A program made the translations under genes and the position numbers. This document shows, in pieces, positions 1 through 42,730 of a DNA stretch of 42,730 nt. The stretch comes from Candidatus Vecturithrix granuli (lineage in GTDB: Bacteria; Moduliflexota; Moduliflexia; Moduliflexales; Moduliflexaceae). Under the pieces are notes generated by a model that saw nothing but the letters and a program-made list of their open reading frames with translations, was not told the DNA's origin and did not search any database. The stretch's first letter is position 1, and each line of letters starts with the position of its first letter. The stretch lies in NCBI GenBank assembly GCA_000739535.1, contig DF820464.1, forward strand, positions 374,864-417,593, written 5' to 3'.

Positions 1-65
1 AGAGCTAACACAGTTAAAAACAATGTATAATATCTGACTTTTTTATATGAGTGCGTAATGTGAGT
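1..65. repeat. Left copy of 65-bp terminal inverted repeat
   Basis: Bases 1-65 are the exact reverse complement of 42664-42728. Read outward from the contig, both copies begin ACTCACATTACGCACTCATA and run to the contig end. Identity stops abruptly at 65/66 on this side and 42663/42664 on the other, so this is a repeat boundary and not gradual homology. The left copy supplies the last codons and stop of the truncated drmB. The likeliest reading is the terminus of a multi-copy insertion element at which assembly stopped on both sides. A hairpin-type assembly artefact is the alternative. No transposase is visible because only 65 bp are present. Confidence 0.85.
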
Positions 66-1488
66 GAATTAAGATGAAACGAGGATTGAGACGCCGTATT
101 GTCTGTCCACGCCTTATACGCGCATTATTAAAATTTTCAATTTGTTTTTCGGCTCTTTTCAGAGTATCAGCATTTTCAAGCCATTCATCCAATTTGTCTG
201 TTCTGAATTCAAAGAACAGTCCCTCTCCTCGAACGATAATTGCTGGCAGCCAACGGATAGAATTACTTAATGCCAAATCTGCCCTTTTGGCCTGCAATGA
301 TCTGCCGTCCTCTGGACGCCACCGAGAAAAACCAACAAGCGCCCTGGTTTCGCGGAGTTTATGAATGAGTGAGATGCTTTTGAAAAATCGTTGAACAATG
401 TCTCCGTATTCAATACTCTTTTTATTAGTCACAAAGAAATCCTGATTATCACCGCCTAACTCGGCGATAATGGCCTCATATTCAGAAGTGCGATACAACT
501 CCTCAGAATCTTCGATTGGAGAGCCATCCGTTGAGGTTTCGTTGAGACGTTTCTCGGCTACGGCTAAAAGCTCTTCACAGTCAACCCCTTTCAGGTCTGC
601 GATTGTTTCAAAAACAATTCTGTTTAACTGACCATTTATACGATTTCTTACGAGAACATCCCAATTGTTATCAAGCACTTCAATTATTTTCCGATGAACA
701 GTCTTTTCCCATCGGGGTAAATAAATTGAACTTCGGATTTCAGAGAAATAAACATTTGAAGCGCCACGCTGAACAACCCGCAATGGCTCTCCACAGGATT
801 TGGCTTTATCGTCGATCTCGCCTAACCAGGGTCTATATCCTCCACATCGCTTGCTGATAGATTCTAACGAATCCTTATTGAATGCCCCTGCCAGCGTCCG
901 GTATGCGCCACACGTACAGGTTATTTTAATGCCAGCAAGACTACTTGAGCTTCTTCCCGATTGCAACCGTAATTGGCAATCGTTGTCACAGGTTCCCCCT
1001 TTATGAACCCACTCCATAAACGGAAAATCCTCAATATGCCCTTTTTCGCAAATCGCAATAAATCGTACAGGAATAAGAAAAGAACGTTTATTGGGTTTGG
1101 TTGAGTGACATGACAATCCTGGATAGTTTGGCCCTTCGCAGCGACAGCGGCTTCCATAGAGTGATAATTTCTTCATAAATCCGCATTTTGGACAATAATG
1201 CCACTGAGGAAAACGAACGCACGGAATTTTAAGATGAGGATTTTGAACACCAATTCCGGATTCTCTATAATCTGGAGGGAAACGGAATTCGCTTACATGC
1301 AGACGTTTCTCTAATCGTTCCTCATGAAAAATGAATTCAGTATAATGATCAGGTGCGTCTTGATATGTCGATTCCCAGGCATCTAAACCACATACCATCA
1401 GTGATTCGTCTCCGGGAAAGTTAATCATTTGCCCAATTCCCCAGGGAGAAATCAGTTGAGTACGACGGAGCGGCCTTTTTTGAAACAC
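43..1488 (-). CDS. drmB: DrmB-like DUF1998 protein, C-terminally truncated
   Basis: This is the DISARM-type DrmB partner of the DrmA helicase. The N-terminus has the family's opening (LRRTQLISPWGIGQMINFPG, then DESLMVCGLDAW), followed by Cys-rich putative zinc sites (CPKC at about 99-102, CRC at about 115-117, CTC at about 191-193). The start is a GTG 7 nt after a perfect AGGAGG that lies in the last codons of drmA; the genes are 1 nt apart, so translation is probably coupled. The protein ends after 481 aa at NPRFILIHS plus HYALI. The DUF1998 core normally continues from this RFxLLHTxAH motif for roughly 100 or more residues, so that domain is lost. The last six or seven residues come from the 65-bp terminal repeat, which points to disruption by an inserted element. 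The family call is from recalled motifs; the truncation point is directly visible. Confidence 0.8.
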   Translation of the reverse strand: MFQKRPLRRTQLISPWGIGQMINFPGDESLMVCGLDAWESTYQDAPDHYTEFIFHEERLEKRLHVSEFRFPPDYRESGIGVQNPHLKIPCVRFPQWHYCPKCGFMKKLSLYGSRCRCEGPNYPGLSCHSTKPNKRSFLIPVRFIAICEKGHIEDFPFMEWVHKGGTCDNDCQLRLQSGRSSSSLAGIKITCTCGAYRTLAGAFNKDSLESISKRCGGYRPWLGEIDDKAKSCGEPLRVVQRGASNVYFSEIRSSIYLPRWEKTVHRKIIEVLDNNWDVLVRNRINGQLNRIVFETIADLKGVDCEELLAVAEKRLNETSTDGSPIEDSEELYRTSEYEAIIAELGGDNQDFFVTNKKSIEYGDIVQRFFKSISLIHKLRETRALVGFSRWRPEDGRSLQAKRADLALSNSIRWLPAIIVRGEGLFFEFRTDKLDEWLENADTLKRAEKQIENFNNARIRRGQTIRRLNPRFILIHSHYALI

Positions 1489-1489
1489 G

Positions 1490-4400
1490 CTAATCCTCCT
1501 CTATATCATCTGAACATTCATATCGACTAACAACCACTGCTTCACAGGTCACATCGACATTTCGCATTGATGTTGGCGTTGACCAGGCTTTTTTATTCCA
1601 CTCATCATGAGGGCTGGTTCCGGCAGGATACATTAACGGTAATTCCTCTGTCGGTTTTGAAAAATCACCATACTTCGCTGGTGAATACCGCTCCCATTCA
1701 TCGAGTCGTTCTTTCAGCAGGTTCATCGTCAGGTTTGCTTCATCAGGATCAATGGCCTTAACTCGTTGCTCAAAAATACGAAAGATTTCCTGAGTAAGTT
1801 CATGTTGAGGGAGGGGAGTTGGCGAGGTTCGATTGTTTTTACTCCAATATCTGATAAACCCAACCAACAAAGCATGCAACGCCCTTTCTCTGACAGGAGC
1901 AGAAAATGGGGTAACGCTTGTTGGCTCAACCTGGCTGTAAATTGTCGAATGATACGACCAGAAATGTTCGTAATGTGAACGATCCCTCGGTTTTCCAGGA
2001 TTATAAATCACCACAACCAATCCAGGTCCTTCTTGCGAACGTCCGACTCGGCTGGTTGCTTGAATATATTCTGAGGTGGTTTTAGGCTGACCAATAACGG
2101 TCATTAAGCCTAAACGAGGGACATCAACGCCAACAGAAATCATATTTGTAGCCAGACAAATATCCACTGGATATTGTTTTTCTGTCCGGGGATACGAGAC
2201 TTCCAGAGCTTGAAGAGTATCCGGGATCTCACCACTTGACACTCGACTTGTCAATTCTATCGCATGGTTAATGAACCGTCTGGGATCGCCTTCATCGGTT
2301 TTATGTATATGACTTCGAATCCACACGGCATTTAAATATTCACGAATATCAGCACTGACAAGTGTTGCGGCATGGCCTAATTCTCGAAGACTATTGAAAT
2401 AATTGACAATTGTCCAGTAGGGGTCTCTCTCCTCCTCGGCATTCACTGTTGCAGATTTGCATCCTTGTAAAAGTGCTGAGATCACCCGAACCTGGGTTGT
2501 TGCATGAGAAGAATATCCTGTTGCATGGACGCCTACATAGATCCGACCTTTCGCGTCTTTATCTTCGTATGCAAAGAACGATTCACCGGCATTAATACAT
2601 TGAGGGGGAAATTGAAAGACATTTTCTCTGCCACAATTATACAGAGCATGTCCCTGTTCTCTGGCACGACTGATTGTGGCGGTCGACGCAACAATTTTAG
2701 GTCGAATATGAGGTTGAACTGTTCGGTTAACGCAGAGTTCAGAAATAAGCGTCTCGTAATGACCGACCATAGAACCTAATGGCCCTGAAATGAGATGAAG
2801 CTCATCCTGTATAATCAGTTCAGGAGGAGATAGATTCTCATCTTGTCGGAAACCAAACAATGAGCGGGCTTCAGACTTCCAGGGCAACATGGCAAATTTA
2901 TCAACCGTCCCAATAACAAGAGTTGGCGGCGATTCATAAATGTCTTCATCAATCACCAGAAGGGGAAGATTGAAAGATTTGTCCGAAAATTTGCACTCTT
3001 CATTATGGCATTGAAAGATCACAGTGGAAGGTTTTCGGGATGTTTGATAGCCCTGTACCCTGCAATGATTCCCCTTGACGTGAACAGGCCCCATTTTCGC
3101 CCCACACCAGGGACATTTTAACATAATGAACGGATTCTCCTTCGTGTCTCCTTGCCCCATCTTTTTGAGGACTCTTACAGCTTCATCCCGTCTATTAGAA
3201 CTCAGACTCTGGCCTACCCATAATCCAATCGTGATTCTCTCTGTCCCTAATTCGTGTTCATGCTCTTTTCGGATAAGCTCACAGGCACAAATCAGGGAGG
3301 CGGCTTGTTGATATTGTTGAGCGTTTAACAGGCGGAGTGTGTAACGCATCAACACAGTCGTCCCGCTGTCAAATGAGTCGCAGAGCCGTTTCAAAAAGAT
3401 GGTAAACGCTGTTAACCCCAAATACGCCTCTGTTTTTCCACCGCCTGTTGGAAACCAGATCAGGTCCACAAGCTTTCTTTCTTCGTCGTCAGGGGATATC
3501 ATTGATTGAAGATTCATCAGGATAAACGCGATCTGAAACGGTCGCCACGAACCGAGCTTTTTCGGCCATGTGTCAGGATGATGTATGTCAGGATATTCGA
3601 TAGGTGTAAGCGATAATGATTGATCCTCATTCACATTCCATTCGCGTAACTTAATACCATATCGTAATTGTTGCATCAGCATCGCTCTGTTCATAAGCTG
3701 GAATGCTTTTCTGACCTTCTGATCTGTCTTCAATAATGCGATTCCTCTCCTCATGCGGTTCAGACAGGTTTTACATTGTTGAATATGTCGTTCTGCGGTC
3801 TGGTGTAGCTCTTCAGAGAGTATTTCAGAGGCAATGGCTGTTTCCTGTTCAGTAATCCAGGCTTCGTATTTTTGACATAATGCAGAGAGATTTGATGTCA
3901 GAGAATCTGACTCACCATAGTCACTCATATCATACATCTTCAAGGTAATGTCATCAAATTTCGTAGGAAGAATGGGCTGTATTTCAAACGTTGGCAGAAT
4001 TTCAGCCTGTATTTCTGAAGCTCGTTGTTCACCAGGCTCTATGCCCCATGATGGAGCGCAACCGTGCCCAATAGCAAAGGTATGATGATGCCTGTAGAGA
4101 AGTCTTACCGATCTCTCATCCTCATTCTGGGATGTGGATTTGGATGAAGGATATGGGAGGAAGCAGGGAGTAGCTTCCTGGGCTCTCACTGTAAATCCCA
4201 CCTGAAAGAAGCAATCATCTGTGTCAACACGACTATTTGACGACTTTAGATTGTTAATGAGTGAGAACGTGTAAAGTTGACGAGTCTCATCAAATTGAGT
4301 GGTAGGCGTTCTGTTTGTAATGTTCAGGATAAGATCGATAGATTTGTTGTCTTTCTGTATGTCGAAGTTACATGAACGTTTCTTTTGGGTAGGGAGAACC

Positions 4401-4877
4401 GATCTGGGAATAGAGATTTCTGTATCAAGAGGCTCTCTCAGATACCCGCGTTTCGTGATTGGATTCCCGTCTTTATCAGGAACTGCAACATCACCAATTT
4501 TATAGCGGCCTGCTGTGATTGTAATACGAAATCCCTCTTTCGGAATATCAAGAAAACAACTTATCCCCATTGCTGAAGGTAAGTAACTATTGGCAAGATT
4601 CAAGGTGTCATCATCAATATCAGAACTCTCATCCAAACTTCCTGAATCACGTGTTTCAATATCGCCCTCTCCGTCAGAGACGATGATTTCAGCTTCCTCT
4701 AATAGCACATTAAGAACTTCTCTTTCAGTTTCACCAGTAGAATCGATTTCCTGAATCAGTGCTGTCTGTGGAAATAAAATTCCTGCTCCATATCTGAGCC
4801 GTGGAGGTTCAAGAAGAATCTCTTCGCCATTTTTTTGTAGAAGGGGAGAGGTAAAATGTAGATTGGATACTTTTCAC
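1490..4877 (-). CDS. drmA: DrmA-like DISARM helicase (start region frame-disrupted)
   Basis: Large SF2 helicase of the DrmA type, the core motor of DISARM-like anti-phage systems. Counting from the GTG at 4708 (1072 aa), it shows Walker A WFPTGGGKT (418-426), a zinc-ribbon-like insert (CPWC 532-535, CHNEEC 567-572), DEAH-like QDELHLISGPLGS (634-646), STAT (675-678) and motif VI ATSRVGRS (884-891). The 55 codons upstream of 4708 stay open and encode family-like sequence (EEILLEPPRLRYGAGILFP) but contain no ATG, GTG or TTG before the TGA of the preceding gene. In another frame a GTG at 4877 overlaps that TGA (GTGA). Dropping one A from the A7 run at 4830-4836 would join it to the drmA frame, giving 1128 aa starting MKSIQSTFYLSPSTKNGEE. 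I give the wide interval for that reason. A sequencing indel, slippage or a real frameshift are all possible. Confidence 0.8.
4830..4836 (-). other. A7 homopolymer at the predicted drmA frame switch
   Basis: Seven T on the plus strand (A7 in the mRNA sense, context ACAAAAAAATGG) lie between a GTG start that overlaps the previous stop codon and the open drmA frame. A net loss of one A makes a single continuous reading frame; with A7 the GTG frame ends after 22 codons. The geometry is visible. Whether it is an assembly error, transcriptional slippage or phase variation is inference. Confidence 0.6.
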
Positions 4878-7800
4878 ACTGCTAATCTTTTATTAATCTT
4901 CAGTAAATGTGATGGAATAGGAATATCCAATTCCCAAGTAATATTCATTGGCCTACTTCCTGAATGGGATATGTAATTGGCTGTTCCTAAGAAGTGGTAA
5001 GGAGCTGAAAACCCTTGTTCTCGTTTGTTTTCTCTGACAAATAATAGAATGATATTTCCTGTTTTACGATGATTGATGTACCTTTGTCCTGTAGAAGAGG
5101 TTTCAGAAGTTGTACTTTGCGACTGCCAATGAAAAAGTGTTTCATTAATAGCATAATCTTCATACATTGTGCTTGGGGAATAGTCTTTTTCAGATTTATT
5201 TAACGTAATCAGGAAAATATCTGTTTTTAAGTGTGGAAAATATCTGACGCCTTCCCGATGAGAAGGCATTGAGGTAAAAGAATAATAACCAAACGCACTT
5301 AATATTTCATCTCGTGTATAGCATGAATGAACATCTAAAACGCAAGGGTATGTTAATTCTGCTTCTTTTTCAATAAAATCGACATGATCATAATTGTATT
5401 GAAGTATTTCCTGTATTTCTTGAGATAAATTCCGATTTTTGAACAGTCTTTGGAATATGTCGCTAACCTGTGTATAATCATATTGCTGCAAGGGTTTTTG
5501 CCATATATCATAATAGAACATTGTGATATATTGTCGTTCTTCTTTAGAAAGCTGAGGTTCAATAATTGTAGGAAGCGATTTCCATTTCTTGAGTAAAAAG
5601 GTGATAAATTCTCGTGAATTGATATGCTGAATTCTTTTTAATCCTTTTGTTATAGTTTCTTTATCAGGATCATCAAATACCTTTAAAACTTTCGCTTCAT
5701 AACAAAGGGAAGACCAGGATGTTTTCGAATAAATGTCTGAGAGGCCAAGTTTGTAGAAGTTGAGGAAATTGGCAAGATTTAACGGTTGCCCACTATCATG
5801 TTCAAATGTTGCTATCTTTCTCACAAACTCTCGTGTGTTTGATGTGAAGTATTTCTGGATATTGTGAAGGATATATTCTTTTGAGCGTTTTTCTAATTTA
5901 ATGAAGCAACCGGCCGGTAGATTAGGAAAGTCCTGTTCGATCTCTTTTTTTATAGAGGTTTGGGTTCGTCCTAATAATGCTCGAAATTTGGCCTCAAATG
6001 AGTATTGTTTATGTGCTTGTCCAACAAAATCTAATACCGTTAAACACTCTTTCTCTTCGTGAATTCTCAATCCTCTTCCAAGCTGTTGCAAAAATACTGT
6101 CAGGCTCTCGGTAGGACGTAAAAACAAGACTGTATCAATAAAAGGAATATCCACACCTTCATTGTAAATATCTACGACAAAGATAAAGTTGATCTCTTTC
6201 TTGTGTAGTTTTCGCTGAATTTCTTGCCGTAGTTCTTTTGAAGAATTTCCGTGAAGACATTCAGAGGGAATCCCCTGCTTTTGGAAAAAACGAGCCATAT
6301 ATTCTGCATGGTTTACGCTCACACAAAACCCCAAACCATACACATCTAAAGGGTTCCTGACATATTTGTACAAAGCATTCACGACAAGTTGTGCACGCTG
6401 ATCATTTCCGGTCAACACCCGATCTAATTCTGTGGTATCATACCCACCTCTACTCCATGTAATATGACTAAAATCGATCGTATCAGTGACACCAAAATAT
6501 TGAAAGGGCACAAGTAATTTTCGCTGTATGGCTTCTGGAAGACGGATTTCAGCAGCAATTCGTCCGTCAAAATACTCATTGATAATGTCAGAACCATCCA
6601 TCCTTTCAGGAGTTGCTGTAAGACCTAATAAAACCTTCGGGTCATAATGCGTTAACAATTTTCGATACGATGGAGCGGCGGAATGATGGAATTCATCCAC
6701 AATAATAAAATCATAAAAATCTGGCTGTGTGATGTCTTGTAAGTTTTTTGAGTGGAAGCTTTGAATAGACACGAACAAATGATCTAATCGTTGAGGAATA
6801 TTGAAACCAACCAGCATATCGCCAAAATTATAGTCTTGCAATACCATTCGAAAGCAATCTATACTCTGTTTGAGAATTTCTTCTCTATGGGCAACAAACA
6901 ACAGGCGATTTGCCTGATGAGGATAATTCTTACAAAAACGTTTATAATCAAAAGCAGAAATAATTGTTTTCCCTGTTCCTGTAGCTGCTACAACGAGGTT
7001 TCTATAGTTTTGCCGAAGTGTTCTTTCTGCTTCTAATTTTTCAAGAATTTCTTCCTGATAGAGATACGGTGTGATGTTCACATTAAATGTTGATGTTGAA
7101 AAGGTATGATCTTGTCTTTCCGAAAGAAGAGCTTGTTTGAGTTGCGTCCTTTTCTCTTCATCATCAAGAGTGAAACAAACAAACTCTTTGTCATTCCAAT
7201 ATGTATGAAACGTTGCAACACATTTTTCAAAAATATCGGGAGAATCTTGGGCGGTAATTTTGATATTCCATTCTAAGCCACTTGTCATGGCCGCTCTTGA
7301 GATATTAGATGATCCGATATAGGCTGTTGAAAATGTCGTTTTTCTATGAAAAATGTATGCTTTTGCATGAAGTCGAGTTCGCTTGGTATCATAGGATACT
7401 TTTATTTCTGTATTGGGTAAGGAGGCTAAAAACTCTATCGCTTCATAATCTGAAGCCCCCATGTAAGATGTCGTGATAATTTTTAGAGTCCCATTTTTAT
7501 TTTTTGTAAACTCTTCTAATTCATCGGCAATAATACGGATGCCACTCCATTTCAGAAAAGACATCAGAAGAAAAATTTCATCACTTGAGAGGATTTCTTT
7601 TCGAATTTCGCTCGCCAAAGTTGGTTCAATAGGAGAACCCGTAAAGAGAGAACTTTCAGCAAGAGGAGTTACCGGTCGGACAAGCTTTTGTGGTTCCAGA
7701 GAAGGCATTTCTATCGTATTGATGATACTCAACAAAATTTCAGGGATTTGAGGAATGGTGAGTTTTTTGAGTTCATCTATAGCAATTTCATCTGCTAATA

Positions 7801-8032
7801 CATGAATAATTTTGTTACAAAGTTGTATCTGTTTATTCTCTTTATCTGTTCCTTTGATACCTTTGAGACCCGTGTTGATCGCCTTACATAGATAACGTGA
7901 TAGAATATAAGGAAGTTCTGCTTGATCGGCCTTTTCCTTTTCGACAAGGAGTTCATGACTGAACTCTTCTAATTGATAATGTAGGAGAGTATTAATTAAT
8001 TGCTCGTAAATTCCCGATCTAATTGGTACCAT
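4874..8032 (-). CDS. PLD-nuclease / DEAD-box helicase / DUF3427 protein
   Basis: A 1052-aa protein with three recognisable parts. An N-terminal phospholipase D-like domain carries one HKD-type motif (H222-A-K224 and GSSN 240-243). The middle is an SF2 helicase with Walker A AATGTGKT (349-356), DEFH (446-449), LTATPER (471-477) and a GRGLR motif VI. The C-terminus resembles DUF3427 and is probably a DNA-binding or nuclease-associated region. Length and order are normal for the COG3886/COG1061-type helicases common in defence islands. In DISARM the PLD protein DrmC is separate; here PLD sits on a helicase upstream of drmA and may take that place (inference). It starts 8 nt after the small upstream gene, with a short purine stretch (AAGAG) before ATG. 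Its TGA overlaps the proposed GTG of drmA. The frame looks intact. Confidence 0.85.
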   Translation of the reverse strand: MVPIRSGIYEQLINTLLHYQLEEFSHELLVEKEKADQAELPYILSRYLCKAINTGLKGIKGTDKENKQIQLCNKIIHVLADEIAIDELKKLTIPQIPEILLSIINTIEMPSLEPQKLVRPVTPLAESSLFTGSPIEPTLASEIRKEILSSDEIFLLMSFLKWSGIRIIADELEEFTKNKNGTLKIITTSYMGASDYEAIEFLASLPNTEIKVSYDTKRTRLHAKAYIFHRKTTFSTAYIGSSNISRAAMTSGLEWNIKITAQDSPDIFEKCVATFHTYWNDKEFVCFTLDDEEKRTQLKQALLSERQDHTFSTSTFNVNITPYLYQEEILEKLEAERTLRQNYRNLVVAATGTGKTIISAFDYKRFCKNYPHQANRLLFVAHREEILKQSIDCFRMVLQDYNFGDMLVGFNIPQRLDHLFVSIQSFHSKNLQDITQPDFYDFIIVDEFHHSAAPSYRKLLTHYDPKVLLGLTATPERMDGSDIINEYFDGRIAAEIRLPEAIQRKLLVPFQYFGVTDTIDFSHITWSRGGYDTTELDRVLTGNDQRAQLVVNALYKYVRNPLDVYGLGFCVSVNHAEYMARFFQKQGIPSECLHGNSSKELRQEIQRKLHKKEINFIFVVDIYNEGVDIPFIDTVLFLRPTESLTVFLQQLGRGLRIHEEKECLTVLDFVGQAHKQYSFEAKFRALLGRTQTSIKKEIEQDFPNLPAGCFIKLEKRSKEYILHNIQKYFTSNTREFVRKIATFEHDSGQPLNLANFLNFYKLGLSDIYSKTSWSSLCYEAKVLKVFDDPDKETITKGLKRIQHINSREFITFLLKKWKSLPTIIEPQLSKEERQYITMFYYDIWQKPLQQYDYTQVSDIFQRLFKNRNLSQEIQEILQYNYDHVDFIEKEAELTYPCVLDVHSCYTRDEILSAFGYYSFTSMPSHREGVRYFPHLKTDIFLITLNKSEKDYSPSTMYEDYAINETLFHWQSQSTTSETSSTGQRYINHRKTGNIILLFVRENKREQGFSAPYHFLGTANYISHSGSRPMNITWELDIPIPSHLLKINKRLAV

Positions 8033-8040
8033 AAAACTCT

Positions 8041-8292
8041 TTATTCAAGTATTTTGCATTCATATTCATCTAAATCGAATAATCTCTTCCAGTCCGTATG
8101 CGTTGATTTTAGCTCCTGATACATTGACTCTGCCTTAATAATCGGCGTTCGCCAGGAGAAGAAAATAAACAGAATTTCATCAAATACTTTGTCTTTATTA
8201 AAATGATGGTCAGGATTATATGCCTCTTTTAAGAGTTGATGTACTTTTTTGAGTTTATCGATCATGAACTGTCTCAAAGTATATTTTATCAC
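8041..8292 (-). CDS. Small protein resembling the N-terminus of endonuclease III-like glycosylases
   Basis: An 83-aa protein at the head of the defence operon. The segment LLKEAYNPDHH, then VFDEILFIFFSWRT and YQELKSTHTDWKRLF, follows the pattern of the first helices of Nth/HhH-GPD proteins (LKxxYG, DELIxxILSQxT, LxxxFxxW). It stops before the helix-hairpin-helix motif, catalytic Lys/Asp and Fe-S cysteines, so it cannot be a working glycosylase by itself. It could be a relic, or a small accessory protein keeping only the N-terminal subdomain. The GTG at 8292 follows AAGAAGG; ATG at 8265 (74 aa) is an alternative start and fits the promoter position better. Family assignment is from pattern memory and moderate. 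Confidence 0.55.
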   Translation of the reverse strand: MIKYTLRQFMIDKLKKVHQLLKEAYNPDHHFNKDKVFDEILFIFFSWRTPIIKAESMYQELKSTHTDWKRLFDLDEYECKILE

Positions 8293-8306
8293 TCATAACC
8301 TTCTTT

Positions 8307-8334
8307 GTTTTAGTCAAATTCATAAATTTGTCAA
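8307..8334 (-). promoter_or_regulatory. Putative sigma70-type promoter of the defence operon
   Basis: On the minus strand, TTGACA (8334-8329) is followed after 16 nt by TAAAAC (8312-8307, 4 of 6 to consensus). Transcription would begin near 8300, just ahead of the first gene. The -35 is perfect and the -10 only fair. Confidence 0.35.
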
Positions 8335-8772
8335 GGTTTTTATACTACTGATGAATCTCGGAGGAGCATAAATGAATTCTTTCACTATAAATTCTCCCTG
8401 AAAGGCTCACATACTCTGTTCAGGCAGCGTTTAAACGTCTCAATTTTTTTTTTGACACCCTACAAAATATGTTCTCATCCTAAAAGCATCCTCACCTATG
8501 AGGACATGTAATCAGATGATCTCAAACAAGGACTCTTTATCGTCAAAATGGCGGAATGAGTCAAGCGTTTTCTACTTTTTTCAAACATTCTGGCGCGGCT
8601 TCAATGAGGTTATGAACGATGCAGATGCCGCGTGTTCAGATGAAAGGCATCTCAGTGCTGACAGAGGAGATGATACCCCGATGACTAGTAGATTGAGCGC
8701 GGCGCGATTTTTTTGTGGAAATCCGTTCAATCAGTGAAATCCGTGTTCTCTTTCCGAATCTTGTCTATTTTC
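8335..8772. other. Intergenic region between defence operon and glycosyltransferase
   Basis: About 440 bp without a convincing gene. It contains a 10-bp perfect palindrome CGTTTAAACG (8428-8437), a plus-strand TTGACA at 8452-8457 without a good -10, and near 8720-8750 the words AAATCCGTT/AAATCCGTG, which look like a dispersed intergenic repeat. A 79-codon plus-strand frame (8498-8737) has no ribosome binding site or recognisable protein pattern. Confidence 0.5.
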
Positions 8773-9810
8773 CTATACAAAAAGCGGCTGCGTCAGAGGT
8801 TCAAGCTCCAGATCAGGCGTCTCGGCCAGAGTTTGGATGACTGTCTGGCGAATGTGCTCTAATTCTGTCTTCCCGTCAGGCGAGAAGGTGTTGAGGAGTA
8901 AACGTGAGATATGATTCGCCAGCCATTGCTGCACGAAGGGCAGAGGAATAGTCAGGCGTTTACAAGGCCAGATAATCATATCGGCGACGAGTTGAATCCG
9001 ATTCAACATGCCAAAGGTTGAGATCGGCTGTTCATTAAACGTACTGCGATTCACCACCCCGAACAACGCGCCATGATCCATCGCCTCGACTACCATCACG
9101 GCTTCACAGGCATGGCGGTAATAACAGGCATCAGACAGCCCCATTGTATTCGGCGATTTCAGAAAAACCGCTTCAGCGGTGGGGGCGCTGAAAAGTTTAT
9201 ACCCGGAGTGAAAATCCGGAAATTCATCGAAAACACTTGCAAATTCCAGGGCAAAGGGACGCCCGGTGATCACAGCGTGATACATGAGCGCGTCTAAAAG
9301 TATCCGGTCGCATAATTCTTCCAGTTCGCCGCGCAACAATCCCATTGGCCGGTGGCGGGACAGTCGTCGTCCCAGAATGAGAATCTGATCTGTATCCTTG
9401 CAGGTCCCGATATGATGGGCTGTCCGCACAAAATTCAGGAGTTCGTTTCCAAAATGGTCGCCATCCTGATCAACCACAGCAAAATATTTCCACGCTTTTT
9501 GTTTTAAAAGCAGGCGGACTCCTTGCGCCGCTCCTTGCAATTTTCCGCGATTCACCGCACTTACGCACCAGGAAACCTGATAGTCTCTGGCAAGCATTTC
9601 CGCGATGTTAGCCCCAGAGTGTTCTCCATCTACGCTCAAGCAGATACTGGCCGGATCATCTACTTGCTCGCAATACATTTGCACGGTATCCCGTAACAGT
9701 TCCTTGCCTTTTTGCACATCAAGCCCTTCAGGAAAATAGACCGGGATCACGATTCCGGTGTCGCGTCGCATAAGTGTGCGTATCTGTTCATAAGAATCGG
9801 CAAGCCGCAT
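8773..9810 (-). CDS. Putative GT-A-fold glycosyltransferase
   Basis: A 345-aa soluble protein with features of a family-2-like nucleotide-sugar transferase. An N-terminal strand (GIVIPVYFPEG) is followed by an acidic SVDGEHSG motif at about 59-66, a GKLQGAAQGVRLLL helix typical of the region before the DxD, and VVDQDGDHFGNEL (about 112-124) as the probable metal-binding motif. No membrane segments are seen. The donor and acceptor cannot be told from sequence, and there is no sugar operon beside it. ATG at 9810 is preceded by GAGGTG at good spacing. The gene is monocistronic as far as can be seen. Confidence 0.55.
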   Translation of the reverse strand: MRLADSYEQIRTLMRRDTGIVIPVYFPEGLDVQKGKELLRDTVQMYCEQVDDPASICLSVDGEHSGANIAEMLARDYQVSWCVSAVNRGKLQGAAQGVRLLLKQKAWKYFAVVDQDGDHFGNELLNFVRTAHHIGTCKDTDQILILGRRLSRHRPMGLLRGELEELCDRILLDALMYHAVITGRPFALEFASVFDEFPDFHSGYKLFSAPTAEAVFLKSPNTMGLSDACYYRHACEAVMVVEAMDHGALFGVVNRSTFNEQPISTFGMLNRIQLVADMIIWPCKRLTIPLPFVQQWLANHISRLLLNTFSPDGKTELEHIRQTVIQTLAETPDLELEPLTQPLFV

Positions 9811-9884
9811 GTTTTCACCTCAGTATGTAAGACGAGCTTTGGCATTCCTCAATGTGTAACGAGCAGGGGGCAGGATGAAGGCTG

Positions 9885-9904
9885 TTTCTTGACCTGTCAA
9901 GAAA
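9885..9904. promoter_or_regulatory. Palindromic operator-like site upstream of the DMT exporter
   Basis: TTTCTTGAC and GTCAAGAAA form 9-bp perfect inverted arms around CT. A TTGACA lies just downstream at 9921-9926. The symmetry suggests a dimeric regulator site for the plus-strand exporter or the divergent glycosyltransferase; the regulator is unknown. Confidence 0.35.
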
Positions 9905-9983
9905 AAACGGGAATTTTCACTTGACAAATTCTTGCGAGAGCGTGGGAACACCTCTACATCTCAAGTTATTCTCAATCCGTTTT

Positions 9984-10017
9984 TTTTCTTTAATTCGTTG
10001 TTTTCTTTAATTCGTTG
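9984..10017. repeat. 17-bp tandem repeat, two copies
   Basis: The unit TTTTCTTTAATTCGTTG occurs twice head to tail just before the ribosome binding site of the DMT exporter. Copy number could vary between strains; no function is evident. Confidence 0.7.
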
Positions 10018-10044
10018 TTGTATTGCAACCCGAAAGGATTACCC

Positions 10045-10932
10045 ATGCCATTTCTCGGAGAATTCAGCGCGTTAGGGGCGGCGGCGCTGTGGGCGGCGAC
10101 CTCGATGATTTTTGCAAAAGTGACGGTGAAAATCGGCTCGGTACAGGCAAATATTTCGCGCATGATGGTTGCCACGCTCCTCTTTGTGATCTCGATCGCC
10201 TTGTTTCGCTTGCCGATCAATCTGTCATTCACGCAGATTCAATATTTATTTATCAGTGCGATGTTAGGACTTGTGTTCGGTGATACGTACTTATTTAAGG
10301 CCTTTCAAACCATTGGAGCGCGGCTGAGTATGCTCGTCATGTCGCTAGCTCCGGCAATCGCCGCGCTTCTGGCTTATCTTTTTCTGGGCGAGACCCTCTC
10401 GATCGGGGGGATTTGGGGAGTGCTCATCACACTTTGTGGCGTATCTTTAGTCGTCTTTGAACGCACGGGACCTGTTCCGGCTTATACTCTCAGCAAGCTT
10501 GGTGTGTTCTATGCTTTGCTGGGGGCGTTCGGACAGGGATCGGGCTTGATTTTTGCCAAACTGGCTTTTGCTGAGGGGCCGATTCATGGCATGGTGGCCT
10601 CATGTATTAGAATTACAAGCGCGGTGGCGGTGTTATTACCAATCTCTCTTCTCAGCAGGCGCTGCCAAAATCCGATCAATGTCTTGAAACAGGATCGGAC
10701 AATTTTCATGTACCTGCTGATCGCTTCTGTGTTTGGTACGTATTTAGGGATTACGTTCAGTCTGGTCGCTGTGGCTTACGCCAAAGTCGGTATCGCTTCA
10801 ACTCTGATCGCCACCTCGCCCGTGCTGATGCTGCCTATGGTTCGCCTGATATATCACGATCAGCTCTCATGGAAAGCCATTATAGGAGCGTTTATCGCGG
10901 TGACAGGAGTAGCGATCCTCTTTTTAACCTGA
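10045..10932 (+). CDS. DMT-superfamily transporter (EamA family)
   Basis: A 295-aa polytopic membrane protein with two EamA repeats and about ten hydrophobic segments. It opens FLGEFSALGAAALWAATSM, and the second half has the matching GALLGAFGQGSGLIFAK-type start and ends IGAFIAVTGVAILFLT. Members export metabolites or amino acids across the inner membrane; the substrate cannot be predicted. The ATG at 10045 follows AAAGGA by about 6 nt. An in-frame TTG at 10015 exists but lacks this signal and would add a non-family extension. A strong hairpin terminator follows immediately. Confidence 0.85.
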   Translation: MPFLGEFSALGAAALWAATSMIFAKVTVKIGSVQANISRMMVATLLFVISIALFRLPINLSFTQIQYLFISAMLGLVFGDTYLFKAFQTIGARLSMLVMSLAPAIAALLAYLFLGETLSIGGIWGVLITLCGVSLVVFERTGPVPAYTLSKLGVFYALLGAFGQGSGLIFAKLAFAEGPIHGMVASCIRITSAVAVLLPISLLSRRCQNPINVLKQDRTIFMYLLIASVFGTYLGITFSLVAVAYAKVGIASTLIATSPVLMLPMVRLIYHDQLSWKAIIGAFIAVTGVAILFLT

Positions 10933-10941
10933 GGGTACCAG

Positions 10942-10974
10942 AAAAACCGGGTTTCTTGAAGAAACCCGGTTTTT
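10942..10974. terminator. Bidirectional hairpin terminator (shared hairpin family)
   Basis: Perfect 14-bp stem AAAAACCGGGTTTC / GAAACCCGGTTTTT with a TTGAA loop, flanked by A and T runs, between the convergent DMT exporter and chemoreceptor. The same hairpin recurs at 40657-40689 and a variant at 25780-25810. Confidence 0.85.
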
Positions 10975-10980
10975 TTAGGA

Positions 10981-12393
10981 TTACTCGCCCTGCAAGTCGG
11001 TATGAAAGAAGGCGATAGCAGCTTCTAAATGTTCTACTTGCTTTTGCAATTCTGCGGCAATAGTGGTCAATTGTTCAGAAACGGCGGCGTTTTGTTGAGT
11101 GATCTGGTCGAGTTGCTGCATGGCGCGGTTGACCTGTTCGGCCCCCAGATATTGTTCCTGACTCGCCGTACTGATTTCTTGCACTAATTCAGCGGTTTTT
11201 TGAATGGCTGGCGACAGATGAATCATTCTTTCGCCCACATTGTCAACGAGTCTCATGCTAGAATCGACCAGCGCGGCGATTTCCAAAGCCGTATCACGAC
11301 TCTGGACGGCAAGGCTGCGCACTTCTGCGGCGACGACAGCAAAGCTTTTGCCCTGTTCTCCTGCTCTAGCCGCTTCAATCGTTGCATTCAGTGAAAGCAG
11401 ATTAGTCTGGTTAGCAATATCATCAACACTGGCTATTTTCTCAGCCATCGTCTGCATGGCGATCATAGTTTCTTTGATTGCCATTTCTGCATCCTGGGCA
11501 TCCTGAGCGGCTTGTAAGGCAATTGTTCCGGTGTGTTGCGCATTCTCAGAATTATGTTTGATCGTCATCACCATTTGTTCCAGTGAAGCGGCCGTTTCTT
11601 CGGCCGCAGCCGATTGTTCCGCATTTCCGGCCGCCATCTCTTCAACACGTACATGAATTTCCTGGCTATTCTGCCTGACAGCTTTGGCAACCGCTTTAAC
11701 TCCGGTAATGACCGCTTGCAATTGTCCAATCATCGCTTTGAGGGCCTGGAGTAATCTGCCGATTTCATTGCTGGAAACTCCGCTCATGATCTGCATCTCC
11801 ATGTTTCCATTGGCGATTTTCCTGACAACCTGCGTCAAATAACGTAAAGGATTCGATACATTGCGCCGAATCAGCATCACAACCATAACACATTCTACCA
11901 GCACGATAAGCAGTAGGTTTCGGATCAAGGTCGTCAGTGATCTCCATATCTGAACATGCACGAATTGCCGCGAAAACGTCATTTCAAGACGGCCTAATTC
12001 AGTATTTTCATAAAGAATTGGGACTTCACGCAGTATGGTATCGGGATATTGGGCAGGTTGCACCTCTTCTTGTAAAAAATCATGAATAATACCAGTTTCT
12101 AGATCCTTGCCGGAATGGAGCATGATTTCGCCTCCTTCTAAAATTTTTATGGCTAAAATGTCTTGATCGCTTAGATAGGAGGTCACAATATTATTGACCG
12201 GCTCGGTATTCATAAAAAACAGAAATTCCCCAAGCATCAGAGTAAGCGCATTCAAGGTGCTCTTTTCCTTTGCATCAAGAAAATGCGTAAACTGTTCTTT
12301 GCGCTGCACGCTTTCCAACATTCCAAAGGTCGCCATAATCACGACAAGAACAACAGCAATTTCCAGGGCAAGTTTTGTACTGATGCTCTTCAT
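10981..12393 (-). CDS. Methyl-accepting chemotaxis protein
   Basis: A 470-aa transmembrane chemoreceptor. TM1 at about 8-24, an extracytoplasmic sensor of about 130 residues, TM2 at about 155-175, a HAMP region (176-228), then the long coiled-coil signalling domain with the conserved tip ([20 protein letters not shown] at about 328-347) that contacts CheA/CheW. The sensor is short with no recognisable ligand fold. ATG at 12393 has a purine-rich stretch (GGGAAAAGA) upstream. It is divergent from the heme adenylate cyclase, but no che genes lie in the window, so the partners must be elsewhere. Confidence 0.92.
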
Positions 12394-12554
12394 ATCTTTT
12401 CCCTTCCTGGGTCACGAACCAGAGTTTTTCTATCATTTTTCGTTATACTTCCATGATGCGATCATATCCTATAATATGTGACGATAATGATCAAGAAAAA
12501 GCTGATGAATTTTATTCTTTCAGCACGAATTGATCGCTTGATAAGAGCTTTTTC

Positions 12555-12589
12555 TTGACAAAGACTGATTTTCTTGTAATGCTACTGTT
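12555..12589 (+). promoter_or_regulatory. Putative promoter placing transcription start at the cyclase ATG
   Basis: TTGACA at 12555-12560 lies 30 nt before the ATG at 12590, with only weak -10-like sequence (TAATGC 12577-12582). No Shine-Dalgarno precedes the ATG. If the -35 is real, the mRNA would be nearly leaderless. Confidence 0.3.
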
Positions 12590-14002
12590 ATGAATATGTT
12601 TACCTCCATTACCCAAAAAGTTACCGCAATTATTCTCGTCAGTCTGGTGATTGGCATTGGCATTGTGGTGCTCTATTTCGCATACGGCCAGAATAAAACC
12701 CTCTATGTTTCTACCGAAAGGAATTTATACCAGCAGGCCGACGTGTTATATCAGTCGATCAAAAATGCGATGCTGCCGGGTGAGGCGCCTCTGGTGGTCT
12801 CACTCTTTGAGGATATTCGCAATCTTGAAACCATGTATGATGTGAGGTTGTATCGCAGCAATGGAATCGTCGCCTTTTCAGATAATACCACCCTTGAACG
12901 AGTCAATGCCAATCTGGGCGTGAGGAAATTTCAGCCAAAACAGATCCTGCGGGAAGGAACAGCGATTGAAAATGATGTCCGTTTTGAATCGGTCATCAAG
13001 ACCGGGAGAACGGTCTCATTTCGTCATACGGCGGAAGCAAAACGGTATTTGACCATTTATGCGCCGCTTCTCAATCTTCCGAAATGTACAGGATGTCATG
13101 GCAGCGATCACACCATTCGCGGGATGATCACGATCAGCGCCGATATGACGCCAACAGTGCTTCAGGCCAGAAACAACATTGTGGTTGCTGCCCTTATTTT
13201 TATGGTAGTCGTGGCCCTGCTCTTTTTGATTCTTTCGCTTTTTTTGAAACGCACAATTATTGCTCCGGTGCAATGTATCGGTCATGTCGCCTCTGAAGTC
13301 ACCAAAGGGAATTTCCGCGAAAAAGTCTCGATTCGCACCCGAGATGAACTTGGCGAGCTGGGCCAGAAGATCAACAGCATGGTTGAGGGACTGTATGAGC
13401 GTTTTGAATTGTCCAAATATGTCTCGTCTTCAACGCTCGCCTCTATTAAACACTCTGAAAAAGGCGCAAAAACAGACATTGCCCTCTTTTTTAGTGATAT
13501 TCGTGGATTTACGTCGTTTTCTGAAAGAGTTGCGCCTGAAGTGGTGGTCGAAAATCTCAATACGATCCTGACCATCCAGACCGAAATTATTCACCGGCAT
13601 GGCGGCGACATTGATAAATATGTCGGCGACGAAATTGTTGCGCTGTTTACAGGCCCCTTCAAAGAACAACATGCCTGCCTTTCCGCCCTGGAAATTCAGA
13701 CCTACATTGCCGCCCATCCGGAAGAATTGACGCATCTGACCGTTGGAATCGGGATTAACACAGGCGAAGTCATTTTAGGGATGGTTGGTTCTGAAAAACG
13801 CGCAGATTTTACAGTGATCGGCGATCATGTCAATTTTGCGTCCCGATTGTGCAGTGAAGCGAAAGGCGGCAGGATCCTGATTTCCGAAAGCACCTATCAA
13901 AAAATTCGTGATATTGCTCAGGTTGAAGGGCCGTCTGAAATGCGCGTAAAAGGCAAAGAACTTCCCCAACACGTGTATCAACTCACAGGGATGAAAGAGT
14001 AG
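12590..14002 (+). CDS. Adenylate cyclase with periplasmic c-type heme sensor
   Basis: A 470-aa membrane sensor-cyclase: TM1 at about 11-31, a periplasmic domain of about 165 residues containing one c-heme motif CTGCH (166-170) just before TM2 (about 197-219), HAMP (220-272), then a class III cyclase domain (about 293-466). Metal aspartates D303 (FSDIRGF) and D347 (YVGDE) are present. K343 and T408 (DFTVIGD) occupy the purine-selecting positions and favour ATP over GTP. N415 and R419 are in place, so the catalytic core looks complete. The heme suggests sensing of redox state or a gas such as NO (inference). A P460-like heme lipoprotein follows 97 bp downstream on the same strand. cAMP output is predicted. 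Confidence 0.88.
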   Translation: MNMFTSITQKVTAIILVSLVIGIGIVVLYFAYGQNKTLYVSTERNLYQQADVLYQSIKNAMLPGEAPLVVSLFEDIRNLETMYDVRLYRSNGIVAFSDNTTLERVNANLGVRKFQPKQILREGTAIENDVRFESVIKTGRTVSFRHTAEAKRYLTIYAPLLNLPKCTGCHGSDHTIRGMITISADMTPTVLQARNNIVVAALIFMVVVALLFLILSLFLKRTIIAPVQCIGHVASEVTKGNFREKVSIRTRDELGELGQKINSMVEGLYERFELSKYVSSSTLASIKHSEKGAKTDIALFFSDIRGFTSFSERVAPEVVVENLNTILTIQTEIIHRHGGDIDKYVGDEIVALFTGPFKEQHACLSALEIQTYIAAHPEELTHLTVGIGINTGEVILGMVGSEKRADFTVIGDHVNFASRLCSEAKGGRILISESTYQKIRDIAQVEGPSEMRVKGKELPQHVYQLTGMKE

Positions 14003-14099
14003 TGTTTAAGTGTTTGAGTATTTGAGTGGTTAGATTGTTTCGAGAATTTCGAAGCCTCATTCCCGAAACTACCATATTCAAGCATTTATAAGAAATGTT

Positions 14100-14717
14100 A
14101 TGATGTCTCAGCAAATCCATCGTATCTGGTCTTTCATATTTTTCAGTTGCCTAGCGGGTTTCATAGTCTTATCAGCCTGCCAGAAACAGAAGCCGCCAAT
14201 GGCGCCGCCAGTGGCGGAATATCGCACATGGGACCTGACCACCACGATTGAATTGAATTATCCGGTTCCGGGGCATCTTGAGCATTTCAGAAAAATTTAT
14301 ATCAATGCCATCGGGTACGGAGTGCAACCACTCGAGGAAGGCGGTCAGCGAACCTACAACTATCCGGAAGGCACGATCATTGTGAAAGAATTATATGCGG
14401 ATTTGTCTGCCCCGGAGTCCGGGGAAGAACCGATTGCGTTAGATGTAATGATCAAATCGCCTCAGCATCCCGCAGCTCAGAGGGGATGGCTCTGGATTCT
14501 GAAAAATATGGAGCCCCAGGAAGAACGTCTTATTGATCACAAGTTTTGCTGCGATTGTCATACCAACGCCAATGAACCTCATCCTTATGGCGATCAAAAT
14601 CCGACCGGAAGTCACAGGGATTATGTGTTTTTTCCGCCAGAGCATACACTCGTGCAAGAGCCGTCGCCGCCAAAACCATCAAGGTATCCTTATCGATCAG
14701 GGTATTCCACCTATTGA
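14100..14717 (+). CDS. Cytochrome P460-like heme lipoprotein
   Basis: A 205-aa exported protein. A hydrophobic signal ends in lipobox LSAC27, so it should be lipid-anchored on the periplasmic side. The body matches the cytochrome P460 pattern: YRTWDL near 41, a central beta-rich region (GTIIVKELYAD, PIALDVMIK, GWLWILKN) and a single heme motif C150-C-D-C153-H154, followed by a Pro-rich tail. P460 proteins bind a cross-linked c-heme and oxidise hydroxylamine or NO; many homologues are of unknown role. The cross-linking Lys cannot be assigned here. Its place after the heme-sensor cyclase suggests a common signal or redox function (inference). The Shine-Dalgarno is weak. Confidence 0.75.
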   Translation: MMSQQIHRIWSFIFFSCLAGFIVLSACQKQKPPMAPPVAEYRTWDLTTTIELNYPVPGHLEHFRKIYINAIGYGVQPLEEGGQRTYNYPEGTIIVKELYADLSAPESGEEPIALDVMIKSPQHPAAQRGWLWILKNMEPQEERLIDHKFCCDCHTNANEPHPYGDQNPTGSHRDYVFFPPEHTLVQEPSPPKPSRYPYRSGYSTY

Positions 14718-15076
14718 AACCATCCTGCAACAATCCTGTACTTCTCCGAGAGTTCTCATCTCGGAATGGAAAGATAGGGTTTGAGTGTTGAAGGAAAGGC
14801 ATATTTTAACATAAATTAGCTTGCTTTTTCTGCATGAATGTTATACCTTAAGCGCAATTTCCATTTGCCGAATCAGGAAGTTTTAGAAATACTTTCAGCA
14901 GAAGAAAGCAGAGGGAAAAATGGGAAATTGATGCTCAACAACATCCAAAACAAATTCCTAAAAATTGCCTGCGCTTGTGTGAGAGACAAAAAACCTTATC
15001 ACGAAGGACATAGAAGCCTTAATCTACTGAAGGACAATGAGAATTCTTAAAAAATGTAAATTTTCATAGAGAATTC
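14718..15076 (+). other. Intergenic region with a possible transposase-tail relic
   Basis: No intact gene between the P460 gene and the tRNA promoter. A 70-codon frame (14838-15050) contains NNIQNKFLKIACACVRDKKP followed by YHEG, which resembles the extreme C-terminus of IS110/IS116-type transposases (KLLxIAxAxxKxxxPY). It has no ribosome binding site or catalytic part. If the resemblance is real it is a degraded remnant; the evidence is thin. Confidence 0.25.
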
Positions 15077-15104
15077 TTGACAAAATTTTTACAGGTTCTA
15101 TATA
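15077..15104 (+). promoter_or_regulatory. Sigma70-type promoter of tRNA-Asp
   Basis: TTGACA (15077-15082), 16-nt spacer, TATATA (15099-15104); the start would fall near 15111, about 15 nt before the tRNA. One of the cleanest promoters in the window. Confidence 0.75.
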
Positions 15105-15126
15105 TGGAATTATCTCATACAGAGAA

Positions 15127-15204
15127 GGGGTCGTAGTTCAGCTTGGTTAGAACGCCGGCCTGTCACGCCGGAGGTCGCGAGTTCGAGCCTCGTCGACCCC
15201 GCCA
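15127..15204 (+). tRNA. tRNA-Asp (anticodon GTC)
   Basis: Cloverleaf: acceptor GGGGTCG pairs with CGACCCC, the D-arm has TTCAGCTTGGTTAGAA, the anticodon stem CCGGC/GCCGG holds CTGTCAC with GTC at 15162-15164, and the T-arm has GTTCGAGCC. The discriminator is G and CCA is encoded. It has its own promoter and a hairpin terminator. No integrase or duplicated 3' end was seen nearby, so it does not appear to be used as an attachment site here. Confidence 0.97.
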
Positions 15205-15207
15205 TTG

Positions 15208-15248
15208 AAAAAAATCTTGTATGTATGAATACGTACAAGATTTTTTTT
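15208..15248 (+). terminator. Intrinsic terminator of tRNA-Asp
   Basis: ATCTTGTA / TACAAGAT stem extended by GTA/TAC around a TGAA loop and followed by eight or more T, starting 4 nt after the tRNA. Confidence 0.85.
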
Positions 15249-15338
15249 GGATCAAAGAAGATACAACTTCTGAAACCTGATAGACTTAGGAAATCTTAAA
15301 ATCCATCAGCTAAACCTTGAAAGAAGAGTACTTTCTTA

Positions 15339-15367
15339 TTGACAAAAATCGAGGTCTTCCATATACC
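15339..15367 (+). promoter_or_regulatory. Putative promoter of the SAM hydrolase-family gene
   Basis: TTGACA (15339-15344), 17-nt spacer, TATACC (15362-15367), leaving a leader of about 70 nt before the ATG at 15443. Confidence 0.6.
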
Positions 15368-15442
15368 TCTCTCTGTTGTGAATGTTCTTGCCGATCCCTG
15401 TCATAAAGGGCCATATTGTAAAAAAGAAGAAAAGGACGAATT

Positions 15443-16252
15443 ATGGCTGAGAAAAGACCAATTATTACGTTACTCACCGATTTCGGACTGAGCGATTATT
15501 TTGTCGCTGCAATGAAAGGGGTCATCCTGAATATCAATCGAGGTGTTGAACTTGTTGATATTTCTCATGCCGTCCCTCCCCAGGATGTCTTACATGCCGC
15601 ATTTTTGCTCAAAAGCGTTTACGCATATTTTCCTTCAGATACGATTCACGTGGTAGTTGTTGATCCGAGCATTGGCACGCAACGCCGGGCGATTCTGGCA
15701 TCTTCCGAAAAGGGATTTTTTATCGCTCCTGATAATGGGGTATTAAGCGGGATTTACGAGGAGGTTGGCGTGGGAGAAATTCGAGAAATTACGGCCGATC
15801 ACTATTTTCTCAAACCGCGAACCGGAACCTTTGATGGACGCGATGTGTTCGCCCCGGTTGCTGCCTGGCTGTCGAAAGGAGTCAGTTTGTCATCCTTTGG
15901 CGACTTCATTTCCGATTACAAGAAACTGGATTTTCCGGCTCCGCTCCCGATTCAAGAAGGGGTGTTGAAATGCAAAATCCTCTCTGTTGATCATTTTGGG
16001 AATTTGATTTCGAATCTCGGTTGTGAACAATTCAAGGAATATCTTGATGCCTCAGAAAAACGCCGGTTTGCCTTTCGGGTCGGAGAACATACTGTGTCAA
16101 AACTTCTACAGGCGTATGCTGAAGGTGAACCTGATGAAGTGTTCGCGATATTAGGCAGTTCCGGTCTGGTAGAATTCAGCGTCAAAGGCGGTAGTGCTGC
16201 GGCCCTGACACGTGTAGGAATCGGGAGTGACGTGTTATTTAAAGTGATCTAG
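15443..16252 (+). CDS. SAM hydroxide adenosyltransferase family protein (DUF62)
   Basis: A 269-aa soluble protein of the family that splits S-adenosylmethionine into adenosine and methionine using water or hydroxide, related to fluorinases and chlorinases. Visible marks are TLLTDFGLSDYFVAAMKG at the N-terminus, VDISHAV, a VVDPSIGTQRR motif (family DPGVGT), FIAPDNGVLS, and FDGRDVFAPVAA, then the C-terminal beta-barrel with VDHFGNLISNL. Length is normal. The ATG follows AAGGA at good spacing. It stands alone between tRNA-Asp and the amino-acid transporter cluster. Physiological role is unsettled in most bacteria. Confidence 0.9.
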   Translation: MAEKRPIITLLTDFGLSDYFVAAMKGVILNINRGVELVDISHAVPPQDVLHAAFLLKSVYAYFPSDTIHVVVVDPSIGTQRRAILASSEKGFFIAPDNGVLSGIYEEVGVGEIREITADHYFLKPRTGTFDGRDVFAPVAAWLSKGVSLSSFGDFISDYKKLDFPAPLPIQEGVLKCKILSVDHFGNLISNLGCEQFKEYLDASEKRRFAFRVGEHTVSKLLQAYAEGEPDEVFAILGSSGLVEFSVKGGSAAALTRVGIGSDVLFKVI

Positions 16253-16388
16253 CGTTCAAACCGGAACTACTGGGTAAGGGGGGTGAGAGTGCTTCAGGTA
16301 AGAGAAAAGAAAACCGTTGGCAAAGAGAGTGGGTTGTTTTATGGATACTATTTAACAGAATAATATGCGCTTATCAAGGAGAACTGAT

Positions 16389-17150
16389 ATGTTGAAAAAA
16401 GTGACGACATTGGTACTTGTTGTGATATTACTGCTCACCGGAACGGTGATGGCGGCGACAACGTTTGAAAAGATTAAAAATACCGGAAAACTGAAAGTGG
16501 CCTTAAACGCGACATTCCCCCCATTTGAATTCTTTGATAATGACAAAAAAGACTATATGGGGTTCGACATTGACGTTGCTAAAGCGATAGCAGAAGCTAT
16601 GGGGGTTGAAGCCGAGATTATCAATACGGCCTGGGACGGTATTATCCCCGGATTACTCTCAAAACAGTATGATATTATTATTTCGGCGATGACGATTACG
16701 GAAGAACGCGCTAAAAAGGTGAAATTCTCGGATCCGTATTATTATGCGGGACAGATTATCGTTGTCCGTGAAGATCAGACTGGCATTGAAAAACCGGAAG
16801 ATCTCAATGGCAAAAAGGTTGGGGTCCAGATTGGCACCACTGGTGATTTTGCCGTCAGCGAAATTGAAGGTGTAGAAGTTATCCGTTATGATAGCATCGA
16901 TTTGGCGATTGTGGCCCTTCAAAACAAAAATATTGACGCTGTGGTCTCAGATGCACCGACCATGGCTGCTTATGTCAAAGAAAAAGAAGGTATTAAACTG
17001 ACAGGCGACATTTTCACGGCAGAAGAATACGGCATGGCCATGCGTTTGGAAGATACAGACCTGCATGAGGCCGTCAATGCTGCGTTAGCAAAACTAAAAG
17101 AAAGCGGCAAGCTGCAAGAATTTATGGATATCTGGACTGGGGGAAAATAA
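16389..17150 (+). CDS. Polar amino-acid ABC transporter substrate-binding protein 1
   Basis: A 253-aa periplasmic solute-binding protein (SBP_bac_3). Signal peptide of about 22 residues (MLKKVTTLVLVVILLLTG, then TVMA). The mature part opens TFEKIKNTGKLKVALNATFP with PFEFF, then GFDIDVAKAIAEAMG, the INTAWDGIIPGLLSKQYD segment, and GKKVGVQIGTTGDF. These define the glutamine/polar amino-acid group; the exact ligand is not predictable. ATG at 16389 is chosen because AAGGAG lies 6 nt upstream and it gives a proper signal sequence; an in-frame start 24 nt earlier would add charged residues. A hairpin separates it from the permease. Confidence 0.9.
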   Translation: MLKKVTTLVLVVILLLTGTVMAATTFEKIKNTGKLKVALNATFPPFEFFDNDKKDYMGFDIDVAKAIAEAMGVEAEIINTAWDGIIPGLLSKQYDIIISAMTITEERAKKVKFSDPYYYAGQIIVVREDQTGIEKPEDLNGKKVGVQIGTTGDFAVSEIEGVEVIRYDSIDLAIVALQNKNIDAVVSDAPTMAAYVKEKEGIKLTGDIFTAEEYGMAMRLEDTDLHEAVNAALAKLKESGKLQEFMDIWTGGK

Positions 17151-17177
17151 CCACCTGTGCAAAATTTTGGATAGTTA

Positions 17178-17210
17178 CATCCCCGGATTTCCTGAAAAAA
17201 TCCGGGGATG
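17178..17210 (+). terminator. Intra-operon hairpin between binding protein 1 and permease 1
   Basis: Perfect 13-bp stem CATCCCCGGATTT / AAATCCGGGGATG with a 7-nt loop, 28 nt after the stop. No T-run follows. It could be a leaky attenuator or an mRNA 3'-end stabiliser that gives more binding protein than permease. Confidence 0.65.
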
Positions 17211-17327
17211 TGTTGATGAAGAATTTTCGAGTAAAGAGAGAAGACCGGTCAGTATTTGCGATCTGGGGACAAGCCGCAAAAGTTGTGCCTCTGCTGGGTT
17301 GATCTGGGGAAGGAATATGAATGACGA

Positions 17328-18083
17328 ATGGAACAGTATATTAACATCCTCAAATTTTTGATTACTAAAGGCGTCACTGTGACATTGCAAATTACGGCAG
17401 TGGCGTATGTCATCAGCCTCGTGGTTGGCTTGCTCATCGGGCTTGCTCGCACGGCAAAACACCCGGTTCTTCGGGGATGTGCCAGAGTGTATGTAGAGTT
17501 TATCAGGGCAATCCCGTTGCTTGTTCAACTGATTTATATTTATTTCGTGATTCAACCATTATTTCGAGATGCCCTGGAATCGATGATGATGTCAGATTTT
17601 TTTCTGTTCAAGCTGAACCTGTTCGGACTTTCTGTGAATGCCCTCATGCAAAGCTTGCTTGATCTGTTTGACCGGAGTGCGTTGTTTGTGAGTGGCGTTC
17701 TGACCCTGGTCATCTGTTTTGCCGCCTATATGGCCGAAATTTTTCGCGCCGGAATTCAATCGATTGATTATGGGCAAGTTGAAGCCGCACTCTCTTCCGG
17801 GTTAACCATGGCTCAGACGATGCGGCACGTCGTGCTTCCCCAGGCGATCCGCCGGGTTGTCCCGCCTTTAGGCAATGAATTCGTTGCCATGCTCAAGGAT
17901 TCATCCATTATTTCTATCATTGGTCTGCGAGAATTGACCAGGGCCGGACGAGAAATTGTCTCCTCAACATTTCTCACCTTTGAAGTATGGACCATGGTCG
18001 CCATTTTGTATTTTTTGATTACATCATCCTTTTCGTTTGTGCTGAACAGACTCGAACAGCGATTCAAATACGATAAACGCTAA
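17328..18083 (+). CDS. Polar amino-acid ABC transporter permease 1
   Basis: A 251-aa inner-membrane permease of the HisMQ/GlnP family. The N-terminal GVTVTLQITAVAYVISLVVG segment, the EFIRAIPLLVQLIYIYF motif and the cytoplasmic coupling loop (EAALSSGLTMAQTMRHVVLP, then QAIRRVVPPLGNEF) that contacts the ATPase are all present. It is about 30 residues longer than typical members because of an extra stretch at about 85-115 (ALESMMMSDFFLFKLNLFG). Ribosome binding is weak: AAGGAA lies about 14 nt upstream, closer to an out-of-frame ATG at 17318. The ATPase is four genes downstream. Confidence 0.9.
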   Translation: MEQYINILKFLITKGVTVTLQITAVAYVISLVVGLLIGLARTAKHPVLRGCARVYVEFIRAIPLLVQLIYIYFVIQPLFRDALESMMMSDFFLFKLNLFGLSVNALMQSLLDLFDRSALFVSGVLTLVICFAAYMAEIFRAGIQSIDYGQVEAALSSGLTMAQTMRHVVLPQAIRRVVPPLGNEFVAMLKDSSIISIIGLRELTRAGREIVSSTFLTFEVWTMVAILYFLITSSFSFVLNRLEQRFKYDKR

Positions 18084-18273
18084 ATGGATGTCACGCGAAA
18101 TGGTATTTGAATCAGAACGGCGAAAGAGAATTGTATCCTGTCGCCGATATCCTTACGATTACTATGATTTGAAGCATAGGGGGTGGTAGCCCGGAGAACG
18201 TGGTGTTTTTTTGAACTGAAAGGTGTATTCATCATTAGTAACAATTACTTTTTGAGTCAGGGAGGATGCTTCT

Positions 18274-19095
18274 ATGAAAAAACGTGTTGTATTCGCAGTA
18301 GTTATGCTTTTGTCTTTTGGTTTTTCGCTCTGTGGCTATGCTTCCGATATCGAGCTTGCCAAAAAATCGACCCTGGAAGCTATTTTGCAGCGAGGAGAAT
18401 TGCTGGTAGGGATGGAAGCCGGCTATATGCCCTTTGAAATGGCTGATAAAAAAGGCGACTTTATCGGATTTGACATTGATGTCGCCAAAGAAATGGCGAA
18501 AGCTATGGGCGTGAAAGTGTCGTTTGTCAACACCGCCTGGGATGGGATTATTCCTGCGTTGGTGACCGAAAAGTTTGATATTATTATCAGTGGAATGACC
18601 GTGACCCAGGAAAGAAATCTCAAGATCAATTTCGCAGATCCGTATATTGTGATCGGCCAGACGATTTTATTGAATAAAAAACATGAAGGCAAGGTCACGT
18701 CATATAAAGATCTGAACGATCCTCAATATACCGTCACTTCGAAACTTGGCACGACCGGAGAACAGGCCATTAAACGCTTGATGCCAAAAGCAAACTACAA
18801 ATCCTTTGAAGTGCAGGCTGAAGCTATGTTAGAAGTTGTAAACGGCAATGCCGATGCCTTTGTGTACGATCTCCCAATCTGTGTCACCTTTATGGCGCAG
18901 TATGGCGCTGGTAAACTCGTGTTCTTGGATGAACCGTTTACTTATGAACCTCTGGCGTGGGCTGTGAGAAAAGGCGATCCTGATTTCCTGAATTGGCTGA
19001 ATAACTTCTTGAGTCAGCTCAAAAATGATGGTCGTTATGAAATTATCTATAATAAATGGATCAAAACGACCGATTGGATCAAAGATATTGAATAA
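18274..19095 (+). CDS. Polar amino-acid ABC transporter substrate-binding protein 2
   Basis: A 273-aa periplasmic binding protein homologous to the one at 16389 but clearly diverged. Signal peptide of about 24 residues (MKKRVVFAVVMLLSFGFSLC, then GYA). Then GELLVGMEAGYMPFEM, GFDIDVAKEMAKAMG, NTAWDGIIPALVTEKFD and YTVTSKLGTTGEQA. The binding-site region differs (GYMPFE versus ATFPPFE), so its ligand may differ. GGAGG lies 8 nt before ATG. It is followed 96 bp later by permease 2 and then the ATPase. Confidence 0.9.
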   Translation: MKKRVVFAVVMLLSFGFSLCGYASDIELAKKSTLEAILQRGELLVGMEAGYMPFEMADKKGDFIGFDIDVAKEMAKAMGVKVSFVNTAWDGIIPALVTEKFDIIISGMTVTQERNLKINFADPYIVIGQTILLNKKHEGKVTSYKDLNDPQYTVTSKLGTTGEQAIKRLMPKANYKSFEVQAEAMLEVVNGNADAFVYDLPICVTFMAQYGAGKLVFLDEPFTYEPLAWAVRKGDPDFLNWLNNFLSQLKNDGRYEIIYNKWIKTTDWIKDIE

Positions 19096-19191
19096 GTTGT
19101 TTGAGTATCTTGTATAAAGAGAGACAGGCTGGTAGATGAACGTTGTTTTGTTTGCCGGCCTTGTCTTATATTTACGCATTCGGAAATTTCC

Positions 19192-20199
19192 ATGCAATTA
19201 TCATCAAATCTGCAACGCTTTCATAATAGAACGACCTATTATTGCTGGGTTGGCGTTTTTTTTCTGTTGATTGGAGGGTTTATTGCTCTCCTCTATATTG
19301 CTACACTGCAAATTGACTATCTCTGGGCCTGGTATCGCATTCCTCAATACTTTGTGTATCAAGAAAACATTGAGATACGAGCAGAAATTGAAGGGGAGGT
19401 CGAAACCATCACGATGAATGGTGATCAAGCTGTTGTTGTCGTGGTAGGCAGCGATGGTCAAGAAACATACACCGTCCCGTCTGAGGATATTCGAGTAGAT
19501 GAAGGCGATATGATTTATGCGGGCGATGTATTGGCCACTTATAAAGAATGGCGTCCTGGCATTTTACTTCAAGGACTTGGCACGACGTTAAAAGCCAGTG
19601 TCTATGCCATTGTGTTTGGCATTGTGCTTGGATTGATCGGAGGAATTGCCCGTATTTCGCCGAACCCGGCCTTAAAGTGGTCGGCGATAACCTACATTGA
19701 AATAGTGCGAGGTTCGCCGCTGCTTGTGCAACTCCTGATCTGGTATTTTGTGATTGGTACCATGGTGAACACGATCCTCGCCAATTATAAGCTGGGTCAG
19801 ATTTCAGCAATGGGCTACGGTATTGCCGCATTGTCTTTTTTTGTCGGGGCATACGTCACAGAAATTGTGCGCGCTGGAATTCAATCTATCCATCGCGGGC
19901 AAATCGAAGCGTCGCGCTCGTTAGGCATGAGTTATGCCCAGTCCATGCGCTATGTGATTTTACCCCAGGCCATGCGTCGTATTCTTCCGCCACTTGCCGG
20001 GCAGTTTATCAGCCTGATCAAAGATTCTTCGCTGTTGGGTGTGATCGCTGTGCGAGAATTGACAAAAGCGACGCGTGAAGTGGTCACGACCAGTCTGCAA
20101 GCCTTTGAACTCTACTTTGTCTGCGCCATCCTCTATCTGGTATTAACGTTTACGCTCTCCATGCTGACGCAATATTTGGAGCGGAGGTTAGCCTCGTGA
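19192..20199 (+). CDS. Polar amino-acid ABC permease 2 with inserted barrel-sandwich-like domain
   Basis: A 335-aa inner-membrane permease of the HisMQ family. TM1 is at about 18-40, followed by the usual [12 protein letters not shown] approach. Residues 58-120 then form a soluble insert ([43 protein letters not shown]) whose alternating strands and EGDxIxAGDVLA turn resemble barrel-sandwich/lipoyl-like or HlyD hairpin domains. The canonical core follows ([37 protein letters not shown], and the coupling loop [20 protein letters not shown]). The insert should face the periplasm and could touch the binding protein (inference). Its TGA overlaps the GTG of the ATPase gene. Confidence 0.88.
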
Positions 20200-20927
20200 T
20201 TCATGTTCGCAATATTTCGAAAACCTATCATTTTCCGCATACCGTTCACGCCCTTGTAAATGTCTCGACCAATGTTGAACCAGGAGAAGTGGTTGTGGTG
20301 ATTGGCCCATCGGGTTCCGGAAAAAGCACGCTTATCCGCTGCCTGAACCGGTTGGAAATCGCTGATGAAGGGCACATTTTCATTGATGAGATCGATGTGC
20401 TCGATCCAAAGACCAACATCAATAAATTACGCGCAGAAGTCGGGATGGTGTTTCAATCCTTCAATTTATTTCCTCATAAAACCGCGCTTGAAAATATTAC
20501 TCTGGCGCAGCAAGTGGTTCGGAAGCGATCGTTCAAAGAAGCCCGTGAAAATGCGATGGCCTTACTGCACAAGGTCGGAATTCCCGATAAAGCCAATGTC
20601 TATCCAGATCATCTTTCCGGGGGACAGCAGCAGCGGATTGCCATCGCCCGCGCTCTGGCGATGAACCCGAAAGTCATGCTATTTGATGAACCAACCTCGG
20701 CGCTTGACCCAGAAATGATCGGCGGAGTGTTAGATGTCATGAAAACCCTGGCGCGCGAGGGCATGACGATGGTGGTGGTCACGCATGAAATGGGCTTTGC
20801 TCGTGAGGTGGCTGACCGCGTGATGTTTATGGATGAAGGCAAAATTCTGGAAGTCGGCCCACCGGAACATTTTTTCACAAACCCCACTCACGACCGCACA
20901 AAACTGTTTTTGAGTCAGATTCTATAG
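20196..20927 (+). CDS. glnQ: Polar amino-acid ABC transporter ATP-binding protein
   Basis: A 243-aa ATPase of the GlnQ/HisP type with Walker [11 protein letters not shown]-loop [10 protein letters not shown], signature LSGGQQQR, Walker [14 protein letters not shown] and the H-loop [13 protein letters not shown] at 20196 overlaps the upstream stop by 4 nt and has GGAGG 8 nt before it, so it is translationally coupled to permease 2. It is the only ATPase in the cluster and is likely shared by both permeases and both binding proteins. The gene symbol follows family usage, not proven glutamine transport. Confidence 0.93.
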
Positions 20928-20928
20928 C

Positions 20929-21045
20929 ATACTTCAGGAGTGTCAAAGCTCTGCTTTGACAGCGAAAGCAGAGCTTTCGCACATACTTCAGGAGTGTCAA
21001 AGCTCGTCTTTGACAGCGAAAGCTGAGCTTTCGCACTCCTGAAGT
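20929..21045. repeat. Tandem 54-bp palindromic repeat, two copies
   Basis: Two 54-bp units (20929-20982 and 20983-21036) start ATACTTCAGGAGTGTCAAAG and end GAGCTTTCGCAC. They differ at a few positions, including CTCTGC versus CTCGTC. The second is closed by TCCTGAAGT (21037-21045), the complement of ACTTCAGGA, giving a cruciform. Each unit also has internal arms (CAAAGC..GCTTTG, GCGAAAGC..GCTTTCGC). It lies between convergent glnQ and hepT and contains the hepT stop codon. It probably also acts as a terminator for both genes. Confidence 0.8.
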
Positions 21046-21533
21046 CTATCTGACTGTTCAATCTCCTCTAAGGTCTCAAGAAAGTGTATGACTTGCTGAT
21101 GAAACAAGCGAGAGGTTTTTTGAAACTTGCGGGCGACTAATTGTTCTTTCTCCCAGTCGAGTTCAAACGTATAGGAATGCCGGAATTTGTGGCGAAAGGC
21201 GCGAAAATCGTCTAACAGCGTAAAGAGCTCTTCGTCAATTACTGCCGGACGGAAGCCAGGGATAACCAGTTTCATGCGTTTGAGCAAATCTGAATGCCAG
21301 GTATCGGGGCCAAGATCATTCTCAAAAAACCTGGCAACGGAGCGAAAAATATTTTCGCACCCATTGTAAAAGCTGTGCAAATAGTACCCGATGGCGGAAC
21401 GATCATACAAAGGCATGTTTTCCGACGATTTGTCTAACATCGCTTCGACGGCAGAAAATTCTTGTTCCAGTCGATCAAGCTTTTTTAATTCATCTAACAC
21501 ATCAGCTTTTAAGAGTTCAAGGTTGTATTTCAT
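20997..21533 (-). CDS. hepT: HepT-like HEPN toxin of a MntA-HepT system
   Basis: A 178-aa all-helical protein with the HEPN RNase motif R114-x4-H119-x-Y121 (RHKFRHSY). In HepT toxins the R and H act in RNA cleavage and the Tyr is the residue modified by the partner. The preceding gene encodes a minimal nucleotidyltransferase and overlaps it by 17 nt, which is the expected pairing. It is longer than the usual 110-150-aa HepT. ATG at 21533 is chosen: GGAG lies upstream, and the TTG 36 nt earlier would add a Cys-rich non-family stretch. Its last residues (SAFAVKDEL) are encoded inside the 54-bp palindromic repeat, so the C-terminus may have been changed by repeat insertion. Confidence 0.8.
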   Translation of the reverse strand: MKYNLELLKADVLDELKKLDRLEQEFSAVEAMLDKSSENMPLYDRSAIGYYLHSFYNGCENIFRSVARFFENDLGPDTWHSDLLKRMKLVIPGFRPAVIDEELFTLLDDFRAFRHKFRHSYTFELDWEKEQLVARKFQKTSRLFHQQVIHFLETLEEIEQSDRLQECESSAFAVKDEL

Positions 21534-21870
21534 AGACAATTTCTCCACGTTGCAAAATTTTTTGCACAAAGACCGGCTCGTCGTCCTGGGTATAAATATC
21601 TACCGGATAGCCAATCGCTTGTTCCAATTCATGACGAAATTTCCAATAATCAGCAGAAGATAAAGAGAGTACCAGGAGATCAATATCTGAAGTTTGGGTG
21701 CTTCTCCGGGTAAGTACGGAGCCAAAAAGTACTACTTTGTGAATTCCGAATTTTTTAAAGACCGGAATGCCCCTGGCGTTGAGAGCGTGTTTCATCTTCG
21801 TTGAACGTTCGACCCTGGTCTGCTGTTCATGCTGCCATCGAGTTTTAAGTTTTGTATATTGCTGGCTCAT
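21517..21870 (-). CDS. mntA: MntA-like minimal nucleotidyltransferase antitoxin
   Basis: A 117-aa protein with the nucleotidyltransferase signature G50-S51-x10-D62-x-D64 (FGSVLTRRSTQTSDID) and a likely third carboxylate D91 (YPVDIYT). In characterised MntA-HepT pairs this enzyme transfers AMP from ATP onto the HepT tyrosine and blocks its RNase activity. All catalytic residues are present, so the antitoxin is predicted active. It is the first gene of the pair, with ATG at 21870 and a weak GGAAGC upstream. An extra N-terminal helix of about 30 residues (KLKTRWQHEQQTRVERSTKM) precedes the fold. Confidence 0.82.
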   Translation of the reverse strand: MSQQYTKLKTRWQHEQQTRVERSTKMKHALNARGIPVFKKFGIHKVVLFGSVLTRRSTQTSDIDLLVLSLSSADYWKFRHELEQAIGYPVDIYTQDDEPVFVQKILQRGEIVYEIQP

Positions 21871-21928
21871 GGTGCTTCCGGAGTTTTTACCTGATCAAAA
21901 TTCAGAATATTCATCGATCCTTTTTCAT

Positions 21929-21999
21929 CCACCCAAACAGGTGGGCACTACCACCCTTAAAGTCAAACATCCAATGTTTCCATCTATCTACTTGGGTGG
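21929..21999. repeat. Small inverted repeat element between mntA and an unknown gene
   Basis: CCACCCAA (21929-21936) and TTGGGTGG (21992-21999) are 8-bp inverted ends of a 71-bp segment that also contains GGTGGG/CCACCC words. It looks like a miniature dispersed element or an RNA hairpin. No target duplication was found by eye. Confidence 0.4.
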
Positions 22000-22095
22000 G
22001 GAGCAAAAAGCTCGTTAGGCATTTTTTATATTCTGACTTCCTTGTTTTGCTTACTACTTCATATTGTACAGCATTATTCATCAGGATTGACCAGT

Positions 22096-22126
22096 GACGT
22101 GACGGGTTTTTAAAACCTGTCACGTC
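22096..22126 (-). terminator. Hairpin downstream of the unknown gene at 22138
   Basis: GACGTGACGGGTTTT / AAAACCTGTCACGTC forms a 15-bp stem with one G-U pair and a very tight centre. It lies 12 nt past the stop codon. The flanking T content is modest, so termination is likely but not certain. Confidence 0.55.
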
Positions 22127-22137
22127 TTCTTGGGTGT

Positions 22138-22587
22138 TCAATGCTTATGAATATTGCCGTAATACAAATTTTCAATCTGTCCACCCCATACTGTTCTTAC
22201 AATATATTCAGCATAAGGCCTAAACCTTTTCCATACATTCGAATCAGTATAATACCAACGACTAAGACGAACAATTACGTCAGTAGCGTAAATCCGATTC
22301 ACTTCTTCAATTAGAGTTGGTAACAAAAGATATTGAACAGTTCCCATAGCAGCCCCTTTCCAGTCGCTAAGCTTTTTATGATCTTGGTTTTCACTTAAAC
22401 TCCTTTTTAAGTTGTTTAGGATCATTTCTTTTTCTCGCTGAGATGCCTCAATAATTCTCGGAACATATTTATTCATCACATGCTCTATCTGACCTGAAGA
22501 AACATTTTCAGCTAATCTATATTTATATCTACCATCTGCTTCTTGAAGAAAACGCTCAATTTCTGATAATAAGGGTTCTGAAATCAT
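22138..22587 (-). CDS. Protein of unknown function, 149 aa
   Basis: I do not recognise this family. The start at ATG 22587 is chosen because GGGGAGG lies about 6 nt upstream; an upstream in-frame start at 22638 would add 17 residues encoded across that site. The protein is soluble and mostly helical, charged in the first half (ENQDHKKL at about 68-75) and aromatic-rich at the end (RWYYTDSNVWKRFRPYAEYI). It sits in the accessory pocket next to the MntA-HepT pair, and the gene after it in this orientation is mntA. No membrane segments or catalytic motifs were seen. Confidence 0.6.
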   Translation of the reverse strand: MISEPLLSEIERFLQEADGRYKYRLAENVSSGQIEHVMNKYVPRIIEASQREKEMILNNLKRSLSENQDHKKLSDWKGAAMGTVQYLLLPTLIEEVNRIYATDVIVRLSRWYYTDSNVWKRFRPYAEYIVRTVWGGQIENLYYGNIHKH

Positions 22588-22744
22588 AACTTCCTCCCCT
22601 GAAAATAGAATTTTCATGCGCCGTGGTGCGCTTGCCAAAACGCATGAATAACTCCTTCGTTCGATAAGTTATTTTATCACATTATCTTTTTGATGTTCTT
22701 TGGCTGTGAACTCGTACTTTCTTTTATGCTCCATCATTTTGTAA

Positions 22745-23122
22745 TTATACTTGAGATCGAAAATAAACCTTCCCATCTCCAATCCCAGAATCGTCATTAT
22801 AAAAATACCATCTCTCTGGACTATTTGCTAACCAATGCCATAGCACCATTCCTAAGAGACCTGCTCGTTGGCCATAAGGACACTTTTCTATAATTTCAGG
22901 AAATAGTGTCTCTAATTTTGGCAATATTTCACAAGCAGCAAAAGCTGAGTTGATATATACCCTGGAATTACTGCTTTTTGAACATTTCTCAATATATACT
23001 TCTAACTCTTCAATAATGATTTTATGTAATTGTGTGTTTTGAAACTTTTGAAATAATAATCTCCAATGCTCTCCGTGTCCGATTGGAGATTGAGGTTTAT
23101 TATCTATGCTGTATATAGACAT
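22745..23122 (-). CDS. Protein of unknown function, 125 aa
   Basis: Unrecognised small soluble protein. It has a helical middle (LHKIIIEELEVYIEKCSKSS, INSAFAACEILPKLETLFPE) and a distinctive C-terminal part (GQRAGLLGMVLWHWLANSPE followed by RWYFYNDDSGIGDGKVYF) that looks like a conserved core, perhaps of an immunity-type protein; that is only a guess. ATG at 23122 has a weak GGAA upstream. It is separated by about 110 bp from the other unknown gene on the same strand; they could be cotranscribed. Confidence 0.5.
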   Translation of the reverse strand: MSIYSIDNKPQSPIGHGEHWRLLFQKFQNTQLHKIIIEELEVYIEKCSKSSNSRVYINSAFAACEILPKLETLFPEIIEKCPYGQRAGLLGMVLWHWLANSPERWYFYNDDSGIGDGKVYFRSQV

Positions 23123-23222
23123 AAAAATTCCATTCTTATGTTATAGATTGTGTCTATTTTTATCTTCACACCTCAAGAAACTGGGGATAATGCCTAACAC
23201 ATTTATGACATGGGAAAAATCA

Positions 23223-23246
23223 GAGGGGGCATCAAATAGCCCCCTC
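23223..23246 (-). terminator. argG: Terminator downstream of argG
   Basis: GAGGGGGC / GCCCCCTC 8-bp GC-rich stem with an 8-nt loop, followed on the minus strand by TGATTTTTCCC. It lies about 85 nt past the argG stop and could insulate the unknown genes beyond. Confidence 0.75.
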
Positions 23247-23331
23247 GGTTTCTCATAATAACTAGCCCTTCATATAAAGAAGTTCGAAATCCCTCCACTG
23301 TCAATATTTTTTTGAAAAATTTGGAGGAATT

Positions 23332-24588
23332 TTATTTTTCCTCTTTCCTCCACAGATAAGGCATTTTTTCCCTCAACACCACATTGTGCGCCTTGAGCCG
23401 CACGGCATTGATGTTGATAAAGCCGCGTGAATCTTCCTGTTTGAAACCGCCTTCGATGTCCATGCTGGAAAGGTCTTTATTGTACAACGACGTTGGCGAT
23501 TTTCGTCCGACTGAGAGCACATTGCCTTTATACAGAGAAAGCATCACCGTTCCGTCAATGGCTTCCTGGGCTTTGCGGATGGCGGAGAGCAAAAAGTCCA
23601 TTTCCGGCGAAAACCAGTAGCCGTTATAAATCAATTCCGCAAATTTGGGCATCAGCATATCGCGCAGGTGCATGACCTCTTTATCCATGGCAATCCCTTC
23701 CAAATCTAAATGCGCTTCTCGCAAAATTGTGGCACCCGGAGTTTCATACACGCCTCTGGATTTGATGCCGACGTAGCGATTTTCCACCATATCCATGCGT
23801 CCGATTCCATTTTCTCCTCCAAGCTTATTGAGATACAAGAACAACTCAAGCGGCGAATCTTTCACCGTACCGTCATTTTGATTGGTGACTTTCACCGGAA
23901 TGCCGTCTTTGAATTCAATTTCAACAATGGTTTCTTGATCCGGCGCGTTTTTGGGAGACACAGTTAAGGTAAACAGATCTTCTGCGGGACGAAACATTGG
24001 ATCTTCCAATATGCCGGCTTCGTGACTGATGTGCATCAAGTTTTCATCTTCGCTATACGGTTTTTTGAGTGTAGCTTTGACCGGAATTCCCATCTTTTCC
24101 GCATAATTTAACAGATCGGTTCGTCCTTGAAATTGATCGAGAAATTCGCGGGTTTTCCAGGGCGAAATCACCTTGATTTGCGGATTCAGGGCGTAATAGG
24201 TCAGCTCAAAGCGTACCTGATCGTTGCCTTTGCCGGTTGCGCCATGGGCAACATATTCAGCGCCTTCCTGATAGGCAATTTCAATCTGTTTTTTGGCGAT
24301 GACCGGACGTGCCAGAGACGTTCCGAGCAAATACCGGCCTTCATACAGCGCATTCCCCTGGATCGCCGGAAAAATAAAATCGGTGACAAATTCTTCGCGT
24401 AAATCTTCGACATACACTTTTGACGCGCCGGTTGTCAGGGCTTTCTGGCGAATTTCCTCAAAATCTTCGTTTTGCCCCACATTGCCGACATAGGCGATCA
24501 CATCATAGCCTTTTTGCACCAGCCATTTTAAAATCACGGAGGTATCTAACCCGCCGCTATAGGCCAGGACGACTTTTGGTTTTTGCAT
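23332..24588 (-). CDS. argG: Argininosuccinate synthase
   Basis: A 418-aa cytoplasmic enzyme that joins citrulline and aspartate using ATP in arginine biosynthesis. The N-terminal PP-motif [15 protein letters not shown] binds [30 protein letters not shown] and [20 protein letters not shown] are the conserved substrate-binding segments. Length is normal. ATG at 24588 has GGAGAG upstream. It is isolated from other arg genes here. Upstream lie repeated TTGACA elements and a palindromic repeat, but no ARG-box-like operator could be assigned with confidence. Confidence 0.97.
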
Positions 24589-24683
24589 AGTTCTCTCTCC
24601 TTTGGTTTAGGAATTCGGTTAAAATATGACGCCACAGCAATGGCGCACTTACTGGATACGAATGGTGTGTATTGGCAAGTCCT

Positions 24684-24744
24684 CCCGCTTTCGCGGGAAT
24701 GAGCGGAAAAAAGGGCGCAAACGTCTCACTCCCACGAAAGCGGG
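24684..24744. repeat. Dispersed palindromic repeat upstream of argG
   Basis: CCCGCTTTCGCGGGA (24684-24698) and TCCCACGAAAGCGGG (24730-24744) are inverted 15-bp arms with one mismatch. The first arm is itself palindromic. This CCCGCTTTCGCGGGAATGA word is a common REP/BIME-like intergenic repeat in diverse bacteria (from memory). Confidence 0.7.
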
Positions 24745-24860
24745 CGACGTTTACGTGAAGAAAAACGGACATATTTGTGCAGAATTCGATCTTTCATAAA
24801 AGATTGTATAATTTAAGGTATTATTTAGAGTTACAAGGTCGTGTCTATAACACAAAAGTT

Positions 24861-24901
24861 AAATAAATGCCGTTCAGGAAATTTGTCAAGAAATTTGTCA
24901 A
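24861..24901 (-). promoter_or_regulatory. Tandem TTGACAAATTTC repeat, possible argG promoter
   Basis: On the minus strand the 12-bp unit TTGACAAATTTC occurs twice head to tail (24901-24890, 24889-24878). Either copy supplies a perfect -35. The nearest -10 at 17-nt spacing from the downstream copy is TTATTT, which is weak. The leader to argG would be about 270 nt and includes the palindromic repeat. Confidence 0.35.
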
Positions 24902-24967
24902 AAATGATGCCACTTTTCGCAAACTGAAGCTTACCTTCCTCATGTTGACCTTCTGGCAGAGCAAACT

Positions 24968-25768
24968 TCAGTTTGCCATCCTGGAAACTAGTTGACATTC
25001 CATCACCCAATAACGCCCATTACTCCGCGAAATCTTCATTTCCATCCCAAAGGCGTGATGTAGATACTCCGTGGTGATAATCTCGGCTTTGGGGCCATCC
25101 ATCAGCATCCTCCCTGCTTTCATAAGTTGGACATGGGAAAAAATCGAGACAATTTCCTCAATATGATGAGTTACATAGATCAAGGTTGGTCCATCTTGCT
25201 GCTGTCCTAATTTCTCGATAAATTCGAGAAAAAACTCTCGCGACGCCGGATCCAGCCCGCTGCATGGCTCATCGAGGATGAGAAGTTGCGGGCGTAACAT
25301 TAAGGACCGAGCAATCAGCACGCGTTGCTTTTCTCCTTGCGAAAGCACCGCATACGGTCGTTCAGCCGTATACTCGCATCCCATGAATTCAAGTTGGGTA
25401 TGAGCCTGGTTAACATCTTCAGGCGTCGGCTCTTCCCAGATTCCGACACTGGCAAATTTTCCACTCACAACTACTTCCAATGCAGTATCGTGAGAGTGAA
25501 TACGTTCCTGCAATGAGGAACTGACCCATCCAATTGATTTACGCAATTCGCGCAAATCATACGTTCCATGCAGTTTTCCTAACACCTGCACCTGTCCGCT
25601 GCTGGGCGACATATAGCCGGTAATTACCTGTAACAAAGCGGTTTTCCCCGAACCATTGGCTCCGAGAAGGACGCAATGCTGGCGAGCCGGAACCACCCAG
25701 GAGACATCTTCAAGGATTTTCTTCCCTTTTCGGGTGAGCGTAACATGATCAAGTTCAATAACGTTCAT
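24968..25768 (-). CDS. ABC transporter ATP-binding protein (ModF/COG1119-like)
   Basis: A 266-aa stand-alone ATPase with Walker A LLGANGSGKTALL, Q-loop region GWVSSSLQERIH, signature VLSQGEKQRV, Walker B LLILDEPCSGLDP and H-loop YVTHHIEEI. The pattern LxQGEKQRVLIARSLM with the HHIEEI ending is typical of the COG1119 group, some of which are linked to molybdenum; no permease or binding protein is nearby, so the substrate is unknown. ATG at 25768 is chosen because family homology starts there; the open frame extends 52 codons upstream into pyrG, antisense-free but non-homologous. It follows the pyrG terminator hairpin with no clear ribosome binding site. Confidence 0.85.
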   Translation of the reverse strand: MNVIELDHVTLTRKGKKILEDVSWVVPARQHCVLLGANGSGKTALLQVITGYMSPSSGQVQVLGKLHGTYDLRELRKSIGWVSSSLQERIHSHDTALEVVVSGKFASVGIWEEPTPEDVNQAHTQLEFMGCEYTAERPYAVLSQGEKQRVLIARSLMLRPQLLILDEPCSGLDPASREFFLEFIEKLGQQQDGPTLIYVTHHIEEIVSIFSHVQLMKAGRMLMDGPKAEIITTEYLHHAFGMEMKISRSNGRYWVMECQLVSRMAN

Positions 25769-25779
25769 TATAGTTTGGA

Positions 25780-25810
25780 GAAACCGGGGTTTTTTGAAAA
25801 CCCCGGTTTC
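25780..25810 (-). terminator. Hairpin after pyrG
   Basis: GAAACCGGGGTTTT / AAAACCCCGGTTTC, a perfect 14-bp stem with a 3-nt loop, lies 7 nt past the pyrG stop and 12 nt before the ABC ATPase ATG. A variant of the CCGGGTTTC hairpin seen twice elsewhere. It should reduce read-through into the ATPase gene. Confidence 0.75.
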
Positions 25811-25817
25811 TTGCGTG

Positions 25818-27446
<1,629 letters not shown>

Positions 27447-28193
27447 TCACGTTTGACGCAGTAACCGGAGAATCTGTTCGAGATCTTCCGGGGTATCAAC
27501 ACCAATAGATTCGCACTGCGTTTCAACCACGTGAATCACATATCCATGTTCTAAAGCTCGTAATTGTTCCAATCCTTCCACAATTTCTAAAGGCGTCTGT
27601 GGAAGGGTGATAAATTTCAACAGAAAGTCACGACGATAAGCATATAAGCCGATATGCCGGTAAAATCGAAATTTCCAAAACCCCTCATGGTGCATATCCA
27701 TCCCCTTAATGAATGGAATCGGAGAACGCGAAAAATAGATTGCTCGATCTCTAATATCAGTAATGACTTTCACAATGTTCGGATTAAACAGATCATGCGG
27801 ATGTTCAATTTTGTGCTTGAGCGTTCCAATGGCGACATCCGGGTCATCAAGTAAAGGATGAATGGCTTGTTCAATCATAGCAGGTTGAATCAGCGGTTCA
27901 TCTCCTTGAACATTGACAATAATATCCGCCTCCAGGTGTTTTGCCACTTCGGTCAGACGATCTGTCCCGGTTTTATGGTCGCGTGACGTCATTTGCACGT
28001 TGCCGCCAAATTTCAGTACAGCCTGTTCGATGCGGTGATCATCTGTGGCAACAATCACTTCTTGAAATAGCGCGACTTCCGACGTGCGTTCATACACATG
28101 CTGAATCATGGGCTTTCCGCAAATATCTGCAAGAGATTTTCCTGGAAAACGGACAGAATCGTATCTGGCTGGAATAATAGCTACCACGTTCAT
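27447..28193 (-). CDS. kdsB: CMP-KDO synthetase (3-deoxy-manno-octulosonate cytidylyltransferase)
   Basis: A 248-aa cytoplasmic enzyme that activates KDO with CTP for LPS inner-core synthesis. It opens VVAIIPARYDSVRFPGKSLA and GKPMIQHVYERT, then IVATDDHRI, SRDHKTGTDRLTEVA and NVQGDEPLIQPAMI, ending with LEQLRALEHGYVIHV; all are diagnostic. Its ATG overlaps the stop of the upstream kinase (ATGA). The gene is evidence for an LPS-bearing outer membrane. Confidence 0.97.
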   Translation of the reverse strand: MNVVAIIPARYDSVRFPGKSLADICGKPMIQHVYERTSEVALFQEVIVATDDHRIEQAVLKFGGNVQMTSRDHKTGTDRLTEVAKHLEADIIVNVQGDEPLIQPAMIEQAIHPLLDDPDVAIGTLKHKIEHPHDLFNPNIVKVITDIRDRAIYFSRSPIPFIKGMDMHHEGFWKFRFYRHIGLYAYRRDFLLKFITLPQTPLEIVEGLEQLRALEHGYVIHVVETQCESIGVDTPEDLEQILRLLRQT

Positions 28194-29227
28194 ACGAATT
28201 TCTCCCTCTGAATATCTAATTCTCGTTTGGTCATTTTGAGTAATTGCGCCAGGAGTTCCTCTTGATTTACTGTCGCCACGCCCATTTTCCCCACTACAAC
28301 GCCTGCCGCTGCATTCGATAATAACACCGCATCAACAGGATTGACCCCTGAGGCAAGCCCGAGCGTTAAGGCAGCAATCACCGTATCACCTGCGCCAGCC
28401 ACATCAAAGACTTCCAAAGCCATTGTGGGAATATGCGTTGCCATCCGGCTTTCTCTCTCGAATAAGGACATCCCATCTTTCCCTCTGGTGATGAGCACAT
28501 AATCACTCTTCATCTGTTCCAGAAGTTGTCGTCCGGCCAGTAGCAAGTCTTGATGAGACTCGATGGTAAGATTCAGGGATGCGCCAGCTTCAAAGTGATT
28601 CGGCGTAATGACCGATGCGCCGGCATACCTGGCAAAATGATTTGTTTTCGGATCGACCGCCACGATCTTGCCCGCACGTCGGCTCAGGGTGATGACTTCC
28701 TGGACAAGCTCGCTCGCCACCACCCCTTTACCATAATCTTCAATAATGATCGCATCAATTGTGGGTAGGGCTTTTGTGATGGTCTCTATCAGACGCGCTG
28801 TCTGTTCTGAACTGATATCGTTGCGGGTTTCTCGATCAAGACGCACCATCTGCTGATAATGGCGGTGATATTGGGCAATAATTCGAGTTTTGATGGTTGT
28901 CGGTCGGGTGGATTCAATCAGAAGACCTTCAAGATTGACTCCTAGATCATACAGCCTCTGTTGCAGGCGTTTCCCGATGGCATCATCACCAATCACGCTG
29001 CACAGCAACGATTTTCCTCCCAATGTGTGTACATTATGGATTACATTAGCCGCACCTCCCAGGGTTTGTGACTCTGAAATTACATCGAGGATCGGCACCG
29101 GGGCCTCTGGGGAAATGCGCGATACATTGCCCCAGATATATTCATCCATCATGACATCACCAATCACAAGGACATTGGTATGACAAAAACGATGCATGGA
29201 GGATTGCAATGATGGTATATTTATCAT
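28190..29227 (-). CDS. hldE: D-glycero-beta-D-manno-heptose-7-phosphate kinase (HldE N-domain type)
   Basis: A 345-aa PfkB-family sugar kinase that makes heptose-1,7-bisphosphate for ADP-heptose and the LPS core. The segments VLVIGDVMMDEYIWGNVSRI, SPEAPVPILDV, LGGAANVIHNVHTLGG and the PfkB signature DVAGAGDTVIAALTLGLASG are typical of RfaE/HldE. The C-terminal adenylyltransferase domain of bifunctional HldE is absent, so it corresponds to a stand-alone HldA/RfaE1-like kinase. ATG at 29227 is chosen over a GTG 30 nt upstream because family homology begins soon after. It starts the coupled run kinase-kdsB-pyrG. Confidence 0.9.
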   Translation of the reverse strand: MINIPSLQSSMHRFCHTNVLVIGDVMMDEYIWGNVSRISPEAPVPILDVISESQTLGGAANVIHNVHTLGGKSLLCSVIGDDAIGKRLQQRLYDLGVNLEGLLIESTRPTTIKTRIIAQYHRHYQQMVRLDRETRNDISSEQTARLIETITKALPTIDAIIIEDYGKGVVASELVQEVITLSRRAGKIVAVDPKTNHFARYAGASVITPNHFEAGASLNLTIESHQDLLLAGRQLLEQMKSDYVLITRGKDGMSLFERESRMATHIPTMALEVFDVAGAGDTVIAALTLGLASGVNPVDAVLLSNAAAGVVVGKMGVATVNQEELLAQLLKMTKRELDIQREKFV

Positions 29228-29414
29228 AATACTCTTATTTTCTATAACACTCAACACTTAAGTACTCAAACTCCAAAACATTGACTCAAAAGCGTCTTGT
29301 GAAATTCAGGAAAAAAGTCAAGAAGAAAATACCTCTTTCTCAAGGAGAATTGCAGAGTTTTACAATAGAAAAATCAGGATTATAACAATTCATTGCTTTC
29401 TTTCCAAATAAGGC

Positions 29415-29441
29415 TTGACACAAGTGGAAGAGTGATATTAC
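29415..29441 (+). promoter_or_regulatory. Putative promoter of the PP2C phosphatase gene
   Basis: TTGACA (29415-29420) with TATTAC (29436-29441) at 15-nt spacing, about 80 nt before the ATG. The spacing is short, so confidence is limited. Confidence 0.35.
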
Positions 29442-29520
29442 ACTAAATATTATAAACAATAAAAGTGATCGAATGATTAATGAGATTAATGTGAGTATTT
29501 GTGCTAAGTGATAAGCGCCT

Positions 29521-31209
29521 ATGGATAGAGCAAATTACCAATTGCCACAGGTATTAGAACCCCTTGGCCGAGATCGACTCCAACACATACTGGAACAATG
29601 TGGCTCGTTTTTTCCTTGTCCTCTGTACGTGCTCTCTCCGGAAGGCGATGTGGTTGTTGCCGCCAATGTTCAGGAAGAAGGACAACGAAGGTTTCCCCGC
29701 TTTCATGTCAAGCCAGAAGAGCAAGGTGTTGCGTGGGAACGTGAGGGCAATGGAAGTGTATGTTGGAACGCCTTGGCGAGACCATTGCATGTTCATGGAG
29801 AAATGTGTGGATATGTAGCGATGATTGTAGAACCATCGGTCAGTGAGGATCAACGTTTGCAGCAAGGTTTACAGTTCTTGGCGGACATTATTAGTGAAAA
29901 AGCGTATTCGGAATATGAACTGGAGAATTTAACCGAGGAACTGATTGAAAAATACAATGAGGTCAATTTAATTTATGATATTAGTGACGCCCTCAGTGCC
30001 GTACTTGACGCACAGAGAGTTTGCGAGGTCATTATCGAAAAAGCAGTTGAAGTAATCGGGGTTGAGCGTGCCTCTATCATGTTGTACGATGAAAAAAAAG
30101 ATCGTTTACGGATTAAAGCAGCTCATGGCTTGATTCTTTCTCATGAAGAATTGTTTCAGGTCGAAGTCGCTCCTGATGAAGGGGTTAGCGGGAAAGTCTT
30201 TCAATCCGGTGAACATTTGCTTATTGAAAACATACATGAGAGCCTGTTGCCAGGATTAAAGCATGAAGACCGGCAATATAAATCCCTTTCGTTTCTTTCG
30301 GTACCGATGATTTGTACGCCCAAGCAAGCGGAAAAAAAAGTGATGGGCGTGATCAATATGACGGATAAAAAGTCCTCTGAAATGTTCACTTCCGGAGATT
30401 TACGTCTATTGACGGCCGTGGCTTCCCAGGCCGCAATTTCGCTCTATAATATAGAACTCATTGAGGAAGTCAAAGATGCTGAACGTGTGAAACGCGAGAT
30501 GGAAATTGCCCAACAAATTCAAATGGGGCTACTACCCGGGAATCCTCCATCGATCCCCGGAATCGAATTGGCGGGACGCTGCCTGCCTGCCACCCAGGTT
30601 GGCGGCGATTACTATGACTTTTTTTTAAGCTCAGACAACAAACTTGGCGTGGTTATCGCTGATGTTTCAGGGCATAATGTCGGCGCAGCATTGATGATGG
30701 CGGCGGCACGAAGTGCTTTGCGTTCAGAAGTGCTCACGCAGCAATCACCGGCGGCGATTTTGAAAAATACGAATTTTGTGTTATATGATGACTTGACGCA
30801 CGCCGAATTGTTTATGACGATGTTCTATGCGGAATATGAAGCTCGCACCAAAATTTTCTGTTATTCTAACGGTGGGCATAACCATCCGATTTTGCTGCGT
30901 GAGAGAACCTGTTCGTTTTTAGATACCGATGGGATGTTAATTGGGATGCTTGCGTCGGTCGATTTTGAGGAGAAGAGGTTATCTTTACAACCCAATGATT
31001 TTGTCATTTTTTATACAGACGGCGTGGTTGAGGCGGTCAATGAAGAAGGAAAAATGTTTAAATTGGACCGACTGTGCCGGGTCATTGAAGCGAATTGGCA
31101 ATGTAATGCGCAGCAACTCGTGAATAAAATTTTTGAGGAACTCGATCGCTATACCGAAAATACATTTCGTTCTGATGATATTACCGTCGTTGTATTAAAA
31201 GTCCATTAA
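29521..31209 (+). CDS. GAF-domain PP2C/SpoIIE-type serine phosphatase
   Basis: A 562-aa cytoplasmic regulator. Residues about 18-125 form a small sensory module, perhaps PocR/GAF-like (LYVLSPEGDVVVAAN, GEMCGYVAMIV). A coiled linker (130-150) leads to a GAF domain (about 152-315). The RsbU/SpoIIE phosphatase domain (about 325-562) opens with EMEIAQQIQMGLLPG and has the metal ligands D363 (GGDYYDF), D381 (IADVSGH), D500 (YTDGVVEA) and D552/D553 (SDDIT), so it should be active. Such enzymes usually dephosphorylate an anti-sigma-factor antagonist. No partner STAS or RsbW gene is in the window; a stand-alone receiver follows. Confidence 0.9.
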   Translation: MDRANYQLPQVLEPLGRDRLQHILEQCGSFFPCPLYVLSPEGDVVVAANVQEEGQRRFPRFHVKPEEQGVAWEREGNGSVCWNALARPLHVHGEMCGYVAMIVEPSVSEDQRLQQGLQFLADIISEKAYSEYELENLTEELIEKYNEVNLIYDISDALSAVLDAQRVCEVIIEKAVEVIGVERASIMLYDEKKDRLRIKAAHGLILSHEELFQVEVAPDEGVSGKVFQSGEHLLIENIHESLLPGLKHEDRQYKSLSFLSVPMICTPKQAEKKVMGVINMTDKKSSEMFTSGDLRLLTAVASQAAISLYNIELIEEVKDAERVKREMEIAQQIQMGLLPGNPPSIPGIELAGRCLPATQVGGDYYDFFLSSDNKLGVVIADVSGHNVGAALMMAAARSALRSEVLTQQSPAAILKNTNFVLYDDLTHAELFMTMFYAEYEARTKIFCYSNGGHNHPILLRERTCSFLDTDGMLIGMLASVDFEEKRLSLQPNDFVIFYTDGVVEAVNEEGKMFKLDRLCRVIEANWQCNAQQLVNKIFEELDRYTENTFRSDDITVVVLKVH

Positions 31210-31236
31210 TCAAACCTGGAAACTGAGAAGGAAAAA

Positions 31237-31314
31237 ATTGACAATTGAGAATTGACAATTGAGAATTGACAATATGCAATATTCAATGTTCAATATTCAA
31301 TTCCCAATTGTCAG
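31237..31314. repeat. 14-bp tandem repeat with inverted partner
   Basis: ATTGACAATTGAGA is repeated 2.6 times (31237-31273). It is faced by an imperfect inverted copy, CAATATTCAATTCCCAATTG plus TCAG, at 31291-31314, so the RNA can fold into a hairpin. It fills the gap between the phosphatase and the receiver gene, immediately before its ATG. Confidence 0.7.
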
Positions 31315-31319
31315 GCACT

Positions 31320-31682
31320 ATGCCAAGAATACTTGTTGTTGATGATGAACCATCTATTGTGAGACCGCTAATGTTTATTCTGAAGAAAAAAGGCTATGAG
31401 GTGTTGACGGCGTCGAATGGAGAAGAAGGGTTACAGGTTGCGCGTACAGAGAAACCGGATTTGATCTTTCTGGATGTGATGATGCCCAAAAAAAATGGCT
31501 ATGAAGTGTGCCAGGAATTAAAACAGGATCCGGAATTGCAAAAGATTTACGTGATTATTCTGACCGCACGAGGGGTTGAACCGACTGAAGAAGAAAAAAA
31601 ACGGATTGGCGCGAATGAATTTATGGCTAAACCTTTCAGCCCCATTAAAGTCGTCGAGAAAGTGAGTACAATTCTCAGTTGA
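31320..31682 (+). CDS. Stand-alone response-regulator receiver protein
   Basis: A 120-aa single-domain CheY-like protein. The acidic pair VVDDEP (7-12), phospho-acceptor D52 (LIFLDVMMP), switch Thr in ILTARG and the conserved Lys in FMAKPFSP are all present. There is no output domain, so it acts by protein contact. ATG at 31320 begins the receiver fold directly; an in-frame upstream TTG would add residues encoded by the spacer repeat. It lies 110 bp after the PP2C phosphatase gene, with which it may be cotranscribed; no histidine kinase is in the window. Confidence 0.92.
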   Translation: MPRILVVDDEPSIVRPLMFILKKKGYEVLTASNGEEGLQVARTEKPDLIFLDVMMPKKNGYEVCQELKQDPELQKIYVIILTARGVEPTEEEKKRIGANEFMAKPFSPIKVVEKVSTILS

Positions 31683-31686
31683 GCCT

Positions 31687-31923
31687 TTATGAACTTAAGC
31701 GATATTGAGCTTTATAATATGATTGTAGTCCGATCTCCTCAGCGAGATTGGCCATGATGGCATTGACCAATTCTTCGAATGCCGGCGCAATCCAGAGTTC
31801 AAGGATTCCGGCGGGAGCATCCAGCGTTCTCACAGCGGCAATGCCTTCGTAACTTTCGACAATGCTGTTGAGAAAGCCAATTTGAGTTTTGTCGATGACA
31901 ATTCGGTAAGTAATTGTGTCCAT
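31687..31923 (-). CDS. DUF4911-family protein
   Basis: A 78-aa small protein with the DUF4911 pattern: TYRIVIDKTQIGFLNSIVES, YEGIAAVRTLD, GILELWIAPAFEELVNAIMA and NLAEEIGL. It probably adopts a ferredoxin-like alpha/beta fold of unknown role. ATG at 31923 has no strong ribosome binding site. It converges with the receiver gene, the stops being 4 nt apart. Confidence 0.75.
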   Translation of the reverse strand: MDTITYRIVIDKTQIGFLNSIVESYEGIAAVRTLDAPAGILELWIAPAFEELVNAIMANLAEEIGLQSYYKAQYRLSS

Positions 31924-32146
31924 GTCAAAGCTATAGAAAATACTGGTAAAGTGGTGTCAAGTGATTTTTGAGAATATGAAAATTATTTTCTGATCTCATG
32001 CGAATCATGAAAAAGCTTGACAAAAATGTCTCTGCGAACTTTTTTCCTTTAAATACATTTTAACCGATTATATGGAAGCAAAAATGTCTAACTGATGGGG
32101 ACAATGACCGTTTTCAGAAAGCTGTTTTTATATAAGGATGTTGGTT

Positions 32147-34021
32147 ATGAGAGAGAATAAGAATGATGTGATGGGGATCTTTCGGATAAAAATCTATACT
32201 GTCGGTGTGTTCATCTTATTCTCTGTGTTATGCGCCAGGTTGTGGTACTTACAAATTGTGCAGGGACATACCTATTTGATCCAATCTGAAGAAAATCGCA
32301 TCCGTCTTTTGCGGATTAAATCGCCGCGAGGAATCATCAGTGATTCTGATGGCTTTGCTCTTGTCCGCAACCGACCAAGTTTCAATGTGTTTTTAATTCG
32401 TGAAGATGTTGAGGCGTTAGGCAAAACAAAGGCAGAAAAACAAGCTGCTCTGGAAGAAATGGCGGCACGTCTGGAAGTATTATTGCCGATTTCAAAAGAC
32501 GACATTATCGCCAAAGTCAAGAAATCGACTCGACCGAAATTCGAACCGATTCTGGTGTATCGCGACGTGAACCTGAAAACTGTCGCATATTTAGAGGAAC
32601 ATAAAATTGAATTGCCCGGTGTCATTGTAGAAGTGGAACCCTTGCGTTATAATATTTATGAATCCGGTGCCAGCCATGTAGTTGGATATCTTGGCGAAAT
32701 TGATGAAGATCAATTGAAAGATAAAGAATCCTTTCCTGACGCTTATCAGGGGGATTTAATCGGAAAAAGCGGGATTGAACGCACGTTCAATTTGTATCTA
32801 AGTGGAAAAGCCGGAGGAAAACAGATTGAAGTGAACGCTCATGGCCGTGAGTTGGGTACGATTAGCCAGAAAAATCCGATTCCAGGCGATAATATTACGC
32901 TGACCTTGAATTTACATCTTCAACTGCTTGCAGAAGAAGCGTTGGGAGACCAATCGGGAGCAATTGTGGCCATCGACCCGCAAAACGGGCATGTTCTGGC
33001 GATGGTGAGCCGTCCGGCGTTTAATCCGAACCTGTTTGCCGGAGGGATTTCGAGCGAAGAATGGAATCGCTTAGTGAATAACCCTGGGAAACCCTTGCGC
33101 AATAAAACGATTCAAAATCACTACGCACCCGGGTCCACATTTAAGCCTATGCTTGGGTCGGCCATTTTACAGAATCGCGTGGTGCGAGAGCATGATGCCT
33201 TATATTGTTCTGGCTCAGTGAGTTTAGCCAATACAACAAAAAAGTGTTGGAGAGCAGGAGGGCATGGCTATGTGACTATTAAACAGGCCATCGAACAATC
33301 GTGTAATGTCTTTTTTTATCGTGCAGGCTTAGAACTGGGGATTGATGAATTAGCTCGTTATGCGTTCAGCTACGGATTTGGAGCCAAAACAGGCATCGAA
33401 TTGCCTAATGAGGAATCCGGGTTGATTCCCACGCGCGCCTGGAAACAAGAAACCATTGGCGACCGCTGGTATCCTTCTGAAACCATGGATGCCGCCATCG
33501 GTCAAGGGTTTATTACTGTTACGCCGTTACAGCTCGCCAATATGACGGCTACCATTGCGAATGGCGGCACCTTATATAAACCCATGATCGTGAAAAAGAT
33601 TACCAGTGCTAACGATGATATTGTCCAGGAATATGAACCGATGGTCATTCGGAAAGTTCCGGTGGATGAACGGAACCTTAAAATTGTTCGTGAAGGAATG
33701 TGGATGGTGGTCAATGGAGATCGCGGTACTGGCCGGGCGACAAAGCTAGAAGAGGTTCAAGTGGCTGGGAAAACCGGAACCGCCCAGGTAGTTCGTTTAC
33801 AGCAAAACACGCAGGAAAATCTTCCGGAGCAACTGCGCGATCATGCCTGGTTTATCTGTTATGCCCCGGCCGAGAATCCACAAATTGCCATGGCGATTTT
33901 AGTGGAACATGGGATGAAAGGGTCTCAGAGTGCGGTTCCTGTCGCAAAATATATTTTTGAACGATTATATAAACCCCAGGATTTTCTTGTCCAGCACGAG
34001 CGTTCGCTGCCAGGAACGTGA
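32147..34021 (+). CDS. mrdA: Penicillin-binding protein 2 (elongasome transpeptidase)
   Basis: A 624-aa class B PBP that cross-links peptidoglycan during side-wall growth, anchored by one TM (about 14-32) with the catalytic part in the periplasm. The dimerisation domain has RIKSPRGIISDSDG and GKSGIERTFNLYLSGKAG. The transpeptidase has S330-T-F-K333, S385-C-N387 and K542-T-G544, all intact. ATG at 32147 is chosen over 32138 because AAGGA lies 8 nt before it and overlaps the earlier ATG. It begins the cluster mrdA-rodA-radical SAM-rng-mobA; RodA is its glycosyltransferase partner. Confidence 0.95.
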   Translation: MRENKNDVMGIFRIKIYTVGVFILFSVLCARLWYLQIVQGHTYLIQSEENRIRLLRIKSPRGIISDSDGFALVRNRPSFNVFLIREDVEALGKTKAEKQAALEEMAARLEVLLPISKDDIIAKVKKSTRPKFEPILVYRDVNLKTVAYLEEHKIELPGVIVEVEPLRYNIYESGASHVVGYLGEIDEDQLKDKESFPDAYQGDLIGKSGIERTFNLYLSGKAGGKQIEVNAHGRELGTISQKNPIPGDNITLTLNLHLQLLAEEALGDQSGAIVAIDPQNGHVLAMVSRPAFNPNLFAGGISSEEWNRLVNNPGKPLRNKTIQNHYAPGSTFKPMLGSAILQNRVVREHDALYCSGSVSLANTTKKCWRAGGHGYVTIKQAIEQSCNVFFYRAGLELGIDELARYAFSYGFGAKTGIELPNEESGLIPTRAWKQETIGDRWYPSETMDAAIGQGFITVTPLQLANMTATIANGGTLYKPMIVKKITSANDDIVQEYEPMVIRKVPVDERNLKIVREGMWMVVNGDRGTGRATKLEEVQVAGKTGTAQVVRLQQNTQENLPEQLRDHAWFICYAPAENPQIAMAILVEHGMKGSQSAVPVAKYIFERLYKPQDFLVQHERSLPGT

Positions 34022-34025
34022 AGAG

Positions 34026-34118
34026 ATGTTGAATGTTGAATGTTGTGTTGGATGTTAAATGTTGGATTGAGGATTAAGACTCTTCAATTCAACATCTAAC
34101 ATCTAACATTGAACATTC
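34026..34118. repeat. Word-repeat spacer between mrdA and rodA
   Basis: The left half repeats ATGTTGA-like words (ATGTTGAATGTTGAATGTTG). The right half carries their complement (CAACATCTAACATCTAACAT), so the 90-bp spacer can fold as a long imperfect hairpin. Similar in style to the spacers at 31237 and 38365. It may tune expression of rodA relative to mrdA. Confidence 0.65.
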
Positions 34119-34131
34119 CCAAAGAACGTGT

Positions 34132-35496
34132 ATGGCACGCCCATTTTATGAAAAAGTTGACTGGATTGTCGTCATGGCGGCGCTTATGCTCGCTGTGGTA
34201 AGTTTGTTCACTATTTATAGTGCCTCATCAAGCGGAGCTGGACAACAGGATATAGTGCTCAAACAAGCCGGATGGTTTGTGCTTGGATTTCTGCTGATCG
34301 CGCTGATCACGAGTATCGATTATCATATTATCAGCGCCCTCGCGTATCCTTTTTATGGTGCAGTGCTTTTATCTCTCGCGGCAGTTCTGGTGGTTGGAGA
34401 AAAGATTATGGGCGCGACGCGTTGGTTTAAATTGGGGACGATTTCAATTCAACCATCAGAACTGGCAAAAATTGCGCTTATTCTCGTACTCGCAAAGTAT
34501 TTTTCCAGCAAGCGCAAAGAAACATTTTATCTCAGTGATGTATTTCTCTCAGCAATCTTTTTGGCGCTACCGGTGGGCCTGATTTTGAAAGAACCGGATT
34601 TAGGCATGTCTATCTTGTTATTTCCGGTGTATGTCGCGATTGTCTTTGTGGCCGGAATTGACCTCAAGCCTGTTTTGAAAATTTTGCTCTTTCGACCCTT
34701 GTTGATTATTCTTGTCCTGGGATTGGTATTCAGTATGCTGTATAAAAAGCCTATGGATGAGTATTGGAAAATTACCGAACCATCGCTTATGGCGTTCAAA
34801 GAGTCCGGGATGCCTACGGATGTGCTTGAAAATTTGGAAAAATTACTTCATCGCGAATATACACAGGAAGAAAAGTTTGTTCATGATGTAGAAGAAAAAA
34901 TAGGGAAGGAATCGCTTGCTGAATATCGAACCGTGATTTGGGAATATACCAGAGCCAGGTTCCCGCTCGTTACCTTCCCATTTATGTTCCTGTGGTTGCA
35001 TTTAGAAGAATATCAACGGAATCGACTGGTTGCGTTTATAAGCCCAAGCAGCGACCCTCTGGGAAGCGGGTATCATGTGATTCAGTCACAAATTGCGATA
35101 GGCTCCGGGGGGGTGTGGGGCAAAGGTTTTATGAATGGCACACAAAGCCAGCTAAAATTTCTGCCTGAGCAATTCACCGATTTCATTTTTTCTGTGTTCA
35201 GTGAGGAATGGGGATTTGTCGGTTCCGTCGTGTTACTTTCACTCTATTTAATTCTAATTTTGAGAGGCTTAAGCATAGCCACAAAGGCCAGAGATAAATT
35301 GGGACGGTTGATTGTTGTGGGAGTGGTCACTGTATGGCTTGTTCATGCGTTTGTGAATGTTGGCGTCACTACCGGGATCATGCCTGTCACCGGACTTACT
35401 CTGCCCTTCATGAGTTACGGCGGATCATCGATCTTTTCGACCTCAATCGGACTGGGACTCCTGTTAAATGTGAGCTATCGACGATTTGATTTCTGA
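34132..35496 (+). CDS. rodA: RodA-type peptidoglycan glycosyltransferase with a large loop insert
   Basis: A 454-aa SEDS polymerase of the elongasome. Family marks: TRWFKLGTISIQPSELAKIA, LKEPDLGMS, EEYQRNRLVAFISPSSDPLG, SGYHVIQSQIAIGSGGVWGK, and the C-terminal GVTTGIMPVTGLTLPFMSYG. It is some 75 residues longer than usual. The extra part is a charged segment at about 205-277 (from KKPMDEYWKITEPSL to EYRTVIWEYTRAR), placed between a hydrophobic helix and the FPLVTFPFMFLWLHLEEYQR stretch next to the active-site loop. It follows mrdA on the same strand, and the next gene starts 1 nt after its stop. Confidence 0.93.
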   Translation: MARPFYEKVDWIVVMAALMLAVVSLFTIYSASSSGAGQQDIVLKQAGWFVLGFLLIALITSIDYHIISALAYPFYGAVLLSLAAVLVVGEKIMGATRWFKLGTISIQPSELAKIALILVLAKYFSSKRKETFYLSDVFLSAIFLALPVGLILKEPDLGMSILLFPVYVAIVFVAGIDLKPVLKILLFRPLLIILVLGLVFSMLYKKPMDEYWKITEPSLMAFKESGMPTDVLENLEKLLHREYTQEEKFVHDVEEKIGKESLAEYRTVIWEYTRARFPLVTFPFMFLWLHLEEYQRNRLVAFISPSSDPLGSGYHVIQSQIAIGSGGVWGKGFMNGTQSQLKFLPEQFTDFIFSVFSEEWGFVGSVVLLSLYLILILRGLSIATKARDKLGRLIVVGVVTVWLVHAFVNVGVTTGIMPVTGLTLPFMSYGGSSIFSTSIGLGLLLNVSYRRFDF

Positions 35497-35497
35497 T

Positions 35498-38101
35498 ATG
35501 ATTGTATTGCCCGAGTTAATCACGCTATTGCCTCACGTTGCGAAACCGATCCAGTATATTGGTCAGGAAGTCAACGCGATTCAAAAGCCCTGGGCCGAGA
35601 TGCGCGTAAAGATCGGCCTGTGTTTCCCCGATATTTATGAGGTGGGGATGTCGCACCTGGGGTTACATTTACTGTATCATATTGTCAATACAGATCCTGA
35701 GGTTGCGGCAGAGCGGATATATGCGCCGTGGACGGATATGGAGAGCTTGATGCGAGCGCGACAGATTCCGTTATTTAGCCTGGAATCGCATCGCCCGGCC
35801 TCGGATTTTGATATTCTCGGATTTACGCTGCAATACGAATTGAGCTATTCAAATCTTGTGAATATGCTCGCCCTCGCCGGTATTCCTCTCATGACAAAAG
35901 AACGAACAGAGCATGATCCCTTGATTATTGCTGGAGGACCGTGCAGCTATAATCCTGAGCCTTTAGCAGATTTTGTTGATGTGTTTGTGATTGGCGACGG
36001 TGAAACTGCGCTCTCTCAATTGATTGACATGTATAAAACCTGGAAGGATACGCAGGCAGGAAAACAGGACCTGCTGCAATCGCTGTGCAGACTTCCTGGT
36101 GTGTACGTGCCTGCTTTTTATACAGTTCATACCGATAACACTGGACGAATTCAGGCGATTTCGCCGACAATCCCTGAAGCTCCGGTAGCTATTCAGCGGG
36201 CAATCGAACCCAACTTAAATGCGACAACGTATTTTCAGGCTCCGATTCTTCCTTATCTCAAAACCATCCATGACCGCTTGACTCTGGAAATTATGCGCGG
36301 TTGCCCTCGTGGATGTCGGTTTTGCCAGGCAGGATTTATCTATCGCCCCAAACGTGAACGTTCGGAAGCCTCGCTTGTCGGGTTGGTACAATCTTTGTTA
36401 CACCAAAGCGGCTATGAAGAAATTTCTCTTTCTTCTTTGAGCACCGGCGATTATTCCCGGATCGCGCGGCTCATGGCGGCCGCCATGCAAATCTGTGAGA
36501 CGGAGAGAGTGTCGCTTTCTTTGCCGTCTATGCGTGTGAGTACCTTGACGGAAGAGATGGCCACCATTATTCGGCGAGTACGCAAAACAGGATTTACAAT
36601 TGCTCCGGAAGCCGGAACCCAGCGTTTGCGAAACGTGATCAACAAAGGAATTACGGATGAGGATATTCTGCAAACCGCAGAGGAAGCCTTTACCTCCGGC
36701 TGGGATTTGTTGAAATTATATTTTATGTTCGGCTTGCCAACAGAGGCCGACGATGATCTTGAGGGCATCATGACGTTGGTGGCTCGTTTGCGAACCCTGG
36801 GGAATCGGATTATTAAGAAAAAGGTCAATCTGAATGTCGCTATTTCTGCATTCGTTCCGAAAGCGCACACCCCGTTTCAGTGGGAAGCGATGATGTCAAT
36901 CGAGGAGTTGCAGCGACGCCAGGAAATGTTGAAAGCACGGATACGCCAACGCACGATCCAATTGAAATGGCACGATATACGAGCGAGCTATCTGGAAGGC
37001 ATTTTTGCCAGAGGCGACCGCAGATTGGGGCAGGTCTTACTGAAAGCGCATCGCTTAGGATGCAAATTTGATGGCTGGAGGGAACATTTTGATTTTGCAA
37101 AGTGGATGCAAGCCTTTCAATATGCCGAGATTGAACCAGATTGGTATGTCTCTCGTGAACGGGATGAACATGAAATCTTTCCCTGGGATCACCTGCAAAC
37201 CGGAGTTGCCAAAACATATTTGTGGAATGAACGATTTAAAGGCAGGCGTGAAGAATCAACGCCTCCGTGTGATACCCATTGTCGGCGATGCGGCGTGTGT
37301 AATCAGGAAATCCGCGTGCTTGAATCCGACGGAAATGTTTCACAAGTAAAAACAACACCCCAGATTTCTCCGTCATTGCGTGATGATGCGCTTCAAAGAC
37401 CAAGAGTGTATCGCCTGCGAGTCCGATATGCCAAAACCGATCTGTTGCGTTTTTTGTCGCACCGTGAACTGGTGCGTGTTTTTCAGCGGGCAATTGCCCG
37501 GATCAAAGCTCCGATTGCGTATTCCCAGGGGTTTCATCCGCTTCCGCAGATGGCGTTTGGCCCTGCGCTTCCTGTTGGCGCAGAAGGACTTAATGAGTAT
37601 GTTGATTTCTTTTTTTCCGAGCAGATCGAGCCTGAGACGTTTTTAAACCAGATGAATGCGACGCTCCCTGCCAATGTGCAGGTAAAAGAGGCGTGTGCGG
37701 TTGATTTGCGGGAAGCATCGCTTTCATCATATTTGCACCAATTTGGATTCAGGATTGATATTCCACAATTGCTGGTTGAACAGGGATACACTATGCCCTA
37801 CTTCAATGCGAAAGTTCATGCTTTTGAGCTTCAGGACTCTTATATTGTCGCCGGATTTAAGAAATATACTGAAGCAGTTGATGTCAAACCATTTATTTCT
37901 TTGCTAGAGGTTTCAACAGGTGAAGCTCTTCTTCTTCCATCTCTCCAAATGATTCTGTGCATGCACTCGAATGTGATGATGAAACCTGAAGAGGTGCTCC
38001 ATCTGGTATGTGATATTCCTGAAGAAAAAATTTTAGATTGTAGAATTGTGCGAGTTTTTATGGGAACAGAGACTGACCAAATAGGATTTGCCGCAAGGTG
38101 A
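35498..38101 (+). CDS. Radical SAM protein TIGR03960 fused to DUF2344/TIGR03936
   Basis: An 867-aa two-part protein. The N-terminal part has a B12-binding-like region (VKIGLCFPDIYEVGMSHLGL, DILGFTLQYELSYSNLVNML) and a radical SAM core with the 4Fe-4S ligands C269-x3-C273-x2-C276 (RGCPRGCRFCQ). A Cys cluster (CDTHCRRCGVC) links to the C-terminal DUF2344 domain (YRLRVRYAKTDLLRFLSHRE, QGFHPLPQMAFGPALPVGAE). The substrate is unknown; its steady linkage to rng suggests an RNA- or ribosome-related modification (inference). ATG at 35498 is 1 nt after the rodA stop, so it is coupled; an in-frame TTG 12 nt earlier is less likely. Confidence 0.92.
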   Translation: MIVLPELITLLPHVAKPIQYIGQEVNAIQKPWAEMRVKIGLCFPDIYEVGMSHLGLHLLYHIVNTDPEVAAERIYAPWTDMESLMRARQIPLFSLESHRPASDFDILGFTLQYELSYSNLVNMLALAGIPLMTKERTEHDPLIIAGGPCSYNPEPLADFVDVFVIGDGETALSQLIDMYKTWKDTQAGKQDLLQSLCRLPGVYVPAFYTVHTDNTGRIQAISPTIPEAPVAIQRAIEPNLNATTYFQAPILPYLKTIHDRLTLEIMRGCPRGCRFCQAGFIYRPKRERSEASLVGLVQSLLHQSGYEEISLSSLSTGDYSRIARLMAAAMQICETERVSLSLPSMRVSTLTEEMATIIRRVRKTGFTIAPEAGTQRLRNVINKGITDEDILQTAEEAFTSGWDLLKLYFMFGLPTEADDDLEGIMTLVARLRTLGNRIIKKKVNLNVAISAFVPKAHTPFQWEAMMSIEELQRRQEMLKARIRQRTIQLKWHDIRASYLEGIFARGDRRLGQVLLKAHRLGCKFDGWREHFDFAKWMQAFQYAEIEPDWYVSRERDEHEIFPWDHLQTGVAKTYLWNERFKGRREESTPPCDTHCRRCGVCNQEIRVLESDGNVSQVKTTPQISPSLRDDALQRPRVYRLRVRYAKTDLLRFLSHRELVRVFQRAIARIKAPIAYSQGFHPLPQMAFGPALPVGAEGLNEYVDFFFSEQIEPETFLNQMNATLPANVQVKEACAVDLREASLSSYLHQFGFRIDIPQLLVEQGYTMPYFNAKVHAFELQDSYIVAGFKKYTEAVDVKPFISLLEVSTGEALLLPSLQMILCMHSNVMMKPEEVLHLVCDIPEEKILDCRIVRVFMGTETDQIGFAAR

Positions 38102-38543
38102 TCCCTCATGGTCTGTGTTCTCTAAATATCAAGATTGAGCAAGAACACCGAAACATTGAACAGTCCATAGCGAGCAATAATGCATACCTCCTCTGGAACT
38201 GAGGAAAAAGGAGTTGATATTTTGGTGAGCAGAATTTGCTGCGTTTCATTCGAAAGAGTGGGTAAGTGTCATATTCGGTGGGCTTGCCGCTAAAAATGGT
38301 TCAAAGGTGTTGTCATGTTGGGTGTCTGTTACATTCTTCATCATACAGAAATAGGGATAACCAATGACAATTGAACATGAATGACGACAATTGTCAATTA
38401 TCAAGTACATGATTTATATATCTTCAATAAGAATTGGCGGAGAAAATACCATGAGATAAGCAAATCCTGATCGATGTGTGTTGTATGAAGAACAAGAGAC
38501 GGCTGATACTGGCAATTCCTTGCTTGAACTTTTATATGTATCA
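38102..38543 (+). other. Intergenic region before rng
   Basis: About 440 bp with no gene seen. It contains an inverted repeat TGACAATTG (38365-38373) / CAATTGTCA (38388-38396) built from the same words as the repeat at 31237. No confident promoter could be assigned. It is long for a linkage that is usually tight, so an element may have inserted between the radical SAM gene and rng. Confidence 0.5.
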
Positions 38544-40061
38544 ATGTCTCAAGAAATCATTATTAATTCGACTCCTCAGCAAATTCGAGTCGCACTCTTA
38601 GAAGAGGGACTCGTAGCTGAAGTGAACATTGAGCGGCGGAAACACCGCGGCATTGTCGGCAATATCTATAAAGGGCGAGTGACAAAAGTCCTGCCTGGAA
38701 TGCAAGCCGCTTTTGTGGATATTGGCCTGAAGAAAGATGCGTTTTTGTATGTAATGGATGTGTATGATAACCTGGAAGAGGATGAGATTGAGGAACTTGA
38801 TGAGAGTGAGGGGGAAGGCGAAGTACCTCAACGGAGTAAACGCCGATCCCCTAAACGTCCCCCTATTCAGGAACTTCTCAAACGTGATCAAGAGGTGCTG
38901 GTCCAGGTTTCGAAAGAACCTTTGGGCACAAAAGGCGCGCGGGTGACATGCCACATTTCTTTACCGGGGCGTTATATCGTGTTTATGCCCACCGTCGAGC
39001 ATGTCGGCGTGTCGCGCAGGATTGGAAGCCAGGGGGAACGGCATCGTCTGCGCAAATTGATTAAACAATTAAAACCTTCGAATTCCGGTTTTATTGTGCG
39101 GACGGCCGGTGAAGAACGCGATGAAGCTGATCTGGCGAATGATATTGAATTTTTGACGCGTCTGTGGGATACCGTGAAGAAGAAAAACGAAACCGTGCGT
39201 GCACCCGCGCTCGTGCATGAAGATTTGAATTTGATCTTACGAACCGTGCGTGATCTGTTTACAAACAAAGTTGACAAATTGGTGATCGATTCTGAAGAAG
39301 AGTATGAAAGAGTGTTGGAATTTACCGAAGCGACGATGCCTCACCTTGTTGATCGGATCAGACTGTTTGTGAAAGACATTCCGATCTTTGATCATTACGG
39401 CGTTGAAGCTGAACTCGAAAAAGCGTTGCAGCGAAAAGTGTGGTTGAAATCGGGAGGATATCTGGTGATTGATCGAGCAGAAGCGTTGATTGCGATTGAT
39501 GTCAATACCGGGAAGTTTGTAGGCAAGAAGAATCTGGAAGATACGATTGTGAAAACCAATCTGGAAGCGGCCAAAGAAGTTGCCAGGCAAGTGCGGCTGC
39601 GAGATCTGGGCGGCATTATCATTATTGATTTCATTGATATGGAAAATGAGGAGAATAAAAAGAAAGTCGTCAGCGTTCTGGAAAAAGAACTTGCCAATGA
39701 CCGTGCCCGTACGAATGTCCTGGAATTGACCGAATTAGGATTAGTGCAAATGACGCGCAAACGTGTTCGTGAAAGTTTGAAACAACTCTTGTATCAACCC
39801 TGCCCTTATTGTAAAGGCATGGGATACATTAAGTCGGAAGAAACCATCTGCTATGAAATTCAAGGTGATATCCAACGCTTAGTCTCAACAACGGCTGACA
39901 AACGAGGGGTGTTGGTTCGCGCTCATCCGGCAATCACAGCGATGCTCAGAGGCGAAGAACGAAATATTGTGGAAGCAATAGAACTCAACTATCATCGCAA
40001 GATCAGGATTCAGGATGATGAAAGCCTGCACCAGGAACAGTTTTACGTGACGTTGGCGTGA
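38544..40061 (+). CDS. rng: Ribonuclease G/E family endoribonuclease
   Basis: A 505-aa RNase that processes rRNA and decays mRNA. The start motif SQEIIINSTPQQIRVALLEE matches RNase G, so ATG 38544 is preferred over a GTG 66 nt upstream. The S1 domain (about 37-140, GNIYKGRVTKVLPGMQAAFV) carries an acidic/basic insert (75-106). The catalytic aspartates are D319 (LIAIDVNTGKF) and D362 (IIIDFIDM), and the zinc-link CPYC is at 420-423. The long scaffold tail of RNase E is absent. No strong ribosome binding site is seen. It overlaps mobA through a GTGA junction. Confidence 0.95.
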   Translation: MSQEIIINSTPQQIRVALLEEGLVAEVNIERRKHRGIVGNIYKGRVTKVLPGMQAAFVDIGLKKDAFLYVMDVYDNLEEDEIEELDESEGEGEVPQRSKRRSPKRPPIQELLKRDQEVLVQVSKEPLGTKGARVTCHISLPGRYIVFMPTVEHVGVSRRIGSQGERHRLRKLIKQLKPSNSGFIVRTAGEERDEADLANDIEFLTRLWDTVKKKNETVRAPALVHEDLNLILRTVRDLFTNKVDKLVIDSEEEYERVLEFTEATMPHLVDRIRLFVKDIPIFDHYGVEAELEKALQRKVWLKSGGYLVIDRAEALIAIDVNTGKFVGKKNLEDTIVKTNLEAAKEVARQVRLRDLGGIIIIDFIDMENEENKKKVVSVLEKELANDRARTNVLELTELGLVQMTRKRVRESLKQLLYQPCPYCKGMGYIKSEETICYEIQGDIQRLVSTTADKRGVLVRAHPAITAMLRGEERNIVEAIELNYHRKIRIQDDESLHQEQFYVTLA

Positions 40062-40648
40062 CGATGCGCATGACAGCCGTAGTGATTGCTGGGGGAAAAA
40101 GCCGACGAATGCAGACAGATAAGGCGTTTGTCACGATTGGCGGCATACCGCTGATTGAAAGGGTATTGCAGGTGATTACGCCGTTGTTTTCCGAGATTTT
40201 GATTAATAGTAATACTCCTGACGCCTATGCCGCATGGAATATTCCGGTGGTGCCGGATATTTTACCGCACAAAGGGGCATTAGGAGGAATTTATACGGCT
40301 CTAACGCATTCCACGTCTGAATATACATTTTGCGTGGCTTGTGATATGCCGCTGTTAAATGCGGAATTTATTCGCTTTATGCAGAACTATGTGCAGGGCT
40401 ATGACGCACTGATTCCCCGGACCCCCGATGGATTTCACCCCTTACATGCCATTTATGCCAAACGGTGCTGTCAGGTTATTCCGGAATTACTCGCCCACGA
40501 CCGGTTAAAAATTTCAAATCTCTTTGATCTGGTCCATACGCGATATGTGATGCCATCCTACATGCGTCAATTTGATCCTGAGCTTGAGTTCTTTACGAAT
40601 CTGAACACCTTAGAAGAAGTGGAAAACCTACGAAAACGCCTTCGCTAA
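40058..40648 (+). CDS. mobA: Molybdenum cofactor guanylyltransferase
   Basis: A cytoplasmic enzyme of up to 196 aa that attaches GMP to molybdopterin. The nucleotide-binding start VVIAGGKSRRMQTDKAFVTI, PDILPHKGALGGIYTAL and CVACDMPLLN are diagnostic, and FFTNLNTLEEVE ends the fold as usual. Three starts are possible: GTG 40058 (GTGA overlap with rng), ATG 40064 and ATG 40070, the last giving the typical MTAVVIAGG start. I list the coupled GTG. The stand-alone COG1119-type ATPase at 24968 could be related to molybdenum, but that is speculative. Confidence 0.92.
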   Translation: MTMRMTAVVIAGGKSRRMQTDKAFVTIGGIPLIERVLQVITPLFSEILINSNTPDAYAAWNIPVVPDILPHKGALGGIYTALTHSTSEYTFCVACDMPLLNAEFIRFMQNYVQGYDALIPRTPDGFHPLHAIYAKRCCQVIPELLAHDRLKISNLFDLVHTRYVMPSYMRQFDPELEFFTNLNTLEEVENLRKRLR

Positions 40649-40656
40649 ACCGCAAA

Positions 40657-40689
40657 AAAAACCGGGTTTCTTGAAGAAACCCGGTTTTT
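40657..40689. terminator. Bidirectional hairpin terminator (second copy)
   Basis: The same 14-bp stem and TTGAA loop as at 10942-10974, here between convergent mobA and the LapA-LapB fusion, with A and T runs on either side. Confidence 0.85.
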
Positions 40690-40708
40690 CGCATATATTG
40701 AGCATGGT

Positions 40709-42172
40709 TTACGACGCGCTGAGGACCTGTTCTTCTTCCTCTTCTATACTTGCCGCGGCTGGTAATTTGGGCAACGGACGCTGTTTCAGTTCAGGCAGCA
40801 CTGATTGTGGGCCCTTCGTAAAGAAGATGTCTTCAATCGTCCCCCAACTTTTGCAGGAAGAACATTGATCCACCCAATATTCATACATGGCCCCGCAATG
40901 ATAGCACTTAAAATCAGCAATTTTAATATCCACAAGTTCTGCGGAAATGCGATATTCTTCCAGGGCTTTATCAATATTTCCGGTTTGATGATAGAGATCG
41001 GCAAGTAATAAGTGTACCTGGGGAATGCTGGAATCTTTACTCTGGAACTTCATAAACATCTGCTCCGCTTCCTCATACTTTTCGATCTTCATGTAAAGCT
41101 TTCCGAGGGCCAGCCGTAAATGATTGGCATCGTGCGTTTCAATCATATTTTTATACAGATCAATGACCGGTTCGAGTTTTTGTTCTGGTTCTCCTTCCTG
41201 CTTGTAGTAATAATCTTCCAGCCGTCTGAAAATGACTGTTGATAGGGTATGTTCAGCGGTCGCTTGCCATAACCGTTCCGCTTCACGTTCTCTGCCGGTA
41301 TTTAAATAGACATTCCCTAAAATTAACATATTGGGCACGTAAAAATCAAATTCGCGGCGACTGTCTCTTAAGATGCGTTCAGCGGCTTTCAAATCGCCGG
41401 CTTTAATTTCCTGCACCGCCAGACGATAAAACAGCGAAGCGACAATTTCCTGGGTTTTGGCAGTGACTTGAGAACTCTTGGTGCGCTGATACAATTCAAT
41501 CGCCTCGGCATATTGCCCGGATTTTTCCAGAAGTTCTTGCACTTTTTGGCGAGCTGTAGGGCTTGAGCGATCAACATCGAGCACACGGTTATACAATTTA
41601 ATCGCATCTTTGTAGTTACCCAGGGACTCCCAATTTTGCGCGGCTCCAAATAACGCCCGCATATTTTCGGGATACCGGGCAAGAATGGAATTATAATTTT
41701 CAATAGCGCGTTGGTAATCTCCTTCACGTTCATACGCCTGAGCCAAACCCACATACAGTTCGATATGAGGATTTTCTTTATCAATGATGTGTTCAAACTG
41801 TTCCGTCGCATCTCGATGAAATCCCATCAGGCTCAGCGCAATGGCGCGTTCTCTGTGATCCCATAAAATTCTCCGTTCTTTTCGGTCGCGGCTTTTATTG
41901 GTAAGCATGTAGTACCGCCACCCAATTCCGGCAATCGTGACAAAAATCATCATAATCACGATTCCGACGAGAATAGAAAATAAGATGATATACACCACAT
42001 CAATTTCAAGAAATTCCTTATCTGCCGGAAATTGGTAATTCGTAAACGGAATCTTATAGTGTAATTTGACCATCTGGGTATTTTGAATTGCAAAGATGGC
42101 GACTAAAAAACAGAGCACAATAAAAATAATCAGGATCGGGATCACAAATGACATTGAAGATTTTAATTTCAT
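40709..42172 (-). CDS. LapA-LapB-like fusion (membrane anchor, TPR, zinc ribbon)
   Basis: A 487-aa inner-membrane protein. The N-terminus is LapA/DUF1049-like: TM1 about 7-29 (IPILIIFIVLCFLVAIFAIQ then NTQMVKLHY) and TM2 about 59-83. A long TPR array (about 110-415, e.g. ELYVGLAQAYEREGDYQRAI) follows. A rubredoxin-type zinc site C423-x2-C426 / C437-x2-C440 then matches LapB (YciM). In E. coli lapA and lapB are adjacent separate genes; LapB controls LpxC turnover and LPS assembly. Here both appear in one chain, then an acidic tail. GGAGG lies 6 nt before ATG 42172. The LPS role is inferred from this architecture. Confidence 0.85.
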   Translation of the reverse strand: MKLKSSMSFVIPILIIFIVLCFLVAIFAIQNTQMVKLHYKIPFTNYQFPADKEFLEIDVVYIILFSILVGIVIMMIFVTIAGIGWRYYMLTNKSRDRKERRILWDHRERAIALSLMGFHRDATEQFEHIIDKENPHIELYVGLAQAYEREGDYQRAIENYNSILARYPENMRALFGAAQNWESLGNYKDAIKLYNRVLDVDRSSPTARQKVQELLEKSGQYAEAIELYQRTKSSQVTAKTQEIVASLFYRLAVQEIKAGDLKAAERILRDSRREFDFYVPNMLILGNVYLNTGREREAERLWQATAEHTLSTVIFRRLEDYYYKQEGEPEQKLEPVIDLYKNMIETHDANHLRLALGKLYMKIEKYEEAEQMFMKFQSKDSSIPQVHLLLADLYHQTGNIDKALEEYRISAELVDIKIADFKCYHCGAMYEYWVDQCSSCKSWGTIEDIFFTKGPQSVLPELKQRPLPKLPAAASIEEEEEQVLSAS

Positions 42173-42663
42173 ATTTTTCCTCCATCCAAAGAAATCTTTA
42201 CGCGTTCATAGGTATTTCAGAAAAATATTTGCACACTGCAAAAGCGAGTTTTCTCAACCCGATTTTTTCCTGCAAAGGAATTTCTGAAAGTCTATATGAG
42301 CTACACTTTAGCATTCTATGCGTTTAAACAACCAGGAACAGCAACTTGCCACACAAATTTTTTCATCTACTCAAAGAAAATACTCTCTTTGCTTCGCAAC
42401 CTCTACCTGTATAAAATGGTGCTGTCAATTTTTCTCAACAATGGTAAATGCGTTGATCGACCATTCGCCCTGAGCGTATCAAAGGGCATATTCATCGTTC
42501 GATGCGCTCACCACGAACGGAGGAACTATCTGTAAAACCTGAAATTTAACATTGTCAAATTAAATAAGGAGAATAATAAAATAGCGACTCCTTTGTCAAC
42601 AATAAAAAGATAATTTTTTTATTGCATAAATTCAGGGGTTGAGAATAGCGATTAATTTTATGA
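42173..42663. other. Right-end non-coding region
   Basis: About 490 AT-rich bases with no supported gene. The frame at 42296-42535 encodes RPFALSVSKG, a peptide that arises whenever a well-known palindromic repeat is translated, so it is not a gene. The region ends at the inverted 65-bp terminus. Confidence 0.6.
42463..42526. repeat. Dispersed GCCCTGAGC / GTTCGTGGTGAGC palindromic repeat
   Basis: TTCGCCCTGAGCGTATCAAA (start of the first palindromic half) and CGTTCGATGCGCTCACCACG followed by AACGG (second half) form the two-part repeat widespread in intergenic regions of many bacteria (recalled; its translation gives the PFALSxSKG and HHERR peptides). Each half is internally near-palindromic. 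Confidence 0.75.
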
Positions 42664-42728
42664 ACTCACATTACGCACTCATATAAAAAAGTCAGATATT
42701 ATACATTGTTTTTAACTGTGTTAGCTCT
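42664..42728. repeat. Right copy of 65-bp terminal inverted repeat
   Basis: Exact reverse complement of 1-65. It begins ACTCACATTACGCACTCATA directly after ordinary AT-rich spacer. The final two bases of the window (TT) extend beyond the matching part. Both ends of the contig thus enter the same repeated sequence in the outward direction. Confidence 0.85.
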
Positions 42729-42730
42729 TT

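Follow-up and report, generated by a model that had tools for sequence, protein, structure and literature searches.

An IS701-like insertion sequence very probably splits drmB of a DISARM-type cassette in Candidatus Vecturithrix granuli

The window considered here is the whole 42,730-nucleotide stretch of Candidatus Vecturithrix granuli DNA (G000:C20:374864-417593). The genome, assembled into 21 scaffolds that total 8,384,694 bases, is a metagenome bin whose contamination is estimated at 10.75%. The window encodes genes of a DISARM-type cassette on its minus strand, and one end of the same insertion sequence lies at each of its edges. The features relevant to the analysis are as follows.

Window 1..65, plus strand: end A of an IS701-like insertion sequence, with an imperfect terminal inverted repeat at 35-65
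Window 66..71: target-site duplication GAATTA (6 bp) at drmB; its partner is at L034 3458-3463 (C20:374321-374326)
Window 43..1488, minus strand: 5' fragment of drmB, 481 codons, the final six (SHYALI) and the stop being element-derived
Window 1490..4708, minus strand: drmA, DISARM helicase, 1072 aa, uninterrupted open reading frame
Window 4874..8032, minus strand: PLD nuclease - ResIII/SF2 helicase - DUF3427 protein, 1052 aa, uninterrupted open reading frame
Window 42659..42663: target-site duplication TATGA (5 bp) of a second copy of the insertion sequence; its partner is at L035 4920-4924
Window 42664..42730, minus strand, at the right window edge: end A of this second copy
G000:C20:374327-374389 (L034 3464-3526), beyond a gap of 474 N: end B of the element at drmB

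The minus-strand reading frame from window position 1488 to 43 was identified as DrmB. It matches positions 4-481 of the 604 in the NCBIfam model DrmB_fam (274.8 bits, cut-off 240) and 4-482 of the 606 in the PADLOC DrmB model. An earlier note on this DNA had claimed that the protein is truncated exactly at the boundary of a repeat, and the boundary is indeed sharp: the element occupies positions 1-65 and target DNA starts at 66. A hybrid His codon is the last to contain a host base, and it is followed by the element-encoded residues Ser-His-Tyr-Ala-Leu-Ile and a stop, in agreement with the six or seven repeat-encoded residues that had been proposed. The same note had the protein follow its family as far as PRFILIHS. 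The match to the family up to the insertion site holds, but the Ser is already encoded by the element and is Thr in four distinct relatives.

The left window edge is the assembly gap. Beyond it lies end B of the element and, directly after this, the rest of drmB, a 3' piece whose phase matches that of the 5' piece and which is open for 145 codons without stops. The MZB (DUF1998) domain is encoded here, at C20:374013-374315 on the minus strand (E 4.3e-10 in a Pfam search of the genome; 42.7 bits, cut-off 24.2, in a scan of the protein). The 3' piece matches DrmB_fam at positions 479-603, and alignment to the DrmB of PDB 7s9v places the 5' piece at 12-456 and the 3' piece at 481-618. A DrmB with DUF1998/MZB, a feature of DISARM, is present as sequence, in two pieces. 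The note had proposed to look beyond the left end for an insertion sequence, the rest of the DUF1998 coding region and a target-site duplication; all three are there, the first as the other end of the element. A genome-wide search for the DrmB family returned only these two pieces, and no second drmB was found. Other MZB matches in the genome are to a DruE-like helicase on scaffold C18 (above the cut-off) and to a region on scaffold C21 (below it).

The connection of the two pieces of drmB across the gap is a scaffold join. The UASB270 assembly was made using SPAdes with k = 67, and its contigs were scaffolded by mate pairs with SSPACE (PMC4312070). An assembler at k = 67 cannot go far into a multi-copy repeat, which would account for both window edges stopping after 65-67 repeat bases. 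Thus, the 65 bp given earlier for the repeat is probably a property of the assembly rather than of the element, although the sequence is truly repeated. Such an assembly could also have scaffolded together unrelated contigs that end in the same repeat, with drmB uninterrupted in nature. The mate-pair bridging of an N gap and the at least 39 copies of the repeat make an over-merged scaffold conceivable. However, a wrong join is not expected to bring together complementary halves of one gene in matching phase, or to place the same 6 bp beside both ends of the element (mismatched pairings of flanks give a 5-6 bp match in 99 of 5,581 cases), and relatives have the two halves adjoining in one frame. 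We consider an assembly artefact extremely improbable. A coincidence of contig ends was ruled out by the same 6 bp on both sides together with the complementary drmB halves.

Relatives were sought by a DrmA scan of genome contigs, with a reach of close relatives: five of ten pattern-matching stretches encoded one. Four of the five related loci are distinct (L073 and L074 are identical in DNA, and L074 was left out of the residue comparison). In all five the two parts of drmB adjoin in the same frame, uninterrupted, and the drmB reading frames of the four distinct loci encode 613-619 aa. Homologues that naturally stop at this point, which would have spoken against the earlier reading, were not seen among these close relatives, and a natural short DrmB was rejected because all five run through the site. 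The 3' piece is 69.5-72.0% identical to the four distinct relatives. Of the 84 residues that do not vary among these four it retains 81, and it has all eight invariant cysteines. This retention suggests that the insertion into drmB is recent. Within the phylum, four genomes were examined (this one included), and the other three gave no drmB match; weak transposase matches occur in one of those three. In three of the related loci (L075, L076 and L077, from Phascolarctobacterium, Pseudobutyrivibrio and Lachnospiraceae bins), drmA-drmB is preceded by three genes for proteins of about 680, 860 and 582 aa. In L077, the sole locus in which these were scanned, they match MzaE/AbiU, weakly DrmE, and a NERD-UvrD helicase; next after drmB in this locus comes a DrmMII methyltransferase.

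The open frame and intact invariant cysteines of the 3' piece raise the question of whether DrmB could still function in its truncated form, either by itself as a short variant or in concert with a DUF1998 piece translated on its own. Outside DISARM, YprA-family systems sporadically encode the helicase and OB-CON-DUF1998 apart (PMC12458937), which would give a precedent for the latter. We nevertheless regard both forms of this idea as highly improbable. The cut falls inside an (I/L)HTF(A/S)H segment common to the four distinct relatives, and the 3' piece has no ATG before codon 37 (ATG starts only were considered). Moreover, a target-site duplication and many copies of the element indicate an insertion, not an evolved split of the gene. 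A stop inside end B lies three codons ahead of the 3' piece, so that the open frame is 148 codons long versus the 145 read as drmB.

The ends of the insertion sequence are abundant in the genome. An exact end pattern occurs 78 times, versus 0 times for the reversed control. Genome-wide, 40 of 55 candidate matches to window positions 1-72 were scored, with 97-100% identity across 61 or more of the 72 bases, repetition well in excess of what chance would give, and the copy number judged by the ends is at least 39. One copy, on scaffold C18, has an assembled interior. It is 1,198 bp long (1,200 with the outermost bases) and stands between two N stretches, with its ends repeated outside them. Its single reading frame (L028 1528-2622), read from end B to end A, encodes a 364-aa transposase with DDE domains. 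The best match of this protein is NCBIfam IS701_2 (NF049921 transpos_IS701_2; 325.6 bits, cut-off 250); matches to NF033540 (81.9 bits, cut-off 150) and NF049999 (62.5 bits, cut-off 170) are below the cut-off. The two ends of the 1,198-bp copy are exact matches to ends A and B at drmB. The outermost 31 bp of the two ends form imperfect inverted repeats, with 26 identities over 32 columns. The second copy in the window, at the right edge, is in inverse orientation to that at the left edge, and no long frame is open on both sides of it. Relatives of this insertion sequence move by cut-and-paste transposition, and it probably does so too.

Only one whole transposase gene was assembled in the genome, the other four matches being partial or distant, as is expected if the copies collapse in assembly. 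The interior of the drmB copy consists of N, and the transposase is seen whole only in the C18 copy. The nominal span between the ends at drmB is 602 bp versus 1.2 kb for the complete copy. A shorter derivative element at drmB was considered on account of this small nominal gap, a question that the widely scattered spans of 29 copies (338 to 1,596, mean 985, SD 291) do not decide. Given this scatter, gap sizes are not reliable. The gap at drmB probably holds a whole element. A decayed relative of the transposase is present in two pieces at G000:C18:401746-402737 (L069, L070), which are 57 and 70% identical, the first with two TGA stops; these pieces directly adjoin the end of a fresh copy of the insertion sequence at C18:402769-402794.

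The 29 copies are the distinct ones with both flanks readable among 60 end loci fetched; ends without a partner in reach were dropped. A target-site duplication flanks 28 of them (5 bp in 23 and 6 bp in five), compared with 99 of 5,581 pairings of flanks taken from different copies, and is lacking in one, which was dropped from a test of open frames. Frames of at least 100 codons, open on both sides and in matching phase, flank eight of the 28 copies, drmB included. When the phase was shifted by one or two bases, one copy and one copy of 28 gave such frames, in both cases L009/L054. At 30 codons the numbers are 15 in phase versus ten and eight shifted, and such short frames tell little. The contrast at 100 codons suggests that the insertion sequence probably splits several genes of the genome and that drmB is one among them and not special. 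The seven other copies in such frames are L002, L004, L005, L006, L019, L021 and L024.

Ordinary insertion sequences are rarely lost precisely, that is, together with one copy of the target. This bears on the idea that the insertion is a reversible switch, in which precise loss restores defence in part of the population. The near-identical ends of the copies suggest recent activity, and the 3' half of drmB is undamaged, both of which speak for a switch. Besides the rarity of precise loss, the eight of 28 in-phase copies, compared with one and one after shifting, make drmB look like one of several casualties rather than a specialised switch. We judge a switch to be very unlikely.

The reading that we prefer, with a probability of roughly 0.93, is that an insertion sequence jumped into drmB of a DISARM-type cassette, duplicated 6 bp and split the gene, leaving the cassette most likely silent. 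This is the element insertion that the earlier note had proposed, and both ends, the target-site duplication and both halves of the gene have now been found. A DDE-type element some 1.2 kb long, bounded by imperfect 31-bp inverted ends and encoding one transposase, would have entered drmB and duplicated the 6-bp target. It would thereby separate the first ~475 residues of DrmB from the zinc-binding DUF1998/MZB domain in the last 145. End A would terminate translation after six codons and end B three codons before the 3' piece; given the stop in end B, no fused DrmB product is expected. With the ends placed as they are at drmB, the transposase would run opposite to drmB.

In Serratia DrmAB, the contact between DUF1998 and DrmA covers ~1,230 square angstroms, although DUF1998 touches each RecA domain of DrmA only to a limited extent (PMC9142583). 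DUF1998 is proposed there to act as a hinge in DrmAB activation, and formation of the DrmAB complex is described as essential for phage targeting (PMC9142583). With its DUF1998 domain severed and a second drmB not found, DrmB has very probably lost its activity. A DrmB without DUF1998 would be predicted to form no working DrmAB complex, and the cassette would most likely be silent wherever the insertion is present. The population may also include cells that lack it. The insertion could also have been favoured: in a cassette without a recognised methyltransferase, active DrmAB might target the cell's own DNA, knockout of drmB would relieve this, and a YprA-family system on scaffold C18 could make the loss affordable. 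We consider this unlikely.

The neighbouring drmA and PLD-helicase-DUF3427 genes are uninterrupted. DrmA matches NF038325 (NCBIfam DISARM_DrmAS) with 955.8 bits, at a curated cut-off of 950. The 1052-aa PLD-helicase-DUF3427 protein is the probable nuclease/helicase partner of the cassette, a role suggested by the place of its gene. A PLD domain, as in DrmC, is present in this helicase fusion protein, which matches the DrmC model only at E 9.2e-5. The window has 46 reading frames of at least 100 aa; the products of 19 of them were scanned with Pfam, and none was recognised as a DNA methyltransferase. The DrmMII model (PDLC02649) has no match in the genome at E 0.001, and the same model matches in 10 of 14 control genomes. 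A DrmMI-like protein is encoded on scaffold C18, in another gene cluster.

That cluster, G000:C18:820274-833961 (L080 2275-11412, L081 415-4962), is a candidate defence system. It encodes, in a single row, a DruE-like 1757-aa helicase with MZB, a 181-aa protein without a PADLOC match, a DrmD/DpdE-like 988-aa helicase and the DrmMI-like methyltransferase (1515 aa). In composition it is similar to ARMADA, as described in a 2025 preprint (PMC12458937). Also present in the window is a 33-bp palindromic sequence, at 10942-10974, 25779-25811 and 40657-40689. Two copies are identical and lie between reading frames, and one, at 76% identity, is inside a listed reading frame just beyond the CTP synthase gene. 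These may perhaps be shared terminators or small dispersed palindromes. At window 20928-21035, right after a reading frame that ends at 20927, a 54-bp sequence with internal palindromes (as judged by eye) is repeated in tandem with 94% identity.

These results correct the annotation: the genome should not be counted among those with a working DISARM cassette, and a drmB reading frame that runs out at a scaffold gap is not to be taken for a natural short DrmB. They also show that an insertion sequence has expanded in a genome of a sparsely sampled phylum, probably splitting several genes. The drmB finding alone opens no long-standing question.

Compared with known DISARM systems, the cassette shares a DrmA above its cut-off and a DrmB that spans DrmB_fam in two pieces and has a relative of solved structure (7s9v). 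It differs in the interrupted drmB, in the 1052-aa PLD-helicase-DUF3427 protein seen in place of a stand-alone drmC, in having no methyltransferase recognised among the scanned neighbours and in the lack of a DrmMII match in the genome. The insertion sequence resembles the IS701 family in its transposase, which scores above the NF049921 cut-off, and in its single reading frame. It differs in having a complete Y-(2)-R-(3)-E-(6)-K motif (identified by eye), the tyrosine of which was reported in only 4 of 27 IS701 elements (PMC2266710), and in its duplication length. Target-site duplications are reported to be exactly 4 bp in almost every IS701 element surveyed, typically 5 bp in ISH3 and 5-6 bp in IS1634 (PMC2266710), whereas this element duplicates 5-6 bp. 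Given the IS701_2 protein match and the atypical duplication length, we call it IS701-like rather than a typical IS701 member.

Natural insertions into cas genes are known, and insertion sequences also interrupt other prokaryotic defence systems (PMC10359306, Nat Commun 2023). The word DISARM is absent from the main text of that study, and no interruption of DISARM by an insertion sequence was found among the titles and abstract starts listed in searches of open-licence papers. The cas cases share with drmB the disruption, by a mobile element, of a gene at the core of prokaryotic defence, and differ in the system concerned, here a DISARM-type cassette from an uncultured phylum. The interruption of drmB is an ordinary further instance of this published phenomenon.

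What the first reader, a model, noticed from the sequence alone, without database searches (positions are those of the whole stretch)
1490..8292. DISARM-like operon with a PLD-helicase in place of drmC and an EndoIII-like fragment at its head
The gene order EndoIII-like fragment, PLD/DEAD/DUF3427 protein, DrmA, DrmB is not the described class 1 (drmD-drmMI-drmA-drmB-drmC) or class 2 (drmE-drmA-drmB-drmC-drmMII) DISARM as I recall them. No methyltransferase is present in the visible part. PLD and a second helicase share one chain. This may be a methylase-independent DrmAB variant, or a remnant whose methylase lay beyond the left end.
Basis: partly seen in the sequence, partly recalled or inferred. 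Interest (0 to 1): 0.75.

Follow-up and report, generated by a model that had tools for sequence, protein, structure and literature searches.

The report
Broken DISARM remnant beside restriction enzyme
A bacterial anti-phage operon (DISARM) has lost its front genes, which were replaced by an intact enzyme that probably cuts methylated foreign DNA, and what is left of DISARM is damaged at both ends, so this looks like a decaying chimera and not a new defence system.

Summary

(1) The "PLD/DEAD/DUF3427" protein is complete and SauUSI-like: a type IV, modification-dependent restriction enzyme, not a DrmC substitute (PADLOC mREase_IV 1.7e-239; SauUSI structure 7clg aligns over residues 141-1025).

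(2) DrmA homology starts 27 nt after that gene's stop codon; about 20 N-terminal residues and the start codon are missing.

(3) The 83-aa ORF is the first part of an HhH-GPD (EndoIII-like) glycosylase, cut off where the SauUSI-like gene starts.

(4) DrmB is split by an insertion sequence (46 copies of its end in the genome, 8-bp target duplication); its DUF1998 end lies across the assembly gap.

In 105 related drmA loci the usual neighbours are a C5-methyltransferase (often with Vsr or HhH-GPD), DrmE and a NERD-helicase. A SauUSI-like or PLD neighbour occurs in two. The host genome has no detectable C5-methyltransferase.

Best reading: a class-2-like DISARM whose front was replaced by a SauUSI-like gene and whose drmB was hit by an IS. 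The restriction enzyme probably works alone; DrmAB probably does not.

The parts
8041..8292 (-). N-terminal fragment of an HhH-GPD (EndoIII-like) glycosylase gene, truncated just before the SauUSI-like gene
   Evidence: Hit to the 275-aa L085 protein, which has PF00730; E 1.1e-7 with a profile that does not contain it
4874..8032 (-). Complete SauUSI-like type IV restriction enzyme: PLD nuclease, SF2 motor, DUF3427 region
   Evidence: PADLOC mREase_IV 1.7e-239; 7clg 1.4e-81; catalytic motifs present; both ends align with intact relatives
4847..4873 (-). Junction between the SauUSI-like stop codon and the first recognisable DrmA sequence
   Evidence: L077 DrmA aligns from residue 21 at window 4846, 2.4e-10; no ATG/GTG/TTG in frame before 4708
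1490..4846 (-). drmA without its first ~20 codons; first usable start is GTG at 4708
   Evidence: NCBIfam DISARM_DrmAS above cut-off, profile matched from position 82; N-terminal alignment
65..1488 (-). 5' part of drmB, up to the insertion sequence; the DUF1998/MZB end lies outside the window across an N-gap (L009 17888-18328)
   Evidence: DrmB_fam profile 4-481 of 604; C-terminal piece has PF09369 at 9.5e-11
65..72 (.). Target-site duplication TGAATTAA of the insertion sequence
   Evidence: Same 8 bp on the far flank in L009
1..64 (-). One end of a high-copy insertion sequence; the interior is an assembly gap
   Evidence: End sequence at 46 sites in the genome, 0 for the reversed control; inverted partner end and N-gap

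Best explanation
The locus is a chimera. An ancestral class-2-like DISARM operon carried a C5-cytosine methyltransferase, an HhH-GPD glycosylase, DrmE, a NERD-helicase, DrmA and DrmB. The stretch from inside the glycosylase gene to about codon 21 of drmA was replaced by a complete gene for a SauUSI-like type IV restriction enzyme, and an insertion sequence split drmB. Shown by sequence: the truncations, junctions, IS with target duplication, and family assignments. Inferred: the ancestral gene order (from relatives) and the order of events. Working today, most likely: the SauUSI-like protein acts alone. Its C-terminal domain binds 5-methyl- or 5-hydroxymethylcytosine in incoming DNA, the SF2 motor translocates, and the PLD dimer shreds the DNA; its host has no detectable C5-methyltransferase, so its own DNA would be spared. 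DrmAB, without an intact DrmA start and with DrmB split before its zinc domain, is probably inactive.
For: SauUSI family by PADLOC, PDB and motifs, mechanism from PMC7913695. drmA start missing. HhH-GPD fragment. IS in drmB with duplication and the missing end beyond. Window DrmA sits in an 11-row clade (support 98) whose intact members have C5-methyltransferase, DrmE and mostly a NERD-helicase. SauUSI-like genes and drmA are rarely neighbours elsewhere. No PF00145 protein in the host genome, control rings in 10 of 14 genomes. Base composition differs between the SauUSI-like gene (GC3 29.5%) and drmA (39.1%).
Against: DrmA helicase motifs are intact and the rest of its frame is open, so decay is recent or an internal start is used. 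The IS may not be fixed in the population. No close relative with an intact version of this locus was found. A methyl-dependent specificity is inferred from family, not tested. The genome is 93.8% complete, so a missed methyltransferase is possible.
Confidence: 0.83

Rival explanations
1. A functional methylase-free DISARM variant in which the SauUSI-like PLD-helicase takes the place of DrmC and works with DrmAB.
For: Same strand, short spacing and the same reading frame across the join; DrmA helicase motifs intact; DrmAB has been proposed to use alternative PLD nucleases (PMC9142583); L081 and L237 have a SauUSI-like or PLD gene near a drmAB locus.
Against: drmA has no start codon or conserved N-terminus; drmB is split; the pairing is not conserved; in L081 and L237 the complete DISARM set with its methyltransferase is present and the PLD gene lies outside it.
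Confidence: 0.06
2. Assembly artefact: the SauUSI-like gene and drmA come from different genomes or places and were joined wrongly.
For: Estimated contamination 10.75%; every IS copy examined is an assembly gap; base composition changes at the join; truncated genes on both sides of the SauUSI-like gene.
Against: The join lies in ungapped sequence. The two drmB pieces carry matching target duplications and continue one gene, so that scaffold link is right. The HhH-GPD fragment on the far side belongs to the same kind of operon as drmA, which a random join would not give.
Confidence: 0.08
3. Ordinary defence-island neighbours: the SauUSI-like gene inserted next to a DrmAB that was already a fragment, with no replacement event.
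For: Defence genes cluster; another DrmAB locus (L079, complete genome) also has a front-truncated drmA with a methyltransferase/Vsr/HNH set upstream, and no SauUSI-like gene.
Against: The HhH-GPD fragment and the drmA fragment are cut within 8 and 27 nt of the two ends of the SauUSI-like gene, which suggests one event.
Confidence: 0.03

Closest known systems
SauUSI, type IV restriction enzyme of Staphylococcus aureus (PDB 7clg; PMC7913695)
   Same: Single chain with PLD nuclease (HxK), SF2 motor and C-terminal recognition region; alignment over residues 141-1025
   Different: Longer N-terminus (~120 residues), low overall identity, the E of HxK(x)4E is not conserved (His at that place); cleavage and specificity untested
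DISARM class 2 (DrmE, DrmA, DrmB, DrmC, DrmMII)
   Same: DrmA and DrmB families met; nearest relatives carry a DrmMII-like methyltransferase and a protein with DrmE_C
   Different: Here no methyltransferase, DrmE or DrmC; drmA and drmB are damaged. In the nearest relatives a NERD-helicase stands where no DrmC is found
DISARM class 1 (DrmD, DrmMI, DrmA, DrmB, DrmC)
   Same: DrmA and DrmB
   Different: DrmA is of the short type (NCBIfam DrmAS, not DrmAL) and falls outside the DrmD-linked part of the tree
ARMADA, BRIGADE, TALON, Druantia (PMC12458937)
   Different: There the helicase and DUF1998 are normally one chain; here they are two genes as in DISARM and the best profiles are DrmA and DrmB

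Membership tests
Type IV restriction enzyme, SauUSI family | PLD nuclease, SF2 helicase motor and DUF3427-type C-terminus in one chain | tested here: met
   Pfam, PADLOC mREase_IV, PDB 7clg
Type IV restriction enzyme, SauUSI family | Catalytic HxK and helicase motifs intact | tested here: met
   HxK 222-224, GSSN 240, Walker A 350, DEFH 446, TATPER 472, QQLGRGLR 649
Type IV restriction enzyme, SauUSI family | Cuts only DNA with modified cytosine | not testable with these tools
   Needs biochemistry; absence of a host C5-methyltransferase is consistent
DISARM | DrmA helicase with separate DrmB (DUF1998) gene | tested here: met
   NCBIfam and PADLOC; DUF1998/MZB on the far side of the gap
DISARM | Intact drmA and drmB reading frames | tested here: not met
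   drmA without start and N-terminus; drmB split by an IS
[quoted passage not shown]
   No C5-methyltransferase in window, left flank or held genome; adenine methyltransferases elsewhere in the genome were not surveyed
DISARM class 2 | DrmE | tested here: not met
   No DrmE relative in window or left flank; only a chance-level match, E 0.84
DISARM | DrmC PLD nuclease | tested here: not met
   The only PLD protein is SauUSI-like; its DrmC match is 9.2e-5 against 1.7e-239 for mREase_IV
ARMADA/Druantia | Helicase fused to OB-CON-DUF1998 | tested here: not met
   Helicase and DUF1998 are separate genes, best profiles DrmA and DrmB; the BrxA-like insertion was not examined

The most novel reading that the evidence does not exclude
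DrmAB (translated from an internal start, with drmB intact in part of the population) works with the SauUSI-like enzyme: a DISARM that dropped its methyltransferase and switched from sparing methylated DNA to destroying it.
Probability: 0.05. Interest if true: 0.65.

Novelty: new member of a known kind. Interest (0 to 1): 0.22.

Why it matters
It removes a candidate "new DISARM variant" that profile searches would report as DrmA+DrmB+PLD. It also gives a clear example of how defence loci turn over: a system protected by cytosine methylation loses its methyltransferase and is overwritten by an enzyme of a family that attacks methylated cytosine. The survey behind it shows that many class-2-like DISARM loci carry a NERD-helicase and no recognisable DrmC, which would merit its own study.

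Tried and rejected

EndoIII assignment of the 83-aa ORF through Pfam, NCBIfam, PDB, plasmids or 289 genomes gave nothing; it succeeded only through drmA loci.

Close relatives of the host (same family and order) have neither gene at the thresholds used, so there is no direct before/after comparison.

Idea that the missing drmA N-terminus sits in another frame or nearby: tblastn found only residues 21 onward.

Idea that the methylase lay just beyond the left end: rejected for C5 enzymes.

Hits of the PLD-helicase near Streptomyces and other actinobacterial drmA are 1,550-1,850-aa proteins in the position of drmD, taken as class 1 loci, not SauUSI-like; this was judged from size, place and weak E-values (1e-10 to 1e-15), not from a family search.

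Ofir 2018 (PMC5739279) is not held, so the class definitions rest on PMC9142583, PMC12458937 and general knowledge.

No structure prediction was run: the sequence match to 7clg made it unnecessary.

Full report
WHAT IS THERE. The window lies in G000:C20:374864-417593, an 8.38 Mb assembly in 21 contigs. On the minus strand four reading frames follow each other: 83 aa (8041-8292), 1052 aa (4874-8032), 1072 aa (1490-4708) and 481 aa (43-1488). The third and fourth are DrmA and DrmB by PADLOC (2.3e-231; 6.3e-33) and by NCBIfam, above the curated cut-offs (DISARM_DrmAS 955.8/950; DrmB_fam 274.8/240). The second has PLDc_2, ResIII, Helicase_C and DUF3427. The stated span 1490-8292 leaves out drmB.

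THE PLD-HELICASE IS A SAUUSI-LIKE ENZYME. PADLOC assigns it to mREase_IV at 1.7e-239, far above the DrmC hit at 9e-5. The best solved relative is SauUSI (7clg), aligned from residue 141 to 1025 at 1.4e-81. SauUSI has a PLD nuclease with an HxK motif, an SF2 motor and a target-recognition domain for 5mC/5hmC (PMC7913695). The HxK (222-224), GSSN (240), Walker A (350), DEFH (446), TATPER (472) and QQLGRGLR (649) motifs are present. Both ends align with intact relatives at 51-52% identity. It is a complete enzyme by itself. Its relatives in 12 genomes and 4 plasmids have no drmA in the DNA held around them, although a few of those contigs are short; the same holds for 6 viral contigs.

DRMA HAS LOST ITS START. 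The frame is open back to the stop codon of the SauUSI-like gene but contains no ATG, GTG or TTG before 4708. Conserved DrmA sequence (NGEEILLEPPRLRYGAGILFPQ) begins in that apparent spacer. An intact relative (L077) aligns from its residue 21 onward at window 4846 (75% identity, 2.4e-10); its first 20 residues, with the conserved ELIGPDP stretch, are absent.

THE 83-AA ORF IS A TRUNCATED HHH-GPD GENE. General libraries are blank. It hits a 275-aa protein in L085 beside a C5-methyltransferase just downstream of drmB, and that protein carries PF00730 HhH-GPD. A profile built from such proteins without this ORF finds it at 1.1e-7. By eye the similarity runs nearly to its last residues, 8 nt before the SauUSI-like start. 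In L083 the order is methyltransferase, HhH-GPD, two genes in the DrmE position, NERD-helicase, DrmA, DrmB.

DRMB IS SPLIT. DrmB matches only profile positions 4-481 of 604. It ends at CTCACATTACGCACTCATATAAAAAAGT, which occurs 46 times in the genome against 0 for the reversed control. Every copy examined borders an N-gap, and most show the inverted partner end on the other side. In drmB both flanks carry TGAATTAA; all 14 copies with both ends visible have a 7-8 bp duplication. Beyond the gap drmB continues with LIHTFAHILINQLSFECGYGSSSLRERIY and an MZB/DUF1998 domain at 9.5e-11.

WHAT RELATIVES LOOK LIKE. I examined 105 drmA loci: 80 from species genomes, 17 viral contigs and 8 others; at least two pairs are the same or nearly the same DNA. 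A tree places the window DrmA in an 11-row clade (support 98) inside a larger clade in which a DrmE relative is usual. Nearest members have a C5-methyltransferase (DrmMII-like, 6.8e-91 in L078), often Vsr, an 850-930-aa protein with DrmE_C (PF24957), and in most a NERD plus UvrD-like helicase protein directly before drmA. A C5-methyltransferase was recognised in 64 of 105 loci. Among the 48 with the DrmE-type cluster it was recognised in 36, with weaker matches in 4 more; some of the rest are cut by contig ends. A SauUSI-like or PLD protein was near drmA in only two (L081, L237), in both cases beside a complete set with its methyltransferase.

NO C5-METHYLTRANSFERASE IN THE HOST. No PF00145 protein was found in the assembly, while the same search rings in 10 of 14 control genomes. 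That fits a host that tolerates a 5mC-dependent nuclease. Completeness is 93.8%, so this is not absolute. Adenine methyltransferases elsewhere in the genome were not surveyed.

INTERPRETATION. The simplest history is a class-2-like DISARM whose front, from inside the glycosylase gene to codon 21 of drmA, was replaced by a SauUSI-like gene, with an IS insertion in drmB. Composition supports different origins: GC3 is 29.5% in the SauUSI-like gene, 39.1% in drmA and 53.8% in the neighbouring 345-aa gene. Shown: the fragments, junctions, IS and families. Inferred: the ancestral order and the steps; one replacement and several deletions cannot be told apart, nor whether the IS came before or after. 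The enzyme probably restricts DNA carrying 5mC or 5hmC alone; DrmAB is probably dead or dying. A working hybrid is not excluded, because DrmAB has been proposed to use alternative PLD nucleases (PMC9142583), but I give it about 5%.

LIMITS. The assembly has 10.75% estimated contamination; without reads the join at 4847-4873 could be artificial, although it lies in ungapped sequence. Restriction specificity is inferred from family. The gene clusters in the survey come from single-linkage BLAST and longest-ORF gene calls, so counts are approximate.

Noticed in passing
L077, L078, L080, L081, L083, L085, L088, L115, L237 and other drmA loci: In class-2-like DISARM loci a NERD plus UvrD-like helicase protein (~580 aa) lies directly upstream of drmA in 29 of 48 loci with the DrmE-type cluster (37 of 103 drmA loci), and a DrmC-type PLD hit occurs in only one of the 48. 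This looks like a DISARM subtype with a NERD-helicase instead of DrmC; a search of open papers for DISARM together with NERD found only two, and the passages read in one of them (PMC12458937) give NERD to TALON, not DISARM.
   Followed up: partly
L085, L083, L122, L148, L105 (HhH-GPD); L078, L079, L088 and others (Vsr): The C5-methyltransferases of these DISARM loci are accompanied either by Vsr or by an HhH-GPD glycosylase, sometimes fused or overlapping (L105, L085), as if for repair of T:G mismatches from deaminated 5mC.
   Followed up: partly
L079:7162-14064: Candidatus Brocadia pituitae (complete genome) has a drmA lacking its first ~395 residues, directly after Vsr, a C5-methyltransferase and two small ORFs: another front-truncated DrmAB.
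   Followed up: partly
L081:890-3250 and 17202-20360: A Firmicutes genome bin has SauUSI-like genes on both sides of a complete DISARM-like locus with its own C5-methyltransferase; a 5mC-dependent nuclease beside a 5mC-making enzyme needs compatible specificities.
   Followed up: no
window 1-64 and the right end (G000:C20:417528-417555); 46 sites genome-wide: A very high-copy insertion sequence with ends CTCACATTACGCA.../CTCACTTTACGCA... and a 7-8 bp AT-rich target duplication; the interior is an assembly gap at all copies checked, and an IS end lies at each end of the window.
   Followed up: partly
window 8773-9810: 345-aa minus-strand protein upstream of the fragment has no convincing Pfam or NCBIfam match.
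   Followed up: no
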